Shown here one piece after another: positions 1 to 64,000 of a DNA stretch of 64,000 nucleotides. The number at the start of each line of letters is the position of its first letter. Positions within the stretch are counted from its first letter, which is position 1. Made by a program: the position numbers and the translations under genes. The DNA comes from Stappia indica (GTDB lineage Bacteria; Pseudomonadota; Alphaproteobacteria; Rhizobiales; Stappiaceae). The stretch covers positions 1,488,001 through 1,552,000 of the forward strand of contig NZ_CP046908.1 of the NCBI RefSeq assembly GCF_009789575.1, in the 5' to 3' direction. The notes beneath the pieces are model-generated. The model did no database searches, was not told the origin of the DNA, and saw only the letters and a program-made list of their open reading frames with translations.

Positions 1-149
1 TGCTGGCCTTCGCGGCAGACCACAGGCGTTCCCCGGAAGGCCTTCGGCCGGCCGGCGCGCATTGGTCCTCTCCCGTGGCCAGCCGCGAGATTGCGGCAAG
101 GCCCTTGCCCGTGACGCAGTAGGGCGCTCATCCGCAACGGGAGAACAAG

Positions 150-356
150 ATGCCGATTGTCGACATGAAGATGCTGGAAGGGTTTTCGCAGGATCAGAAG
201 GAGGCGATGTACGCGGAAGTCACGGACGCGCTCTGCCGCACCCTGGGCTGCCGGCCGGACCAGGTCCGCATCATGGTGAGCGACCTTGCCACCGGCGACT
301 TCGCGATTGCCGGCAAGAGCGTTGCCGCGATGCGTAAGGCGCCGCCTTCCTCCTGA
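150..356 (+). CDS. 4-oxalocrotonate tautomerase family protein
   Basis: A 68-residue protein starting Met-Pro-Ile-Val-Asp-Met. Family members use the N-terminal proline, exposed once Met is removed, as the general base for keto-enol tautomerisation or related chemistry. The length (60-80 residues) and the Pro-1 context fit; the substrate cannot be read. A GGGAGA ribosome site ends a few bases before the ATG. It converges on the acyl-CoA ligase, with a hairpin at 374-397 between them. Its position at the edge of a catabolic cluster suggests a role in handling an unsaturated keto acid, but this is inference. Confidence 0.8.
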   Translation: MPIVDMKMLEGFSQDQKEAMYAEVTDALCRTLGCRPDQVRIMVSDLATGDFAIAGKSVAAMRKAPPSS

Positions 357-373
357 TCGGGGAAGACACGAGA

Positions 374-397
374 CCGGGCCGGATCGCTCCGGCCCGG
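374..397. terminator. Hairpin between convergent genes
   Basis: Ten-base perfect arms (CCGGGCCGGA / TCCGGCCCGG) around a TCGC loop lie between the convergent tautomerase and ligase genes. There is no clear T-run, so the terminator role rests on position and stability. Confidence 0.5.
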
Positions 398-408
398 CGA
401 TCCCGGCC

Positions 409-1977
409 TTACGCCGGGCTTTCGAACAGCTTGCGCAGCTCCGCCTTCAGCACCTTGCCCATCGGGTTCTTCGGCAGCTCGTCGAGGATGCGCCAGTGGC
501 GCGGGCATTCGTAGTCGGCGAGCTTTTCCCCGCATAGTGCCCGCAGCGCCTCGACATCGACCTCGCTCCCTTCCGCCGGCACGATGCAGGCGGCGACGTC
601 CTCGCCGAGCGAGCGGTGCGGCACGGCAACCACCGCCGCCTCCTTCACTGACGGGCTGGAATAGAGCACCTCCTCGACCGCGATCGAGGCGATCTTCAGC
701 CCGCCGCGATTGATGATGTCCTTCAAACGGTCGGTGAAGAACAGGAAGCCGTCCGCGTCGAGATAGCCGACGTCGCCGGTGCGGATGCCGCCGAGGTCGA
801 AGGCCTTCGCGGTGCCGTCCGGATTGCGGAAATATCCCGCGGCGACCGCCGGCCCGCGAATGACGATCTCTCCCCGCTCGCCGCTCGCCAGTTCCCTGCC
901 AGCCTCGTCGACAATGGCGATGCCGCAATGGGGCATCGCCCGGCCGACCGAGCCGAACTTCGCGAAGGTCTCGTCCGGCAAAAGCACCGTTCCGTTCGGC
1001 CCGCTTTCGGTCATGCCGTAGATCTGCACCTGCTCCACATGCGGCCAGCGGCGCGCCAGCTTCTCCGCCACCTCGCGCGGCATCGCCGAGCCGCCATAGC
1101 CGATGCGCCGCAGCGAGGAGACGTCGTAGTCTCCCTTGGCGACCTCCTCGATCATGAAATGCACGACCGACGGGACCCCGTGATAGAAGCTCGAGCGCTC
1201 CCGAGCGATCAGGTTGAGCCGGCCCGCATTGTCCAGCACTCCCTCGAAGACGAGCCCCGCACCGCTGACCCAGGCCGACGAGCAGCCGAGATTGAGCCCG
1301 GACGAGGTGAAGAACGGCCAGCCGCCCTGGTAGAGATCGCCCGGCCTCAGGCCCAGCGCTTCGGAGCTGCATATGCCGGAAGCGATGGTCGTGCGATGCG
1401 TGTGCATCACCGCCTTCGACTTTGCCGTCGTACCGGAGGTGAACAGCAGCGAGGCGAGCGTATCCGGGTCTTGCGGGGCCGCCGGCGCCTTCTCCTGCAG
1501 ATGGTCCTCGGGCCGCGGCCAGGGCGCGGCGTTCCCCTCGCCCGCACCGTCTCCGTCGACGACGAGCAGCAGCGCCCGCCCGTGGGCGGCCCGCATCCGC
1601 GGCATGTCGCCCGCGCGGCAGACGATGGCGACCGGATCGACCAGCTCCATCGCATGCTCGATCTCGCCGGCCGAATAGCGGGTGTTCAGCGGAGCGATGG
1701 TCGCGCCCAGGCGAAACAGGCCGAGCGCCGTCAGGATCGCCTCAAGCCCGGCATCGTTGTCGAGGAAGACGGCGACCCGCTCGCCGGCGGCGATGCCGCG
1801 CGCGCTCAGGCCGGCCGCGACGGCCTCCATGTGCCCGACCAGCTGGGCATAGCCCAGCCGCTCGCGATGGCCCGCGACCGAGCGCGCCGATAGCGCGATA
1901 GCCGTCGGCCGTTCGCGGGCGTGCCACTCCAGGAGGGCCGGCACCGTCATTTCGAGAAGCTTGTCTGGTTTGCGCAT
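409..1977 (-). CDS. AMP-dependent acyl-CoA synthetase/ligase (FadD-like)
   Basis: A 522-residue ANL-superfamily enzyme that activates a carboxylic acid to its CoA thioester through an acyl-AMP. The phosphate-binding motif LLFTSGTTAKSKAV is visible, as are YGMTESGP, the TGDVGYLDADGF hinge region and the C-terminal PKNPMGKVLKAEL segment with the catalytic lysine. Family length is 500-560. The ATG at 1977 (MRKPDKLLEM) has a GAGGCAGGA ribosome site; the frame stays open far upstream, but that part overlaps the opposite-strand gene and has no family similarity. It is divergent from the 2137-6709 operon and probably supplies its CoA substrate. The acid is unknown. Confidence 0.9.
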   Translation of the reverse strand: MRKPDKLLEMTVPALLEWHARERPTAIALSARSVAGHRERLGYAQLVGHMEAVAAGLSARGIAAGERVAVFLDNDAGLEAILTALGLFRLGATIAPLNTRYSAGEIEHAMELVDPVAIVCRAGDMPRMRAAHGRALLLVVDGDGAGEGNAAPWPRPEDHLQEKAPAAPQDPDTLASLLFTSGTTAKSKAVMHTHRTTIASGICSSEALGLRPGDLYQGGWPFFTSSGLNLGCSSAWVSGAGLVFEGVLDNAGRLNLIARERSSFYHGVPSVVHFMIEEVAKGDYDVSSLRRIGYGGSAMPREVAEKLARRWPHVEQVQIYGMTESGPNGTVLLPDETFAKFGSVGRAMPHCGIAIVDEAGRELASGERGEIVIRGPAVAAGYFRNPDGTAKAFDLGGIRTGDVGYLDADGFLFFTDRLKDIINRGGLKIASIAVEEVLYSSPSVKEAAVVAVPHRSLGEDVAACIVPAEGSEVDVEALRALCGEKLADYECPRHWRILDELPKNPMGKVLKAELRKLFESPA

Positions 1978-2136
1978 TCCTGCCTCGTCTGCGGCGACGT
2001 TTACGTCGGTGATTTGGCCGCACTCTGCCAAATCGATCAGGCGGTTGGAGGCGGGTTTTGGTCTCTTCTGCGGACCAATGGTCAGGTTGCCCGCACTGGG
2101 GGCGATGGCCAGAAATTGCCGCAAAAGGAGCAACCC

Positions 2137-3120
2137 ATGACAATTTCCAGACAGATGCGGATCCATGCCTATGGCGGGCCGGAAATGTTCCGCGCCGACC
2201 AGGTGGAGCTGCCCGAGCCGCAAGCCGACGAGGTGCTGGTCCGCCAGCATGCGGCCGGCGTCAATTTCATCGACGTCTACCACCGCAAGGGCGTCTTTCC
2301 GCTGCCCGCCCTGCCCGGCGCCATCGGCGTCGAGGCGGCCGGCGAGGTTCTCGCCTGCGGCTCCGGCGTTACCGCCTTTGCCCCCGGCGACCGCATCGCC
2401 TATGCCGGCCCGCCGATCGGTTCCTATGCCGACATGCGCATCATGAAGGCGAAAGGCCTCGTGCGCCTGCCGGACGGGATCGGCTACGAGGAAGCCGCCG
2501 CGATCATGCTCAAGGGCATGACGGTGCACATGCTGATGACCCGGGTGCGCAGGCTCTCGGCCGGCGACACCATCCTCATCCACTCGGCCGCCGGGGGCCT
2601 CGGACAGTTGCTCGGCCAGTGGGCCGCCTCGCTCGGCGTGCGGGTGATCGGCACCGTCGGTTCGCCCGACAAGGCCGAGATCGCCCGCCAGTCGGGATGC
2701 GCTGAGACCATTCTCTACAAGGAGGCCGACTTCGTTGCCGCGGTCGACGAGCTGACCGGCGGCGAGGGTGTCGACGCGGTCTACGAGGGCTTGGGCGGCG
2801 ACATCCTCACCCGCTCGCTCGGCTGCCTGAAGCCGTTCGGCCACGCGGTCAATCTCGGCCAGGTCGGCAAGCCGCTCGACAGCGTGGCCCTGGCGGACCT
2901 CGGGCCGCAGCGCTCGCTCACCGTTTCGGTTCCCGGCGTCTTCGCGCATCTGCGCACCTGCAAGGACCTGCAGGGCGCCGCCGACGAGATGTTCGCGCAG
3001 GTTCTCAGCGGCAACATGCGCCCGCGCATCGGCGAGCGCTTCGCCCTGTCCAACGTCGCCTCCGCCCATGCCAAGCTCGAGGCGGGCCGCACCGCCGGCG
3101 CCATCGTGCTCGTGCCATGA
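2137..3120 (+). CDS. NADPH:quinone oxidoreductase-like, MDR superfamily
   Basis: A 327-residue zinc-independent medium-chain dehydrogenase/reductase of the QOR/enoyl-reductase type. The N-terminal GroES-like half contains HAAGVNFIDVYHRKG and PGAIGVEAAGEV, typical of QOR. The Rossmann half has HSAAGGLGQLLGQWA for NAD(P)H binding. Structural zinc cysteines are absent. The start at 2137 follows a clear AAAGGAG. The stop overlaps the next gene by ATGA, so the two are translationally coupled. Likely role: reduction of an enoyl or quinone intermediate in the acid catabolic pathway (inference). Confidence 0.88.
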   Translation: MTISRQMRIHAYGGPEMFRADQVELPEPQADEVLVRQHAAGVNFIDVYHRKGVFPLPALPGAIGVEAAGEVLACGSGVTAFAPGDRIAYAGPPIGSYADMRIMKAKGLVRLPDGIGYEEAAAIMLKGMTVHMLMTRVRRLSAGDTILIHSAAGGLGQLLGQWAASLGVRVIGTVGSPDKAEIARQSGCAETILYKEADFVAAVDELTGGEGVDAVYEGLGGDILTRSLGCLKPFGHAVNLGQVGKPLDSVALADLGPQRSLTVSVPGVFAHLRTCKDLQGAADEMFAQVLSGNMRPRIGERFALSNVASAHAKLEAGRTAGAIVLVP

Positions 3121-3545
3121 GCAGCACGCCGCTTCCCGACTATCCCATGTGGCAAGGCGCCATCGTCCGCCATGCGGACCTCGACCCCAACGACCACGTC
3201 ACCAATTCGGTGATCTGCTCGTGGTTCGACGACGGGCGCTACGTCCTGCTGCGCCGCCACCTGCGGCCCGTGGTGGAGGCGAGCGACTATTTCGCGCTGG
3301 TCATGCTGGAGATGCACTTCCTACAGGAGGTGCGCATGTTCGACGAGCCGCGCGTCGGCACCGCGATCACCCGGATCGGCCGCAGCTCCATCGCCATGCA
3401 GCAGCACCTTTTCGTCGGGGAGCGGATCGCCGCAACCGCCACCTCCGTCACGGTGCTCGGCGACGGCGTCGCCCGGCGGGCGCGCCCGCTCTCCGAAGCG
3501 CATCGCCAGGCGCTCGCCCCCTTCATGCTGGCCGAGGCCCCGTAG
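3117..3545 (+). CDS. Hotdog-fold acyl-CoA thioesterase
   Basis: A 142-residue protein like the 4-hydroxybenzoyl-CoA/YbgC-type thioesterases: an early HADLDPNDHVTNSVICSWFDDGR segment, with Asp/His in the usual catalytic position and the next helix following it, then MLEMHFLQEVRMFDEP. Family length is 130-160. It overlaps the upstream gene by four bases (ATGA) and belongs to the 2137-6709 operon. It probably releases acid from a CoA ester, to relieve CoA trapping or as a pathway step. Substrate unknown. Confidence 0.8.
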   Translation: MSSTPLPDYPMWQGAIVRHADLDPNDHVTNSVICSWFDDGRYVLLRRHLRPVVEASDYFALVMLEMHFLQEVRMFDEPRVGTAITRIGRSSIAMQQHLFVGERIAATATSVTVLGDGVARRARPLSEAHRQALAPFMLAEAP

Positions 3546-3650
3546 GCGCGCCGCGCGATTGGTCCGCGTCCCACACCAGCGCCGAGCTTGTGCCCAGACG
3601 CGCCGATGGCATCCAGTGCCCCCGACGAACACTCACAGGACATCACGCCG

Positions 3651-4811
3651 ATGGATGACTTCTTCACCGCCGAGGAACGCGCCTTTCGCGAGATCGTGCG
3701 CGCCGAAATCGCCGCGATGTTGCCGGAGCATCTGGCCCGGCACACCCGCTCCCACCTGCACATGCCCCGCGAGGTGATGGCCGAGTGGAACCGGATCCTG
3801 CATTCGCGCGGCTGGTCGGCCCATCACTGGCCCAAGGAATTCGGCGGACCAGGCTGGACGCCGATCCAGCGCTTCATCTTCGAGTCCGAGCTTGCCCGCG
3901 CCGACGCGCCGCCGCTCAGCGTCTTCGGCATCTATCTCGTCGGTCCGACGATCTTCAGCTTCGGTTCGCCGGAGCAGAAGGCGCGCTACCTGCCGGGCAT
4001 CCTGTCGGGCGAGGAGTTCTGGTGCCAGGGCTATTCGGAGCCGGACGCCGGGTCCGATCTCGCCCGGCTGCGCACCACCGCCCGCAGGTCCGGCGACAAG
4101 TGGATCGTCAACGGCCAGAAGGCCTGGACCAGCGAAGGCCACTTCGCCGACCACATGATCCTGCTGGCGCGCACCAACATGGAGGTGAAGCCGCAGGCAG
4201 GCCTTTCCCTGTTCGTCGTGCCGATGGATGCGCCCGGCATCACCATCCAGCCGGTCATCACCATCGACGGCGCCCATTCGGTCAACTCCGTCTTCCTCGA
4301 CGACGTGACGCTGGATGCCTCCGCCCTGATCGGCGAGGTCGACCAGGGCTGGACCTACGCCAAGTTCCTGCTGAACAACGAGCGCACCAACAACGCCCAG
4401 ATCCACAAGTCGCGCCGCGAGTTCGACCTTTTGCGCGCCCGCATCGAGACGGAGAAGGGCGAGATCCCGGCAGCCTGGCGCGAGCGGGTCGCCCGGATCG
4501 AGACAGACCTTGCCGCTCTCGAGATCACCGTGCTGCGCGTGCTCGCCGACGAGACGGACGGGCGCGAGCCCGGCGCCAAGGCCGCCATTCTCAAGGTCAT
4601 CGGCTCGCAGCTCCAGCAGGCGATCAGCGAGCTCGCGATGGAAGTGCTCGGCGAGGAGGCGGTCGCCACCGGCCTGCCGCTCGCCAACGACAATGACGGC
4701 TACGGCGCCTATTGGGCCGAGAAGCATCTCTTCCGCCGGGTCGTGACCATCTACGCGGGCACCAACGAGATCCAGAAGACCATCATCGCCAAGACCGTTT
4801 TCAAAGGATGA
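3651..4811 (+). CDS. Acyl-CoA dehydrogenase, probable subunit of a heteromeric pair
   Basis: A 386-residue FAD-dependent acyl-CoA dehydrogenase. Visible features are FWCQGYSEPDAGSDLA (flavin/substrate loop), WIVNGQKAWTSEGHFAD and the C-terminal IYAGTNEIQKTIIAK. The position that is catalytic Glu in medium-chain enzymes (IYEGT) is Ala here. The base must sit elsewhere, as in isovaleryl/long-chain types, or come from a differently organised pair. The start at 3651 (MDDFFTAEER) has AGGA ten bases upstream; an upstream ATG at 3588 would add 21 non-conserved residues. The next gene encodes a shorter, divergent acyl-CoA dehydrogenase, four bases away in overlap with an alternative start. Confidence 0.88.
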   Translation: MDDFFTAEERAFREIVRAEIAAMLPEHLARHTRSHLHMPREVMAEWNRILHSRGWSAHHWPKEFGGPGWTPIQRFIFESELARADAPPLSVFGIYLVGPTIFSFGSPEQKARYLPGILSGEEFWCQGYSEPDAGSDLARLRTTARRSGDKWIVNGQKAWTSEGHFADHMILLARTNMEVKPQAGLSLFVVPMDAPGITIQPVITIDGAHSVNSVFLDDVTLDASALIGEVDQGWTYAKFLLNNERTNNAQIHKSRREFDLLRARIETEKGEIPAAWRERVARIETDLAALEITVLRVLADETDGREPGAKAAILKVIGSQLQQAISELAMEVLGEEAVATGLPLANDNDGYGAYWAEKHLFRRVVTIYAGTNEIQKTIIAKTVFKG

Positions 4812-4816
4812 CGACC

Positions 4817-5887
4817 ATGCGCCGCTCCCACGACCAGAGCGAGACCGACAGCCTGCTGCGTGCCAGCGCCCGCGAGTTCGCCCGCGAACGCGAAGACGCA
4901 CGACCGGACACCGCCGGCAACTGGCGCGCCTTCGTCGAGGCCGGCTGGCCCGGCATGGGCCTCGACGAGGCGAGCGGCGGGCTCGGCGCCGACCTGCACC
5001 AGTGCTGCCTGGTCCTGCAGGAGGCCGGCCGGGCGCTTCTGACCGAAAGCGCCGCCGCCGACATTCTCCTCGCGCCGCGCCTGGCGCAGCGCGCCCCCGC
5101 CATTGCCGCCCTGATGCCGGCCCTGCTGGACGGCAAGGCCCGTTTTGCCCTCGCCGGTGCGGCCGAGACCGGCTTCTCGCTCAGTGCCGACGGCAGGGTC
5201 ACGGGCCGCTCGGCCCTCGTGCCGGGCGCCGACCGGGCAACCCATCTCCTGTTCCTTGCCGAAGCCGGCGAGGGTGCCCGCTTCTGCCTTGCCGAGCGCG
5301 GCACGGGCGGCCTCCACATCCATCCGGCCCCGCTGCTGGATGGGCGCACCGCCGCCCGCATCGACCTCGATGCGGCCGATACCGACGAGATGACGGTCCT
5401 GTGCACCGGCAAGGAGGCTTGCGGCATCGCCGCGGAGCTTGAGGCGCTTCTCCTGTGCGGTGCGGCGAGCGAGGGGCTCGGCGCCTTCGAGGCCGCCTTC
5501 GAGATGACCGCCGACTACGTGCAGACGCGCCAGCAGTTCAAGCAGCCGCTCGCCTCCTTCCAGGCGGTCGAGCACACCATCGCGGACGTCTATTGCGAGC
5601 TGGAGAAGTTCCGCTCGCTGCACATGGCGATGGTCAGCGCCCTGTCGGAGGGCGGCACGTCCAGCTCCATGGCTGTGGCCCATGCCCGCCTCTTCCACGC
5701 GAGCAACGTCGTCCAGGCGGTCGGCCGGCTCATCCAGATCACCGGCGGCATCGCCGTCACCGAGGAATACAAGCTCGGCCGCATCTATCGCCGCCTGCAG
5801 AGCGACGCAGCCCTGTTCGGCGGCGTGCGCCGTCCCATCGAGATCCTTGCCGGCACGCCCATGGCAAAGCCGGCCCCCCTTCACTGA
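4817..5887 (+). CDS. Acyl-CoA dehydrogenase-like protein, divergent partner subunit
   Basis: A 356-residue acyl-CoA dehydrogenase family protein, shorter and more divergent than its neighbour, especially in the N-terminal and middle domains. The C-terminal domain keeps the QTRQQFKQPLASFQAVEH motif and the GGIAVTEEYKLGR segment. The ATG at 4817 is preceded by AAAGGA at a suitable distance; the ATGA overlap start at 4808 would sit on top of that site. Adjacent unequal pairs of this kind are known to form alpha2beta2 enzymes acting on CoA esters of bulky steroid or terpenoid acids. The substrate class here is inferred from that precedent only. Confidence 0.82.
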   Translation: MRRSHDQSETDSLLRASAREFAREREDARPDTAGNWRAFVEAGWPGMGLDEASGGLGADLHQCCLVLQEAGRALLTESAAADILLAPRLAQRAPAIAALMPALLDGKARFALAGAAETGFSLSADGRVTGRSALVPGADRATHLLFLAEAGEGARFCLAERGTGGLHIHPAPLLDGRTAARIDLDAADTDEMTVLCTGKEACGIAAELEALLLCGAASEGLGAFEAAFEMTADYVQTRQQFKQPLASFQAVEHTIADVYCELEKFRSLHMAMVSALSEGGTSSSMAVAHARLFHASNVVQAVGRLIQITGGIAVTEEYKLGRIYRRLQSDAALFGGVRRPIEILAGTPMAKPAPLH

Positions 5888-5902
5888 AACGGGACCACCA
5901 GC

Positions 5903-6709
5903 ATGAAGACCTACCCCCTCGAGGAACGCTACGAAACGCTGAAGATCAGCCGCGACGGGCGCAAGCTGACCATCACCATGAACCGCCCCGACTTCCTCAA
6001 TGCGGCCGACACCGTGCTGCACGAGGAACTGGCGCATGTGTTCTACGACGTGGCCGTCGACCCCGACAGCGACATCATCATCCTGACCGGCGCCGGCCGC
6101 GCCTTCTCCGCCGGCGGCGACATTCCCTGGATGCGCGATGCCATCGCCAGGCCGGAAATGTTCGAGCAGACCGCCCGCGAGGCCAAGCGCATCGCCTTCT
6201 CCATGCTGGAGCTGGAAAAGCCGCTGATCGCCAAGGTCAACGGCCACGCGACCGGGCTCGGCGCCACGCTGGCGCTGCTGTGCGACGTCGTCTTCGCCTC
6301 GTCCCGGGCCAAGATCGGCGACCCGCACGTCTCCATCGGCTTCGTTGCCGGCGACGGCGGCCCCGCCCTGTGGCCGCAGCTGATCGGCTACGCCCGCGCC
6401 AAGGAGTATCTGATGACCGGCGACCTGATGCCGGCGGCGGAGGCCGAGCGCATCGGCCTGATCAACCACGTGGTCGAGCCGGAAGAGCTGGACGCCCGCG
6501 TCGACGCCTTCGCCGACAAGCTGGCGAACGGCGCCACCAAGGCCATCCGCTGGACCAAGACCCTGGCCAACCTGGAGCTGCGGCGCATCGTCGGCGCGGT
6601 GATGGATCCGGGCGTCGCCTACGAGGCCCTGTCCAACAACACCGCCGACCACCGCGAGGCCGTCGAGGCCTTCCTCGCCAAGCGCCAGCCGGTCTTCACC
6701 GGCAAGTAG
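5903..6709 (+). CDS. Enoyl-CoA hydratase/isomerase family protein
   Basis: A 268-residue crotonase-fold protein. The oxyanion-hole segment GRAFSAGGDIPWMRDA, then VNGHATGLGATLALLCDVVFAS and IGDPHVSIGFVAGDGG, are standard crotonase features; Asp follows the region where hydratases place their second acidic residue. It probably hydrates the product of the acyl-CoA dehydrogenase pair. It is the last gene of the operon starting at 2137, sixteen bases after the dehydrogenase, and ends before the bidirectional terminator at 6760. Confidence 0.88.
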   Translation: MKTYPLEERYETLKISRDGRKLTITMNRPDFLNAADTVLHEELAHVFYDVAVDPDSDIIILTGAGRAFSAGGDIPWMRDAIARPEMFEQTAREAKRIAFSMLELEKPLIAKVNGHATGLGATLALLCDVVFASSRAKIGDPHVSIGFVAGDGGPALWPQLIGYARAKEYLMTGDLMPAAEAERIGLINHVVEPEELDARVDAFADKLANGATKAIRWTKTLANLELRRIVGAVMDPGVAYEALSNNTADHREAVEAFLAKRQPVFTGK

Positions 6710-6759
6710 GCAGCGGGCGGCCCCCTCAGGGCCGCCTCCCCACCTCCGGCAGAAATGCA

Positions 6760-6787
6760 AAAACCGGACCTTCTCAGGTCCGGTTTT
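6760..6787. terminator. Bidirectional rho-independent terminator
   Basis: AAAA + CCGGACCT + TCTC loop + AGGTCCGG + TTTT form a perfect symmetrical hairpin between the convergent enoyl-CoA hydratase (+) and GntR regulator (-) genes. It can terminate both. Confidence 0.85.
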
Positions 6788-6814
6788 CGTTTTCGGCTGC
6801 GGTCGAAGCCTGCC

Positions 6815-8332
6815 TCAGGCCGCCGACGAACGCACCATGTAGGCATCGTAGTTGTTCTGGAAGAAGCGCACATGGCGCTCCATCGCATCGCGCGCGCCGT
6901 CCTCGTCGCCGGCGAGGATCGCCGAGACGATGGCCTCGTGCTGCTTCAGCAGCACCTCGCGCGGACCGCGCAGGTCCGGATGCTTCAGCGTGTAGACGAA
7001 ATAGTTCGTCACCGTGCCGCGCAGCACCTCGTTGACGAAGAAATGCAGCGCGCTGCCGGCCGAGCGGGCGATGGTGAGGTGCAGGTTGAGGTCGAGATCG
7101 ATGGAGCGGTCGAGCGAGTCGATGGGCCGGCGCATCTCGGCAAGGATCCGCCGCAGGTCCGCCTTGTCCTTCTCGCTCGCATGCCGCGCCGCACGCCGGG
7201 CCGCCCACACCTCCTGGAAGTGGCGCAGGTTGCACAGCAGCTTGAACTCGCGGACGCTGGCGTCAAAACAGTCGCGCGCTTCCCTCACCGCCTCCTCGTC
7301 GCCCTTGGCCGCGCGGGTCCAGAAGCGCTCGCGCGAGGTGACGATGCCGTCTTCCTTCAGCTTCTGCAGCGCATGGCGGATCGACACGCGGCTGACGCCG
7401 AAGACGTCCGCCAGCCGACGCTCGCCGATCAGCACGTCCTCCTCGCGCCCTTCGGCGCGCGCCAGCATGCCTGCGATCTCGCGGGCGATGATGTCGCTGA
7501 GCTTTTCCGGCTGGTGGGCGCTCAGCTCCCGCAGCACGAGATCCGTGTCGGCCGCCCGCCGGGCCGGACCGCCCGCACCGGCGATCACCGCCGTGCGGAT
7601 GATGCGGTTGTAGTCGCGCATGGCGAGGACCAGCGCCGCCTTGTCGCCCGCGCGGGCGGCCACGACCATGGCGCCGGCCGCCTCCGCCAGCTGGTCGGCG
7701 ATGCGGTCGATGGGCGGGACAGAGTTGTAGTAGCAGCGATAGCCCCGCGCCATTCGCCGCAGCAGCAGTTCAAGGCCGGGGCTGCGCGAGGCGCGCGCCA
7801 ACTGGCAGCGCACCCGGTATTCGGTTTCGGGATCGAACCGGCGCGAGGAGCGCGCGACCCCCAGCAACGGCTGCAGGATGGCGGCGACCTCAGCCGCCTG
7901 TTCCGACAGATCCACCCACTCGGCCAGGAACTCGTCGAGATAGGCGCAGAAATTGCCGAGATCGTTGACGTTTTCCAGGTTCGCCGCATAGAGCTGGTCG
8001 AGCTTTTCCGACGAGCGCACGACCCGCGTCCCCGCCCCTTGCACGGATTCGATGTAGCCGTTCTCCTTCAGCCGGTCGAGCGCCGAGCGCACGCAGATGC
8101 GGCTGACGGACAGGGTTTCGGCGATCTGTCGCTCGGGGGGAATGCGCGCACCGGGGGCAAGGCGTCCGTCGGCGATCAGCCCGAGCAGGTTGACGGCCAG
8201 CCGGTCCGAGAGTTCGGACTTCTTCTGCAGCTGCATGCGCAACCGGCTGGAGCGGCCGAGCCCGTCCATCTCGATGGGACCCTGGCTTTCTCCGCGCAGG
8301 AGAACCAGCTTCAGATCCAGCATTTCGTTCAT
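6815..8332 (-). CDS. Fused tandem GntR/FCD transcriptional regulator
   Basis: A 505-residue protein holding two complete FadR-type units in one chain. The first winged helix (about 37-104; PPERQIAETLSVSRICVRSALDRL) is followed by a divergent helical domain. A second winged helix (about 275-345; IGERRLADVFGVSRVSIRHALQKL) is followed by an FCD domain (about 350-495) keeping metal-ligand-like residues in DLNLHLTIA, KQHEAI and MERHVRFF. Ordinary family members are 220-260 residues and dimerise; this may act as a covalent pseudodimer. AGGAG lies eight bases before the ATG. Convergent with the catabolic operon, it probably regulates that operon or the TRAP genes. Confidence 0.85.
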   Translation of the reverse strand: MNEMLDLKLVLLRGESQGPIEMDGLGRSSRLRMQLQKKSELSDRLAVNLLGLIADGRLAPGARIPPERQIAETLSVSRICVRSALDRLKENGYIESVQGAGTRVVRSSEKLDQLYAANLENVNDLGNFCAYLDEFLAEWVDLSEQAAEVAAILQPLLGVARSSRRFDPETEYRVRCQLARASRSPGLELLLRRMARGYRCYYNSVPPIDRIADQLAEAAGAMVVAARAGDKAALVLAMRDYNRIIRTAVIAGAGGPARRAADTDLVLRELSAHQPEKLSDIIAREIAGMLARAEGREEDVLIGERRLADVFGVSRVSIRHALQKLKEDGIVTSRERFWTRAAKGDEEAVREARDCFDASVREFKLLCNLRHFQEVWAARRAARHASEKDKADLRRILAEMRRPIDSLDRSIDLDLNLHLTIARSAGSALHFFVNEVLRGTVTNYFVYTLKHPDLRGPREVLLKQHEAIVSAILAGDEDGARDAMERHVRFFQNNYDAYMVRSSAA

Positions 8333-8650
8333 GCCAAACTCCTCCCCACAAGTCTGACCGGCCCTGCCCCCGCCGGGGTCCGGACTTGCCCTAAGGTTCC
8401 TCCCCCGGCCGCTTTTTCCACACGGCGACCGGGCCCGTCGGGCCGTTAGAACCCTGTCAAATTACCCCCCGCGAATCAAACCGCGGGCTACAACCTGGCC
8501 ATGCTGAACGCGTTCTGCTCGCGCCGTCTTTTTCTTTGCCTCTTCAGGCACTTGCGGCAGATGGCGCGCTCCGCTCCGGCGCCCGCCGGCGGATTGGTCA
8601 TCTCGTGTGACCAGCCTTGCCGTCCTTTGCCGGCGCACCGCCATCCCGTC
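8333..8650. other. Intergenic stretch between dctM and the tandem GntR gene
   Basis: 318 bases without a supported gene. It must hold the promoter and leader of the tandem regulator (the ribosome site GGGAGGAG is at its left end). I see no convincing terminator for the TRAP operon and no copy of the ATTGyATGCAAT operator. Confidence 0.5.
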
Positions 8651-9958
8651 TCACCCCAGCAGGCTCGGCAGGAATCCGACGATGGAGGGAAAGGCGATCA
8701 GCAGCGCCATGGTGCAAAGATCCGCCAGGATGAACCAGACCAGCACCTTGGCGATCCGGTCGATGGACGCTTCCCGCCCGACGATGGCCTGCATCACGAA
8801 GAGGTTCAGCCCGACCGGCGGCGTAATCAGCCCGATCTCCAGGAACTTCACCACCAGGATGCCCATCCAGATCAGGTCGATCCCGACCGCATTGAACGCC
8901 GGCAGCAACAAGGGCAGCGTCAGCAGCATGATCCCGAGCGGGTCGAGGAACATGCCGAGCAGCAGGTAGACCAGCGCAACGCCGATCACCAGCACCAGCG
9001 GGCTGGTGGCATACAGGATCGCAAGCTCGGAGAAATGCGTCGCCACCCCCGACAGCGCCAGGAAGCGGGTGAACAGGGCCGCGCCGATGGCGATGATCAG
9101 GATCGTCGCCGTCATGCGCGCCGTCTCGATCATCGCGGTCGTCAGGATCGCGCCGGTCAGGTTGCCGCGCACCAGGGCGATGACGATGGCGAAGAACGCG
9201 CCGACCGCGCCCGCCTCGGTCGCGCTGAACGTGCCGGTGAAGATGCCGCCCAGAACGCCGGCGATCAGCAGGACCACCGGCCACGTGTCGCCCAGCGCCC
9301 GGAACCGGTCGCCCCAGGTGATCGTGCTGTTGCTCGGCGGGCAGATGTCAGGCCGCAGCCAGGAAATCAGGATGATGACGAGCGAGAACATCGCCGCACT
9401 GAGCAGACCCGGCACGATGCCGGCGATGAACAGCTGGCCGATGGGCACTTCGGCGAAGGTGCCGTAGATGATCATGACGATGCTGGGCGGGATCATCGAG
9501 CCCAGCGTTCCGCCGACCGCGCAGATCGAGGCGGCAAAGCCCGGATTGTAGCGCTCCTTGATCATCTCCGGCACGGCGATGCGCCCCATCGCGGCAGCGC
9601 AGGCGGTTGTCGAGCCGGACACGGCGGAGAAGACGGCAGCGCCCGCGATGGTCGAGATGCCGAGCCCGCCCGGCAACGCGCTCAGCCAGGCGCGCGAGGC
9701 CTTGAACAACCCGTCGGTCAGGCGGGCGTGGTAGCAGACATAGCCCATCAGCAGGAACATCGGGATCGAGCTGAGCGACCAGTTCCCGCCGATCTCGTAA
9801 GGGGTCGAGCGCAGCAGGCCCCACGATGCCCTCGAGCCGATGATCGCCCACACGCCGACGATGGACGGCAGGATCAGGGCGATGGCAACGGGCACGCGAA
9901 GGAAAATCAGCAGGACGAGCGCCAGCACGCCTGCATAACCGATCTCGAGAGGGCTCAT
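8651..9958 (-). CDS. TRAP transporter large permease (DctM family)
   Basis: A 435-residue membrane protein with about twelve hydrophobic segments, the ion-coupled transport subunit of a tripartite (TRAP) importer. Family signatures include GAAVFSAVSGSTTACAAAMG, the VGGTLGSMIPPSIVMIIYG re-entrant loop and a second one near LEIGLITPPVGLNLFVM. The start at 9958 overlaps the small-permease stop (ATGA), so the genes are coupled. Third gene of the operon 11599-8651. Such systems import an organic acid with sodium. Confidence 0.92.
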   Translation of the reverse strand: MSPLEIGYAGVLALVLLIFLRVPVAIALILPSIVGVWAIIGSRASWGLLRSTPYEIGGNWSLSSIPMFLLMGYVCYHARLTDGLFKASRAWLSALPGGLGISTIAGAAVFSAVSGSTTACAAAMGRIAVPEMIKERYNPGFAASICAVGGTLGSMIPPSIVMIIYGTFAEVPIGQLFIAGIVPGLLSAAMFSLVIILISWLRPDICPPSNSTITWGDRFRALGDTWPVVLLIAGVLGGIFTGTFSATEAGAVGAFFAIVIALVRGNLTGAILTTAMIETARMTATILIIAIGAALFTRFLALSGVATHFSELAILYATSPLVLVIGVALVYLLLGMFLDPLGIMLLTLPLLLPAFNAVGIDLIWMGILVVKFLEIGLITPPVGLNLFVMQAIVGREASIDRIAKVLVWFILADLCTMALLIAFPSIVGFLPSLLG

Positions 9959-10443
9959 CTTGCGTCGTTCTTGCGGGAGCGAAAGAGGATCGCGAGCTTG
10001 ACGGCGATCACCGCGGCGATGGCGAAGCACCCGATGGGAACGAGGAAGCGGCCCGGCCACAGCGGCACCGCCACCTCGCCCATCAGGAACTCGCGGATGC
10101 GGAACTTGGCCATGGCCTCCTGCAGGCCGACCCATCCCATGGCCCCGTAGACGAGGCCGCAGGCAGTGAGCGAGGCGACCTCCGTCACCCGCCGCACGGG
10201 TGCGGGAAAGGCCTCCTGCACGAAGCTGACATCGATATGCCCGGACATCTTCTCGACGCTGGCCAGCGGCAGGAAGATCAGCGCCGGCATGTAGTAGAGC
10301 GAGACGATCTCCAGCGTCGCCGGAAGCGTGATGCCGAGCACGTTGCGGCAGAAGATCTCCGCCACCACGTGCAGCATCATGAGGGCGGCGGCAGCCGCAC
10401 CGATGGCTGCAAGCACGGTATCCAGTCTTTGCACCATCGGCAC
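9955..10443 (-). CDS. TRAP transporter small permease (DctQ family)
   Basis: A 162-residue protein with four predicted membrane segments: around residues 11-30, at LYYMPALIFLPLA, around TACGLVYGAMGWVG, and near the C-terminus at CFAIAAVIAVKLAI. This is the DctQ layout. The ASVEKMSGHIDVSFV sequence matches the conserved G-H-I-x-V motif. It bridges the binding protein and the large permease. It lies 34 bases after the binding-protein gene and overlaps dctM. Confidence 0.88.
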   Translation of the reverse strand: MPMVQRLDTVLAAIGAAAAALMMLHVVAEIFCRNVLGITLPATLEIVSLYYMPALIFLPLASVEKMSGHIDVSFVQEAFPAPVRRVTEVASLTACGLVYGAMGWVGLQEAMAKFRIREFLMGEVAVPLWPGRFLVPIGCFAIAAVIAVKLAILFRSRKNDAR

Positions 10444-10477
10444 GGTTCCGTTCGCCTCATTCGGTCATTGCCGGCGT

Positions 10478-11599
10478 TCAGAAGCCGTAGCTGTCCACGT
10501 CGACCTTGTCGTAGATTTCCTGCTTCACGATGGCGAGCATCGCCGGCAGGTCGTCCTGCTTGCCCTCGAACAGCCCGTCATACTTGTCGAGCAACTCGTT
10601 GAAGGTCTTGATCAACCCTTCCGGGTCCTCGACCTTGTAGCGCTCGCGGGCAAGCTGGAGCACGGTCTCCATGTCCGTCTCGCGGAAGTCGTTCATCTGC
10701 GCCACCAGCGCCTCGGAAGGCTCGACGAACTGCACGCCCGCTTCCCGCGCGGTGGCTTCCGCCTCCACATCCGCCTTGACGTAGTCGTCCGCGACGCCGA
10801 CCACCGCAAGGGCGGCATTGTCGAGGATCGTCCGGCGCTGCTGCGGGCTCAGCCCGCCCCAGAAGTCGGGATTGAGCGCCATCGTGATGTTCGAATAGAA
10901 CGTGCCGACGCTCATCATCGTCGCGTGGGTCGCCACGTCGAACAGGTTGTAGGACTTGAAGTCGCCGATCGGCAGCAGGCCGACATCGACGATGTTGCGC
11001 GAAATCGCCTCGTAGACCTCGCTCGCCGGCACGTTGACCGGCACGCCGCCGACCGCCGACACCCAGCGGTCCCAGGCGCCGCCCGGCGTGCGCATGCGCA
11101 GGCCCTTCAGGTCCTCCGGCGTCGTCAGCTCCTGCTTTGCGATGATGTAATAGGGCGTGGTCGAGTAGCTGCCCGTGTAGACGACGCCATTGCGCTTGAA
11201 CTCTTCCTGGCACGGCGCACAGTGCAGCATGGTCAGTTCGGTGACGGCGGCTGCCGTCGTGTAGGGACCGCGGGCGCGCATGGCGAGATCGCCGAACAGC
11301 GCCCCGTGCGGAAACTCCGCCGGGTGATAGGACATGACCACGAAGCCGATATCGGCTACCCCGTCGCGCACGCCGGACAGCGTCGCCTTCGGGCCGAGCA
11401 GCGAGCCGCCCAGCAGCAGGTTGAAGTCGAGCCCGGCCTCGGCATTGTCGCCGACCGCCTCGACGAAGGGCTGGTAGCCGCCCGACACGACGGGATGCTG
11501 CGGGCCGAGCCAAACGCTCGTGGTGACGGTCTGGTCCGCTGCAGCCGGGCCGGCGACAGCGGCCGCGGCCAGTGCGAGAGATACTGCCAGCTTCTTCAT
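10478..11599 (-). CDS. TRAP transporter substrate-binding protein (DctP family)
   Basis: A 373-residue periplasmic solute receptor. The signal peptide is residues 1-22 (MKKLAVSLALAAAAVAGPAAA). The mature protein has GLRMRTPGGAWDRWV, which holds the arginine that usually binds the ligand carboxylate, and ISRNIVDVGLLP. The ATG at 11599 follows GGGAGGACCAT; the frame is open further upstream but would run through the regulatory region. The promoter side faces a divergent GntR gene and carries two palindromes (11642 and 11715). The ligand is presumably a carboxylate fed into the nearby catabolic genes. Confidence 0.9.
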   Translation of the reverse strand: MKKLAVSLALAAAAVAGPAAADQTVTTSVWLGPQHPVVSGGYQPFVEAVGDNAEAGLDFNLLLGGSLLGPKATLSGVRDGVADIGFVVMSYHPAEFPHGALFGDLAMRARGPYTTAAAVTELTMLHCAPCQEEFKRNGVVYTGSYSTTPYYIIAKQELTTPEDLKGLRMRTPGGAWDRWVSAVGGVPVNVPASEVYEAISRNIVDVGLLPIGDFKSYNLFDVATHATMMSVGTFYSNITMALNPDFWGGLSPQQRRTILDNAALAVVGVADDYVKADVEAEATAREAGVQFVEPSEALVAQMNDFRETDMETVLQLARERYKVEDPEGLIKTFNELLDKYDGLFEGKQDDLPAMLAIVKQEIYDKVDVDSYGF

Positions 11600-11641
11600 A
11601 TGGTCCTCCCAACGAATTCGCGATCCGGGGTTTCCGGCTTC

Positions 11642-11653
11642 ATTGTATGCAAT
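11642..11653. promoter_or_regulatory. GntR-type operator 1 (ATTGTATGCAAT)
   Basis: A near-perfect 12-bp palindrome 43 bp upstream of the TRAP binding-protein start. It differs from the second copy at 11715 only at one central base. Palindromes of the ATTGTATACAAT type are typical GntR/FCD operators. The likely ligand is the regulator encoded at 11770. Confidence 0.65.
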
Positions 11654-11714
11654 TAAACGCATGCTTTGTCATCAACTGACATACAAGGGAGGCTCTGGCC
11701 AGAGAAGAAGACCA

Positions 11715-11726
11715 ATTGCATGCAAT
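11715..11726. promoter_or_regulatory. GntR-type operator 2 (ATTGCATGCAAT)
   Basis: A perfect 12-bp palindrome 44 bp upstream of the chosen GntR start. Its centre is exactly 73 bp from that of operator 1, close to seven helical turns. Placement suggests joint control of the TRAP operon and autoregulation. Confidence 0.68.
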
Positions 11727-11769
11727 AATGGCAAAACGCGTTATACTCCCGCCAAACGGGGACAGCGAG

Positions 11770-12492
11770 ATGCGCCAGATTGACCAGAACCTGCCGACCT
11801 TGTCCGACGCGGTCGTCGCCAAGCTGCGCGATCTCATCGTGTCGCGGGAGATCGAGCCGGGCGCCCGGCTGACCGAGACGAGCGTCGCCCGCTTGATGTC
11901 GGTCTCGCGCACGCCGGCCGCCACCGCCCTGCGCACGCTCACCAAGCTGGGCCTGGTCAAGTACGAGCAGAACCGCGGCTACTGGGTGCGGGAGATCCGG
12001 GTCGAGGACGTGCTGGCCGGCTACGAGATCCGCGCCACGCTGGAGGGGCTCGCCTGCCGGCTGGCTGCCGAATACGGCGTCTCGCCGGAGGTGCGCGACG
12101 TGCTCGTCGAGTGCGTGGAAACCGGCCGCGCCCTCACCGATGCGGAGCAGCTGGACCCGGCCGACCATGCCCCCTACCAGGACATGAACGCCACCTTCCA
12201 TGCGGCCATCCTGGAGGCGTCGGGCAATCCCAAGCTTCCCGATTTCGTCGCCTCCTGCCACGAGATGCCCTTCACCTCGAACCGCATCGTCTACTGGGGC
12301 TCGCGCGACGTGGTGCGCCGGTCCCAGTTCGACCACGAGCGCATCGTCGAGGCGATCCTCGCGCGCCAGGGAACGCGGGCGGAAATGCTGATGCGCGAGC
12401 ATGTGCTGGAGGCGGGCGCCATCGTCGGGCAGAAGTGGCCGGAGATCATCCAGGCCTCGCGCCAGCCCGCCCTCGCCGCGTCGGGAGCCTGA
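11770..12492 (+). CDS. GntR family regulator, FCD domain
   Basis: A 240-residue FadR-subfamily regulator. The N-terminal winged helix (about 10-75) contains LTETSVARLMSVSRTPAATALRTL; the C-terminal FCD helical domain contains DMNATFHAAILEASGN and FDHERIVEAI with the His residues used for metal or effector binding. The start at 11770 (MRQIDQN) follows GGGGA; earlier starts at 11728 and 11716 would run through the operator palindrome. Divergent from the TRAP operon, it most likely senses the imported acid or its CoA ester and represses its own promoter and that of the transporter. Confidence 0.87.
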   Translation: MRQIDQNLPTLSDAVVAKLRDLIVSREIEPGARLTETSVARLMSVSRTPAATALRTLTKLGLVKYEQNRGYWVREIRVEDVLAGYEIRATLEGLACRLAAEYGVSPEVRDVLVECVETGRALTDAEQLDPADHAPYQDMNATFHAAILEASGNPKLPDFVASCHEMPFTSNRIVYWGSRDVVRRSQFDHERIVEAILARQGTRAEMLMREHVLEAGAIVGQKWPEIIQASRQPALAASGA

Positions 12493-12527
12493 CGGGCTGA
12501 AGGGCGGGCCGGATCTGCCTGGTCTTG

Positions 12528-13340
12528 TTATGACGGCACGAGGCCGTCGTCGATGGGGCCGGCATAGGCGTCCGAGGCAGCGCCCCAGGACATGTAGCCT
12601 CCGTCGACCTGCAGCGTGACGCCGGCGACATACGAGGCATTGTCGGAACACAGGTACAGCATCGCGTCGACCAGCTCCGATGCGCGGCCGAGCCGGCCCA
12701 TCGGCGTGCGCCGCACGATCCGCTCCGCGTCGAGCTTTCCTTCCGCCACCAGCCGCTCGAAGAACGGCGTGACGATATAGCCCGGCGCGATGCAGTTGAC
12801 CCGCACGCCCTGCGAGGCCCATTCGCAGGCGAGCGTGCGCGTCAGCATCGAGATGCCCGCCTTGGCGGCGCTATAGGCATTGCGCGGCGACAGGCCCATC
12901 ACCCCGCCGATGGAGCTGATGTTCAGCACCGCGCCGCGCCCGCGCGCCAGCATGCCGCGTCCCGCCGTCTTGGTGACCAGATAAGTTCCGCCGAGATGGA
13001 TCTCGACCAGCTTGCGGAACTGCGCATAGTCCTGCTCGACCGTCGGCTTGAAGACGTCCGGAATGCCGGCGCAGTTCACCAGGATGTCGATGCCTCCGAG
13101 GCCGCTCTCGGCGCCCTCCACCATCGCCGCGACATCGGTCTCGTCCGAGACGTCGCCGCAAAGCGCCAGGTGCCCCTCGCCCAGCGTCTCTGCGGCCTGC
13201 GCGGCCGCGTCACGGTTGAGGTCGGCGATGGCAACACGCGCCCCTGCCCTTGCAAAGGCCCGCGCCCCGGCAAGTCCGAGCCCGCTCGCCCCGCCCGTCA
13301 CCAGCACCCTGCGGCCGCTGAAATCCCAGATGGCGCTCAC
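12528..13340 (-). CDS. Short-chain dehydrogenase/reductase (SDR)
   Basis: A 270-residue classical SDR. TGGASGLGLAG is the cofactor loop, Asp in IADLNRD favours NAD(H), NCAG follows, and the catalytic Ser, Tyr and Lys are in NISSIGG and YSAAKAG. It ends with a standard C-terminal LQVDGGYMSWG segment and a short tail. It probably oxidises a hydroxyl group on a pathway intermediate. A second SDR gene lies 21 bases upstream on the same strand, so the two form an operon with the NIPSNAP gene. Confidence 0.88.
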   Translation of the reverse strand: MSAIWDFSGRRVLVTGGASGLGLAGARAFARAGARVAIADLNRDAAAQAAETLGEGHLALCGDVSDETDVAAMVEGAESGLGGIDILVNCAGIPDVFKPTVEQDYAQFRKLVEIHLGGTYLVTKTAGRGMLARGRGAVLNISSIGGVMGLSPRNAYSAAKAGISMLTRTLACEWASQGVRVNCIAPGYIVTPFFERLVAEGKLDAERIVRRTPMGRLGRASELVDAMLYLCSDNASYVAGVTLQVDGGYMSWGAASDAYAGPIDDGLVPS

Positions 13341-13361
13341 GATGCGGCTCCCTCGTTCAGC

Positions 13362-14141
13362 TCACGAGGCACTGTCGCGCACGCCGCCGAAGGTGTGCCA
13401 GGATCCGGCCGCCAGCCAGCCGGCATCCACCGGCAGGTTGATGCCGGTGATCATCGACGCCTTCTCCGACAGCAGGAACACCACCGCCGAGGCGATATCG
13501 CCGGGCCGGATGATCTCGCCGAGGCACGAGTTGTCGGCCAGGCGCTTGGGGTCGCGATTGCCGAGATCGATCTGCGACTGCAGCGCCGCCGTCAGCGTGT
13601 AGCCGGGGGAGATCGTGTTGACGCGCACGCCCGCACGGCCCCATTCGGCGGCAAGGCATTCGGTCAGCGAAATGACACCCGCCTTGGCCGGCGAATAGGA
13701 ATGCAGCGGCATCGAGCGCATGCCGGCCACCGAGGCGATGTTGACGATGGCGCCGGTCCTGCGCTCCGCCATCCGCGTGCCGAACACCGCGCAGGCGTTG
13801 AACGTGCCTTCCAGGTCGACCGCGAGCACCCGACGGAACATTTCGCTGGTCAGCTCCGCCGGCCGGTGCGGCGACTGCACGATACCGGCGCAATTGACCA
13901 GAAAGTCGACCTCGAGCCCCTCGCCGGCCAGCGTTCCGGCCAGCTCGTCCATCGCCGCGCGATCGCACACGTCGATCTCGGCGAAGCGGGTCCGCTTCGG
14001 CAGCGCAGCCGCATCCGGCAGGCTCTTGTCGAGGCAGACGACGTGCGCCCCCTCCTCCGCCAGCACCTGCAGGCAGGCAAGCCCGATCCCGCTCGCACCG
14101 CCGGTTACGATTGCGGTCTTTCCGTCAAATGAAGCGTACAT
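13362..14141 (-). CDS. Short-chain dehydrogenase/reductase (SDR)
   Basis: A 259-residue classical SDR with TGGASGIGLAC (cofactor), CLDKSLPD (Asp typical of NAD preference), NCAG, catalytic Ser in NIASVAG and YSPAKAG. The final PVDAGWLAAG segment is usual. It lies between the NIPSNAP gene (24 bases upstream) and the other SDR. The pair probably acts on successive or alternative hydroxy intermediates; the substrate is not visible. Confidence 0.87.
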   Translation of the reverse strand: MYASFDGKTAIVTGGASGIGLACLQVLAEEGAHVVCLDKSLPDAAALPKRTRFAEIDVCDRAAMDELAGTLAGEGLEVDFLVNCAGIVQSPHRPAELTSEMFRRVLAVDLEGTFNACAVFGTRMAERRTGAIVNIASVAGMRSMPLHSYSPAKAGVISLTECLAAEWGRAGVRVNTISPGYTLTAALQSQIDLGNRDPKRLADNSCLGEIIRPGDIASAVVFLLSEKASMITGINLPVDAGWLAAGSWHTFGGVRDSAS

Positions 14142-14165
14142 TCCTGTGTCCTGCCAAAGGGGTCT

Positions 14166-14480
14166 TCACATCATCGGCGAGAAGCGCGTGGGCTGCAGAA
14201 ACCGGTTTTCCATGGCCGTGATCAGCGGCAGCACGCCGTCCGCATAGGCGATCCACTCCGGATCGCTCCACAGCTGCGCGCGGCGGCGCGCCCGGTCCTC
14301 GAAACTCTCGAACCGCCAGATATGGACGACCTGGTTGAGCGCCCCGGATTCGGTGGTGAAATAGCCCTTCAGGTCGCCCAGAAAGCGCGTCTGGATGGCA
14401 AGGCCGTCCCGTTCGAACCGCTCCAGGTAGTCGCCGACCTTGCCCGGCACCAGCGAATAGGTGCGTTCCTCGTAGATCAT
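14166..14480 (-). CDS. NIPSNAP family protein
   Basis: A 104-residue small protein beginning MIYEERTYSLVPGKVGDYLERF and containing VVHIWRFESFEDRARRRAQLW, the pattern of NIPSNAP dimeric alpha/beta-barrel proteins. The ATG at 14480 has a GAGG-rich leader; the upstream open frame is not conserved-looking. Family members often sit beside aromatic or cyclic acid catabolic genes, but their activity is mostly undefined. First gene of the 14480-12528 operon. Confidence 0.82.
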   Translation of the reverse strand: MIYEERTYSLVPGKVGDYLERFERDGLAIQTRFLGDLKGYFTTESGALNQVVHIWRFESFEDRARRRAQLWSDPEWIAYADGVLPLITAMENRFLQPTRFSPMM

Positions 14481-14982
14481 CCTCGCCCTCGTCGTTCGCG
14501 CTGGCCGCCCGCGATCCGGCAGGCGCGCGCAACGCCGAGCCGGCCGGAACGGAAATGCCGGACCGCAGCCTGCAGGCGCACCTGCTTGCCGAAGGGCAGT
14601 GTTACTCGGGGCGTTCGGATACGGCGACCGGGGGCTTGGTCTGTCCATCGGACCACTCGGCGGCTGCCGGAGCGCCCTTTGCGAAGGGTTCAGGTGCCTG
14701 TCGCTGCTGGGATTTCTGCTGGCGCACCGCGCAATCGCCCGGCCGCAAGAAACCGATCAGGGAGCAGCGGACATGACGCGTCGCGAGGCGCGCCGCGAGG
14801 CGCGGGCATCACTGTCGGCCATGCGATGTTTGCCGCCCCCCCCGCTCGCAGGCCTGCCCGATACGCAACGGCATCCAAGCAACGGCAACGCCACCGCCTC
14901 GAACCTGTCGTTCGGGGCGGTGGCGGAAGTTCGGCTCATGCTGCTTTCGGGCCGGAACCGGACGGCCGGCCCGGTTCGCGGA
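14481..14982. other. Intergenic stretch, NIPSNAP to autotransporter
   Basis: 502 bases with no supported gene. It contains the promoter region of the NIPSNAP-SDR operon and the end of the autotransporter transcription unit. Short open frames on both strands lack ribosome sites or family motifs. I see no repeat. Confidence 0.5.
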
Positions 14983-17298
14983 TCAGAACGTCACGCGCCA
15001 GTTGGCGGCGACCCACGCGCTGGCGGTCTCGCCCTTGGTGGTGGCGTTGCCCATCAACGACAGCGTCGAGCCCGAGACGTCGACCTCGAAGCCGGCGCCG
15101 GCGCGCAGCCAGTCCTGCTGGTACTTCGCCGCACCCAGGTTGAACGCCCCCAGACCGACCACCTGTCCGGTGACGTTGGACCCGCTGCTCTCGAAGCGGT
15201 GGACGCCCTCCAGCGTGCCGATCAGGCGGAACTGCTCCATGAGCGGATAGCGCGCATCGAAGCCGTAGCGGATTTCGGTGCTGGCATCGCACAGGCTGTT
15301 GAACGCCGCCGGGAAGGCGCCGCCCGTCTCCGTATAGGCATCGAGGCAGGTGCGGGCGTAGGACAGCTCGCCGTAGGGAGAAATATGCGGGATCAGGTTC
15401 TCCCACTGCAGGCGGGCGCGAACGCCGTAGCCTTCCACATCCGTCGAGCCGGTGGAGGTGTCGACCAGGCCGCCGGACAGGTAGTTGCGGGCGATGTCGG
15501 CATTGCCCCACAGGCCCGTGCCGGTCATGACGCCCCACAGGCCGCTGTTCTCGTCGCCGGTGATCTGGCCGATCGCCTCCAGCTTGACATAGCCGGCCTG
15601 CACCTCGCTCGAACCGCCCAGCACCGTCGTCTGCTCGGCGCCGGTATAGCCGGCAACGCCGTTCAGCTGCACGGGGCCGAAATTGTAGCCGACGCCGATC
15701 TCGCCGAGCCCGAGGCTGCCGTCTCGGCTGCCGTGGTCGTCGCGGCCCCAGTCGCCGCCCGTCCACATGGTGAACTTGCCGTCCGGCGCACGGCGGTCGA
15801 GCGGACGCGATCCCGCGCCGTTGACGATCACGCCCATGGACTTGACGGCCATGGTGTTGGTGGCGCCGGCCGAGCCGAGGCTGCTTCCCAGAGCCTGCAG
15901 CGTGATGATGCCGGTACCTCCGGTACCGCCCGTACCGCCTGTGCCGCCTGTGCCGCCCGTACCTCCGGTGCCGCCCGTGCCGCCGGTACCGCCAGTCCCA
16001 CCCGTTCCGCCAGTGCCTCCGGTTCCGCCGGTGCCGCCTGTGCCTCCGGTTCCGCCAGTGCCTCCGGTGGTAATGGTGCCGGTGGGACCTGTGCCATTGC
16101 CGCGGGCGATATAAAGCTCGTCATCGCGCGTCAGGCCGATGACGATCGAGCCGTCCTCGTTGGTGGCTTCGGCGGTCCGGGTGATATCCGAACGGTTCGG
16201 CTCGCTGGGGAGACTGCTCACGATCGTCGCGCCGCTGTTGCGCAGCCAGTCCTCGACGGTCAACATCCCGTCGTCGTCGGTCCAGCGGAAGCCATGGCCG
16301 GTGCTGCCGCTGGAGACATTGCCCACGATGACCTCGCCGTTGCCGGAGACCGCCTGCGCCCAGGACAGGACGCTGGACGCGCCGTCCAGGCCGCCCAGCG
16401 AGAAGATCTCGCCATCGACCCAGCGAACCGCCTGGGCTGCAAAACCGTTCAGCGAATGGCCGACGATGACACTGCCGTCCCAGGAGACGTCGGTCGCGCT
16501 CGCGGTGTTGTTGGGCGCCGAGTAGGCCGCAAGCGTCGGCAGCGCCACCATGCCGGTGTCCTCGGTCCAGCGGAAGGCCTGGAACCGGTCGCTGCTCGAC
16601 AGCGCCGAGCCGACGATCACCGAGCCGTCATAGGAGGCGGCCGTCGCCTGATCGTTGCCGTACGTGTCGCGGCCGTCGAGCCAGCCGAGGCTCTGCATCC
16701 CGCCGCCCTCGGTCCAGCGGAAGGCCTCGCCGCCGTTCACCCCGACATAGCCGACGATGACACTGCCGTCGCCGGAGACCGCCGTCGCCTCGGAGAACGG
16801 GTTGGTGTTGCCCGCGATGGACCCGAGCGGCTGGAAGCCGCCTGCAGACGTCCAGCGATAGGCGCGCAGGCCGAACTCGCCGCCGGATACGCCCGGTGCC
16901 GCCCGGCCGACGATGACGCCGCCATCTGCGGAAATGTCGTTGGCGTTGTAGTTCTGGCTCCCGTTCAGCGGCCGGGCGATCGACGGGTCACCGACCGGCA
17001 TCACGCCCTCGTCGTCGGTCCAGACGAAGCCGCTGGCGATGCTGTCTCCGTAGCTGCGATACACCGTGCCGACGAACATTGCGCCATCGGCCGTCATGCC
17101 GCCGATGCGGGCCGGATCGGTCAATCCGGTGCTGTAGCCGGGCTCGTCCGGGTCGCCGTAGAACAGGCGGATCACATGCGCCGGGCTCAGCATGTTGATG
17201 TCGGCAACGTCCTGCGCGGAAACCGGAGCGGCTGCCGCAAGCGACAGGGACGCCAGCGCGGTCGACTGAAAAAGTCCCTTGTATTTCCCAACCCTCAT
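14983..17298 (-). CDS. HAF-repeat autotransporter, outer-membrane beta-barrel protein
   Basis: A 771-residue secreted protein. A signal peptide (about 1-29, ending PVSAQ) is followed by a passenger made of about seven HAF-type repeats, each of the form SxDGSVIVG...AFRWTxxxGM..LG (about 50-390). Then comes a (Gly-Gly-Thr)17 linker, and a C-terminal barrel of about 270 residues ending in the terminal phenylalanine WRVTF. Known HAF-repeat/autotransporter proteins are exported by a type V route and displayed at the surface. The ATG at 17298 is used; a TTG six bases earlier is less likely. Divergent from the sensor kinase at 17395. Confidence 0.85.
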   Translation of the reverse strand: MRVGKYKGLFQSTALASLSLAAAAPVSAQDVADINMLSPAHVIRLFYGDPDEPGYSTGLTDPARIGGMTADGAMFVGTVYRSYGDSIASGFVWTDDEGVMPVGDPSIARPLNGSQNYNANDISADGGVIVGRAAPGVSGGEFGLRAYRWTSAGGFQPLGSIAGNTNPFSEATAVSGDGSVIVGYVGVNGGEAFRWTEGGGMQSLGWLDGRDTYGNDQATAASYDGSVIVGSALSSSDRFQAFRWTEDTGMVALPTLAAYSAPNNTASATDVSWDGSVIVGHSLNGFAAQAVRWVDGEIFSLGGLDGASSVLSWAQAVSGNGEVIVGNVSSGSTGHGFRWTDDDGMLTVEDWLRNSGATIVSSLPSEPNRSDITRTAEATNEDGSIVIGLTRDDELYIARGNGTGPTGTITTGGTGGTGGTGGTGGTGGTGGTGGTGGTGGTGGTGGTGGTGGTGGTGGTGGTGIITLQALGSSLGSAGATNTMAVKSMGVIVNGAGSRPLDRRAPDGKFTMWTGGDWGRDDHGSRDGSLGLGEIGVGYNFGPVQLNGVAGYTGAEQTTVLGGSSEVQAGYVKLEAIGQITGDENSGLWGVMTGTGLWGNADIARNYLSGGLVDTSTGSTDVEGYGVRARLQWENLIPHISPYGELSYARTCLDAYTETGGAFPAAFNSLCDASTEIRYGFDARYPLMEQFRLIGTLEGVHRFESSGSNVTGQVVGLGAFNLGAAKYQQDWLRAGAGFEVDVSGSTLSLMGNATTKGETASAWVAANWRVTF
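15913..16065. repeat. Seventeen 9-bp units encoding the Gly-Gly-Thr linker
   Basis: In-frame 9-bp tandem repeat inside the autotransporter, consensus GGTnCCnCC on the plus strand. Units differ at synonymous positions while the encoded Gly-Gly-Thr stays uniform. It separates passenger and barrel and could vary in length by slippage. Confidence 0.92.
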
Positions 17299-17394
17299 TG
17301 CCAACGTACCCTCTTACACACATGCCATTGAAAAATTCCCTGTCAAACTAATGGAGTACGCGGCGTCGCGGCATCACCTGAACAGGTGAGCGAC

Positions 17395-19590
17395 ATGCGG
17401 GACAGGCGTGATAAACCGTTGCCTGGAGACGCACATCAGGTGATCAAGAGACTGACCCCCTTCACGGTGCTGGCCGTTACGGCGACGGCCGGGCTGCTTG
17501 CCGCCGCCCTCGTGCTGGTCGCGGCGCTGAACCAGCCCTGGCTCGGCATCGGGCTTTCCGCCGATGCGCCGGCCGGCCTGGTGATGATCGAGACCGTCGC
17601 CTCGCACGGCCCGGCGGCCGGCGCGCTGCAACCGGGCATGCCGCTGGCGGCGGTCGGCGGCATCGGGCTCGAGGCGGGCGACCTGGTCGAGGAGCCGGAT
17701 GTCGCGGAAAGCTACGCAGCCCTGCAGCGCTTTTTCGGCCGGCAAGCCGACCTTTACGCAGCCCTTGCCGGCGCAAGCGTGACGATCGAGACCGGCGGGA
17801 CCGCTCCCTTGCGCATCGAGGTGACGGCCGCGACCGGGCGGCCGCTGTCCAGCCTTCCCCCCGCCTTCTGGGTGCAGATCGTCACCGGCCTCGTCAGCGT
17901 CATCGTCGGGGCCTGGGTCTGGAGCCTGCGCCGCGGCGAACTCTCGGCACGGCTGCTGGCGCTCGCAGGGCTCGGCATCCTCGTCTCCGCGTTTCCGGCC
18001 GCGCTCTACTCCTCCCGCGAGCTCGCCCTGCCGGGCGGGCTGTTCCGCGCCCTGTCGGCCACCAACCATTTCGGCGCGCTGGCCTTCGGCGTCGCCATGG
18101 TGGCGCTGTTCCTGTCCTATCCGCGCCGTCTCGTTCCCGTCTCCGCCCTCTGGCTGCTGCCGGCCGTCTACGGCGCGATATGGGCGCTGGACACGGCCTG
18201 GATCGGGTTTCCGGGGCCTGCCGAAGGGCACCATCTGCCCACCGTGACCCTGATGACGGGCATCCTGCTCGGCGCGCTGCTGCAATACCGGGCGAGCCGC
18301 GACGACCCGGCGGCGCGCGCGGCGATCCGCTGGTTCGCCCTGTCCGTCGGGCTTTGCGCCGGCACCTTCGTCACCGTCGTGCTGATGCCGAACCTGTTCG
18401 GCATGCAGCCGTCGATCTCGCAGGGCTATGCCTTCATCCTGTTCGGCATGCTGTTCCTCGGCGTTGCTGCCGGCGTTGCCCGCTACCGCCTGTTCGAGCT
18501 GGAAGGCTGGGCCTTCTCGATCCTGTCCTATTTCGGCGCGGTCCTGCTGCTCGTCCTCGTCGATGCGGCGCTGATCTCCGTCGTGGCGATGGATCGTCCC
18601 GAGGCCTTCGCCCTGTCGCTGCTGGCCGTGGCGATCCTCTACCTGCCGTTTCGCGACTGGCTGGCCCGGCGGCTGCTGCCGAGGCGGGAGATCGACCGGG
18701 AGGAGCTGTTCGCGCGGATCATCGACGTGGCCCTGACGACGGACGCCTCCCGCGAAGGCCGCTGGCAGGACGTCCTGCGCGACGCCTTCAGCCCGCTGCA
18801 CATGTCCGCCGCAGTGGCCCCCGCCGATGAGAAGCCGGCCATCGCCGAGGACGGCCTGTCGCTGCTGCTTCCCGGCCTGCCGGGCCTTGTCCCCCTGAAG
18901 CTGTCGCATGCGCATTCGGGCCGGCGCCTGTTCAGCCCGCAGGACCGCCGCTTTGCCGGCGAGCTCTACGCCATGCTCGCCCATGCCATCGCCAGCCGCG
19001 ACGCGCACGAGAAGGGCGCCGCCGAGGAGCGGATCCGCATCGCCCGCGACATGCACGACAACATGGGCGCGCAACTGCTGTCCGCGCTGCACAGCGAGCG
19101 GCGCGAGCGCAAGGACACCTTGATCCGCGAGACGATCTCGGACCTGCGGGACATCGTCAACAACGCGGCGCGCGGCGGGCGGGCCATCGGCGACCTGCTG
19201 GCAGACCTCAAGGTCGAGGCGCTGGAGCGGCTGGCCGCCGCCGACATCCGGCTCGACTGGCAGGACGCATGCGAGGATGGCGAGCGCACGCTCGCCCCCA
19301 ATGTCGCCTATTCCCTGCGCTCGGTGCTGCGCGAGATCGTCAGCAACACGATCCGCCATTCGGGCGCGGACACGATGCGCCTGCGGATCGGGATGCGCGG
19401 CGGCATCGTCCATCTCGAGGCGAGCGACAATGGCAGCGGCCTTGCCCCCGGCGTCCGGGGAAAGGGCAACGGCCTGTCCAACCTGGAGGCGCGGCTGCTG
19501 GCGCTGAAGGGCACGCTTGTGCTGGAGGACGCCAATCCCGGCCTCACCGTCCGCGCCCGGTTTCCGCTCTGCGAAGGGGAGACGCGATGA
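17395..19590 (+). CDS. Membrane sensor histidine kinase, NarL/HisKA_3 type, with PDZ-like sensor
   Basis: A 731-residue kinase. A first membrane segment (about 20-42) is followed by a periplasmic PDZ-like stretch (VMIETVASHGPAAGALQPG, then AVGGIGLEAGD). A multi-pass region of six or seven helices (about 150-410) and a linker lead to the dimerisation helix RIRIARDMHDNMGAQLL, with phospho-acceptor His near 554. The ATPase domain follows (EIVSNTIRHSG, ASDNGSGLAPG). The ATG at 17395 follows AGGTGAG. The stop overlaps the regulator gene by ATGA. The signal is unknown; a PDZ plus polytopic sensor suggests envelope or lipid-related sensing. Confidence 0.87.
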   Translation: MRDRRDKPLPGDAHQVIKRLTPFTVLAVTATAGLLAAALVLVAALNQPWLGIGLSADAPAGLVMIETVASHGPAAGALQPGMPLAAVGGIGLEAGDLVEEPDVAESYAALQRFFGRQADLYAALAGASVTIETGGTAPLRIEVTAATGRPLSSLPPAFWVQIVTGLVSVIVGAWVWSLRRGELSARLLALAGLGILVSAFPAALYSSRELALPGGLFRALSATNHFGALAFGVAMVALFLSYPRRLVPVSALWLLPAVYGAIWALDTAWIGFPGPAEGHHLPTVTLMTGILLGALLQYRASRDDPAARAAIRWFALSVGLCAGTFVTVVLMPNLFGMQPSISQGYAFILFGMLFLGVAAGVARYRLFELEGWAFSILSYFGAVLLLVLVDAALISVVAMDRPEAFALSLLAVAILYLPFRDWLARRLLPRREIDREELFARIIDVALTTDASREGRWQDVLRDAFSPLHMSAAVAPADEKPAIAEDGLSLLLPGLPGLVPLKLSHAHSGRRLFSPQDRRFAGELYAMLAHAIASRDAHEKGAAEERIRIARDMHDNMGAQLLSALHSERRERKDTLIRETISDLRDIVNNAARGGRAIGDLLADLKVEALERLAAADIRLDWQDACEDGERTLAPNVAYSLRSVLREIVSNTIRHSGADTMRLRIGMRGGIVHLEASDNGSGLAPGVRGKGNGLSNLEARLLALKGTLVLEDANPGLTVRARFPLCEGETR

Positions 19591-20258
19591 CCCGGATCCT
19601 GATCGTCGAGGATCTCGCCGAAGCCCGAAAATGGCTCCAGGACGTCGCCCGGGAGGCCTTCCCCGGCCCGCATGAGATCGACGCCAAGGCCACCTTGCAG
19701 GACGGCCTGGCGGCCGCGGCACGGCACGACTACGACGTCGCGCTCATCGACCTGCGCCTGCCGGACGGGTCGGGCATCGAGGTGCTGCGCGCCCTGCGCC
19801 AGCGCAATTCCAGCACGCTGTGCGTCGTCACAACCGCCATGGCGGACGACGTCCATATCGTCGCCGCCCTTTCGGCCGGAGCCAACGGCTACCTGCTCAA
19901 GGAGCAGCCCTCGGCCATGATCGTCCGGCAGCTGTCGCAACTCGCCGACGGCATCCCGGCCCTGTCGCCGGCCATCGCCCGCCGCATCATGGAGCATTTC
20001 CAGCTGACCGGCCCGGCGGCCGAGCCGGAGGAAAGCCTGACCGAGCGCGAGAAGGAGGTCCTTGCCCTGATCGGCCGCGGCATGCGCAATGTCGACGTGT
20101 CCGAGCAGCTGTCGCTTTCGGGAAACACGGTCGCGACGCATATCAAGTCGATCTACCGCAAGCTCGGCATTTCCTCGCGCGCCGAAGCCTCCTGGCACGC
20201 GGCGATGCTGGGCCTGTCGCCCGGCCGCAGCGAGGCGGACGACACGGATTCCGCCTGA
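19587..20258 (+). CDS. NarL/FixJ family response regulator
   Basis: A 223-residue regulator. The receiver domain (1-120) has the acidic pocket E8-D9, phospho-acceptor D55 in ALIDLRLPDG and Lys in YLLKEQ. The LuxR-type helix-turn-helix (about 155-212) contains LTEREKEVLALIGRGM and SGNTVATHIKSIYRKLGISSR. It is translationally coupled to the kinase gene through an ATGA overlap, with AAGGGGAG upstream. It therefore receives phosphate from the adjacent kinase. No target operator could be assigned. Confidence 0.92.
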   Translation: MTRILIVEDLAEARKWLQDVAREAFPGPHEIDAKATLQDGLAAAARHDYDVALIDLRLPDGSGIEVLRALRQRNSSTLCVVTTAMADDVHIVAALSAGANGYLLKEQPSAMIVRQLSQLADGIPALSPAIARRIMEHFQLTGPAAEPEESLTEREKEVLALIGRGMRNVDVSEQLSLSGNTVATHIKSIYRKLGISSRAEASWHAAMLGLSPGRSEADDTDSA

Positions 20259-20406
20259 GCGAAAAGGTGCTGGAAACGCGCGGCGAGCCCGTTCGACAGC
20301 CTGGCGACGTGCGCCGGGGAACCGCGCCGGCACGCTTGGTTAAAGGTTCGGAAACCCGCGAAGTCGTAATCCTTGATCAGCACGCCTGAACAAGGGTTCC
20401 CCCCAG

Positions 20407-22368
20407 ATGCCGCTCTTCCCCAGCAAAAATCGCGACCTGATCGAGGCGCTCGGCCGGTCCCAGGCCATGATTCATTTCATGCCGGACGGAACTATTCTTG
20501 AAGCCAACGCAAATTTCCTGTCGGTCATGGGGTATTCTCTCGAAGAAATCGAGAAAAAACATCATCGCATGTTTTTGGACCCGGCTTATGCTGCGAGCGA
20601 GGCGTATCGATCCTTCTGGAAAGACCTCGCCCGCGGTGAATTCAAGTCCGGCGAATTCATGCGCGTGACCAAGAGCGGCGCCGAGGTCTGGATACAGGCG
20701 ACATACAACCCGGTTCGCGACAGCAACGGCAATGTCTACCGCATCGTCAAGTTTGCGACAGATATTACCAAGGAGAAGATGAAGAGCGCAGATGCGCAGG
20801 GGCAACTGACAGCAATTCACCGCTCTCAAGCCGTGATTCACTTCGACCTCGACGGAAATATTCTGGAAGCCAACGACAACTTTCTGAAGGCGGTCGGCTA
20901 CACGCTCGACGAGATCAAGGGCAGGCACCACTCGATTTTCGTCGCGTCCGACGAGCGCGAAACGCAGGACTACAAGGCGTTCTGGAAGCAACTCGGCGCC
21001 GGGCACTTCATGGCCGGCGACTTCAAGCGGATCGCCAAGGGCGGCGACGAGATCTGGATCCACGCCACCTACAACCCGATCCTCGACGCAGCCGGCCGGC
21101 CCTTCAAGGTGGTGAAATTCGCCTCCGACATCACGGCCGAAAAGCGCAAGAATGCCGAACATGAAGGCCTGATCGCGGCCATCGACCGCAGCCAGGCGGT
21201 GATCTCATTCAGCAAGGACGGCATCATCCTGGATGCCAACGACAACTTCCTGAAGGCGGTCGGCTATCGTCTCGACGAGATCAAGGGCAAGCATCACCGG
21301 ATGTTCGTCGAGGAAAAGTACGCCCAGTCCGATCAGTATACCGAGTTCTGGCAGACCCTTGCCGGAGGCAAGCACTTGTCGGCGATCTATCAACGCTTCA
21401 ACAAGGCGGGGAACCCGATCTGGTTGCAGGCGAACTACAATCCGATCTTCGACGCCTCCGGAAACATCGTGAAGGTGACGAAGTTCGCGACGGACATCAG
21501 CGAGAACATGGCAGCGCGGCAGGAGGCCATCGAAGCTGCCGAGGCGACACTGAGCACCGTGGACCAGTCGGCGCATTCCGCGCAGCACGTGAATTCCTCC
21601 GCACAGGGCATCTCTCAAGGGATGGAGAAAGCACGCTCTGCTGTCGAGGCCATGCAGGTGCGCTCCGAAACTGCCGAGCAGTCGACCGAGAAGCTCCGCC
21701 TGGCCGCTGCGTCCATGGATGGCGTGGTCCAGCTCATTTCCAAGGTCGCGGACCAGATCAACCTGCTGTCGCTGAACGCGACCATCGAGGCCGCCCGCGC
21801 CGGCGAAGCCGGCCGCGGCTTTGCGGTTGTCGCCAACGAGGTCAAGACGCTCGCAAACCAGACCTCCCAGGCGACCACGCGGATCTTCTCCGAAATCGCC
21901 GAGATGCAGTCGGTGGCAGGCTCTGTGGACGAGGCCTTGAAGGCCATCCGCAGATCGATCTCCGACGTGCAGGACCTCGTCCTGTCGACCACCAACGCGA
22001 CCGAAGAGCAATGCGTGTCCACGGACGAGATCAACGTCCGTCTCCAGTCCGCGTCCTCCAGCGTCGCCTCCGTGTGCGAAAGCCTGGACAAGTGGGTGAT
22101 CGGCATGGAGAACCGCCGCCGCGACGAGCGCAAGCGCGTCCACCGGGACTGCCTGATCGGCGGCATCGATGGCGCGAAGATCCGTGGCTCCCTGCGCGAC
22201 ATCTCGGACTCCGGCGCGAGGATCTACGTCGCCGATGGCTCGGCGATCCCCGATCATGTCGTCGTGGAACTGGACGACAAGAGCGTGAAGCGCGGCACGG
22301 TCGTGCGCCGCAACGGGCGGGAGCTCGGCGTGGAATTCCGCTCCGAAGCGACCTCCTTCGCGGCATAG
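20407..22368 (+). CDS. Cytoplasmic chemoreceptor: three PAS domains, MCP signalling domain, PilZ
   Basis: A 653-residue protein without membrane segments. Three closely similar PAS domains (about 10-120, 132-245, 255-370) share the pattern ...ILEAN(D)NFL..VGY.L.EI.GKHH. The MCP signalling hairpin (about 375-565) has the highly conserved tip [20 protein letters not shown]. The C-terminal PilZ domain (about 567-650) keeps the c-di-GMP motifs RxxxR (RRDERKR) and DxSxxG (DISDSG). HAMP is absent. PAS repeats of this kind often bind haem or flavin. The protein couples an internal redox or oxygen cue and c-di-GMP to a chemotaxis array (inference). Confidence 0.9.
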
Positions 22369-22471
22369 TCTGCCGCCGAAGCCCGGCGACAGACCAGGAG
22401 GCGCTGGCCCGGGCTTTCACCCGCCCCTCGCGGAGCAAGCGAGCGAAGCGGGTTTTGCGTGAGCGAGAAGA

Positions 22472-22547
22472 TGGTGGGCCCGGCAGGACTCGAACCTGCA
22501 ACCAATCCGTTATGAGCGGACGGCTCTAACCATTGAGCTACAGGCCC
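22472..22547 (-). tRNA. tRNA-Ile(CAU), lysidine-modified type
   Basis: A 76-nt cloverleaf including encoded CCA. The acceptor GGGCCTG pairs with CGGGCCC, the D stem is GCTC/GAGC, the anticodon loop CTCATAA gives anticodon CAU, and the T arm is GCAGG-TTCGAGT-CCTGC. The GGGCCTGTAGCTC start matches tRNA-Ile2, whose C34 is changed to lysidine by TilS to read AUA, rather than elongator or initiator tRNA-Met. It stands alone between the chemoreceptor and permease genes. Confidence 0.9.
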
Positions 22548-22728
22548 CCCGACAGGCTGGACGCCGGTCGCGCCGAACGGGGCGGAAACGGCAATGCCCC
22601 GCACGGCGTGCGATCCTTCCTACAACACCTTTTCGAGGGGTTGCAAGGCAGGGCGCGACGGGTGACAAGCACAAGATGTGCAAGGCCCGGCGCAGCGCCC
22701 GGACCGCAGGCGAGATACTGGGAGCCCC

Positions 22729-23802
22729 ATGCCGCAATTTCCGCTGCTGGTCGCCACGACCCTCCTCTCCATCACCCTGTTCGGCTGGCTGCTCGTGCTC
22801 GGCCGCTCGCTGCTCATTCCCTTCGTCATCGCCCTGCTGGTCTGGTACCTGATCGTCGCGCTGGCCGAGGCGATCCGCGCCATCCCGCTCGGCCCGCTGC
22901 GCCTGCCGCGGCTCGTCGCGGTGACGGCAGCGCTGGCGGTCATCTTCGTCGTCTTCAGCATGGCGGTCGACATTCTTGCGGCCAACCTCACCGCGCTTGC
23001 CCGCGATGCGCCGGTCTACCAGGCCCGGCTCGACCAGATCCTCAAGAGCGGCTCGGTCTGGGTCGGCCTTGCCGATCCGGTCCAGATGCGCGACCTGGTG
23101 CCCGACAATGCCCTCAACCGGGCGCTCAGCGCCGGCGCCAATGCGATCACCCAGATCGCCGGCTCCGCCTCGCTGGTCTTCATCTATGTGCTGTTCCTGC
23201 TGCTCGAGCAGTCGACCTTCGACCGCAAGATGGCGCGGCTGTTCTCCTCGCCCGAGCGCATGGAGATCGCCTTCCTGATGCGCGAGCGCATCACCGGGGC
23301 GCTGCGCCACTATCTCGGCATCAAGACCGCCGTCAGCGTGCTTACCGGCTCGCTCACCGCCGGCCTGCTGACGCTGCTCGACCTTCCCTATGCCGCGCTC
23401 TTCGGCTTCATCGCCTTCGCGCTCAACTTCATCCCCACCATCGGCTCGCTGATCGCGGTGATCTTCCCCAGCCTGCTGGCCCTGGTGCATTTCGAGACGC
23501 TGACGCCCTTCCTGGTGATCAGCCTCGGCCTCGGCACCATCCAGTTCCTGATCGGCAACCTTCTCGAGCCGCGGCTGATGGGCAACAGCCTCAATCTGTC
23601 GGGACTGGTGATCATGCTGTCCCTGTCCTTCTGGGGGGCGGTGTGGGGCATCACCGGCATGCTGCTTTGCGTGCCGCTCACGGTGATGGTGCTGATCATC
23701 TGCGCCCAGTTCCCCGCCTCCCGGCCCGTCGCCGTGCTGCTGTCCGCCGATGGCGAGGTCGGCGCCCCGATGGTGGCCCGCGGCCCCGCACCACCGGAAT
23801 AG
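22729..23802 (+). CDS. AI-2E family transporter (PerM/YdiK-like membrane protein)
   Basis: A 357-residue protein with about eight membrane segments. The GIKTAVSVLTGSLTAGLL, ALNFIPTIGSLIAVIFP and FLIGNLLEPRLMGNSLNLSG motifs are family hallmarks. Family length is 340-380. The ATG at 22729 has GGGAG eight bases upstream; an earlier start at 22678 adds non-conserved residues. Members export varied small molecules or act as ion antiporters; E. coli TqsA affects autoinducer-2, but that name should not be taken as proof of function here. Confidence 0.88.
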   Translation: MPQFPLLVATTLLSITLFGWLLVLGRSLLIPFVIALLVWYLIVALAEAIRAIPLGPLRLPRLVAVTAALAVIFVVFSMAVDILAANLTALARDAPVYQARLDQILKSGSVWVGLADPVQMRDLVPDNALNRALSAGANAITQIAGSASLVFIYVLFLLLEQSTFDRKMARLFSSPERMEIAFLMRERITGALRHYLGIKTAVSVLTGSLTAGLLTLLDLPYAALFGFIAFALNFIPTIGSLIAVIFPSLLALVHFETLTPFLVISLGLGTIQFLIGNLLEPRLMGNSLNLSGLVIMLSLSFWGAVWGITGMLLCVPLTVMVLIICAQFPASRPVAVLLSADGEVGAPMVARGPAPPE

Positions 23803-24132
23803 GCGGAGCCTCCTGCATTCCCGCAAGGGGCAGACCCGCCCCTTGCAAATCTGCGCAAGAATCCTGCGCAATTATCCGGTTTTCGTGCCGAAAATTGCCC
23901 CTTGCCAAGCAGTTTCCGGCCTGGGATCGCACAACCAATCGTTATAACTACCTAAAACACCATCCTTGACGCGAAACGCTTGGCCAGTTTATGAAATGAT
24001 GTGACCCTGACATCGACGAAAGACTAATTCGGGAATGTCAGCCCCATCATTCACAGAACAAAGACACGCTTGCGAGTGTGGATTGACTTTGCGTCCTTCG
24101 CACACTCTTTAAATAATTTAGGAGGAAACAGG
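23803..24132. other. Promoter region of the second TRAP operon
   Basis: 330 bases without a gene, AT-richer than its surroundings. A candidate promoter is TTGACG at 23966-23971, with TTATGA at 23989-23994 (17-bp spacing). A second TTGACT at 24083 lacks a good -10 element. AGGAGG at 24120 is the ribosome site for the binding-protein gene. Confidence 0.45.
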
Positions 24133-25116
24133 ATGAATATCTTCAAGGCAGCGGCCGCTGCCGTGATCGCGCTCGGCATCGGCGCCGTGCCGGCCCTCGC
24201 CGAAATCGACACCGTGAACCTTCGCCTCGCCCATGTGGTGAACGAGCAGGACGGCTTCCACGCCGCCGCGACCAAGTTCAAGGAGCTGGTTGCCGAGCGC
24301 TCCGACGGCAAGATCACCGTCGAGATCTTCCCCAATGCCACGCTGGGCGACGAGCGCACCCTGCTCGAGGGCATGCAGATCGGCACCGTGGACATGGGCG
24401 TCATCACCAACGGCCCGGTGTCCAACTTCCTGGAAGAGATGGCCGTGTTCGAGCTGCCCTTCCTCTTCCCCTCGCCCGAGGCCGCCTACAAGGTGCTCGA
24501 CGGCGAGATCGGCCAGGAGCTGCTCGACCGCCTGTCGGAGGTCAATCTCAAGGGCCTCGCCTATGCCGAGCGCGGCTTCCGCAACCTGACCAACTCCAAG
24601 CGCCCGATCAACACCCCGGCCGATCTCAGCGGCCTGCGCGTGCGCGTCATGGAGAACCCGGTCTACATCGACAGCTTCCGCGAGCTGGGCGCCGACGCCA
24701 TCCCGATGGCCTGGACCGAGGCGCTCACGGCCATGCAGCAGGGCACGATCGACGGCCAGGAAAACCCGGTCGGCGTCGTCTACTCGTTCAAGCTGAACGA
24801 GACCCAGACCAACATGACCATGACCCGCCACACCTATGCCCCGGCGCTCTTCGTCATGGGCATGCCCAAGTGGAACGAGCTGTCGGAGGAGACCCAGCAG
24901 ATCGTCCGCCAGGCGGCGCAGGAAGCGGCCGAATATGAGCGCGCGCTCAACGCCCGTCTCGAGGGCGAGCAGCTCCAGGCGCTCAAGGATGCCGGCATGA
25001 CCGTGATCGAGAATGCCGACCTGTCCGCCTTCTCCGCGGCCGTTCAGCCGGTCTACGAGAAGTACGGCGAGAAGTTCGGCGACTACCTGCCCCGCATCCA
25101 GGAGGCGCTGAAGTAA
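24133..25116 (+). CDS. TRAP transporter substrate-binding protein (DctP family)
   Basis: A 327-residue periplasmic receptor. The signal peptide is about residues 1-23 (ending VPALA). LRLAHVVNEQDGFHAAATKF, GLRVRVMENPVYID with the conserved ligand-binding arginine, and MQQGTIDGQENPV are canonical for the C4-dicarboxylate group of TRAP receptors. AGGAGG lies seven bases before the ATG. It is followed immediately by the two permease genes. Ligand: probably a dicarboxylate or sugar acid; not provable from sequence. Confidence 0.92.
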   Translation: MNIFKAAAAAVIALGIGAVPALAEIDTVNLRLAHVVNEQDGFHAAATKFKELVAERSDGKITVEIFPNATLGDERTLLEGMQIGTVDMGVITNGPVSNFLEEMAVFELPFLFPSPEAAYKVLDGEIGQELLDRLSEVNLKGLAYAERGFRNLTNSKRPINTPADLSGLRVRVMENPVYIDSFRELGADAIPMAWTEALTAMQQGTIDGQENPVGVVYSFKLNETQTNMTMTRHTYAPALFVMGMPKWNELSEETQQIVRQAAQEAAEYERALNARLEGEQLQALKDAGMTVIENADLSAFSAAVQPVYEKYGEKFGDYLPRIQEALK

Positions 25117-25117
25117 G

Positions 25118-25663
25118 ATGCTGGCAGGGTTGGCGTGGATTGACCGTCTTCTGGGCGAGACGCTCAAGCCCGTGGTCTTCGTGGGGATGGCCGCGCTCGT
25201 CGCCGTCATCACGCTCCAGATCGTCTCGCGGGTGTTCTTCACATCCGTGAGCTGGACGGAGGAAGTCGCCCGCTTCCTCCTGATCTGGATCACCTTCCTC
25301 GGCGCCACGCTGGCCTACCAGCAGGGGCGGCATATCGCGGTGACGCTCATGCGCGACAACCTGCCGCCCGCCTTCAAACGGATCGTGACGGGGGCAGCGC
25401 TCCTCGTCACGATCGCCTTCCTGGTCGCCCTGGCCTGGGTCGGCTGGCGCTACACGATGCTGCAGAGCTTCCAGAAGTCGCCCTCGCTGCGCCTGCCGAT
25501 GAACTACGTCTATGTCGTCATGCCGATCACCGCCGCGTTGATCGCCCTCCTGTCGTCCATCGACCTGATCCGGCTGCTCGCCGGCGGCAGCGCGCGGAAG
25601 ACCCCTTCGGAGATCGACGTGGAGCTCGAAACGCAGATCCACGGGGAAGATCGTCGGGTATGA
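25118..25663 (+). CDS. TRAP transporter small permease (DctQ family)
   Basis: A 181-residue protein with four membrane segments. The WTEEVARFLLIWITFLGATLAYQ motif and GRHIAVTLM match the DctQ consensus. It starts one base after the receptor stop and overlaps the large-permease start by ATGA, so the operon is fully coupled. The C-terminal 20 residues (SARKTPSEIDVELETQ region) form a charged cytoplasmic tail. Confidence 0.92.
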   Translation: MLAGLAWIDRLLGETLKPVVFVGMAALVAVITLQIVSRVFFTSVSWTEEVARFLLIWITFLGATLAYQQGRHIAVTLMRDNLPPAFKRIVTGAALLVTIAFLVALAWVGWRYTMLQSFQKSPSLRLPMNYVYVVMPITAALIALLSSIDLIRLLAGGSARKTPSEIDVELETQIHGEDRRV

Positions 25664-26907
25664 GCCTCCTCCTTTTCGGACTGTTCGTCCTGTTCCTGCT
25701 CATGGGTCTGCCGGTCGCCATCGTCATCGGCGCGGCCACCATGACGGCCCTCCACATGGACGGCACCTCGCTGATGGCCGTGCCGCAGCAGATGTTTTCC
25801 GGCATCAACTCCTTCGCCCTCGTCGCCGTGCCGATGTTCATCCTGGCCGGCGACGTGATGGCGCAGGGCGAGATTTCCAAGCGTCTCGTGGCGTTCGCCG
25901 ACAGCCTTTTCGGCTTCATCAAGGGCGGATTGTCCATCGTCTCCGTCTTTGCCGGCATGTTCTTCGCCGCGATTTCCGGCTCGGGCGCCGCCACCACCGC
26001 CGCCGTCGGCGCGAGCCTCGTTCCCGAGCTGAAGCGCAAGGGCTACGACCCGGCCTCCGCCGCCTCGCTGATCGCCGCCTCCGGCACCATCGGCGTCGTC
26101 ATCCCGCCCTCCGTGCCGATGATCATCTACGCGGTGATCGCGCAGGAATCGGTCGCCAAGCTCTTCCTCAACGGCTTCATTCCCGGCGTCGCCATGGGCA
26201 TCGGTCTCATCATCATCGCCGTCATCCAGGGCCACCGCCGCTCCTATCCCCGCGGCACGGCGCTGAACCTGCGGACCATCTGGCGCACCTTCGTCGCCGC
26301 CAGCTGGGGCCTGATGGCGCCGCTGATCATCCTCGGCGGCATCTTCTCCGGCATCTTCACCCCGTCGGAGGCCGCCGTCATCGCGGTGAACTACGCGATC
26401 CTGATCTCCTTCGTCGTCCATCGCGACATGTCCTTGAGGCAGCTCTACGACATCGTGCTGCGCGCCGGCGTGACCACGGCGGTGATCATGTTCGTCATCG
26501 CCGCCTCCTCGGTGCTCAGCTGGACCCTGTCGAGCTGGCAGGTGCCGAACCAGATCGCCAGCGCCGCCCTGTCGCTCTCCTCCAATCCTTACGTCCTGCT
26601 CTTGCTGATCATGGCGGTGATCCTGGTGGCGGGCGTCTTCCTGGAGACCGCCTCGGCGCTGATCATCCTGACCCCGATGCTGCTGCCGCTCGCGGCCCAG
26701 CTCGGCCTCGACACGGTGCATTTCGGCATCATCATCGTGGTCGGCCTTGCCATCGGCATGGTCACCCCGCCGGTGGCGATCAACCTGTTCGTCGCCTCGA
26801 CCATCGCCGGGCTGCCGATCGAGCGGATCGCCAGGGCCGTGATGCCCTATCTCGCAACGCTGCTCGTGGTCTACCTGCTGATCGCCTTCGTGCCCTTCGT
26901 CTTCTGA
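25660..26907 (+). CDS. TRAP transporter large permease (DctM family)
   Basis: A 415-residue, roughly twelve-segment permease. FAAISGSGAATTAAVGASLVP, ASGTIGVVIPPSVPMIIYAV and GMVTPPVAINLFVASTIAG are the characteristic helical hairpin and re-entrant motifs of the ion-coupled subunit. Length is typical. Last gene of the 24133-26907 operon, followed by a rho-independent terminator at 26935. Confidence 0.94.
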   Translation: MSLLLFGLFVLFLLMGLPVAIVIGAATMTALHMDGTSLMAVPQQMFSGINSFALVAVPMFILAGDVMAQGEISKRLVAFADSLFGFIKGGLSIVSVFAGMFFAAISGSGAATTAAVGASLVPELKRKGYDPASAASLIAASGTIGVVIPPSVPMIIYAVIAQESVAKLFLNGFIPGVAMGIGLIIIAVIQGHRRSYPRGTALNLRTIWRTFVAASWGLMAPLIILGGIFSGIFTPSEAAVIAVNYAILISFVVHRDMSLRQLYDIVLRAGVTTAVIMFVIAASSVLSWTLSSWQVPNQIASAALSLSSNPYVLLLLIMAVILVAGVFLETASALIILTPMLLPLAAQLGLDTVHFGIIIVVGLAIGMVTPPVAINLFVASTIAGLPIERIARAVMPYLATLLVVYLLIAFVPFVF

Positions 26908-26934
26908 CGGGGGCCCGCGCATCGACGTTCCGAC

Positions 26935-26969
26935 AACGGCCGCCGCGACCCTGTCCCGGCGGCCGTTTT
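26935..26969 (+). terminator. Rho-independent terminator of the second TRAP operon
   Basis: Eleven-base arms AACGGCCGCCG / CGGCGGCCGTT with an 11-base loop, followed by TT, lie 28 bases after the dctM stop. Confidence 0.8.
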
Positions 26970-27141
26970 CGCATGCGGCCCCTCGCCGTCCGGCCGGGCC
27001 ATGTGGATTGACCAGAAACGACCCGAAAACCACCGGGCGAGCGCCTTCCGTCCGCCGCAATTGCTCGCGATGGTCGCGCCATTCCGCCTCATGCGCCCGA
27101 GGGCTGCGGCGGACAGCTTCCGTTTTTCAAGGAGATATTCG

Positions 27142-27882
27142 ATGACCTCGCTCCAGACCGCTGCCCGCTTCGCCTTCGTCGGCGCGCTGGCCGTTGCCGC
27201 CGCCACCCTGCCCGCCAGGGCCGAGGAAACCCCGCGCATCGCCACCATCGACATGGTCGGCACTGGCGTCGTCAGCGCCGCCCCCGACATGGCGATGATC
27301 ACCAGCGGCGTCGTCAGCGATGCCGACACCGCAGCCGAGGCGCTTGCCGCCAACACCGAGGCGATGTCCGCCGTGATCGCCCGCATCAAGGAGGCCGGCA
27401 TCGAGCAGCGCGACATCCAGACCTCGGGCTTTTCCGTGCAGCCGCGCTACCGCCAGGTGAAGAGCTCCGCCCCGGAGGAATATCGCAGCGAGGTCTTCGG
27501 CTACCGCGTCACCAACAATGTCGGCGTGCGCGTGCGCGACCTTGCCAAGCTCGGCGGGCTGATCGACGTGATGGTGCGCGACGGCGCCAACCAGGTCGGC
27601 GGCGTCACCTTCATCGTCAGCGAGGAAGGCAAGCTGAAGGACAGCGCCCGCAAGGAGGCCATGGCCGACGCGATCCGCAAGGCGGAGATCTATGCCGAGG
27701 CGGCCGGCGTCAAGCTCGGCCGGGTGCTCTCGATCAACGAGCAGGACTTCGGCGGCCCGCGCCCGGTGATGATGATGGCCCGCGCCGAGATGAAGATGGA
27801 CGGCGCCCCGGCCCCGATGGAGGCCGGCGAGAGCTCGCTCGAGGTGCGCATCAACGTCACCTGGGAACTGGTCCGGCCGTAA
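27142..27882 (+). CDS. SIMPL domain (DUF541) periplasmic protein
   Basis: A 246-residue protein with a signal peptide (about 1-27, ending LPARA). GTGVVSAAPDMAMITSGVV and the IQTSGFSVQPRY motif, then a C-terminal AMADAIRKAEIYAEAAGVKLG helix, match the SIMPL fold. Family proteins are periplasmic or surface-associated with poorly defined roles, including oxidative-stress tolerance. AAGGAGAT precedes the ATG at 27142. It is a single-gene unit followed by a strong hairpin at 27911. Confidence 0.88.
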   Translation: MTSLQTAARFAFVGALAVAAATLPARAEETPRIATIDMVGTGVVSAAPDMAMITSGVVSDADTAAEALAANTEAMSAVIARIKEAGIEQRDIQTSGFSVQPRYRQVKSSAPEEYRSEVFGYRVTNNVGVRVRDLAKLGGLIDVMVRDGANQVGGVTFIVSEEGKLKDSARKEAMADAIRKAEIYAEAAGVKLGRVLSINEQDFGGPRPVMMMARAEMKMDGAPAPMEAGESSLEVRINVTWELVRP

Positions 27883-27910
27883 CGGCTGCCCTTCCCCCCC
27901 GGCAACACCT

Positions 27911-27936
27911 GCCGGCGCGGATCGCTCCGCGCCGGC
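27911..27936. terminator. Strong hairpin between convergent SIMPL and GNAT genes
   Basis: Eleven-base perfect arms (GCCGGCGCGGA / TCCGCGCCGGC) with a TCGC loop. Only a weak T-run follows on either side. Likely terminates the SIMPL gene (+) and possibly the acetyltransferase gene (-). Confidence 0.6.
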
Positions 27937-27941
27937 CAGTT

Positions 27942-28011
27942 TGCGCCAGTCAGTCCGCGCCAATCACTCTGCGCCAATCACTCTGCGCCAGTCACTCTGC
28001 ACCGGTCAGGC
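27942..28011. repeat. Five 14-bp tandem repeats overlapping the GNAT stop
   Basis: Units of TGCGCCArTCACTC: 27942-27955, 27956-27969, 27970-27983, 27984-27997 and a degenerate fifth to 28011. The acetyltransferase stop codon (27992-27994) lies in unit four. On the minus strand each core unit carries GAGTGA, so several alternative stops are present. Confidence 0.85.
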
Positions 28012-28594
28012 CGTCGCGCATCCACACCTGCATCCGCTTGCGGCTGGAGGCCGCCTCCCCGACATCCGGCCAGTCGAAGCCGACCGTCAGCCCCTCGAGC
28101 GGCAGATAGCCGCGCTTGCGCCAGAACGGGTCGAGCGGGCTGTAGCCGGCAGGCCGCGCCGGGTGGTCCGCCGGGCGGATCACCGCGCAGAACGCCGCGC
28201 GGTCGAAGCCAAGCCTGCGCGCATGCGCCTCGCGGGCATCGAAGAAACCGTGCCCCAGCCCCTGCCCCCGCCACTGCGGATCGAGCACGGATTCCGCGAA
28301 ATAGAAGATCGTCGCCGGATCGAAGCCGGCCTCCTCGAAGGGATCGCGGAAATCCGCCACCTCGCCTTCGAGCGGCTGTCCGGTCGCAGCCCCGACAAGT
28401 CGTTTGCCGGCTAATGCACCGACGACGACGGCCCCCTCGCTTTCGGCGTATCGACGCAGGTAGCCCCGCTCGTAGTCCAGCGACCCCTCGTAGAGATACG
28501 GCCATTCCCGGAACACCTTGACCCGCAATGCCGCTAGGTCATCCAGCGCCTCGCCGATTTCCTTACCCGTCAAAGTAAAAAGCTCTGCCTTCAT
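27992..28594 (-). CDS. GNAT-like N-acetyltransferase
   Basis: A 200-residue protein with a GNAT pattern: VVGALAGKRLVGAATG (strand), then FYFAESVLDPQWRGQGLGHGFFDARE, which has the acetyl-CoA-binding R/Q-x-x-G-x-G/A-type loop WRGQGLGHG, and a later SPLDPFWRKRGYLPL motif near the typical C-terminal fold. Substrate unknown. The start at 28594 (MKAELF) is preferred over 28636, which has no ribosome site. Its 3' end runs into a 14-bp tandem repeat. Divergent from speD. Confidence 0.75.
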   Translation of the reverse strand: MKAELFTLTGKEIGEALDDLAALRVKVFREWPYLYEGSLDYERGYLRRYAESEGAVVVGALAGKRLVGAATGQPLEGEVADFRDPFEEAGFDPATIFYFAESVLDPQWRGQGLGHGFFDAREAHARRLGFDRAAFCAVIRPADHPARPAGYSPLDPFWRKRGYLPLEGLTVGFDWPDVGEAASSRKRMQVWMRDGLTGAE

Positions 28595-28716
28595 TGCCTC
28601 TCGCCGGTTTTCGGGGGCTTGCGGAAAAACGTCCATTGCATCGCAGCACGAACCACCCTATAGCACCCCCGTTCGGGACTGAACCCGGGTTTCATCTGCT
28701 GGTTGGGGAGACCGCC

Positions 28717-29256
28717 ATGTCTGACGACGGCCTCTTCCAATTGGGGATGGACTTGGAAGCACGTCACCATGAAGGCGCCGACGCATCGTTTGCGGACGCA
28801 TATGCCTTCGACGTGCCGAGAAGCACCACCCATACGGAAGACAACGACATTACCGCGCCTGCGGCCAACACGCAGGACGACCGGCTCGATCACTTCATCG
28901 AGCGTGAGGGCGTCCGCTGTGCCGGCTCGCATCTGATCATCGATCTCTACGACGCTTCGCGTCTCGACGATCTTCCCTTTATCGAGGAGACGTTGAAGAC
29001 CTGCGTCGAGGAGGCCGGTGCAACGCTGCTGCACATCCACCTGCACCCGTTCGAGCCCACCGGCGTGAGCGGCGTCGCGGTGCTGGCCGAAAGCCATATC
29101 TCGGTCCACACCTGGCCCGAGGCCGGCTATGCGGCCTTCGATGTGTTCATGTGCGGCGATGCCCGGCCGGAAAAATGCGTCGAGGTGCTGGAAGCAGCCT
29201 TCCGCCCCGGACGCACCAGCGTCAGCGAATTGCTGCGCGGCAAGGAGGTCGCATGA
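28717..29256 (+). CDS. speD: S-adenosylmethionine decarboxylase proenzyme
   Basis: A 179-residue pyruvoyl-dependent enzyme that decarboxylates AdoMet to supply aminopropyl groups for spermidine. The core begins near residue 66 (VRCAGSHLIIDLYDAS). Self-cleavage should occur at E125/S126 in AESHISVHTWPE, and the active-site cysteine is C146 in FMCGDARPEKC. The first roughly 60 residues are an acidic, His-containing extension not usual in short bacterial SpeD. GGGGAG precedes the ATG at 28717. The gene overlaps speE (ATGA), so the two are coupled. Confidence 0.93.
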   Translation: MSDDGLFQLGMDLEARHHEGADASFADAYAFDVPRSTTHTEDNDITAPAANTQDDRLDHFIEREGVRCAGSHLIIDLYDASRLDDLPFIEETLKTCVEEAGATLLHIHLHPFEPTGVSGVAVLAESHISVHTWPEAGYAAFDVFMCGDARPEKCVEVLEAAFRPGRTSVSELLRGKEVA

Positions 29257-30125
29257 GCGACGGGCTGGTCTTTCGCGAGACGCTCTATCCGGGCGTCCAG
29301 GTGCAGTATTCCTGCGACGACATCCTGTACCAGGATCGCTCCGAGCATCAGGATCTCGTGCTGTTCGCCAATCCGGTGTTCGGCAAGGTCCTGATGCTCG
29401 ACGGCATCACCCAGGTCACCACCGCCGACGAGTTCATCTATCACGAGATGATGGCGCATGTGCCGATCCTCGCCCATGGCGAGGCGCGCGAGGTGCTGAT
29501 CATCGGCGGCGGCGACTGCGGCATGGCCGAGGAAGCCTTGAAGCACAAGGGCATCGAGCGGCTGACCCAGGTGGAGATCGACGATGCCGTCGTCGAATTC
29601 TCCAAGGAGCACTTCGCCGATTTCAACGCCTCCGTCTTCCGCGATGACCGGTTCGACCTGGTCATTGCCGACGGCGCGCGCTTCGTCGCCGAAACGGACC
29701 GCCGCTTCGACGTGGTGATGGTGGATTCCACCGACCCGATGGGCCCCGGCGCCGTGCTGTTCACGCCCGAGTTCTATCGCGGCGTCCACCACTGCCTGAA
29801 GCCGGGCGGCGTGCTGGTCACCCAGAACGGCGTCCCCTTCCTGCAGAAGGGCGAGCTGGTCTCCTCCATCGGACACTTCTCGAAGATCTACCGCGACGCC
29901 TATGCCTATGTCGCGGCGATCCCGACCTATTTCGGCGGCCACATGGCGCTCGGCTGGGCAAGCGACAATCCGGCGCTGCGCCGCCAGCCGCTCGACGTGC
30001 TGGAGCAGCGTTTCGACGCAGCCAACCTCGACACCCGCTACTACACGCCGGAAGTGCACCAGGCCGCCTTCGCGCTGCCGCGCTTCATCCGCGATGCGGT
30101 GGAGGAAGGCCGCAAGGGCGCCTGA
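29253..30125 (+). CDS. speE: Polyamine aminopropyltransferase (spermidine synthase)
   Basis: A 290-residue enzyme that transfers the aminopropyl group from decarboxylated AdoMet to putrescine or another diamine. LFANPVFGKVLMLDGITQVTTADEFIYHEMMAH is split by the typical substrate pocket residues; IIGGGDCGMAEE is the nucleotide loop (family usually GGGDGG, so Cys replaces Gly) and VDSTDPMGPG carries the catalytic Asp. AAGGAGGT lies just before the ATG. Second gene of the speD-speE unit, ended by a strong terminator at 30157. Confidence 0.94.
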   Translation: MSDGLVFRETLYPGVQVQYSCDDILYQDRSEHQDLVLFANPVFGKVLMLDGITQVTTADEFIYHEMMAHVPILAHGEAREVLIIGGGDCGMAEEALKHKGIERLTQVEIDDAVVEFSKEHFADFNASVFRDDRFDLVIADGARFVAETDRRFDVVMVDSTDPMGPGAVLFTPEFYRGVHHCLKPGGVLVTQNGVPFLQKGELVSSIGHFSKIYRDAYAYVAAIPTYFGGHMALGWASDNPALRRQPLDVLEQRFDAANLDTRYYTPEVHQAAFALPRFIRDAVEEGRKGA

Positions 30126-30156
30126 CGCCTTTGTCCGCTTTCCGCAAAAACGACAA

Positions 30157-30189
30157 GGCCGCCGCCCCTCGGGACGGCGGCTTTTTTTT
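30157..30189 (+). terminator. Rho-independent terminator of speDE
   Basis: GCCGCCG / CGGCGGC arms with a 10-base loop, followed by eight T residues (30182-30189). Confidence 0.9.
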
Positions 30190-30239
30190 GCGGCGCCTGT
30201 CGCCGGGGGCATCGTGCCTTCACGCCATCTTCTTCGTCT

Positions 30240-30516
30240 TTCCGGCGGGTCCTCTCTTCGGCGTCTTCCCGGGCAAGGCGAAGCCGCGACCCGGGACCGG
30301 AGAGCCACGGTGCCCGAGGCAGGCGTGAAGCGGTTCCACGAACACCCTCGGCGCTCCGATCCCGCATCTCCGCTCCGCTGCGTGCAGGATGACGAGGAGA
30401 GGGTTTCCGGTATCCTCGCTGCCGCTCTGGCAACCAATAGGCCCCGGCTCGCGCTTCGCTTGGCCGGGGTGACGGCAGAGAAGGGGCAAGGCCGTGCCTC
30501 CCCCTCGGAGGTCATC
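30240..30516. repeat. Palindromic intergenic repeats; left flank of the IS110 insertion
   Basis: Between the speE terminator and the insertion sequence there is no gene. There is a copy of the CCGGGCAAGGCGAAGCCGCG..CCCGGG palindrome (about 30268-30320) and, inverted, the unit with GCCGCTCTGG and GGCCGGGGTGACGGCAGAG (30418-30480). They belong to the same family as the clusters at 41.7-42.6 and 49.6-50.7 kb. The sequence up to ATC at 30514-30516 is the target half left of the element. Confidence 0.8.
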
Positions 30517-31486
30517 AACTCATATCGTTGAGGTGGTCTCTCATTCTTGCGTTGAGGATGACGACGATCTTTCTCATGAGCGCGGTTAGGGCGACGATGG
30601 GCTTCTTTCCGTTTGCGATGAGCCTCTGGAAGACGGGTCGCAGCGGCCCTTTGCAGCGTGCGGCGCTGAGGGCGGCCATGAAGAGGATGGAACGGATCTG
30701 CGGGCGTCCGCCGCGGGTCTTGCGGTAGCCCTTCAAGGTTCCGCTGTCGTTGGGGTGTGGGGCAAGGCCCGCCAGGGATGCGGCCTGCTTTCCGGTCATG
30801 GTGCCGAGCTCGGGCATGGCGGCGGCCAGGGAGATGGCGGTCCTTGGCCCCACGCCCGGCAGCGAGCGGTAGAGGGCGATACGCCTTGCGAGCAGGGTGC
30901 ATTGCGCGCAAAGGCCTGCGATGGCCGTGTCGATGGTCTCGATCTGGCGGTCGAGCGTTCTGACGAGGCTCCTGCAGGAGGCCGAGACCAGGGTGCATCC
31001 GGGCGACTTGGCGCGGTTGAGTTCGGCGCCGCGAATGGCCATGAGATCGTGCCTGCGGGCGACGAGCGCGGCGAGTTGCGCCTGGGTGCGATCGGCCGGG
31101 CGGTGGAGCGGAAGGTGGCGCCATCGCTCCTGGCCATAGGCGGCCAGCAGTGCGGCATCGATGGCATCGGTCTTGGCCAGTCGCCCGAAGGAACGGGCGA
31201 AGGCCCTGGCCTTGAGGGTGTCGGCGCGGTGGCAGGCGATGCCTGCGGCCGCGAGCTCTGCCAGCAGCAGGGCTTCGTGGCCGCCGGTCGGCTCGCAGAC
31301 GATGAGCGTCCCGGAGGGCAGGCCGGCGACCAGCTTGCGGATCGCCCGGGCCGTGTTGGCCACGGTGCTGGCCACGGTGCGGGCCACGGTGCAGGCGGCG
31401 GTGCCCGGCGCCGAACAGACGGCAAGGGTCAGCTTCGACACGTCGATGCCGACGACGTGGGACGGGGCATGTTCCAGAAAGGCCAT
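30515..31486 (-). CDS. IS110-family transposase (DEDD, serine C-terminal domain)
   Basis: A 323-residue recombinase. The N-terminal RuvC-like domain carries D15 (VVGIDVSK), E65 (VCEPTGGHE) and D107/D110 (KTDAIDAALLA). The C-terminal domain has SLPGVGPRTAISLAAAMPELG and the LAGLAPHPNDSG motif with the likely nucleophile S248. The ATG at 31486 is preceded by AGGAT. The stop codon is completed by the target: T is the last IS base and GA belongs to the core. A 12-bp tandem repeat (31353-31400) encodes TVA[R/S/N] four times near residues 33-44. Appears intact and potentially active. Confidence 0.92.
   Translation of the reverse strand: MAFLEHAPSHVVGIDVSKLTLAVCSAPGTAACTVARTVASTVANTARAIRKLVAGLPSGTLIVCEPTGGHEALLLAELAAAGIACHRADTLKARAFARSFGRLAKTDAIDAALLAAYGQERWRHLPLHRPADRTQAQLAALVARRHDLMAIRGAELNRAKSPGCTLVSASCRSLVRTLDRQIETIDTAIAGLCAQCTLLARRIALYRSLPGVGPRTAISLAAAMPELGTMTGKQAASLAGLAPHPNDSGTLKGYRKTRGGRPQIRSILFMAALSAARCKGPLRPVFQRLIANGKKPIVALTALMRKIVVILNARMRDHLNDMS
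31353..31400. repeat. Four 12-bp tandem units inside the transposase gene
   Basis: Consensus GTGnnGGCCACG on the plus strand, four units at 31353, 31365, 31377 and 31389. They encode the repeated Thr-Val-Ala-x motif in the linker after the first catalytic Asp. The frame is kept. Confidence 0.8.
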
Positions 31487-31506
31487 GGCGGTGGTATCCT
31501 GATCGT

Positions 31507-31665
31507 GCTTCGGATTGTTCGCGGGCGTGGTGTCAGCCAGAGGCCCAATCAACTCTCCAAGCGGGAAAAGGAAGCGGCAGGGACCATGATGACGACGGGC
31601 GAAAGCCCAATCCCGGTCCGGTCGCCTGCCACTGGTCTCCCGGCGGTTCAGGCCGGGAGACCACC
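31507..31665 (-). ncRNA. Predicted IS110 bridge RNA (target- and donor-binding loops visible)
   Basis: Read on the minus strand: a 5' stem-loop with 10-bp perfect arms (GGTCTCCCGG/CCGGGAGACC, 31634-31662). Next is a domain closed by GGCAG/CTGCC and GGACC/GGTCC whose internal loop holds CCGGGAT (31610-31616) and GTCATC (31588-31593), identical and complementary to the two target halves. The last domain is closed by GCTT/AAGC whose loop holds GAGTTGAT (31548-31555) and CGAACAATC (31513-31521), identical and complementary to the element ends. Both loops are capped by GGGC/GCCC stems. Transcript ends are not defined. Confidence 0.85.
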
Positions 31666-31693
31666 CAAACTCTACCATCTCTCCAGACGAACA

Positions 31694-31850
31694 ATCCCGG
31701 CCGCAGGCAAAGCCGGAGAGCCGGCAACCCATTGGCACCCTCAGCGGACGTGAGACGGGAGCGCATCGCCACCTCCACGGCTGTCATACCTGCGAAGGCA
31801 GGTATCCAGTATCCACCGGGGCGGACGGTGCCGCGAAGCCAGCCGCCACG
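31694..31850. repeat. Palindromic intergenic repeat; right flank of the IS110 insertion
   Basis: An inverted copy of the unit found at 41966-42094 and 42462-42590: ATCCCGGCCGCAGGC, the GGGTGCCAATGG complement, and the TACCTGC-CTTC-GCAGGTA-type hairpin near 31788-31806. Together with 30240-30516 it reconstructs the repeat interrupted by the insertion sequence. Confidence 0.82.
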
Positions 31851-31874
31851 GGCGTTCCCGCGGCAACGCCCCCC

Positions 31875-32972
31875 TCAGTCCCGCGCCTCAAGCCAGGCGG
31901 CAAGCCCGGCCCGGTCGCCGGACAGAACCCCCTCGGCCACCCGCCGGCCGACGGCGGCGCCGAACTTGTAGCCATGGCCCGAGCAAGCCGAGACGATGGT
32001 CAGCCGGTCTTCACCGGCGACCAGGAAATGCTCGTCCGCGGTGAACGTGTAGGCGCAGGTGACGACTTCGCTCACCCGGTACTCGGTGATGCGCGCAAAC
32101 GGCGGGGCGAAATGATCGCGCAGCCGCTCGCCCTCGCCGGGCTCCGCCACACGCCGCTCGTCGGCACCGGCGCGCATCTTGTGGATGCCCGCCCCCACCT
32201 TCAGCCCCGTGCCGCGCACCGGCGGCAGCACATAGCCGTCGACCGTGCCGCCGACATCGAGGATCACCGGCGAGGCCTCCCAGGCGGCAACGAGATCCGC
32301 CGGCGGGGCGAGATAGGCAACCGCCGTGCGATAGGAGGTCAGCCGGTCGGCAAGCTGCGGGAACAGCTGCAGCACCCAGGCGCCGGCCGTCACCACCACA
32401 TGATCGCCGGCAAGCTCCTCGCCGCCGGCAAGCCGCACCTTGCCCGCTGCCGCGTCCACCGCCTCCACCCGCGCTTGCGCGCGGATCGTCACGCCGGCGC
32501 GCCGAAGGAAGGCCAGCAGGTCGCGGCCGATATGCCGGCACAGCAGCACGCCGCCTTCCGGGCTGAAGGCGGCCGAATGCACCCCGCCGGGATCGAGGAA
32601 CGGGTGCCGGCGCACCGCCTCCTCGCAGCTCAGGTCCTCCACCGGATAGCCGCCGGCGACCAGGCTGTCGCGATAGTCCACGGCCGCGTCCCGCCCGGTC
32701 TGCGACACCAGCAGAAAGCCGGTATCGGCCAGGTGCTTGTCGCCGAGATCCGCCCACATCTCGTCCCAGGCCGCATAGGCCTCGTCGATGCGCCGCTGGT
32801 AGCCGCCCTGCGCCCCATAGGCGCGGCGGATGATCCGGTGATGGTCGCCCGAGGCCGACAGCGGATTGGGGATCGGCCCCTGTTCCACCAGCACCACCTC
32901 GACGCCGCGCTTGGCGAGCGACCAGGCAGTGGAGAGCCCGGCAATGCCGGCACCGACGACGATGACCTTCAT
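31875..32972 (-). CDS. FAD-dependent amine oxidase, monomeric sarcosine oxidase/N-methyltryptophan oxidase type
   Basis: A 365-residue flavoenzyme. The N-terminal dinucleotide motif GAGIAG (7-12), NPLSASGDHHRIIRRAYG (family S-x-G-x-x-R-I-I-R motif), C306 in CAYTFTADEHF (position of the covalent-FAD cysteine in MSOX) and CSGHGYKFGAAVG near the end all fit. It oxidises a secondary or N-methyl amino acid, giving peroxide and an aldehyde. GGAGG lies eight bases before the ATG at 32972. It follows the SnoaL-like gene by 47 bases and is probably co-transcribed. Exact substrate unknown. Confidence 0.87.
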   Translation of the reverse strand: MKVIVVGAGIAGLSTAWSLAKRGVEVVLVEQGPIPNPLSASGDHHRIIRRAYGAQGGYQRRIDEAYAAWDEMWADLGDKHLADTGFLLVSQTGRDAAVDYRDSLVAGGYPVEDLSCEEAVRRHPFLDPGGVHSAAFSPEGGVLLCRHIGRDLLAFLRRAGVTIRAQARVEAVDAAAGKVRLAGGEELAGDHVVVTAGAWVLQLFPQLADRLTSYRTAVAYLAPPADLVAAWEASPVILDVGGTVDGYVLPPVRGTGLKVGAGIHKMRAGADERRVAEPGEGERLRDHFAPPFARITEYRVSEVVTCAYTFTADEHFLVAGEDRLTIVSACSGHGYKFGAAVGRRVAEGVLSGDRAGLAAWLEARD

Positions 32973-33019
32973 GGGAACTGCCTCCTTGCCGGCGCGGGCT
33001 GCTTTGGCCGCGGGCGGGA

Positions 33020-33430
33020 TCAGGCGCCGACCTGGGCGATCCATTCCTGCAGATTGTAATAGGTGGTGATGCGGGCGATCCGCCCCTCGCGAATGTCGAA
33101 GAACGTGCCCGCCGGCAGGCGATAGGTCTGGCCCTCCGCCGGCGGCAGGCCCTCGTCGGTGACGAGATAGGTGCCCGAGACGATGAACTCCGCCGCTGCG
33201 CGGCGGCCGTCCTCGCTGGCGAAGAGCACGATTTCCGACAGTTCTTCCTTGTAGCAGCGCGTCATGTGGCCGTTGAACGCGGCGAACAGCGCCTTGCCCT
33301 GCCGCCGTTCGCCCTGGTTGACGTCATGGGCGATGTCGTCGGTGACCAGCTCCAGCATCGCGGCCGTGTCGCCGGCGTTGAAGGCAGCGTAATAGTCCTG
33401 GAGGAGCTTCAGGGTCGCAGCGTGCGGCAT
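33020..33430 (-). CDS. SnoaL/ketosteroid-isomerase-like (NTF2 fold) protein
   Basis: A 136-residue protein starting at MPHAATLKLLQDYYAAFNAGD, with MLELVTDDIAHDVNQGERRQGKALFAAFNGHM, the usual first half of NTF2-like enzymes, and ending in an IREGRIARITTYYNLQEW strand pair. Similar proteins often accompany sarcosine-oxidase-like genes. It may shape or isomerise the amine or aldehyde product; no catalytic assignment is possible. The start at 33430 excludes an upstream non-conserved extension. Confidence 0.78.
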   Translation of the reverse strand: MPHAATLKLLQDYYAAFNAGDTAAMLELVTDDIAHDVNQGERRQGKALFAAFNGHMTRCYKEELSEIVLFASEDGRRAAAEFIVSGTYLVTDEGLPPAEGQTYRLPAGTFFDIREGRIARITTYYNLQEWIAQVGA

Positions 33431-33549
33431 GTCTGGTTCCGGTGTTTTCGGGGGAGAGGAATGGAGACGATCTCGTCCCATTCTGGCCTCCCCGTCCCGG
33501 CCTTGGCAAGCCGCGCCCGCCGCTCTTGCTCACACTGTCCCCGCCGTAC

Positions 33550-33981
33550 TCACGCACCCGGAACGGCGTCCTCCGCATATTGCGCCAGGAACGCCGCGCT
33601 CGGCGGGATCGGCTTGATCATGTCGATCAGCACGCCATTGGGGTCACGCGTGATGAAATGCCGCTGGCCGAAATCCTCGTCGCGGATGTCCAGCAGGATC
33701 GGCAGGCCTGCCGCCTTCAGCCGCTCGTATTCGGCATCGACATCCTCCACCTCGAAGTTGAGCAGCAACCCGCAGACCCTCTGCCCGCGCGCCGCCGCCG
33801 GGATCGTCTCATGGCTGCCGTCCAGCACGGCAAGGTTCACGGACGGATCGCTTTCCGACTGCAGATGCACGTACCAGTCGGCGCTGAAGGCGCGGCGAAA
33901 GCCGAAATGCGTCTCGTAGAACCGCGCCGTTGCCTCCACCTCGTCCGTCATCAGCACCGGGTAATAGCTCGTCACCTTCAT
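33550..33981 (-). CDS. VOC family (glyoxalase/bleomycin-resistance fold) protein
   Basis: A 143-residue protein with two beta-alpha-beta modules: [23 protein letters not shown] and [19 protein letters not shown], then [18 protein letters not shown]. Metal-ligand candidates (His/Glu) are present at the module ends. Function could be a lyase, dioxygenase-like or ligand-binding role. Divergent from the TetR gene; the shared 175-bp region carries several overlapping palindromes, suggesting TetR control. Confidence 0.83.
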
Positions 33982-34096
33982 GGCCTGTCCTTCCGTGGTT
34001 TGCTTGGGGCGGCTCCCACCGCCCCTGCGGCCCGGCCGTCTCGTCTGTCGTTCGGCGACAGCAGCAAACCCTTGCCTGCCGGCGCCGCCCCATGTC

Positions 34097-34143
34097 ACAT
34101 ACATGCAGCCTGTATCCATATACATACAGACAGACTGTATGTA
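34097..34143. promoter_or_regulatory. Palindrome array, candidate TetR operators
   Basis: A perfect inverted repeat TACATACAG-ACAGA-CTGTATGTA (34121-34143) lies 13 bp before the TetR start. A nested TGTAT-CCAT-ATACA (34111-34124) and an ATACA...TGTAT pair (from about 34099) overlap it. All share the TGTAT half-site. Position between divergent genes suggests the adjacent regulator binds here. Confidence 0.75.
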
Positions 34144-34156
34144 AAGAGACGAACCG

Positions 34157-34789
34157 ATGACCGACACGACGACCAACAAACCCGACCGGAGGCGCGGCAA
34201 GGGCCGGGGCAATTCCGAGCGCTCCGCCGAAATGCGCGGCGAGCTGATCGCCGCCGGCCGGCGCCTCTTTGCGCAGAAGGGCTTCGCCGACACCTCGACG
34301 CCGGAGATCGTTGCCGCCGCCGGCGTGACGCGCGGCGCGCTCTATCACCATTTCGCCGACAAGACCGCGCTCTTCGCCGCCGTCCTCGAGGCGGAAAGCC
34401 GGGCGGTCGCGCAGGAGATCGAAGCGGGCTCGGCCGAGGCGCCGTCCGCGCGCGAGGCACTGCTTTCCGGCGCGCGCGCCTATTTCGCGGCGATGCGCGC
34501 GCCCGGCCGCTGCCGCATCCTGCTGGTCGACGGCCCGGCCGCGCTCGGCCCCGGTGAGGCCTCGCGGCTCGATGCCCTCCATGCCGGCCGCACCCTGCGC
34601 GAGGGGCTGGCGGAAGCCCTTGGGCAGGGCGACTTGCGCCCCCTGCCCCTCGATGCGCTGACTGGCGTGCTTTCCGCCGCCTTCGACCGCGCCGCGCTCG
34701 ACATCGCCTCGGGCGCCGAGGAGGCCGGCTTCCTCGCCGTCTTCGCGGCGCTCATTGACGGGTTGCTGTCCCCAGCCTCCGCAAGGTGA
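34157..34789 (+). CDS. TetR/AcrR family transcriptional regulator
   Basis: A 210-residue regulator. The N-terminal TetR domain (about 25-75) has [25 protein letters not shown], then [20 protein letters not shown]. The C-terminal ligand domain is all-helical and not diagnostic. The start at 34157 follows GAGACGA and the operator array. It faces a VOC-family gene and converges on rpoD, with a shared terminator. Effector unknown. Confidence 0.88.
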
Positions 34790-34823
34790 CCGGTGAGGCC
34801 GGCGAGAAGCGCCAAACACAAAC

Positions 34824-34854
34824 AAAAGGGCCCGGCATTGCCGCCGGGCCCTTT
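34824..34854. terminator. Bidirectional terminator between tetR and rpoD
   Basis: Twelve-base perfect arms AAAGGGCCCGGC / GCCGGGCCCTTT with an ATTGCC loop, A-run on one side and TTTG on the other. Serves the TetR gene (+) and rpoD (-). Confidence 0.88.
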
Positions 34855-34887
34855 GAAACACGCGTTCGATAGCGCCTCGGCGCGCCT

Positions 34888-36939
<2,052 letters not shown>

Positions 36940-37498
36940 GGTTGTCTCCGGCCCCGCCGGCCCCGCGGGCCTGGCGCTGTCGTTCGTGTCACGCTGGTTG
37001 CCCGCCTGGCGGGCCCGGTTCCGCTTTCCGCGCCTTATTGCGCCCGGAAAGCCGGAGGACCGGCTGATTCATTTCGCGGCGGAATACCGGATCCCTTGCC
37101 GGCCACGGCCTTTCGGCCATGCAGATCCCCTCCCCGCGACGCGCCGCCACGCCAGCCGGGACAGAATGTCAGTCTTAGTCGCTGTCCGTTAAGTGCCACT
37201 TAACCCTGCAACCCGGTTCGACAAGACTCGACACCGGAAACAGCCGGCATGCACAAGGCTCCGGCCATCCGGTTCCGCACGGGATATCGGCAGGCAAGGT
37301 GATTTCGTGCCGCCATGTCGGCTCCTGTCATGGCTTGCGACCCCGTGTCTCCTGGACCGGGTCTGCATGACGGGCCTGTCGCGGCTCTGGATGCTGCCTG
37401 AATTGCTTATGTAGCGCAAAGGTCCGGATTCGCAAGAGTGATTCGTTGGCCGTCAACCAAAGAGGCGGCGCGATCCACAGCCGCGCGCCCCTCGCCCT
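36940..37498. other. Long dnaG-rpoD intergenic region
   Basis: 559 bases without a supported gene. It holds the leader and promoter of rpoD (minus strand) and the end of dnaG. It contains the palindrome GTTAAGT-GCC-ACTTAAC (37188-37204). Otherwise I see no hairpin-T terminator or repeat. Confidence 0.6.
37189..37203. promoter_or_regulatory. Candidate CtrA-binding site TTAA-N7-TTAA
   Basis: TTAA-GTGCCAC-TTAA, an exact match to the CtrA consensus spacing, embedded in a 17-bp perfect palindrome. It lies 250 bp upstream of the rpoD start and 295 bp beyond the dnaG stop. CtrA is the cell-cycle regulator of many alphaproteobacteria. Confidence 0.6.
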
Positions 37499-39592
37499 TC
37501 AGCCGCCGGCGCCGGCAACCGCACCTTGCGCTATCGCTGCGCGTGCACGCGCCGCGGCCCCCGCCGGGGTGGAGGCGACCGGCCGCGCCGAGCGGAAGAC
37601 CTTGCCCCGTTCGGCGATCTCCTGCTCGATGCGGGCGCATTCCTCGCGCCGGCGGGCAAGGTCCTGCGAATGGGCGCGGATGCGCTCCCAGTCCGCCTCG
37701 TCCAGCCCGTCGCCGAGCGCGGCGAGCTCCGCCTCCAGGTCCTGCTCCAGCGCGCGCAACTCCAGCACGTCGAGCGTGTGGCAGAACAGGTCGTCGATGA
37801 AATCCGCCGGCGGTTCGTGCCGCAGGATCGGCAGGCGCTGCAAGAGGTCGTGGAAGCGGGCGACCATGCGCTGGCCCCCGCCTGCGCCCCCACTCGCGCC
37901 CCCACTCGCGCCACTCGCCGCCTCCTCCGGCCCGTCCAGCGCCTCGGACAGGATCTGGAAGAAACGCGTATCCAGCGTCTCGAAGAAGCCGCTCACCGGC
38001 ACGTCCTGCAGCTCGGTGGCGATGCGGCACAGCTCGTCGCGGAAGCGCGCATGCAGCACGTCGCCGAACTGCGCCTGCGCCAGCCGCTCCACATGCCGCT
38101 CCAGCAGCTCGGGATATTTCAGGCACAGCCCGCACAGCATCCGCTCGTGGCCGAACATCGAGCTGCCCGGCAGGTCGGAGCCGCGCGCCGGGCCGGACGG
38201 TGCCTGCCCGAAAGCCTGCCCGCCGCCTTGTCCGAAATTCTGGCCGCCCTGCCTGCCGCCCTGGCCGCCGCCTTGCCCGAAACTCTGGCCGCGTGCGGCC
38301 CGTGCCTGCTGGTAGAACAGGTTGGACAGCCGCAGCCGGATGTCGAGCTGGTAGCCGCGGCGCACCCGCTCGTCGGCGATGGTGCGCACCAGCTCCTCGA
38401 GGCTCTTTTCCAGCGCCGCCCGCCGCTCCGGCGTGTCGATGCGCGCGGCCTCCACCTCCCGCGACCACAAGACGTCGATCAGCGGCTGCGAGCCCGCCAG
38501 CGCCTTGGTGAAGGCGGCAAGTCCCCCGTCCGCGATCAGGTCGTCCGGATCCTTGCCGTCGGGCAGGAAGACGAAGCCGAAGGAATGGCCGCTGCGCAGG
38601 CCCGGCAGGATGCGGTCGACCGCCCGGTGCGCGGCCGAGGTGCCGGCGGCATCGCCGTCGAAACAGATCACCGGCTCCGCCGCCAGCCGCCACAGTCGGC
38701 CGACCTGCTCCTCGGTGAACGCGGTGCCGAGCGCGGCGACCACATTGCCCATGCCCGCCTGGGCGATGGCGATGGCGTCCATATAGCCTTCCACCACCAC
38801 CGCCTGGCCGCTGCGATGGGCGGGCTCGCGCGCCCGGTGGAAGTTGAAGACCATCGCGCCCTTGTGGAAGAGCGGCGTCTCGGGCGAGTTGAGATATTTC
38901 GGCTGGCCGTCGGGGTCGAGCGTGCGCCCGCCGAAGGCGATCACCCGGCCGCGCTCGTCCTGGATCGGGATCATCAGCCGGTTGCGGAAGCGGTCGTAGG
39001 TCGGCCGCCCGTCGTCCGGGCGGATCACCAGCCCGGCCTCCACCATCGAGGCCTCGTCGACACCCTTGCCGACAAGGTGGCGCTTCAAGGCGTCGCGCCC
39101 GTTCGGGGCAAAGCCGATGCGGAATTCGCGCACCGTGTCCGGGCGCAGCCGCCGGCGGGAAATATACTCGCGCGCCTGCTCGCCGCCGCTCATCGCCAGC
39201 GCGTCCTGGAAGAAGCGCGCGGCCATCTCGCAGATTTCCGCAAGGCTCGCGCGCTCGGCCGCGCGGGCCGCCGCCTGCGGATCGGGGGCCGGCAGCGCAA
39301 CGCCCGCCTGCTCGGCCAGCCGCTCCACCGCCTCGGGAAACGACAGGCCCTCCGTCTCGGTCAGGAAGCGGAAATGGTCGCCCGAGGCGCCGCAGCCGAA
39401 GCACTTGTAGCGGTTGCGCCGGTCGTCGACATGGAAGCTCGGGGACTTTTCCTGGTGGAACGGGCAGCAGGCCCAGAAGTCGCCGCGCGCCGGCTGCGAC
39501 TTGCGCCGGTCCCAGCTCACCCGCCGCGCGACCACCTCCGACAAAGGCACTCGGGCACGAATCTCATCGAGGAGACCGGGTGAAAAACGCAT
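37499..39592 (-). CDS. dnaG: DNA primase
   Basis: A 697-residue primase that makes RNA primers at the replication fork. The CHC2 zinc finger (C43, H46, C64, C67) is followed by the RNA-polymerase core, the TOPRIM motif VVVEGYMDAIA and acidic cluster VICFDGDAAGTSAA. A Gly/Gln-rich low-complexity linker (about 430-470) precedes the C-terminal DnaB-binding region. The ATG at 39592 (MRFSPGLLDEI) matches the family N-terminus; the open frame up to 39700 adds unrelated residues. It lies between yqeY and rpoD in the classical alphaproteobacterial order. Confidence 0.97.
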   Translation of the reverse strand: MRFSPGLLDEIRARVPLSEVVARRVSWDRRKSQPARGDFWACCPFHQEKSPSFHVDDRRNRYKCFGCGASGDHFRFLTETEGLSFPEAVERLAEQAGVALPAPDPQAAARAAERASLAEICEMAARFFQDALAMSGGEQAREYISRRRLRPDTVREFRIGFAPNGRDALKRHLVGKGVDEASMVEAGLVIRPDDGRPTYDRFRNRLMIPIQDERGRVIAFGGRTLDPDGQPKYLNSPETPLFHKGAMVFNFHRAREPAHRSGQAVVVEGYMDAIAIAQAGMGNVVAALGTAFTEEQVGRLWRLAAEPVICFDGDAAGTSAAHRAVDRILPGLRSGHSFGFVFLPDGKDPDDLIADGGLAAFTKALAGSQPLIDVLWSREVEAARIDTPERRAALEKSLEELVRTIADERVRRGYQLDIRLRLSNLFYQQARAARGQSFGQGGGQGGRQGGQNFGQGGGQAFGQAPSGPARGSDLPGSSMFGHERMLCGLCLKYPELLERHVERLAQAQFGDVLHARFRDELCRIATELQDVPVSGFFETLDTRFFQILSEALDGPEEAASGASGGASGGAGGGQRMVARFHDLLQRLPILRHEPPADFIDDLFCHTLDVLELRALEQDLEAELAALGDGLDEADWERIRAHSQDLARRREECARIEQEIAERGKVFRSARPVASTPAGAAARARAAIAQGAVAGAGG

Positions 39593-39720
39593 GGGCTTGC
39601 AGGCCTTCGAGACAGGAAAAGGTGCCGGCACGCGGCCCCTTGCGGGGCGGCGAAAACCGGCTTCGATATCAAGGTAGGACAGACCGGGAAAAAATTCCAC
39701 CGGCGCGGCGCTTGCCCCGC

Positions 39721-40176
39721 CTATTCGCTGCGCAGCAGGTCCTTCACCACGCAGCTGGCGCGCACGAAATCCATCTGGCCCGGATAGCGCTCCTTGAGCG
39801 CGCTCATGCAGCGGCCCATGTCGCGCAGGCCCCGCGCATTGATGTCGCGCACCACGTCCTCGCAGGCGTCCTGCATCGCCCGCTCGTCGAACTGGCGCGG
39901 CAGGAACTCGTGGATGACGGCCATTTCCTCGCGCTCCTGGGCGGCAAGGTCCAGCTGGCCGGCTTCCTCGAAATCGCGCACGGAGCTTTCGCGCTGGCGC
40001 AGCATCTTGTTGAGAATCTCGCGGATCTCCGCATCCGGGACGACGTCGTGACCCAGTTCGCGGGAGCGCGCGTCGCGGTCCTTGATCGCCGCCAGCATCA
40101 GCCGCAGCGTCGCCGCCCGGCGCTTGTCGTCGCTCTCAACGGCGTCTTGCAACGCCGCATCGATACGTTCACGCAT
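39721..40176 (-). CDS. GatB/YqeY domain protein
   Basis: A 151-residue helical protein. It begins MRERIDAALQDAVESDDKRRAATLRLMLAAIKDRD and has FLPRQFDERAMQDACEDVV, the YqeY pattern related to the tail of the amidotransferase subunit GatB. It may bind tRNA, but its function is unproved. Located directly upstream of dnaG on the same strand, a conserved neighbourhood. Faces carA divergently across 243 bp. Confidence 0.9.
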   Translation of the reverse strand: MRERIDAALQDAVESDDKRRAATLRLMLAAIKDRDARSRELGHDVVPDAEIREILNKMLRQRESSVRDFEEAGQLDLAAQEREEMAVIHEFLPRQFDERAMQDACEDVVRDINARGLRDMGRCMSALKERYPGQMDFVRASCVVKDLLRSE

Positions 40177-40298
40177 GATCTGCCCTGCCGTTTGCCCGGG
40201 ACGGAAGCGCGGAAACTTTCCTCAAAGCTTCGGCTCCACTGCCGGACACCTCGTTCATCATGTTGATTTACAAGGATTATTTTTGTAAAGTCTGTCGG

Positions 40299-40327
40299 TT
40301 GACCCCCACGCGCGCATCCCCTAGAGT
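40299..40327 (+). promoter_or_regulatory. Candidate sigma-70 promoter of carA
   Basis: TTGACC (40299-40304), 17-bp spacer, TAGAGT (40322-40327). The predicted transcript start near 40334 leaves an 80-90 nt leader before carA. The rest of 40177-40419 shows no other feature. Confidence 0.6.
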
Positions 40328-40419
40328 GCCGCGCGACACGCACCGTTGACAGCCGAGCCCCGCTCCGTCAAGGCGCGTTCAGCGAAATCATGTCATCGAA
40401 CCGATCGAGAAAGCAAGAT

Positions 40420-41631
40420 ATGACGACCGCCGACGTCTGGTCCGCGCCGCCGACCACGGCCGTTCTCGTCCTGGCCGACGGAACAGTGATCGAGGGCAAC
40501 GGCTTTGGTGCCACTGGCCAGGCCTGTGCCGAAGTCTGCTTCAACACTGCCCTCACCGGCTATGAGGAGATCCTCACCGATCCGTCCTATGCCGGGCAGA
40601 TCGTCACTTTCACCTTCCCGCATATCGGGAATGTGGGGACGAACGAGGAGGATGTCGAGACCGTCAACATGGCCTCGTCCTCCGGCGTGCGCGGCGCCAT
40701 CGTCCGCGCCGACGTGACCGATCCTGCCAACTACCGCGCTTCCCGGCATTTCGATGCCTGGTTGAAGGCGCGCGGCATCATCGGCCTGTCGGGCATCGAC
40801 ACCCGCGCCCTCACCGCCCTGATCCGCGAGACCGGCGCCGCCAATGCGGTGATCGCCCACGATCCGGACGGCAATTTCGACATCGAGGCGCTGAAGCTTG
40901 CCGCCCGCAACTGGCCGGGCCTCGTCGGCATGGACCTGGCCAAGGACGTCACCTCCTCGCAGAGCTATGGCTGGACGCAGACCCCCTGGGTCTGGGACCA
41001 GGGCTACGGGGAGCGCGAGGACGGCGAGTTCAACGTCGTCGCCCTCGACTACGGCATCAAGCGCAACATCCTGCGCCTTCTGACCGATGCCGGCTGCAAG
41101 GTGACGGTGCTTCCCGCCGATGCGAGCGCTGAGGACGTCCTCTCGCGCAAGCCCGACGGCATCTTCCTGTCCAACGGCCCCGGCGACCCCGCCGCGACCG
41201 GCGAGTATGCCGTGCCGGTGATCCGCGATCTGGTCGACAGCGGCCTGCCGGTCTTCGGCATCTGCCTTGGCCACCAGATGCTGGCGCTCGCCCTTGGCGG
41301 CGAGACCGAGAAGATGCACCAGGGCCATCACGGCGCCAATCATCCGGTCTTCGACCGCACCACCGGCAAGGTCGAGATCACCTCGATGAACCATGGCTTC
41401 GCGGTCAACGCCAAGAGCCTGCCGGAGGCGGTCGAGGAGACCCATGTCTCGCTGTTCGACGGCTCCAATTGCGGGCTGCGGCTCAAGGACAAGCCGGTCT
41501 TCTCGGTGCAGTACCACCCGGAAGCCTCGCCCGGCCCGCGCGACAGCCACTACCTGTTCCGCCGCTTCACCAACCTGATGCGCGCCCGCGCCGGCACCCC
41601 GGCGCTCCCGGAAAAGGACGCCGCCGCCTGA
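40420..41631 (+). CDS. carA: Carbamoyl-phosphate synthase small subunit
   Basis: A 403-residue glutaminase subunit that hydrolyses glutamine and channels ammonia to CarB for pyrimidine and arginine synthesis. The N-terminal domain has FNTALTGYEEILTDPSYAGQIVTFT with FPHIGN. The class-I amidotransferase domain has the catalytic Cys in GICLGHQM and His/Glu in QYHPEASPG. The start at 40420 (MTTADVW) fits the family better than the ATG at 40390. carB lies 3.8 kb away, after intervening repeats and regulators. Confidence 0.96.
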   Translation: MTTADVWSAPPTTAVLVLADGTVIEGNGFGATGQACAEVCFNTALTGYEEILTDPSYAGQIVTFTFPHIGNVGTNEEDVETVNMASSSGVRGAIVRADVTDPANYRASRHFDAWLKARGIIGLSGIDTRALTALIRETGAANAVIAHDPDGNFDIEALKLAARNWPGLVGMDLAKDVTSSQSYGWTQTPWVWDQGYGEREDGEFNVVALDYGIKRNILRLLTDAGCKVTVLPADASAEDVLSRKPDGIFLSNGPGDPAATGEYAVPVIRDLVDSGLPVFGICLGHQMLALALGGETEKMHQGHHGANHPVFDRTTGKVEITSMNHGFAVNAKSLPEAVEETHVSLFDGSNCGLRLKDKPVFSVQYHPEASPGPRDSHYLFRRFTNLMRARAGTPALPEKDAAA

Positions 41632-41664
41632 TCGGCGCATCGCGGTCCCTCATGTGACGCACCG

Positions 41665-41697
41665 AACGCCGCCCGCCTCGCGGGCGGCGTTTTCTTT
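41665..41697 (+). terminator. Rho-independent terminator of carA
   Basis: Twelve-base arms AACGCCGCCCGC / GCGGGCGGCGTT with a three-base loop, then TTCTTTT. Confidence 0.9.
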
Positions 41698-41699
41698 TG

Positions 41700-42640
41700 C
41701 CGGGAAGACGCAGAAGAGAGGAAGAAACGCTCTCACATCCTCTCAGCCGTCACCCCGGCCGCGCGCAAGCGCAGAGCCGGGGCCTATTCATTCCCAGAGC
41801 GGCAGCGAAAAAACGCCCGCGCGAACCCCACGCTCAGCGTGTCATCCCGGTTTCGGCGCAGCCGAAGACCGGGATCCAGTAACCCCGAACGGTGCAACCC
41901 GAGCCCCGGCGGTGCCGCGAGAGCCCCTCGCCGAAGCTGTGGTGCCGCCGTCACGCCACCATCCGCCCGGCGGATACTGGATACCTGCCTTCGCAGGTAT
42001 GACAGCCGTGGGGGTGGCCGCGCCCATCCGCCTTACGCCCGCTGAGGGTGCCAATGGTTCCCGGCTCTCCGGCTTCGCCTGCGGCCGGGATGACGTCCGA
42101 GGGGGAGGAAAGGCCTCACATCCTTTCTGTCGTCACGCCGGGCAAGGCGCAGCCGCGACCCGGTGCCCATTGGCTGCCAGAGCGGCAGCGAAACACGCCG
42201 GCCATGCCCCACGCACTCTTCTCCCCCCTTGAGGGGGAGATGTCGGCGCAGCCGACAGAGGGGGGTGAGCAGCGCCCGCGACGGGGTGCCCTCCCCGCGT
42301 CCTCCCGGACGGCGCGTAGCGCCGAGCCGGAACCGGGGAGCGGCCCATCGGCGCATACGACCGACCGTCCCCACACCCGCTGCGGCTCGCCGGTCCCGGA
42401 TCGTCGGCCTCCGGCCTCGTCCGGAATGACGAAGGGAGAGGTTGGAGCGAAGACCCACACGCCCGGCGGATACTGGATACCTGCCTTCGCAGGTATGACA
42501 GCCGTGGGAGTGGCCGCGCCCATCCGCCTTACGCCCGCTGAGGGTGCCAATGGATCCCGGCTCTCCGGCTTCGCCTGCGGCCGGGATGACCTCGGAGAGG
42601 GAGGAGCGGCCGGGATGACACGTCCGACCGCAACACCCGC
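41700..42640. repeat. Cluster of palindromic intergenic repeat units
   Basis: About 0.95 kb without genes, built from several repeat types: CCCGGTTTCGGC-GCA-GCCGAAGACCGGG (about 41846-41873), the TACCTGCCTTCGCAGGTA hairpin unit (41966-42094 and again 42462-42590, two mismatches over 129 bp), the CCGGGCAAGGCGCAGCCGCG..CCCGG unit with GAGCGGCAGCG (about 42130-42190), and a CGGCAGC/GCCGGAG relative at 41751-41818. These resemble REP/BIME-type elements. The unit at 42083-42112 is an uninterrupted form of the IS110 target. Confidence 0.85.
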
Positions 42641-42646
42641 CCCAAA

Positions 42647-42679
42647 CGAAAAACGCCGCCCGGCATCCCGGGCGGCGTT
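42647..42679 (-). terminator. Rho-independent terminator of the MerR gene
   Basis: Twelve-base arms AACGCCGCCCGG / CCGGGCGGCGTT with a four-base loop; the run of A at 42649-42653 gives the U-tail on the minus strand. Confidence 0.87.
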
Positions 42680-42716
42680 GGCATTCTTGCTCGGCCGGGG
42701 CTCTGTGCCCGCCCGC

Positions 42717-43169
42717 TCAAGCCTGAGGATTGGCCTCGATCAGCGCGTCCAGCGCGGCGACCACTTCGGCGGTTTCCTTCGCCTGCTCCTTGAGCTGGGC
42801 CAGCTGTTCGCTCAGCAGCTCATCCTGGCGAGCGCACATCTCGCGCAGCGAGCGCAGCTGCGACATGCGGCTCGTCTTGCCCTCGAGCAGGGCAATCACG
42901 TCCCTGATCTCGACCAGGGTCAGGCCGATCCGCTTTGCCTGCAGGATCACCTTCATCCGGCCGATCTCGCGGGCGCCGTAGAACCGGCGCGCGCCCTTTC
43001 GCTCCGGGCGCAGCAGCGCCTTTTCCTCGTAGAAACGCAGCGCACGCAGAGTGACCCCGAAAGTCTCGGCCATCTCGGCGATGGAGAGCCGCGCCTCGTT
43101 CTTGCCGTCGATCTGGATCGGTCCCGCAAGGTCCGGTCCGAACGCAGAAGTTCTGGAGAGTTCCGTCAT
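42717..43169 (-). CDS. MerR family transcriptional regulator
   Basis: A 150-residue regulator. The winged-helix domain (about 25-95) contains RLSIAEMAETFGVTLRALRFYEEKALLRPERKG in overlapping motifs; the C-terminal part is a coiled dimerisation helix rich in Leu, Gln and Glu (SLREMCARQDELLSEQLAQL). No metal-sensing cysteine pair is visible; the lone Cys lies in that helix. The start at 43169 is used; the open frame upstream to 43424 is AT-rich and unrelated. Target not evident. Confidence 0.85.
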   Translation of the reverse strand: MTELSRTSAFGPDLAGPIQIDGKNEARLSIAEMAETFGVTLRALRFYEEKALLRPERKGARRFYGAREIGRMKVILQAKRIGLTLVEIRDVIALLEGKTSRMSQLRSLREMCARQDELLSEQLAQLKEQAKETAEVVAALDALIEANPQA

Positions 43170-43621
43170 TTCACTATCCGTAATTCCCGATCGAAAGGCG
43201 CGGCCCGGAACGCGCACAAGCGGAACTATGCCATCGGCTTCACGTTTCGGCCTTCTCTTCCGGTGCCATTTTTTTATCCCTGCACTCGTTTCGGAAAAAA
43301 AATTCCAGAAAAACCGCCTCCCGCAAAGAAGCGGGCAGGATGCCGCCCGGCGCCTTTGCGTCGGGAAGTGCGTTATCTCTCTTCGACACCTTGCGGATGA
43401 ATGAAATTTTCTTTGGAAAAACACAGCCTACGCAAAGTCAGTCGAGCCTCTGCGGCCAGATGAACCCGATGGCATACAAAATACAAGAACGGCATCTTCG
43501 GAAGAAAGATTGTCTAACACTAAAGTATATACGTGGTTAGACGGCCGGAAGCCCGCCGGCAGCGCGCAAGGCGGCAAAGTTGCTGGACGCAACCATCTCG
43601 GGATGAGGAATATCGCGAAGC
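43170..43621. other. AT-richer intergenic stretch, MerR to AraC genes
   Basis: 452 bases without a supported gene. It includes the MerR promoter side (right of 43169) and an imperfect GTCTAAC...GTTAGAC inverted pair (43512-43541). A weak open frame at 43340-43540 (+) has no ribosome site or family motif. Confidence 0.5.
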
Positions 43622-44668
43622 TCACACTTTGAGTTCGCCGCCGTTGCGGCATTCGCTCGGCGGACGCCCGAACCAGCGCCGCGCCGCCCGCGAGAAATTG
43701 CCCACCGCGGAAAAGCCGAGCCGGAAGGCGATCTCCGAGATCGGCAGGTCGGTCTGCACCAGATAGTCGGCCGCCATGCGCCGGCGCACCCCGTCATGCA
43801 GGGCGTGGAACGTCGTCTCGCGCTCGGCCAGCTTGCGCTGCAGCGCCCGCACGCTGATCGCCATGCCGCGGGCCACCTCGGAAATCGTCAGCATCGGATC
43901 GGCGACCCGCTCGGCGATCGCATCGTTGACCATCGCCACGAAGTCCTCCGCCCGGCGCCGGTCGTCGAGGCGGCGGCGGTTGAGCTCGCACAGGGCGGCG
44001 AACAGGTCGTCGTCGCGCAACGGGTTGGTTCCCCCCTGCGGATCGATGCGGAAATGCAGGCTGTTGCGCGGCGCACCGAAGCGCACCGGCACGCCGTAGA
44101 ACATGTCGTGCAGCGTCAGGCTGAGCGGGCGCGCCCGCGCAAGCCGCACCTCCAGCGGCTGCACGCTGCCGCCGCTGATCCGCATCAAGCGGCTGAACAC
44201 CTTGCTCGTCACCCGGTCGTGCAGCTGGTCGCGGCAGACGAGCTCGGGCGAGAAGCCGAAGGCCAGCTCCGCCGTGTCGCCGTCGAACTCGGCGCGCACC
44301 TCGGCAACGTCGGCGACGATCCGCATGAAGCGCGCGCTCACCTCCAGCGCGGTGCGGAAGTTCGGCGCGTGACGGATCGCCAGCGACACCGTGTCCTCCG
44401 GCCCCGGCCCCAGCGAGCGGGTCCAGCCGAGGCCGAACGTGTCGTCGTCCGCCAGCCGGCTCGCGGCCTCCAGCGCGCTGGAATGGGCGCGCAGGCTGAT
44501 ATGGCCGCCGAGCGATGCGCTCACCGTCTCCGCGTCCAGCCCGCTTTCGCGCAGCACCGCATCGAACGGCACGCCGCGCAGCCGGCAATAGTCGGCCAGT
44601 CCGATCTGGGCGCGGGAGTGAATGAGAAGCGTATCCGCCGGCGCGGCCGCATCGAATCTCATCAGCAT
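43622..44668 (-). CDS. AraC family transcriptional regulator (OruR/arabinose-binding-type N-terminus)
   Basis: A 348-residue regulator. The N-terminal domain (about 15-200) resembles the AraC_N (PF12625) ligand-binding type; the C-terminal double helix-turn-helix (about 245-340) has MLTISEVARGMAISVRALQRKLAERE and LPISEIAFRLGFSAVGNFSRAARRWFG. The ATG at 44746 cannot be the start, because it overlaps a consensus -10 box (TATAAT, 44745-44750); translation probably starts at 44668 or 44662. Effector and targets unknown. Confidence 0.85.
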   Translation of the reverse strand: MLMRFDAAAPADTLLIHSRAQIGLADYCRLRGVPFDAVLRESGLDAETVSASLGGHISLRAHSSALEAASRLADDDTFGLGWTRSLGPGPEDTVSLAIRHAPNFRTALEVSARFMRIVADVAEVRAEFDGDTAELAFGFSPELVCRDQLHDRVTSKVFSRLMRISGGSVQPLEVRLARARPLSLTLHDMFYGVPVRFGAPRNSLHFRIDPQGGTNPLRDDDLFAALCELNRRRLDDRRRAEDFVAMVNDAIAERVADPMLTISEVARGMAISVRALQRKLAERETTFHALHDGVRRRMAADYLVQTDLPISEIAFRLGFSAVGNFSRAARRWFGRPPSECRNGGELKV

Positions 44669-44744
44669 TGCAGACACGATCCGTCCAAGGGGCCCGGCGG
44701 ACTGCGCCGGAAGGGCAGGATCCGGAAGCGAATCCGCCGCGCAC

Positions 44745-44773
44745 ATTATAAGAAAGCCTCGGCATTATGTAAG
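44745..44773 (-). promoter_or_regulatory. Candidate promoter of the AraC gene
   Basis: On the minus strand CTTACA (44768-44773), 17-bp spacer, TATAAT (44745-44750). Predicted start near 44738 gives about 70 nt of leader before 44668. The remaining 44774-44985 shows only a leaderless-looking approach to the XRE gene. Confidence 0.6.
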
Positions 44774-44985
44774 TTCGCGTCGGCCGCGACCCAAACACGG
44801 TAAACGCACCGATTGCCGTTTGACTTTTGCGCGCGCGCGTTGGATCAAGTCGGGCGCAAAGGTTGCGCTTCCGGTGCGGCGGTTCACGCCCGAAACACCA
44901 GAGCCGGCGCCGAAGCGGACGCCAACGCGAACGTCAGACCAGACCCGAACGCAAGACCAAAACGCAAGACCCGACGAGACGGCCC

Positions 44986-45303
44986 ATGGCGCCCCCTGCA
45001 ACGACCGCCACGATGACGCCCGAGCTGTTCCGCAAGTGGCGAAAGTCGCTCGGCCTGAAGCAGAAGGATGCCGCCGAGGTGCTCGGCCTCAAGAAGCGGA
45101 TGATCCAGTATTACGAGAAGGGCGACCGCAACGGCCGTCCCGTCGAGATCCCCAAGGCCGTGCGCCTCGCCTGCTATGCGCTGAGCGCCGGCATTGCCGA
45201 TTTCGACGGCGTGACGCCGGTTCCGGGCCCCGTGCCGGCGCCGGTCCCGGCCTCCGGCACCGCGCCCGTCCCGCCCCCGTCCGATCCGGCCGCCGGCGCA
45301 TGA
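44986..45303 (+). CDS. Small XRE-type helix-turn-helix protein
   Basis: A 105-residue protein with a single Cro/C1-like domain (about 10-55): MTPELFRKWRKSLGLKQKDAAEVLGLKKRMIQYYEKG, followed by EIPKAVRLACYALSAGI and a Pro/Val-rich tail. The internal ATG at 45013 is an equally possible start. No antitoxin partner or phage gene is adjacent. Found just upstream of carB on the same strand; whether it is co-transcribed is unclear. Confidence 0.78.
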   Translation: MAPPATTATMTPELFRKWRKSLGLKQKDAAEVLGLKKRMIQYYEKGDRNGRPVEIPKAVRLACYALSAGIADFDGVTPVPGPVPAPVPASGTAPVPPPSDPAAGA

Positions 45304-45469
45304 CCGCATTCCCCTGCAGCGCAGCCCGAAACATGGCGAGGATGGGGTTTCACCTTTCGCGCTTTTTGCCTATAAGGCGCGCTCAGCCGTAGATTTCACC
45401 CAGTAAGACGCCGACGACCGGTTCCCGCCCGTGCGGAAGGATCCGGCGAAGGCCAGCCGCGAGCCCAGT

Positions 45470-48784
<3,315 letters not shown>

Positions 48785-48795
48785 GAATTGTGAGC

Positions 48796-48835
48796 GTTCC
48801 GGCCGGGCCCTGCCCTGCCGGACGTCATTTTTTTT
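48796..48835 (+). terminator. Rho-independent terminator between carB and greA
   Basis: TCCGGC / GCCGGA arms (48798-48803 and 48817-48822) with a GC-rich inner loop, followed by T8 (48828-48835). A second small hairpin (CGCGACGCC/GGCGGCGCG) starts the greA leader at 48838. Confidence 0.82.
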
Positions 48836-48882
48836 GACGCGCGACGCCCTTTGGCGGCGCGAAGAAGAAGGGTCGAAGACCT

Positions 48883-49356
48883 ATGGAAAAGGTTCCGATG
48901 ACAGGCGCTGGTTACGCCATGCTCGAGAAGGAGCTGAAGCAGCGTACGTCGGAAGAGCGGCCGCGCATCATCCAGGCGATCGCCGAGGCGCGCGCCCATG
49001 GCGACCTGTCGGAAAATGCCGAGTATCACGCCGCCAAGGAACAGCAGAGCCTGAACGAAGGTCGCATCAGCGAGCTTGAGGACAAGCTCGGCCGCGCCGA
49101 GGTGATCGACGTCAGCAAGCTGTCGGGCGACACCGTCAAGTTCGGCGCCACGGTGACCCTCATCGACGAGGACACCGAGGAAGAGAAGAAGTACATGATC
49201 GTCGGCGATGTCGAGGCCGACGTGAAGCTCGGCCGCATCTCGATCTCCTCGCCCATCGCCCGCGCGCTGATCGGCAAGGCCGTCGGCGACAGCGTCGAGG
49301 TGACCGCTCCCGGCGGCGCCCGCGCCTACGAGATCATCAACGTCACCTTCGGCTGA
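48883..49356 (+). CDS. greA: Transcription elongation factor GreA
   Basis: A 157-residue factor that rescues backtracked RNA polymerase by stimulating transcript cleavage. The N-terminal coiled coil carries the acidic tip in [19 protein letters not shown]; the C-terminal FKBP-like domain ends [13 protein letters not shown]. Length and sequence are canonical. Its own leader hairpin follows the carB terminator; a terminator follows at 49419. Confidence 0.97.
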
Positions 49357-49418
49357 TCTCCTTCCGATCGTCGCTCCGACGCTCGCCCTTCCCGATCGCA
49401 TTCCTGATCGCTCATCCC

Positions 49419-49455
49419 ACGGCTTCGCCGGGTCGCCGCCCTGCGAAGCCGTTTT
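49419..49455 (+). terminator. Rho-independent terminator of greA
   Basis: Ten-base arms ACGGCTTCGC / GCGAAGCCGT with a 14-base loop, then TTTG. Confidence 0.85.
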
Positions 49456-49589
49456 GCCGTCCGGGCGCGGTGCGGACTGTCGGGCGGCTCGCCTGGCGCT
49501 TGCGATGGCCGGGCCGGCAACCGGCGAGCCACGACGCCGCCCCCCTCGCAAAAAGCGCCTCCGCAGTCGCCCTCGGCTCTCCGGCACGA

Positions 49590-50720
49590 CCTCTCCTTTC
49601 GTCATTCCGGGCAAGGCGCGGCCGCGACCCGGAACCGGCGAGCCATGGCGCCTGCCGCTCTTGCCGAGAGGGTGGCTCGGCCCCTCCTCTCCCTCGGTGG
49701 TCGTCCCGGGCAAGGCGAAGCCGCGACCCGGGATCCATTGGCACCCTGAGCAGCAGCGACGACACGCCAACGCACGCGCCGCCAACCGCGTGTCGTCCCG
49801 GTTTCGGCAAAGCCGAAGACCGGGAACCAGTACCCCCGAACGGTTCGGCTCAGGCCTCAGCGCCGCCGCCAGAAGACCGGAGGCTGCTGCCTTTGCAACC
49901 CGCGCACGCCCCGGCGGATACTGGACGCCTGCCTGCGCAGGCGTGACAGCCGAGGGGGTGGCGACACTGTCCTGCCTCGAGCCCGCCTCATGGCCCACGC
50001 CTCTCCCGGCACGCCCCCTCCTTTCGTCATTCCGGGCAAGGCGCAGCCGCGACCCGGAACCGGCGAGCCCAGACGCCGGCTTCTTCGCGGAAGCGCCACC
50101 GCAGCCGCCTCCGGTCCCGTTGTCCTCTACCCTCGAAGAACCGCATGGGGGGATAGATCCGGGACCCGCACCGTTGCAGCCGGCCCCCGGTGGAGCGAAC
50201 CGAGCCGAAAAAGAAAGCGCCTTCGCCGCCCGCTCCCGCCCCTGCGGACGGCTGGCCTCACAGCCGGCGGCCAGTCCGGGAACCGGTGGCGCCACAGGCG
50301 CGTCGATTGTCCGACACGTCGACCCAATCGGCCTGTTCGGGGCCGCCGTCTCAATTTTCGCGGATTTCGAGAGCGATTTTTGCAAAATCCTTATCGAAAT
50401 TTGCGACGCCAGATCAGGCCTATTAATTCAATTATTTCAATGTGATAAGATCATTAAATCACACGCCTGCGCGAAATTTTCGAGACTCTCTTCTCAATCT
50501 CTACGCGCCGCTTATCCCCGCCGCAAAAATCGCCTATCCCCGTTTTCAGGACCCTCCAACGGGCTGCCTCCCAGAGCCGTTTCCGAGCACTTGTCCCCGC
50601 TTGCCCCCGGCCTGTGCCGCCCCGCCGCATCTCCTCGCACCGCCCCCTCCTTTCGTCATTCCGGGCAAGGCGCAGCCGCGACCCGGAACCGGCGAGCCAC
50701 GGCGCGTGCGCCCCTGCCGA
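49590..50720. repeat. Second cluster of palindromic intergenic repeats
   Basis: Three near-identical copies of TTTCGTCATTCCGGGCAAGG..CCCGGAACCGGCGAGCC (about 49597-49645, 50021-50069, 50650-50701), a related CCCGGGCAAGGCGAAGCCGCG unit with CATTGGCACCCTGAG (about 49697-49760), a CCCGGTTTCGGC..GCCGAAGACCGGG unit (about 49797-49825) and a GGCGGATACTGG unit (about 49909-49955). No supported gene lies in 49456-50774. The AT-rich stretch 50340-50470 has no repeat and no clear coding signal. Confidence 0.85.
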
Positions 50721-50774
50721 GCCCACCCACCCACGCCGCGGCTCCCCGATCAGCGCTGTGTGGGACGAAGGTGG

Positions 50775-52199
50775 CTAACTATAAAACTTCTTGCAGGCAC
50801 CATGGGAGCTCAGTTGAGCAGGGCGGTAAGCCTTCATTTCTCCCAGATGAGAGACCGAATCAGCCTCAAGGCGCTCCAGGACCGATGGATGAACAGGAAT
50901 GTTTTCGGCAACAACACGCAATTGAAACGGCCACTTCTTCACGAAGGGGCCAAATTTGAACATGTACTCTTCAGCGTGCTGCATCCCAAGAGGATCAGGA
51001 AAAACATACAGCATGTCATCATTTATAAAAATACCTGGAACGCAATCTCTTAGTTCCTGCAACATCCAGTCAAGAGCTATGTCGCTAAGCCGAGATTCAG
51101 ATTCAGGGTAACTGCCTCCGATATCACTATGGCAACCTGCGAACCATACTTGCTTCAACCAAACAGGATTTCTGCCTTCAGTTTTCTTCTCTTCAGCAGG
51201 CATCGCCCATTTAACGCGAGGAAAATTCCGCCTACTTTCGTCGATCGCGAGCGCATGACGCGCGAAGCAGACATCAGAATCAAGCCATCTATCATAATTT
51301 TCGAGATTCCATTTTGCGTAGTGCCCATTTTTGAAGATTTTCCACCAATCAAGAGGATTGCTAATTCGCAACTCTCTCTCAGGAGAAGGAGAAAAATACT
51401 TCCATTGGGAAAATTTCAGCCTTCCATAAGCAAATAAAATAAAAAGAATTAAACCAAGCCCAACTCCCCACCAGAGCCAATGCCAGCCGGTAAACATCAT
51501 CGCGAAGACAGCAACAACGAGAGCAGAAGCGAGCGCCCACAGCACCACTCCAACCTGCCCATTCCCCAATGCCGCTACTGTGTCGAACACACCGATGAAA
51601 TGCGGCTGGACATTACCTTGTACATCTACATCCGACTGCGGAACAAAACTACCGTATTTTTGCCGAAACCTACGCCCTAACTCCTCGCGATTACTATAAA
51701 ATGGCTCCTCACCACGTGGCTTTCCGCTTCCATAATTGTAAACATATCTGACAGCATCGGAGGCAATCTTCCGAAGTCTCGGCCCATGTCGAGGAACCGC
51801 AGTCCCATCGGGCATTTTAGTTGGGACACCACAGAGGTTCATCACGTTAGCGACAACACGCACCGTGTACGCCCCGCGAGAGAAACCAATTAAAATAATC
51901 TTATCGCCTGGCTCGTAGTATGAAATTATCTTTTCATAACAATCTATTACATTCTCATCTATACCTAACCCCAGCGCCGAAGCTAAAATATTTCTAATGG
52001 ACGAAATAGAGATACTTCCAATACTCCCAGACCCGATACCTGGATCGTAGAAACACACTTGCTTTTGCGGGCTGATAGGCGACGCAGGCCCCGGACGCAT
52101 AGCGCGATACATTTTATAGACATTTGACAGATTCTGATCTGGAGAAACACCGCCTACCTGACCGGTGCCGTCTGAAAAAATTACTATATTCTTCGACAT
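50775..52199 (-). CDS. DUF2235/Tle1-like alpha/beta-hydrolase, membrane-linked
   Basis: A 474-residue protein of the T6SS-phospholipase (Tle1)/DUF2235 fold: N-terminal SDGTG, nucleophile S107 in GFSRGA (G-x-S-x-G), D206 in FDTVA and H357 in GCHSDIGGSY, a plausible Ser-Asp-His triad. Two hydrophobic helices (about 216-236 and 241-258) interrupt the middle, unlike soluble Tle1 effectors. The coding sequence is far more AT-rich than its neighbours, suggesting transfer. No VgrG, PAAR or immunity gene is adjacent, so an effector role is unproved; defence or lipid hydrolysis is also possible. Confidence 0.82.
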   Translation of the reverse strand: MSKNIVIFSDGTGQVGGVSPDQNLSNVYKMYRAMRPGPASPISPQKQVCFYDPGIGSGSIGSISISSIRNILASALGLGIDENVIDCYEKIISYYEPGDKIILIGFSRGAYTVRVVANVMNLCGVPTKMPDGTAVPRHGPRLRKIASDAVRYVYNYGSGKPRGEEPFYSNREELGRRFRQKYGSFVPQSDVDVQGNVQPHFIGVFDTVAALGNGQVGVVLWALASALVVAVFAMMFTGWHWLWWGVGLGLILFILFAYGRLKFSQWKYFSPSPERELRISNPLDWWKIFKNGHYAKWNLENYDRWLDSDVCFARHALAIDESRRNFPRVKWAMPAEEKKTEGRNPVWLKQVWFAGCHSDIGGSYPESESRLSDIALDWMLQELRDCVPGIFINDDMLYVFPDPLGMQHAEEYMFKFGPFVKKWPFQLRVVAENIPVHPSVLERLEADSVSHLGEMKAYRPAQLSSHGACKKFYS

Positions 52200-52221
52200 A
52201 ATGCACCATCCAATAAAATAC

Positions 52222-52521
52222 CTACGCGAAATCGAAGTATTCAAACAAATCCTGAACCTCATCATCGCGACGGCGACTAAGCCCTTCCCCGCGATGCGCA
52301 CAAGGATGCTTTACTCGGCTAAGCCCAGGAGCAGCTTCGAAGGTAGCAGAACCTCCGTTCGCCATAGACACTCTAATAATTTCTGCGCCGCACTCCCGGC
52401 ACCGTTGGCGCGTTTTCTTCTTTTCATCAGGGGCAGATGCCCAGTACGCATTCACATACGACATTCGCCCGTTTCTCGAGCGTCTCGAGTAACCACTCCG
52501 TTTCAACAAACCACGTGCCAT
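52222..52521 (-). CDS. Small zinc-ribbon-like hypothetical protein
   Basis: A 99-residue protein I do not recognise. A basic N-terminus is followed by CRECGAEIIRVSMANG, with C-x2-C, and later HPCAHRGEG, a possible Cys/His second half of a zinc knuckle; the end is acidic-aromatic (DLFEYFDFA). GAGG lies eight bases before the ATG at 52521. It ends 22 bp before the hydrolase gene on the same strand and shares its AT-rich composition, so it is probably co-transcribed. It could bind nucleic acid or the hydrolase; both are inference. Confidence 0.6.
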   Translation of the reverse strand: MARGLLKRSGYSRRSRNGRMSYVNAYWASAPDEKKKTRQRCRECGAEIIRVSMANGGSATFEAAPGLSRVKHPCAHRGEGLSRRRDDEVQDLFEYFDFA

Positions 52522-52590
52522 CGGGCCAGCCTCAGGAATGTTGTTACTCTACGTTAACCCCTATAGAATGAGAACAAAAGAAGAAAATCC

Positions 52591-53061
52591 TCAATCCTTC
52601 ACCGGCACCACGGGTTCGTTCTTGGTCTGGCGGATGGTGAGGGCCGTGCGCACGCTGTCGACATTGGGCGTGGCGGTGAGTTCGCGGATGATGAAGTTCT
52701 GGAAGGACTGCAGGTCCGGCACCACGCATTTCAGGAGGAAATCTACCTCGCCGGACAGCATGTAGCTCTCCCGTACCTCGGGCCAGCTCTTGACCTTGTC
52801 CTCGAAGGCGTTGAGGTCGCTTTCGGTCTGCGAATGCAGCCCGACCATGGCGAAGGCGGTGACTTCGTAGCCGAGCTGCTTTTCGTCCAGCAGCGTGCGG
52901 TAGCCGGTGATAAGTCCGGCCTCCTCGAGCGCGCGCACGCGGCGCAGGCAGGGCGGCGCGGAAATGCCGACGCGGCGCGCCAGCTCCACATTGGTGATGC
53001 GGCCATCCGCCTGCAGCTCTTTCAGAATGTGCCAATCAATCGCGTCGAGGCGAATTTTCAC
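52591..53061 (-). CDS. Lrp/AsnC family regulator
   Basis: A 156-residue regulator. An N-terminal helix-turn-helix (LDAIDWHILKELQADGRITNVELARRVGIS) precedes the RAM ligand-binding domain (GYEVTAFAMVGLH, SGEVDFLLKCVVPDLQSFQNFI), which binds amino acids and assembles multimers. A GTG start at 53061 follows AAGGAG with six-base spacing; another GTG at 53076 lies before that site and is less likely. Its place beside the ELM1-like gene and trxB is seen in other Hyphomicrobiales. Confidence 0.9.
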   Translation of the reverse strand: MKIRLDAIDWHILKELQADGRITNVELARRVGISAPPCLRRVRALEEAGLITGYRTLLDEKQLGYEVTAFAMVGLHSQTESDLNAFEDKVKSWPEVRESYMLSGEVDFLLKCVVPDLQSFQNFIIRELTATPNVDSVRTALTIRQTKNEPVVPVKD

Positions 53062-53286
53062 GCTGGTCTCCTTCACAAATCGCTGGCACAGACATGTCGT
53101 CGCCCATTCGCCGAATGCAGCGGCCGTGCAAGCCGCGCCGCCCGAGATCCGGCAGGCGGGAGGACCGGCCGGACGGGCAAGGGACGCGGTGCCAGGCGCA
53201 CAATGGGGCCGACAGATCGTGCCTCCTGTTCATCCGGGCACTTATGATTCTTTGCCGAAACCTGCAATACTATATCAACACAGGTC

Positions 53287-55301
<2,015 letters not shown>

Positions 55302-55363
55302 GCTGTCTTCCGGGAGGCTTCGGCCGAAATCGCTGGAACTGACGCGAACAGACAGAGGGTGTC

Positions 55364-56260
55364 GTGCCGCTTGACTGGGACAAGCTGAGGATTTTCCACG
55401 CGGCCGCGCAGGCCGGCAGCTTCACGCATGCCGGCGACATGCTCAACATGAGCCAGTCGGCGGTCAGCCGGCAGGTCAGCGCGCTGGAGCACGACCTGAA
55501 GGTCCCGCTGTTCCACCGGCATGCGCGCGGGCTGCTGCTGACCGAGCAGGGCGAGGTGCTCTATCGCACCGCGCGCGAGGTGTTCATGAAGCTTGAGGCC
55601 GCGCAGGCCCGGCTGACCGACAGCCGCGAGAAGCCGACCGGCGCCCTGCGGATCACCACCACCGTCGGCCTCGGCTCGACCTGGCTGACCGAGCGGCTCA
55701 ACGAGTTCATCGACCTCTACCCGGAGATGGACCTCAGGCTGATCTTCGACGACGACGAGCTCGATCTCGGCATGCGCGAGGCGGACGTGGCTATCCGTCT
55801 GCGCCAGCCGACGCAGCCGGACCTGATCCAGCGCAAGCTGTTCACGGTGCACTTCCACGTCTATGCCGCGCCGGGCTACATCCAGCGCTTCGGCGCCCCG
55901 AAGTCCGTCGCCGCCCTCGACGGCCACCGGATCGTCACCTTCGGCGAGCATGCCCCGCCCTATCTGCGGGACATGAACTGGCTGGAAACTGCGGGTTTGC
56001 CGCCGGGCGAGCAGCGTCGTTCGGTGCTGCGCGTCAACAATGTGGTGGCCATCAAGCGCGCCGTCCAGCGCGGCATCGGCATCGCAATGCTGCCCGACTA
56101 CATCAACGAAGACAGCTCGGGCCTGGTGCAGTTGCTCCCGGAAGCGGAGGTGCCGAGCTTCGACACCTATTTCGTCTACCCTTCCGAGCTGAAGAACACC
56201 GCGCGCATCGCCGTGTTCCGCGACTTCCTGCTGGCCAAGGCCGAGCGCTGGACCTACTGA
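55364..56260 (+). CDS. LysR family transcriptional regulator
   Basis: A 298-residue regulator. The winged helix-turn-helix (1-65) reads DWDKLRIFHAAAQAGSFTHAGDMLNMSQSAVSRQVSALE; the C-terminal inducer domain (about 90-290) contains TTTVGLGSTWLTERLNEFIDLYPE. A GTG start at 55364 follows AGAGGG. It lies 62 bp after trxB on the same strand; a role in redox or thiol control is suggested by context only. Confidence 0.9.
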   Translation: MPLDWDKLRIFHAAAQAGSFTHAGDMLNMSQSAVSRQVSALEHDLKVPLFHRHARGLLLTEQGEVLYRTAREVFMKLEAAQARLTDSREKPTGALRITTTVGLGSTWLTERLNEFIDLYPEMDLRLIFDDDELDLGMREADVAIRLRQPTQPDLIQRKLFTVHFHVYAAPGYIQRFGAPKSVAALDGHRIVTFGEHAPPYLRDMNWLETAGLPPGEQRRSVLRVNNVVAIKRAVQRGIGIAMLPDYINEDSSGLVQLLPEAEVPSFDTYFVYPSELKNTARIAVFRDFLLAKAERWTY

Positions 56261-56540
56261 CGGCAGGCCGCCGAGCCCTGCCTCTTGTTGCACTGCAAAT
56301 TTCGAAACAAGCCGCAGCGTGACGGCGGGCGCCCTTGCGCGGCGTGCCGAGGGAGCAGGCAGGAGCTGCGCAGCCTGCCTCGCCCGGCGGCACCGCACAC
56401 GTGCGACAGGCTGCCGCAGTGACGTGAAATCAGGCACTTCGCCCACCAACAAAGCAAGGATCCCGGCCAAACTGCCCAGCCGTGCAGGCCTCGATGCAGC
56501 GCCTTGCGAAATACGCATAGCAGACCTGCAAGAGTGCTTC
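56261..56540. other. Intergenic stretch after the LysR gene
   Basis: About 280 bases without a gene or clear terminator immediately after the LysR stop. It leads into the promoter of the small-RNA candidate. Confidence 0.5.
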
Positions 56541-56571
56541 TTGCATAGGCGCGTTGTGCACTGCATATAAG
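56541..56571 (+). promoter_or_regulatory. Candidate promoter of the small RNA
   Basis: TTGCAT (56541-56546) and TATAAG (56566-56571). Spacing is 19 bp, or 17 if CATATA (56564-56569) is the -10 element, so this is moderate evidence. Confidence 0.45.
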
Positions 56572-56576
56572 CAACA

Positions 56577-56712
56577 GGCTGTTGGTCTGCTTCGTCGCTA
56601 CCTCCTCCCAGCGACGTGTGATGCGACCAGCTGTTCCCCTCTGGAAGGTGATTTCGCCACGCATGTGGCAAAATCGAATAACTGCCGGGCCCTATGGCCC
56701 GGCATTTTTTTT
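56577..56712 (+). ncRNA. Cuckoo-type small RNA candidate (CCTCCTCCC loop)
   Basis: An autonomous transcription unit of about 136 nt. Stem-loop one has seven-base arms CGTCGCT/AGCGACG (56593-56616), presenting ACCTCCTCCC unpaired. Stem-loop two is GCCAC-GCAT-GTGGC (about 56656-56669). The third hairpin is the terminator GCCGGGCC-CTAT-GGCCCGGC followed by T8. An exposed CCUCCUCCC anti-Shine-Dalgarno loop is the hallmark of the cuckoo/CcsR RNAs of alphaproteobacteria, which act on mRNAs or titrate factors. The 5' end is approximate. Confidence 0.78.
56684..56712 (+). terminator. Strong rho-independent terminator of the small RNA
   Basis: Eight-base perfect arms around CTAT, then A and T8 (56705-56712). 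It is 420 bp beyond the LysR stop, which implies a separate upstream transcript. Confidence 0.92.
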
Positions 56713-56851
56713 GCCCGTATCACAGACAGCCGCTTGTTATGCTGAAGATCGGGCCTGCCGCTTTCGACCGCCCTCCCATTATGCCATCGGCCCCAGGCGG
56801 TGGATTAGATTCCCGGCATGATGGCGCTTTGCCCTGGATGCTGTGCAAAGC

Positions 56852-56879
56852 AAAAGGCCCGGCGCAATGCACCGGGCCT
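56852..56879 (-). terminator. Rho-independent terminator of msrP
   Basis: AGGCCCGG / CCGGGCCT arms (56855-56862, 56872-56879) with a nine-base loop; four A bases at 56852-56855 give the U-run on the minus strand. Confidence 0.85.
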
Positions 56880-56905
56880 CGATGTCGTTCGGCGGGAGAC
56901 GCCGA

Positions 56906-57871
56906 TCACATGTAGAGGTTCTCGCCTTCGAGCCCCTTGTAGAGGCCGGCGACCTGCTCGGCATAGCCGTTGAAAAGCTGGGTCGGCACCTGCTCGCCGG
57001 TCGGCAGAAGCTGTTCGCGCGCCTGGCTCCAGCGCGGATGCGAGACCTCCGGATTGACGTTGGCCCAGAAGCCGTATTCCGCCGACTGGATCTCTTCCCA
57101 GAAGCTCACCGGGCGCTCCTCCACGAAGGAGAAGCGGACGATCGACTTGATCGACTTGAAGCCGTACTTCCACGGCACGGCAAGACGCAGCGGCGCGCCG
57201 TATTGCTTGGCAAGCGGCTTGCCGTAAACACCGGTGACCATGAAGGCGAGCTCGTTGGTCGCCTCAGCCAGGGTCAGCCCCTCGACATAGGGCCACGGAT
57301 ACCAGGATGCCCGCTGGCCGCTGGCCGTGTCGGGATCCATGAAGGTCTCCATGCGCAGATACTTCGCCTCCGGCTTCGGCGAGGCAAGGCGCACCAGCTC
57401 GGCAAGCGGGAAGCCGGTCCACGGCACCGCCATCGCCCACGCCTCGACGCAGCGGAAGCGATAGAGCCGCTCCTCCAGCGAGACCTTCTTCATCAGGTCG
57501 TCGAAATCGAGCACCTGCGGATTGTCGCAGAGCCCGTCGATCTTCACCTCCCACGGGCGGATCTTCAGCGCCTGCGCGGCGGAAGCGATCTGCTTGTGCG
57601 AGCCGAACTCGTAGAAATTGTTGTAGACGGAGGTGACGCCTTCCGGCGTGATCTCGCGGTCGAGCGTATAGGCCTCGTTGCGCGTCGCCGGATAGAGCCC
57701 CGCGTTGGGATCCTCCTCGGCGAAGGCGGCACGCGGAAGCCCCGCGCCACCGGCAATCGAAGCGCCGGCGATGCCGAGCCCTGCAAGAACCGAGCGGCGG
57801 TTGAAGAAGACAGCCTCGGGCGTCGCCTCGCGCTCGGGCAGGTCCCAGCTGCGTTTGCGGATGATGTTCAT
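56906..57871 (-). CDS. msrP: Protein-methionine-sulfoxide reductase catalytic subunit MsrP (YedY family)
   Basis: A 321-residue periplasmic molybdoenzyme that repairs oxidised methionines. A twin-arginine signal (NRRSVLAGLGIAGA, RR at 25-26) directs folded export. C141 in RFRCVEAWAMAVPW is the molybdenum-ligating cysteine; KYGFKSIKSI and the NPEVSHPRWSQA end are typical. The start at 57871 (MNIIRKRSWD) removes an unrelated open-frame extension. Its usual partner, the haem membrane protein MsrQ, is not next to it: the upstream neighbour is an MFS transporter. Confidence 0.94.
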   Translation of the reverse strand: MNIIRKRSWDLPEREATPEAVFFNRRSVLAGLGIAGASIAGGAGLPRAAFAEEDPNAGLYPATRNEAYTLDREITPEGVTSVYNNFYEFGSHKQIASAAQALKIRPWEVKIDGLCDNPQVLDFDDLMKKVSLEERLYRFRCVEAWAMAVPWTGFPLAELVRLASPKPEAKYLRMETFMDPDTASGQRASWYPWPYVEGLTLAEATNELAFMVTGVYGKPLAKQYGAPLRLAVPWKYGFKSIKSIVRFSFVEERPVSFWEEIQSAEYGFWANVNPEVSHPRWSQAREQLLPTGEQVPTQLFNGYAEQVAGLYKGLEGENLYM

Positions 57872-58015
57872 CGTGATGCGTCCTCTTCCAGTCCCTTCAG
57901 GACGCCTCTGCGGACGCCCGATGCCTCTTGACCTAGCGCGCACGCCCCATCGCGGCAAATCAAGTGCGGTTGAACACCCGTGCCGGGCCCGTGAGCCATG
58001 CCCTCGCCCGCCGGC

Positions 58016-59401
58016 TCACGGCAGCTCGCGCAGCCGGTGGCCGGAGGACTCCTGCCCGGCCGAAGCCGGCAGGAAGGCGAAGATCGGCACGGAGACCAGC
58101 GCCAGTACCGCCGTCACCGCAAAGGCGATGTGGAAGTTGACGAGGCCCAGCGTGTCGCCGGTGACCCAGCCCGTCGCCTCCAGCACGAAGCCGGCCAGCG
58201 CCACGCCCAGCGCCAGCGAGACCTGTTGGAACACCGAGCTGAGCGCGGTCGCCTGGCTGGCCTCGTTGTCGCCGATGCTGGTGAACATCAGCCCGTTCGA
58301 CGAGGTGAAAAGGAAGGAGCGGGTGAGACCGGCACCGTAGAGCACCAGCACGAAGATCCAGACCGGCGTGCCGGGCACGAAGCCGACCATGGCGAAGGTG
58401 AGCAGCGCCCCGCCCAGCGAGGCGATCACCAGCGCCATCCGGAAGCCGACGGCCGCGAGCGCCCGCTTGACGATGAACTTCATCGAGATGGCGCCGAACG
58501 CGCCGGTGAAGGTGATGAGGCCGGACTGGAAGGCGTTGTAGCCGAAGCCCGTCTGCAGCATCAGCGGCATCAGGAACGGCATCGAGCCGGACGAGATGCG
58601 GAAGATGTTGGTGCCCAGCAACGTCAGGCCGAAGGCCCGGTTGCGCAGCAGGGCCGGATCGAGGATCGGGTTCGCCCGCCGCTTTGCATGGACGAGATAG
58701 GCAAGAAGCGCGCCGAAACCGACAAGCGTCGTCACCAGCCCGACAGCCGGCGGCAGGGCCGGCAGGCTGATCACCGACAGGCCGAAGACGATGCCGGCCG
58801 CCGCAGTGCCCGTCAGCAGGAAGCCGGTCCAGTCGAGTCTGGAGGTCTCGCGCCTCGGGATCTCGGGCAGGTAGATGCCGCAAAGCCAGATGCCGGCGAG
58901 CCCGATCGGCACGTTGATGATGAAGATCCAGTGCCAGGACAGATAGGTGGTCAGGAACCCGCCGAGCGGCGGCCCTGCCATCGGCCCGATCAGGCCGGGA
59001 ATGGTCATCAGGGTCATCGCATGGACCAGGTCCTTCTTCTGGAAGGTCCTGACGAGAATGAGACGGCCGACCGGCACCATCATCGAGCCGCCCATGCCCT
59101 GCAGGAAGCGCGAGAGCACGAAGGTGAGCAGCGAGTTGGAAAAGGCACAGGCGACCGAGCCGATGACGAAGACGACGATGGCCCATCTGAAGATGCGCTT
59201 GGCGCCGAACTTGTCCGCCATCCAGCCGCTGACGGGGATGAAGATGCCCAGCGCCACTAGGTAGGAGGTCAGCGCCAGCTTCAGCGCGATCGGGCTGGTG
59301 CCAAGGTCCTCCGCAATCACCGGCAGCGAGGTGGCGATGACGGTGGAATCCATCATCTCCATGAAGAACGCAAAGGCGATGATGAGCGGAATGCTGTTCA
59401 T
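58016..59401 (-). CDS. MFS transporter, DHA2-like multidrug efflux type
   Basis: A 461-residue permease with at least twelve membrane segments. FFMEMMDSTVIATSLPVIAEDLG (segment one), GWMADKFGAKRIF (loop 2-3 motif A), LQGMGGSMMVPVGRLIL and the motif-C-like GPMAGPPLGGFL are seen. The DHA2 group pumps lipophilic drugs by proton antiport; the substrate is unknown. The ATG at 59401 (MNSIPLIIAF) is used; the GTG at 59416 is possible. Confidence 0.88.
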   Translation of the reverse strand: MNSIPLIIAFAFFMEMMDSTVIATSLPVIAEDLGTSPIALKLALTSYLVALGIFIPVSGWMADKFGAKRIFRWAIVVFVIGSVACAFSNSLLTFVLSRFLQGMGGSMMVPVGRLILVRTFQKKDLVHAMTLMTIPGLIGPMAGPPLGGFLTTYLSWHWIFIINVPIGLAGIWLCGIYLPEIPRRETSRLDWTGFLLTGTAAAGIVFGLSVISLPALPPAVGLVTTLVGFGALLAYLVHAKRRANPILDPALLRNRAFGLTLLGTNIFRISSGSMPFLMPLMLQTGFGYNAFQSGLITFTGAFGAISMKFIVKRALAAVGFRMALVIASLGGALLTFAMVGFVPGTPVWIFVLVLYGAGLTRSFLFTSSNGLMFTSIGDNEASQATALSSVFQQVSLALGVALAGFVLEATGWVTGDTLGLVNFHIAFAVTAVLALVSVPIFAFLPASAGQESSGHRLRELP

Positions 59402-59490
59402 GATGTCCGGGGGCACGGCGCGGCAGGAGAGAGAAGCGGACCGCGCCTCTTTTCAATAGCCCGAAAGCGATTGTCTGCAAATGCATGAAA

Positions 59491-59526
59491 CGGCAAAAGA
59501 GATTGGGCTGGACCACGGCCCAGCCC
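59491..59526 (-). terminator. Terminator of the sugar dehydrogenase gene
   Basis: GGGCTGG / CCAGCCC arms (59505-59511, 59520-59526) with a following TCTTTTGCC on the minus strand. Confidence 0.72.
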
Positions 59527-59561
59527 CATCTTGCCATGGCAGGCTTGCGCGATCCGCGCGA

Positions 59562-60704
59562 TCAGGGCGCGCCGGAAATCCGGTAGATCGCGCCCTCTCC
59601 CTCGTCGGTCGAGAACCACAGCGCCCCGTCCGGCCCGTTGCGCAGGGTGCGGATGCGCCCGTACTCGCCGGCGATCAGCTGCTCTTCGGAGACGACCTTG
59701 CCGCCCGCGACCTCCAGCCGCGAGATCAACTGGTCCTTGAGCGCCCCGACGAACAGGTCGCCGCGCCACTGCGGCACCGCATCGCCGGTGTAGAAGGCCA
59801 TGCCCGACGGCGCGATGGACGGATCCCAGTAATGCACCGGCTGCTCGTAGCCCTCCGCCTTGGTGCCGACGCCGATGCTGAGGCCCGAATAGTGCCGGCC
59901 GTAGGAGATCACCGGCCAGCCGTAGTTCTTGCCGGCTTGCGGGATGTTGATCTCGTCGCCGCCGCGCGCACCGTGCTCCACGGTCCACAAGACGCCAGTC
60001 TCCGGCTCGATGGCCGCGCCCTGGATGTTGCGATGGCCGGTCGACCAGATCTCGGGCAGCGCCTGCCCGCCATCCGCAAACGGATTGTCCGACGGGATAG
60101 AGCCGTCGGCAGCGATCCTGAGCACCGAACCCGCATGGTCCTGCGGATCCTGCGCCCGGTCCTCTTCGCCGCGATCTCCCAGCGTGACGAAAAGCGTACC
60201 GTCGGGCGCCGGGACGATGCGGGAGCCGAAATGCCGTCCGCCGGACGTCTTGCGGTTCATGCTCGCAAGGACCTTCACGTCCTCCAGCCGCGCAGCACCG
60301 TCGGCGACCACCAGCCGGGCGCGCGCGGCGGCCGTGCCTGCCCCGCCCTGCCCCGGCTCGGAAAACGTGAAATAGACCGTGCCGGTGTCGCCGTAGTCCG
60401 GGGCGACGACGAGATCGAGCAAGCCGCCCTGCCCGGAGGCACGAACCTCCGGCACGCCGGCGACCTCGATGCGGCTGTCGCCATCCGGCGAGACGAGCAG
60501 CATCCGCCCGTCGACCTCGTTCACCAGCAGCGAGCCGTCGGGAAGGAAGTCGAAGCCCCAGGGATAGGAAAGATCACCGACGACCTGTTCGACCGAGAAA
60601 CGGACATCGCCGGCCGTGTGGACGGACTGGGCGGAAACGCTGACGCAGGCGGCGGCAAGAACTGCGCTGCCCGCAAGGACGGTGGTGGCCAATCGCAAAG
60701 ACAT
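59562..60704 (-). CDS. PQQ-dependent sugar dehydrogenase (Asd/YliI-like)
   Basis: A 380-residue exported six-bladed propeller enzyme. The signal peptide is about 1-25 (ends SVSAQ). LSYPWGFDFLPDGSLLVNE, GGRHFGSRIVPAPDGTLFVTLGDRG, STGHRNIQGAAIEPETGVLWTVEHGARGGDEIN (broken across the active-site His) and a final WFSTDEGEGAIYRI match soluble aldose-sugar dehydrogenases. It oxidises sugars at C1 using PQQ and a metal; electron acceptor unknown. No pqq genes lie in the window. A divergent or distal promoter is not clear. Confidence 0.9.
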   Translation of the reverse strand: MSLRLATTVLAGSAVLAAACVSVSAQSVHTAGDVRFSVEQVVGDLSYPWGFDFLPDGSLLVNEVDGRMLLVSPDGDSRIEVAGVPEVRASGQGGLLDLVVAPDYGDTGTVYFTFSEPGQGGAGTAAARARLVVADGAARLEDVKVLASMNRKTSGGRHFGSRIVPAPDGTLFVTLGDRGEEDRAQDPQDHAGSVLRIAADGSIPSDNPFADGGQALPEIWSTGHRNIQGAAIEPETGVLWTVEHGARGGDEINIPQAGKNYGWPVISYGRHYSGLSIGVGTKAEGYEQPVHYWDPSIAPSGMAFYTGDAVPQWRGDLFVGALKDQLISRLEVAGGKVVSEEQLIAGEYGRIRTLRNGPDGALWFSTDEGEGAIYRISGAP

Positions 60705-60786
60705 TCTCCCTCGGCATGATCCCGAACCCCGTTACGGATAGCTAGGGTGCGGACAAGCGAAGACAATCAGTCCTTGCGATGGAACG

Positions 60787-60815
60787 GCACGGGGCGCACC
60801 GCAAGCGCCCCGTGC
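60787..60815 (-). terminator. Hairpin downstream of the EF-G paralogue
   Basis: Eleven-base perfect arms GCACGGGGCGC / GCGCCCCGTGC with an ACCGCAA loop just after the stop of the minus-strand gene. No T-run, so only a probable terminator. Confidence 0.55.
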
Positions 60816-60825
60816 ACGCGTCGTC

Positions 60826-62895
60826 TTACGCGGCCTGACGGCCGTGCCGTGCAAGCACCAGGTCGGCGGCCTTGCCCGTCAGCTCCGCCAGATGGTCGAA
60901 GCGGCTGGAATAGGTCGCGACGCCCGCAGTCGCCGAGCGCAGTTCGACGATGAGCCCGGACAGCTCGGTCGCCGGTATCAGGGCCTGCACCTCGTCCCAG
61001 CCGCTCCAGCCGGATCTTGCATCGAAGCCGAGAAGCTGCCCGCGCCGGGCCGAGACGATGGCGTTGATCCGCGCCGTCGCCTCGCTCGGGCAGGCGATGG
61101 TGACCTGATGGACAGGCTCCAGCAGCACCGGCCGGCAGTCCGGCAACCCCTCGCGCATCGCCTGGATCGCCGCCATGCGGAATGCCTGATCCGAGGAATC
61201 GACGCTGTGATAGGACCCGTCGGTGAGCGTCACCGCGATGTCGACGGTCGGAAAGCCGAGCGTACCGGTCTTCAGGGCCTCCTCGACGCCCGCACGCACC
61301 GACGGGATGTATTGCTTGGGAATGACGCCGCCGGTGATCGTGTCATTGAAGACGAAGCCCTCGCCGCGCCCGAGCGGACGGATGTCGATGGCAACGTCGC
61401 CGAACTGGCCGTGGCCGCCCGACTGCTTCTTGTGGCGGGCGCGTACCGAGGCCCCCGCGCGGATCGTCTCGCGATAGGGGATCGCGGGGTCGCCGGTTTC
61501 CACCGCAAGGCCGTATTTGCCGGTCAGCCGCTCCAGCGCGACGCGCAGATGCATCTCGCCCTGGCCGTCGAGACGGGTCTCGCCCGTGTCCTGGGCCTGG
61601 GTGACGACCAGCGCCGGATCCTCCTCGCAGAGTTTCGCAAGGGCCGCGGAGAGCTTCACCTCGTCGCGGCGCTCGCGCGGCGAGATCGCGAGGCCGAGCA
61701 CCGGCTGCGGCATCTCCAGCGGCGCCAGCTGCGGCGCCGGGGCCGATCCGCCCAATGTGTCGCCGGTGTTGACGCCGTCGAGCTTGCCGAGCCCTACCGT
61801 ATCACCGGCCTCGGCCTGCGGGCGCTTCGACGCCTGCTGTCCGTTCACCCGGTAGAAGCCGGAAATGCGCACCTGTTCGCCGTCGGGCCGGGTCAGCGTG
61901 TCGGCGTCTGAAAGCCGGCCGCAGAGGAGCCGCCCGACCGACAGCTTGCCGGCATGCAGCGTGTGCACCGTCTTGAGGATCTGCACCACGGGTCCGTCCG
62001 TCTCCTCGAGACCGAGGCGCGCACGGGTGGCGGCGACGCCCGGCGCGTCGTGACGCAGCGCCTTGAGCAGCCGGCCGACGCCGTTGCCATGCTCGGCCGA
62101 GCCGAACAGCACCGGGCAGATCAGTCCCTCGCGCATTTCCCCGCCGATATCGGCGAAGATCCGTTCGCGCTCAGGGGCGATGTCCTCCAGCAGCGATTCC
62201 ATCAACACGTCGTCATGGTCGGCCAGCGTCTCCAGCATGGAGAAGCGCGCCTCGACCTCGCGTGCCATCGCCTCGTTCGGAATGTTGATGACCTGGCTCT
62301 CGGCGAGCTCGCGGTAGACATAGGCCCGCTCCAGCGCGAGATCGATGAAACCGGTGGCGATGCCCTCGTTCCAGATCGGGATCTGGCGCAGCACCAGCGG
62401 CACGGCCGAGGCCGGCTGCAGCATGGCCAGCACGTCGCGCAGCCGCGAGGACGTACGGTCGATCTTGTTGAGGAAGAGCAGGCGCGGGATGCCGCGATCC
62501 TCCAGCTGCTTGAGGATCACCTGCAGCGCCGGAACCTTCTTCTCGTCGGCTTCCGCGACGACGACGGCCAGGTCGATGCCGGGCATGACACCGACCATGT
62601 CGCCGAGAAAGTCGACAGCCCCCGGACAGTCGAGAAAGGTGAACCGCTCGCCCAGATGTTCCGCCTCGGCCACGTTGACCTCGACGCTCATGGCATGGGC
62701 GCGTGCTTCCGGCGCACCGTCGCCCACCGTGTTGCCGGCTCCCACCGTTCCCTGTCTTGCTATGGCCCCTGTGCGGGCGAGCACCGCTTCCAGCAGCGTG
62801 GTCTTGCCGCTGCCGAACGGCCCGAAGATCCCGATGCACCGGGGCCCCGTTTCCCTGCCGCCGGCTGCACCGCCATTCACCCTGTCTGCGCCCAT
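60826..62895 (-). CDS. Elongation factor G-like paralogue with degenerate GTPase motifs
   Basis: A 689-residue protein with the five-domain EF-G plan. The P-loop GPFGSGKT (25-32) and NKID (143-146) are kept. The switch-II motif is DCPGAVDF, with Ala93 in place of the catalytic histidine of canonical DTPGHVDF. The RGITI switch-I signature is missing. Domain IV (SGGHGQFGDVAIDIRPL, GGVIPKQYIPSV) and domain V are recognisable. GTP hydrolysis should be slow. A ribosome-associated regulatory role is possible. The real start is 62895, after AAGGAG; the open frame to 63006 runs through a hairpin. Confidence 0.85.
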   Translation of the reverse strand: MGADRVNGGAAGGRETGPRCIGIFGPFGSGKTTLLEAVLARTGAIARQGTVGAGNTVGDGAPEARAHAMSVEVNVAEAEHLGERFTFLDCPGAVDFLGDMVGVMPGIDLAVVVAEADEKKVPALQVILKQLEDRGIPRLLFLNKIDRTSSRLRDVLAMLQPASAVPLVLRQIPIWNEGIATGFIDLALERAYVYRELAESQVINIPNEAMAREVEARFSMLETLADHDDVLMESLLEDIAPERERIFADIGGEMREGLICPVLFGSAEHGNGVGRLLKALRHDAPGVAATRARLGLEETDGPVVQILKTVHTLHAGKLSVGRLLCGRLSDADTLTRPDGEQVRISGFYRVNGQQASKRPQAEAGDTVGLGKLDGVNTGDTLGGSAPAPQLAPLEMPQPVLGLAISPRERRDEVKLSAALAKLCEEDPALVVTQAQDTGETRLDGQGEMHLRVALERLTGKYGLAVETGDPAIPYRETIRAGASVRARHKKQSGGHGQFGDVAIDIRPLGRGEGFVFNDTITGGVIPKQYIPSVRAGVEEALKTGTLGFPTVDIAVTLTDGSYHSVDSSDQAFRMAAIQAMREGLPDCRPVLLEPVHQVTIACPSEATARINAIVSARRGQLLGFDARSGWSGWDEVQALIPATELSGLIVELRSATAGVATYSSRFDHLAELTGKAADLVLARHGRQAA

Positions 62896-62963
62896 GTCGC
62901 GTCTCCTTCTCCCGTCGGCCCCGCAGGGCCGCGTGTTGTCAGGAGGAGCCGGGCGCGGCTGAC

Positions 62964-63040
62964 CTAGTGTGGTGAACTTGAAATACGCCTCACTTTGGCA
63001 GCACACCCAGAGCGTATTTCAAATTCGAAAACCACACTGG
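62964..63040. repeat. Long imperfect inverted repeat 1
   Basis: The 5' arm CTAGTGTGGT-GAAC-TTGAAATACGC (62964-62988) pairs with the 3' arm GCGTATTTCAA-ATTCGAAA-ACCACACTGG (63012-63040). The outer 8 and inner 11 bases pair; the middle is asymmetric (four against eight bases). No gene overlaps. Confidence 0.85.
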
Positions 63041-63052
63041 AAACATAAACTT

Positions 63053-63130
63053 GCCAGTCACTTCTTTGAATCCGAAGTTCGTTCAGAGCATGCCGCCGAA
63101 TGCGACGAACTTCAGATTCGGGTGACTGGC
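63053..63130. repeat. Long imperfect inverted repeat 2
   Basis: The 5' arm GCCAGTCAC-TTCTTT-GAATC-C-GAAGTTCGT (63053-63082) pairs with the 3' arm (63104-63130) through GCCAGTCAC, GAATC and GAAGTTCGT blocks. Again one arm has extra bases. It lies 12 bp after inverted repeat 1. The rest of 62896-63320 holds only the aminotransferase terminator. Confidence 0.85.
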
Positions 63131-63261
63131 GGCACCGCGCACCGGCGCCGCCGCCCGCCAACAGCGGGCGGACGCTCATCGTCGCGCCGATACCGCAGCG
63201 AACGCAAGGGAAACATGTGCCGCACTGCGGCACGGACGGGCCGACGGGCCGCGAAACGAAA

Positions 63262-63291
63262 CCGGCCGGCGACATTGCTGCCGCCGGCCGG
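63262..63291 (-). terminator. Terminator of the aminotransferase gene
   Basis: Ten-base arms CCGGCCGGCG / CGCCGGCCGG (63262-63271, 63282-63291); TTTCGTTTCG follows on the minus strand. Confidence 0.75.
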
Positions 63292-63320
63292 AGGAAAGGC
63301 TCGAAAGCGCCTTGCGCGAC

Positions 63321-64000
<680 letters not shown>

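What the first reader, a model, noticed from the sequence alone, without database searches (positions are those of the whole stretch)
30517..31693. IS110-family element with a readable bridge RNA that matches both its ends and its target
The 207-bp non-coding stretch upstream of the transposase (31487-31693) folds into a 5' hairpin and two internal-loop domains. The first loop carries CCGGGAT and GTCATC, the same sequence as, and the complement of, the two target halves flanking the insertion. The second carries GAGTTGAT and CGAACAATC, matching the right and left element ends. Both loops are capped by GGGC/GCCC stems, and all four guides share the GAT/ATC core. This is the logic established for IS621-type bridge RNAs, found here by eye in an alphaproteobacterium.
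Basis: partly seen in the sequence, partly recalled or inferred. Interest (0 to 1): 0.93.

Follow-up and report, generated by a model that had tools for sequence, protein, structure and literature searches.

The report
RNA-guided jumping gene targeting genomic repeats

Summary
Window 30517-31693 (minus strand) is a 1,177-bp IS110-group element: a 323-aa transposase and a 207-nt upstream non-coding region with a 5' hairpin and two internal-loop hairpins. Guide words CCGGGAT, GTCATC, GAGTTGAT and CGAACAATC match left target, right target, right end and left end. The seven full copies found in the genome sit at the same point of a dispersed REP-like repeat; a sister genome holds the orthologous empty site. 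In five genomes, insertion sites follow a single guide base beyond site supply (33 of 44, 18.3 expected; a test chosen after seeing the data). A left-end change is matched by a guide change in the two diverged copies. Right target guide and left donor guide hardly vary, so they stay untested by covariation. Mechanism, layout and REP targeting are in print for IS110: new member of a known kind. Transcript, circle and activity are not shown.

The parts
30517..31693 (-). IS110-group element, 1,177 bp (left end at 31693, right end at 30517)
   Evidence: Five copies of 1,177 bp at 99-100% identity at different places; empty sites
30515..31486 (-). Transposase/recombinase, 323 aa; D15, E65, D107, D110 and S248 in GLAPHPNDSG (catalytic assignment inferred from conservation and the motif G--P----SG given in PMC11187229). 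Its TGA stop uses the last element base plus two bases of GAT
31507..31663 (-). Predicted bridge RNA, about 160 nt (exact ends not determined)
   Evidence: The region is 88% identical in the two diverged copies, whose elements are about 72-73% identical; the intact diverged protein is 63% identical
31633..31663 (-). 5' hairpin TGGTCTCCCGG/CCGGGAGACCA
   Evidence: In one search, 8 of its 11 pairs have a two-sided change, but only 73% of cells pair (alignment register differs between clades), and RNAalifold did not return it
31574..31632 (-). Target-binding hairpin (internal loop, GGGC/GCCC cap)
   Evidence: stem 98% of cells paired, cap 80%
31610..31616 (-). Left target guide CCGGGAT
   Evidence: Same letters as the left flank; covaries with flanks among relatives
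31588..31593 (-). Right target guide GTCATC
   Evidence: Complement of right flank GATGAC; nearly invariant among relatives
31507..31562 (-). Donor-binding hairpin (GCTTGG/CCGAAGC stem, GGGC/GCCC cap)
   Evidence: stem invariant in 21 of 21, so no covariation support
31548..31555 (-). Left donor guide GAGTTGAT
   Evidence: Same letters as right end plus GAT; nearly invariant
31513..31521 (-). Right donor guide CGAACAATC
   Evidence: Complement of GAT plus left end; matching change in the two diverged copies
31669..31674 (-). -10-like TAGAGT; its -35-like TTGATT exists only in the circle, made of right end, core and left end
   Evidence: sequence match only, 8 of 12 consensus bases
31694..31793 (-). 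Left flank: first half of the interrupted repeat, ending CGGCCGGGAT (core AT at 31694-31695)
30417..30516 (-). Right flank: second half of the repeat, beginning GATGACCTCC (core AT at 30514-30515)

Best explanation
An IS110-group insertion sequence of a Stappia-like alphaproteobacterium that transposes by RNA-guided recombination. Inferred cycle: the recombinase excises the element as a circle; the joined ends recreate a promoter (TTGATT-18-TAGAGT) that transcribes a bridge RNA of about 160 nt; [quoted passage not shown] the recombinase exchanges strands at an AT core. Shown by sequence: ends, empty sites, guide matches, left-guide covariation with flanks, RNA structure conservation, family motifs in the enzyme. 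Not shown: transcript, circle, activity.
For: The 7 full copies found in the genome have left flanks ending CCGGGAT or, in one, CCGGGGT, and right flanks beginning GATGAC. Orthologous empty site in G364. Guide-flank match 7.22 of 8 own against 5.54 permuted and 6.38 permuted within clade, 0 of 100,000 permutations each. First core base: guide A with GAT 20, GGT 5 (four genomes); guide G with GGT 13, GAT 6 (one genome), against site supplies: 33 of 44 matched, 18.3 expected, simulated p 5e-6. Left end TTCG to TTTG with guide CGAA to CAAA in the diverged copies. Structure counts: 13 pairs with two-sided changes, shuffled mean 5.4, 0 of 500 reach it. Closest solved proteins ISCro4 9t56 (E 8.6e-22) and IS621 8wt6 (E 1.2e-19). 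Split promoter is the best-scoring one at 20 of 21 joined junctions read.
Against: Imperfect guides: 2 of 69 copies match at 5 of 8 and 9 at 6 of 8. Copies L010 and L013 share a left-guide change (CCGTGAT) that fits the repeat less well, yet occupy two sites. The right donor guide is not fully complementary to the left end in Pleomorphomonas and CTSoil, G306, G313 and G358. Right target guide and left donor guide barely vary, so covariation cannot test them. The donor stem never varies; RNAalifold did not return the 5' hairpin; the count of further pair types was reached by 13 of 500 shuffles. No RNA data.
Confidence: 0.95

Rival explanations
1. The element targets the repeat by protein-DNA recognition or by homology; the resemblance between the non-coding region and the flanks is incidental or regulatory.
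For: The relatives read share the right target half GATGAC (61 of 61 junctions read), and the Stappiaceae ones share much of the left half, so flanks vary less than they could.
Against: Left guides vary with flanks across 16 distinct guide words, also within clades; insertion sites follow the guide base beyond site supply; the non-coding region is more conserved than the rest of the element between the two versions in this genome.
Confidence: 0.03
2. A decayed element: the guides are relics and this copy no longer moves.
For: One diverged copy (L014/L051) is frameshifted; L010 and L013 have a changed left guide; three short right-end remnants exist.
Against: The window copy has an intact 323-aa frame, the family motifs and four intact guides; five copies are 99-100% alike at different sites.
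Confidence: 0.1
3. The upstream structured region is mainly a cis-regulatory leader or small-RNA regulator of the transposase, as reported for ISPpu9 (PMC8450116, abstract seen in a listing only).
For: It lies directly upstream of the start codon and folds strongly.
Against: Does not explain four guide words matching target and ends, nor the covariation. It could act in addition.
Confidence: 0.03

Closest known systems
IS621 (IS110 group, E. coli), bridge RNA system
   Same: RNA in the left end upstream of the gene; 5' stem-loop, then target loop, then donor loop; guides that include the core; promoter recreated at the circle junction; REP targets named for IS110 elements; recombinase of similar length (323 aa; the IS621 chain in the PDB is 328); second core base T nearly invariant, first variable (PMC11208160 sections 5, 6, 7, 12 and 20 and passages; PMC11208158 passages)
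   Different: Core AT (IS621: CT); target CCGGGATGAC; distant protein (E 1.2e-19 to the IS621 chain); other hosts
ISEc21 and other IS110-family elements with seekRNA (PMC11187229, one section and passages read)
   Same: Longer non-coding region upstream of the gene, guide matches to both target strands, transposase with the G--P----SG motif
   Different: ISEc21 transposase is 358 aa; its target was not compared here
REP-targeting IS110 elements ISRm19, ISPpu9, ISPpu10, ISPa11 (PMC1525189, passages read)
   Same: IS110 elements whose counted copies lie in REPs; ISRm19 is in an alphaproteobacterium (4 of 4 copies)
   Different: The guide RNA was described only in 2024; relation of ISRm19 to this element not tested

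Membership tests
[quoted passage not shown]
   both above cut-off; D15, E65, D107, D110 and S248 invariant among four relatives
IS110 family | Site-specific insertion around a short core | tested here: met
   7 of 7 copies at the same kind of site, core on both sides, GAT once in the empty site
IS110 group (as against IS1111) | Longer non-coding end upstream of the gene | tested here: met
   207 nt upstream; the stop codon overlaps the right end
IS110 group (as against IS1111) | No long subterminal inverted repeats | not tested
   None seen by eye; no search was run
Bridge RNA | 5' hairpin plus target-binding and donor-binding internal loops | tested here: met
   Both loops by RNAalifold; 5' hairpin by single-sequence fold and pair counts, not by RNAalifold
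Bridge RNA | Left target guide covaries with the left target | tested here: met
Bridge RNA | Right target guide and left donor guide match right target and right end | tested here: inconclusive
   They match in the window, but are almost invariant among relatives, so covariation cannot be tested
Bridge RNA | Right donor guide complements left end | tested here: met
   Exact in the window; matching change in L014 and L015. Imperfect in Pleomorphomonas, CTSoil, G306, G313, G358
Bridge RNA | Promoter recreated at the circle junction | tested here: met
   Sequence match only: 20 of 21 junctions read, of 26 elements tried; 7 to 9 of 12 consensus bases, with a scoring rule favouring -10 boxes that begin TA
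Bridge RNA | Expressed RNA that binds the recombinase and is needed for recombination | not testable with these tools
   Needs RNA-seq and biochemistry

The most novel reading that the evidence does not exclude
A REP-specialist IS110 lineage across several alphaproteobacterial genera in which the left target guide evolves with the host's local repeat dialect (guide words such as CCGGGAT, CCGGGGT, CCTAGGAT, CCTGGGAT, CCGAGGAT, GCGAGGAT, GCAAGGAT, CGTAGGAT), while right target guide and left donor guide stay nearly frozen: natural half-reprogramming that lets one element family follow its landing pad through speciation. The sub-lineage whose guide fits less well (L010, L013) hints at mismatch tolerance or guide RNA supplied in trans by sister copies.
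Probability: 0.55. Interest if true: 0.45.

Novelty: new member of a known kind. Interest (0 to 1): 0.36.

Why it matters
It shows that bridge-RNA guide logic can be read and tested from sequence in an alphaproteobacterial lineage. Its 69 natural insertions, 44 of them in genomes whose site supply was counted, are a ready dataset for guide specificity, mismatch tolerance and which DNA contributes each side of the core, and it is a candidate recombinase with an AT core and GC-rich targets. It does not change the known mechanism.

Tried and rejected
Rfam: the only gathering-level match of the window is a tRNA far away; the 12 sub-threshold hits in 30400-31900 look like chance. The first Pfam scan used a span that was not in the gene's frame and found nothing; repeated correctly. 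Plasmid collection: no near match; 31 records with proteins under 60% identity, not used further. Viral contigs: two distant relatives. My first parsing dropped rows; the final count puts back L010, L013, L056 and five G350 copies (L056) and removes L092, a duplicate of L063. L044 and L045 appear to be the same places as L053 and L054 and were never in the count. Of the 92 loci given to, 22 are not counted: distant or unparsed relatives (L065, L067-L069, L071, L076-L078, L080, L081, L083, L094, L095, L110, L111, L133-L136) and truncated ones (L061, L091, L093). The structure alignment used 21 of the 24 stretches prepared (L013, L060 and L079 left out as near-duplicates). The site-supply test was thought of after the A/G pattern was seen; it uses five Stappiaceae genomes with CCGGG-type guides (G306 left out because its guide differs upstream; G300, G313 and TSB10P1A, one copy each, not used). 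Per-genome p values are 0.001, 0.045, 0.058, 0.14 and 0.40; only the combined test is strong, and some copies share left flanks (L084 and L101; L099 and L104; L122 and L126), so independence is not assured. Right-junction reads were missing for 8 of 69 copies. Structure prediction, a covariance-model search and a transposase tree were not run.

Full report
What is there. On the minus strand, 30517-31693 is a 1,177-bp element between the end of a polyamine-synthase-like gene (plus strand, ends 30125; name from my reading of the translation) and an oxidoreductase-like gene (minus strand, ends 31875; likewise). It holds one gene, 30515-31486, 323 aa, with both IS110 transposase domains. The 407-aa ORF listed is this frame run on through the 207-nt region upstream. 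The genome is one 5.12-Mb contig. The closest named relative found is Stappia sp. TSB10P1A, 91% identity over residues 1-182 at a contig end, so the host is probably Stappia or close kin.

Ends and target. The element's flanks are two halves of a dispersed repeat. Five copies are 99-100% identical and two are about 72% identical to the window element. In all seven the left flank ends CCGGGAT (CCGGGGT in L013) and the right flank begins GATGAC. Six of the seven were matched by the joined window flanks on the left side; L013 lies in a divergent version of the repeat, and in L015 only a short piece of the right flank matched. Empty repeats mostly read CCGGGATGAC with GAT once, filled ones CCGGGAT-TGTTCG...GAGTT-GATGAC. 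The 13-mer CGGCCGGGATGAC occurs 27 times in the genome, its reversed control 0 times. In sister genome G364 the same intergenic place is empty and carries GAT once; in the sister with the best match, G146 (97%), the two genes lie about 90 bp apart and this repeat is missing. The G364 empty site folds as a long imperfect palindrome (z -4.07), reminiscent of paired REPs (recalled).

Guides. I collected relatives from named genomes and from unnamed Stappiaceae (13 of 87 genomes with a match at E 1e-60) and read left guide and left flank in 69 copies of 27 element types with 16 distinct guide words. Own guides match own flanks at 7.22 of 8 positions; shuffling guides among types gives 5.54, shuffling within three clades (drawn by me) 6.38; none of 100,000 shuffles reaches the observed value in either scheme. 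By copy: 30 match at 8 of 8, 28 at 7, 9 at 6, 2 at 5. The window copy matches at 7. Examples: CTSoil CGTAGGAT with CGTAGGAT, M. neociceri CCTGGGAT with CCTGGGAT, P. diazotrophica GCAAGGAT with GCAAGGAT. Counter-examples: Mesorhizobium WSM4311 CCTGGGAT with flank CCAAGGAT; P. oryzae GCGAGGAT with GCGGGGAT.

Site supply as control. A flank could fit a guide just because the genome is full of that repeat. I counted sites of two variants (CCGGGATGAC and CCGGGGTGAC) in genomes with several copies: G000 71:73, G367 27:39, G358 132:93, G350 76:94, G301 144:67. Insertions (GAT:GGT) were 6:1, 5:1, 6:1 and 3:2 for the four genomes whose guide ends in AT, and 6:13 for G301, whose guide ends in GT although its genome offers twice as many GAT sites. 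In all 33 of 44 insertions fit the guide base, 18.3 expected (simulated p 5e-6). Limits: the test was chosen after the pattern was seen; single genomes give p 0.001 to 0.40; the G guide is one genome; some copies share left flanks. If the target's first core base were sometimes replaced by the donor's A, the AT-guided counts would be inflated, while the G301 result would be understated.

Donor side. In the two diverged copies the left end changes TTCG to TTTG and the right donor guide changes CGAA to CAAA. The same TTCG/CGAA or TTTG/CAAA pairing holds in G367, Mesorhizobium and Aquibium, but Pleomorphomonas, CTSoil, G306, G313 and G358 have one or more mismatches. The right junction reads GAGTTGATGAC in 61 of the 61 copies where it was read, of 69. 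Right target guide and left donor guide are nearly invariant, so they are not testable by covariation. The left junction shows a variable first core base (A or G) while the right shows the donor's AT. This agrees with IS621, where the top strand is cut after the core, T is almost invariant and AT or GT cores also work (PMC11208158, passages).

RNA. Single-sequence fold -84 kcal/mol, z -3.51. RNAalifold on 21 sequences returns both internal-loop hairpins, 5 of 27 pairs with two-sided changes, but not the 5' hairpin. With the structure I named, 88.8% of cells pair (shuffled 83.5), 13 pairs have two-sided changes (shuffled 5.4, 0 of 500), further pair types were reached by 13 of 500 shuffles, and sliding the partners drops pairing to 58% or less. 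By helix: 5' hairpin 73% of cells paired, target stem 98%, target cap 80%, donor stem 100% and invariant, donor cap 95%. In the genome the region is found at the seven copies and is 88% identical in the diverged ones. Joined ends give TTGATT-N17/18-TANNNT as the best promoter in 20 of 21 junctions read, of 26 elements tried; scores are 7 to 9 of 12, my scoring favoured -10 boxes beginning TA, and the -35 rests on invariant end bases, so these are not 20 independent findings. In the integrated element the left flank reads GGGATT where the circle has TTGATT.

What is known. Bridge RNAs with this layout, position, guide logic, circle promoter and REP targets are described for IS621 and its kin and predicted in 85.7% of IS110-group elements catalogued in ISfinder (PMC11208160, sections 5, 6, 7, 12 and 20 read, passages). 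The seekRNA paper describes guide RNAs for IS110 and IS1111 elements, with instances of natural redirection (PMC11187229, one section and passages). REP-specific IS110 elements, one in Sinorhizobium, were reported in 2006 (PMC1525189, passages). Searches for Stappia with IS110 (2 papers) and for bridge RNA, IS110, REP, covariation, target site and Rhizobiales (3 papers holding at least four terms) listed no paper whose title or abstract is on this lineage (open-licence library only, papers not opened for this).

Verdict. The reading is right, the element is a new member of a known kind, and interest is moderate: the value lies in the clean natural dataset, not in a new mechanism.

Noticed in passing
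window 42082-42094, 42578-42590, 42607-42619: Three further unoccupied copies of the target word CGGCCGGGATGAC inside the window, in a cluster of the repeat.
   Followed up: partly
L010 and L013 (other copies in the same genome): Two copies share a changed left target guide (CCGTGAT) and other differences, so a sub-lineage with a less fitting guide occupies two sites: mismatch tolerance, guide RNA from sister copies, or other causes.
   Followed up: partly
L016, L021, L024: Short right-end stretches (45-60 nt) of the element at 85-96% identity, apparently debris of older insertions.
   Followed up: no
L051 (same place as L014): One of the two diverged copies carries a frameshifted transposase, the other (L050, same place as L015) is intact.
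   Followed up: no
window 31363-31400: A short in-frame tandem repeat in the transposase (TVARTVASTVANT) that three relatives lack in part, and where the copies differ from each other.
   Followed up: no
window 30515-30517: The transposase stop codon TGA is completed by GAT and overlaps the right-end donor site, so the last codons may double as donor recognition sequence; three relatives end in the same Ser.
   Followed up: partly
L133-L136 (genome G306): A second, distant IS110 group (37% protein identity to the window element) with five copies in one genome; target and guides not read.
   Followed up: no
window 22475-22547: A tRNA gene on the minus strand, the only gathering-level Rfam match of the window.
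   Followed up: no
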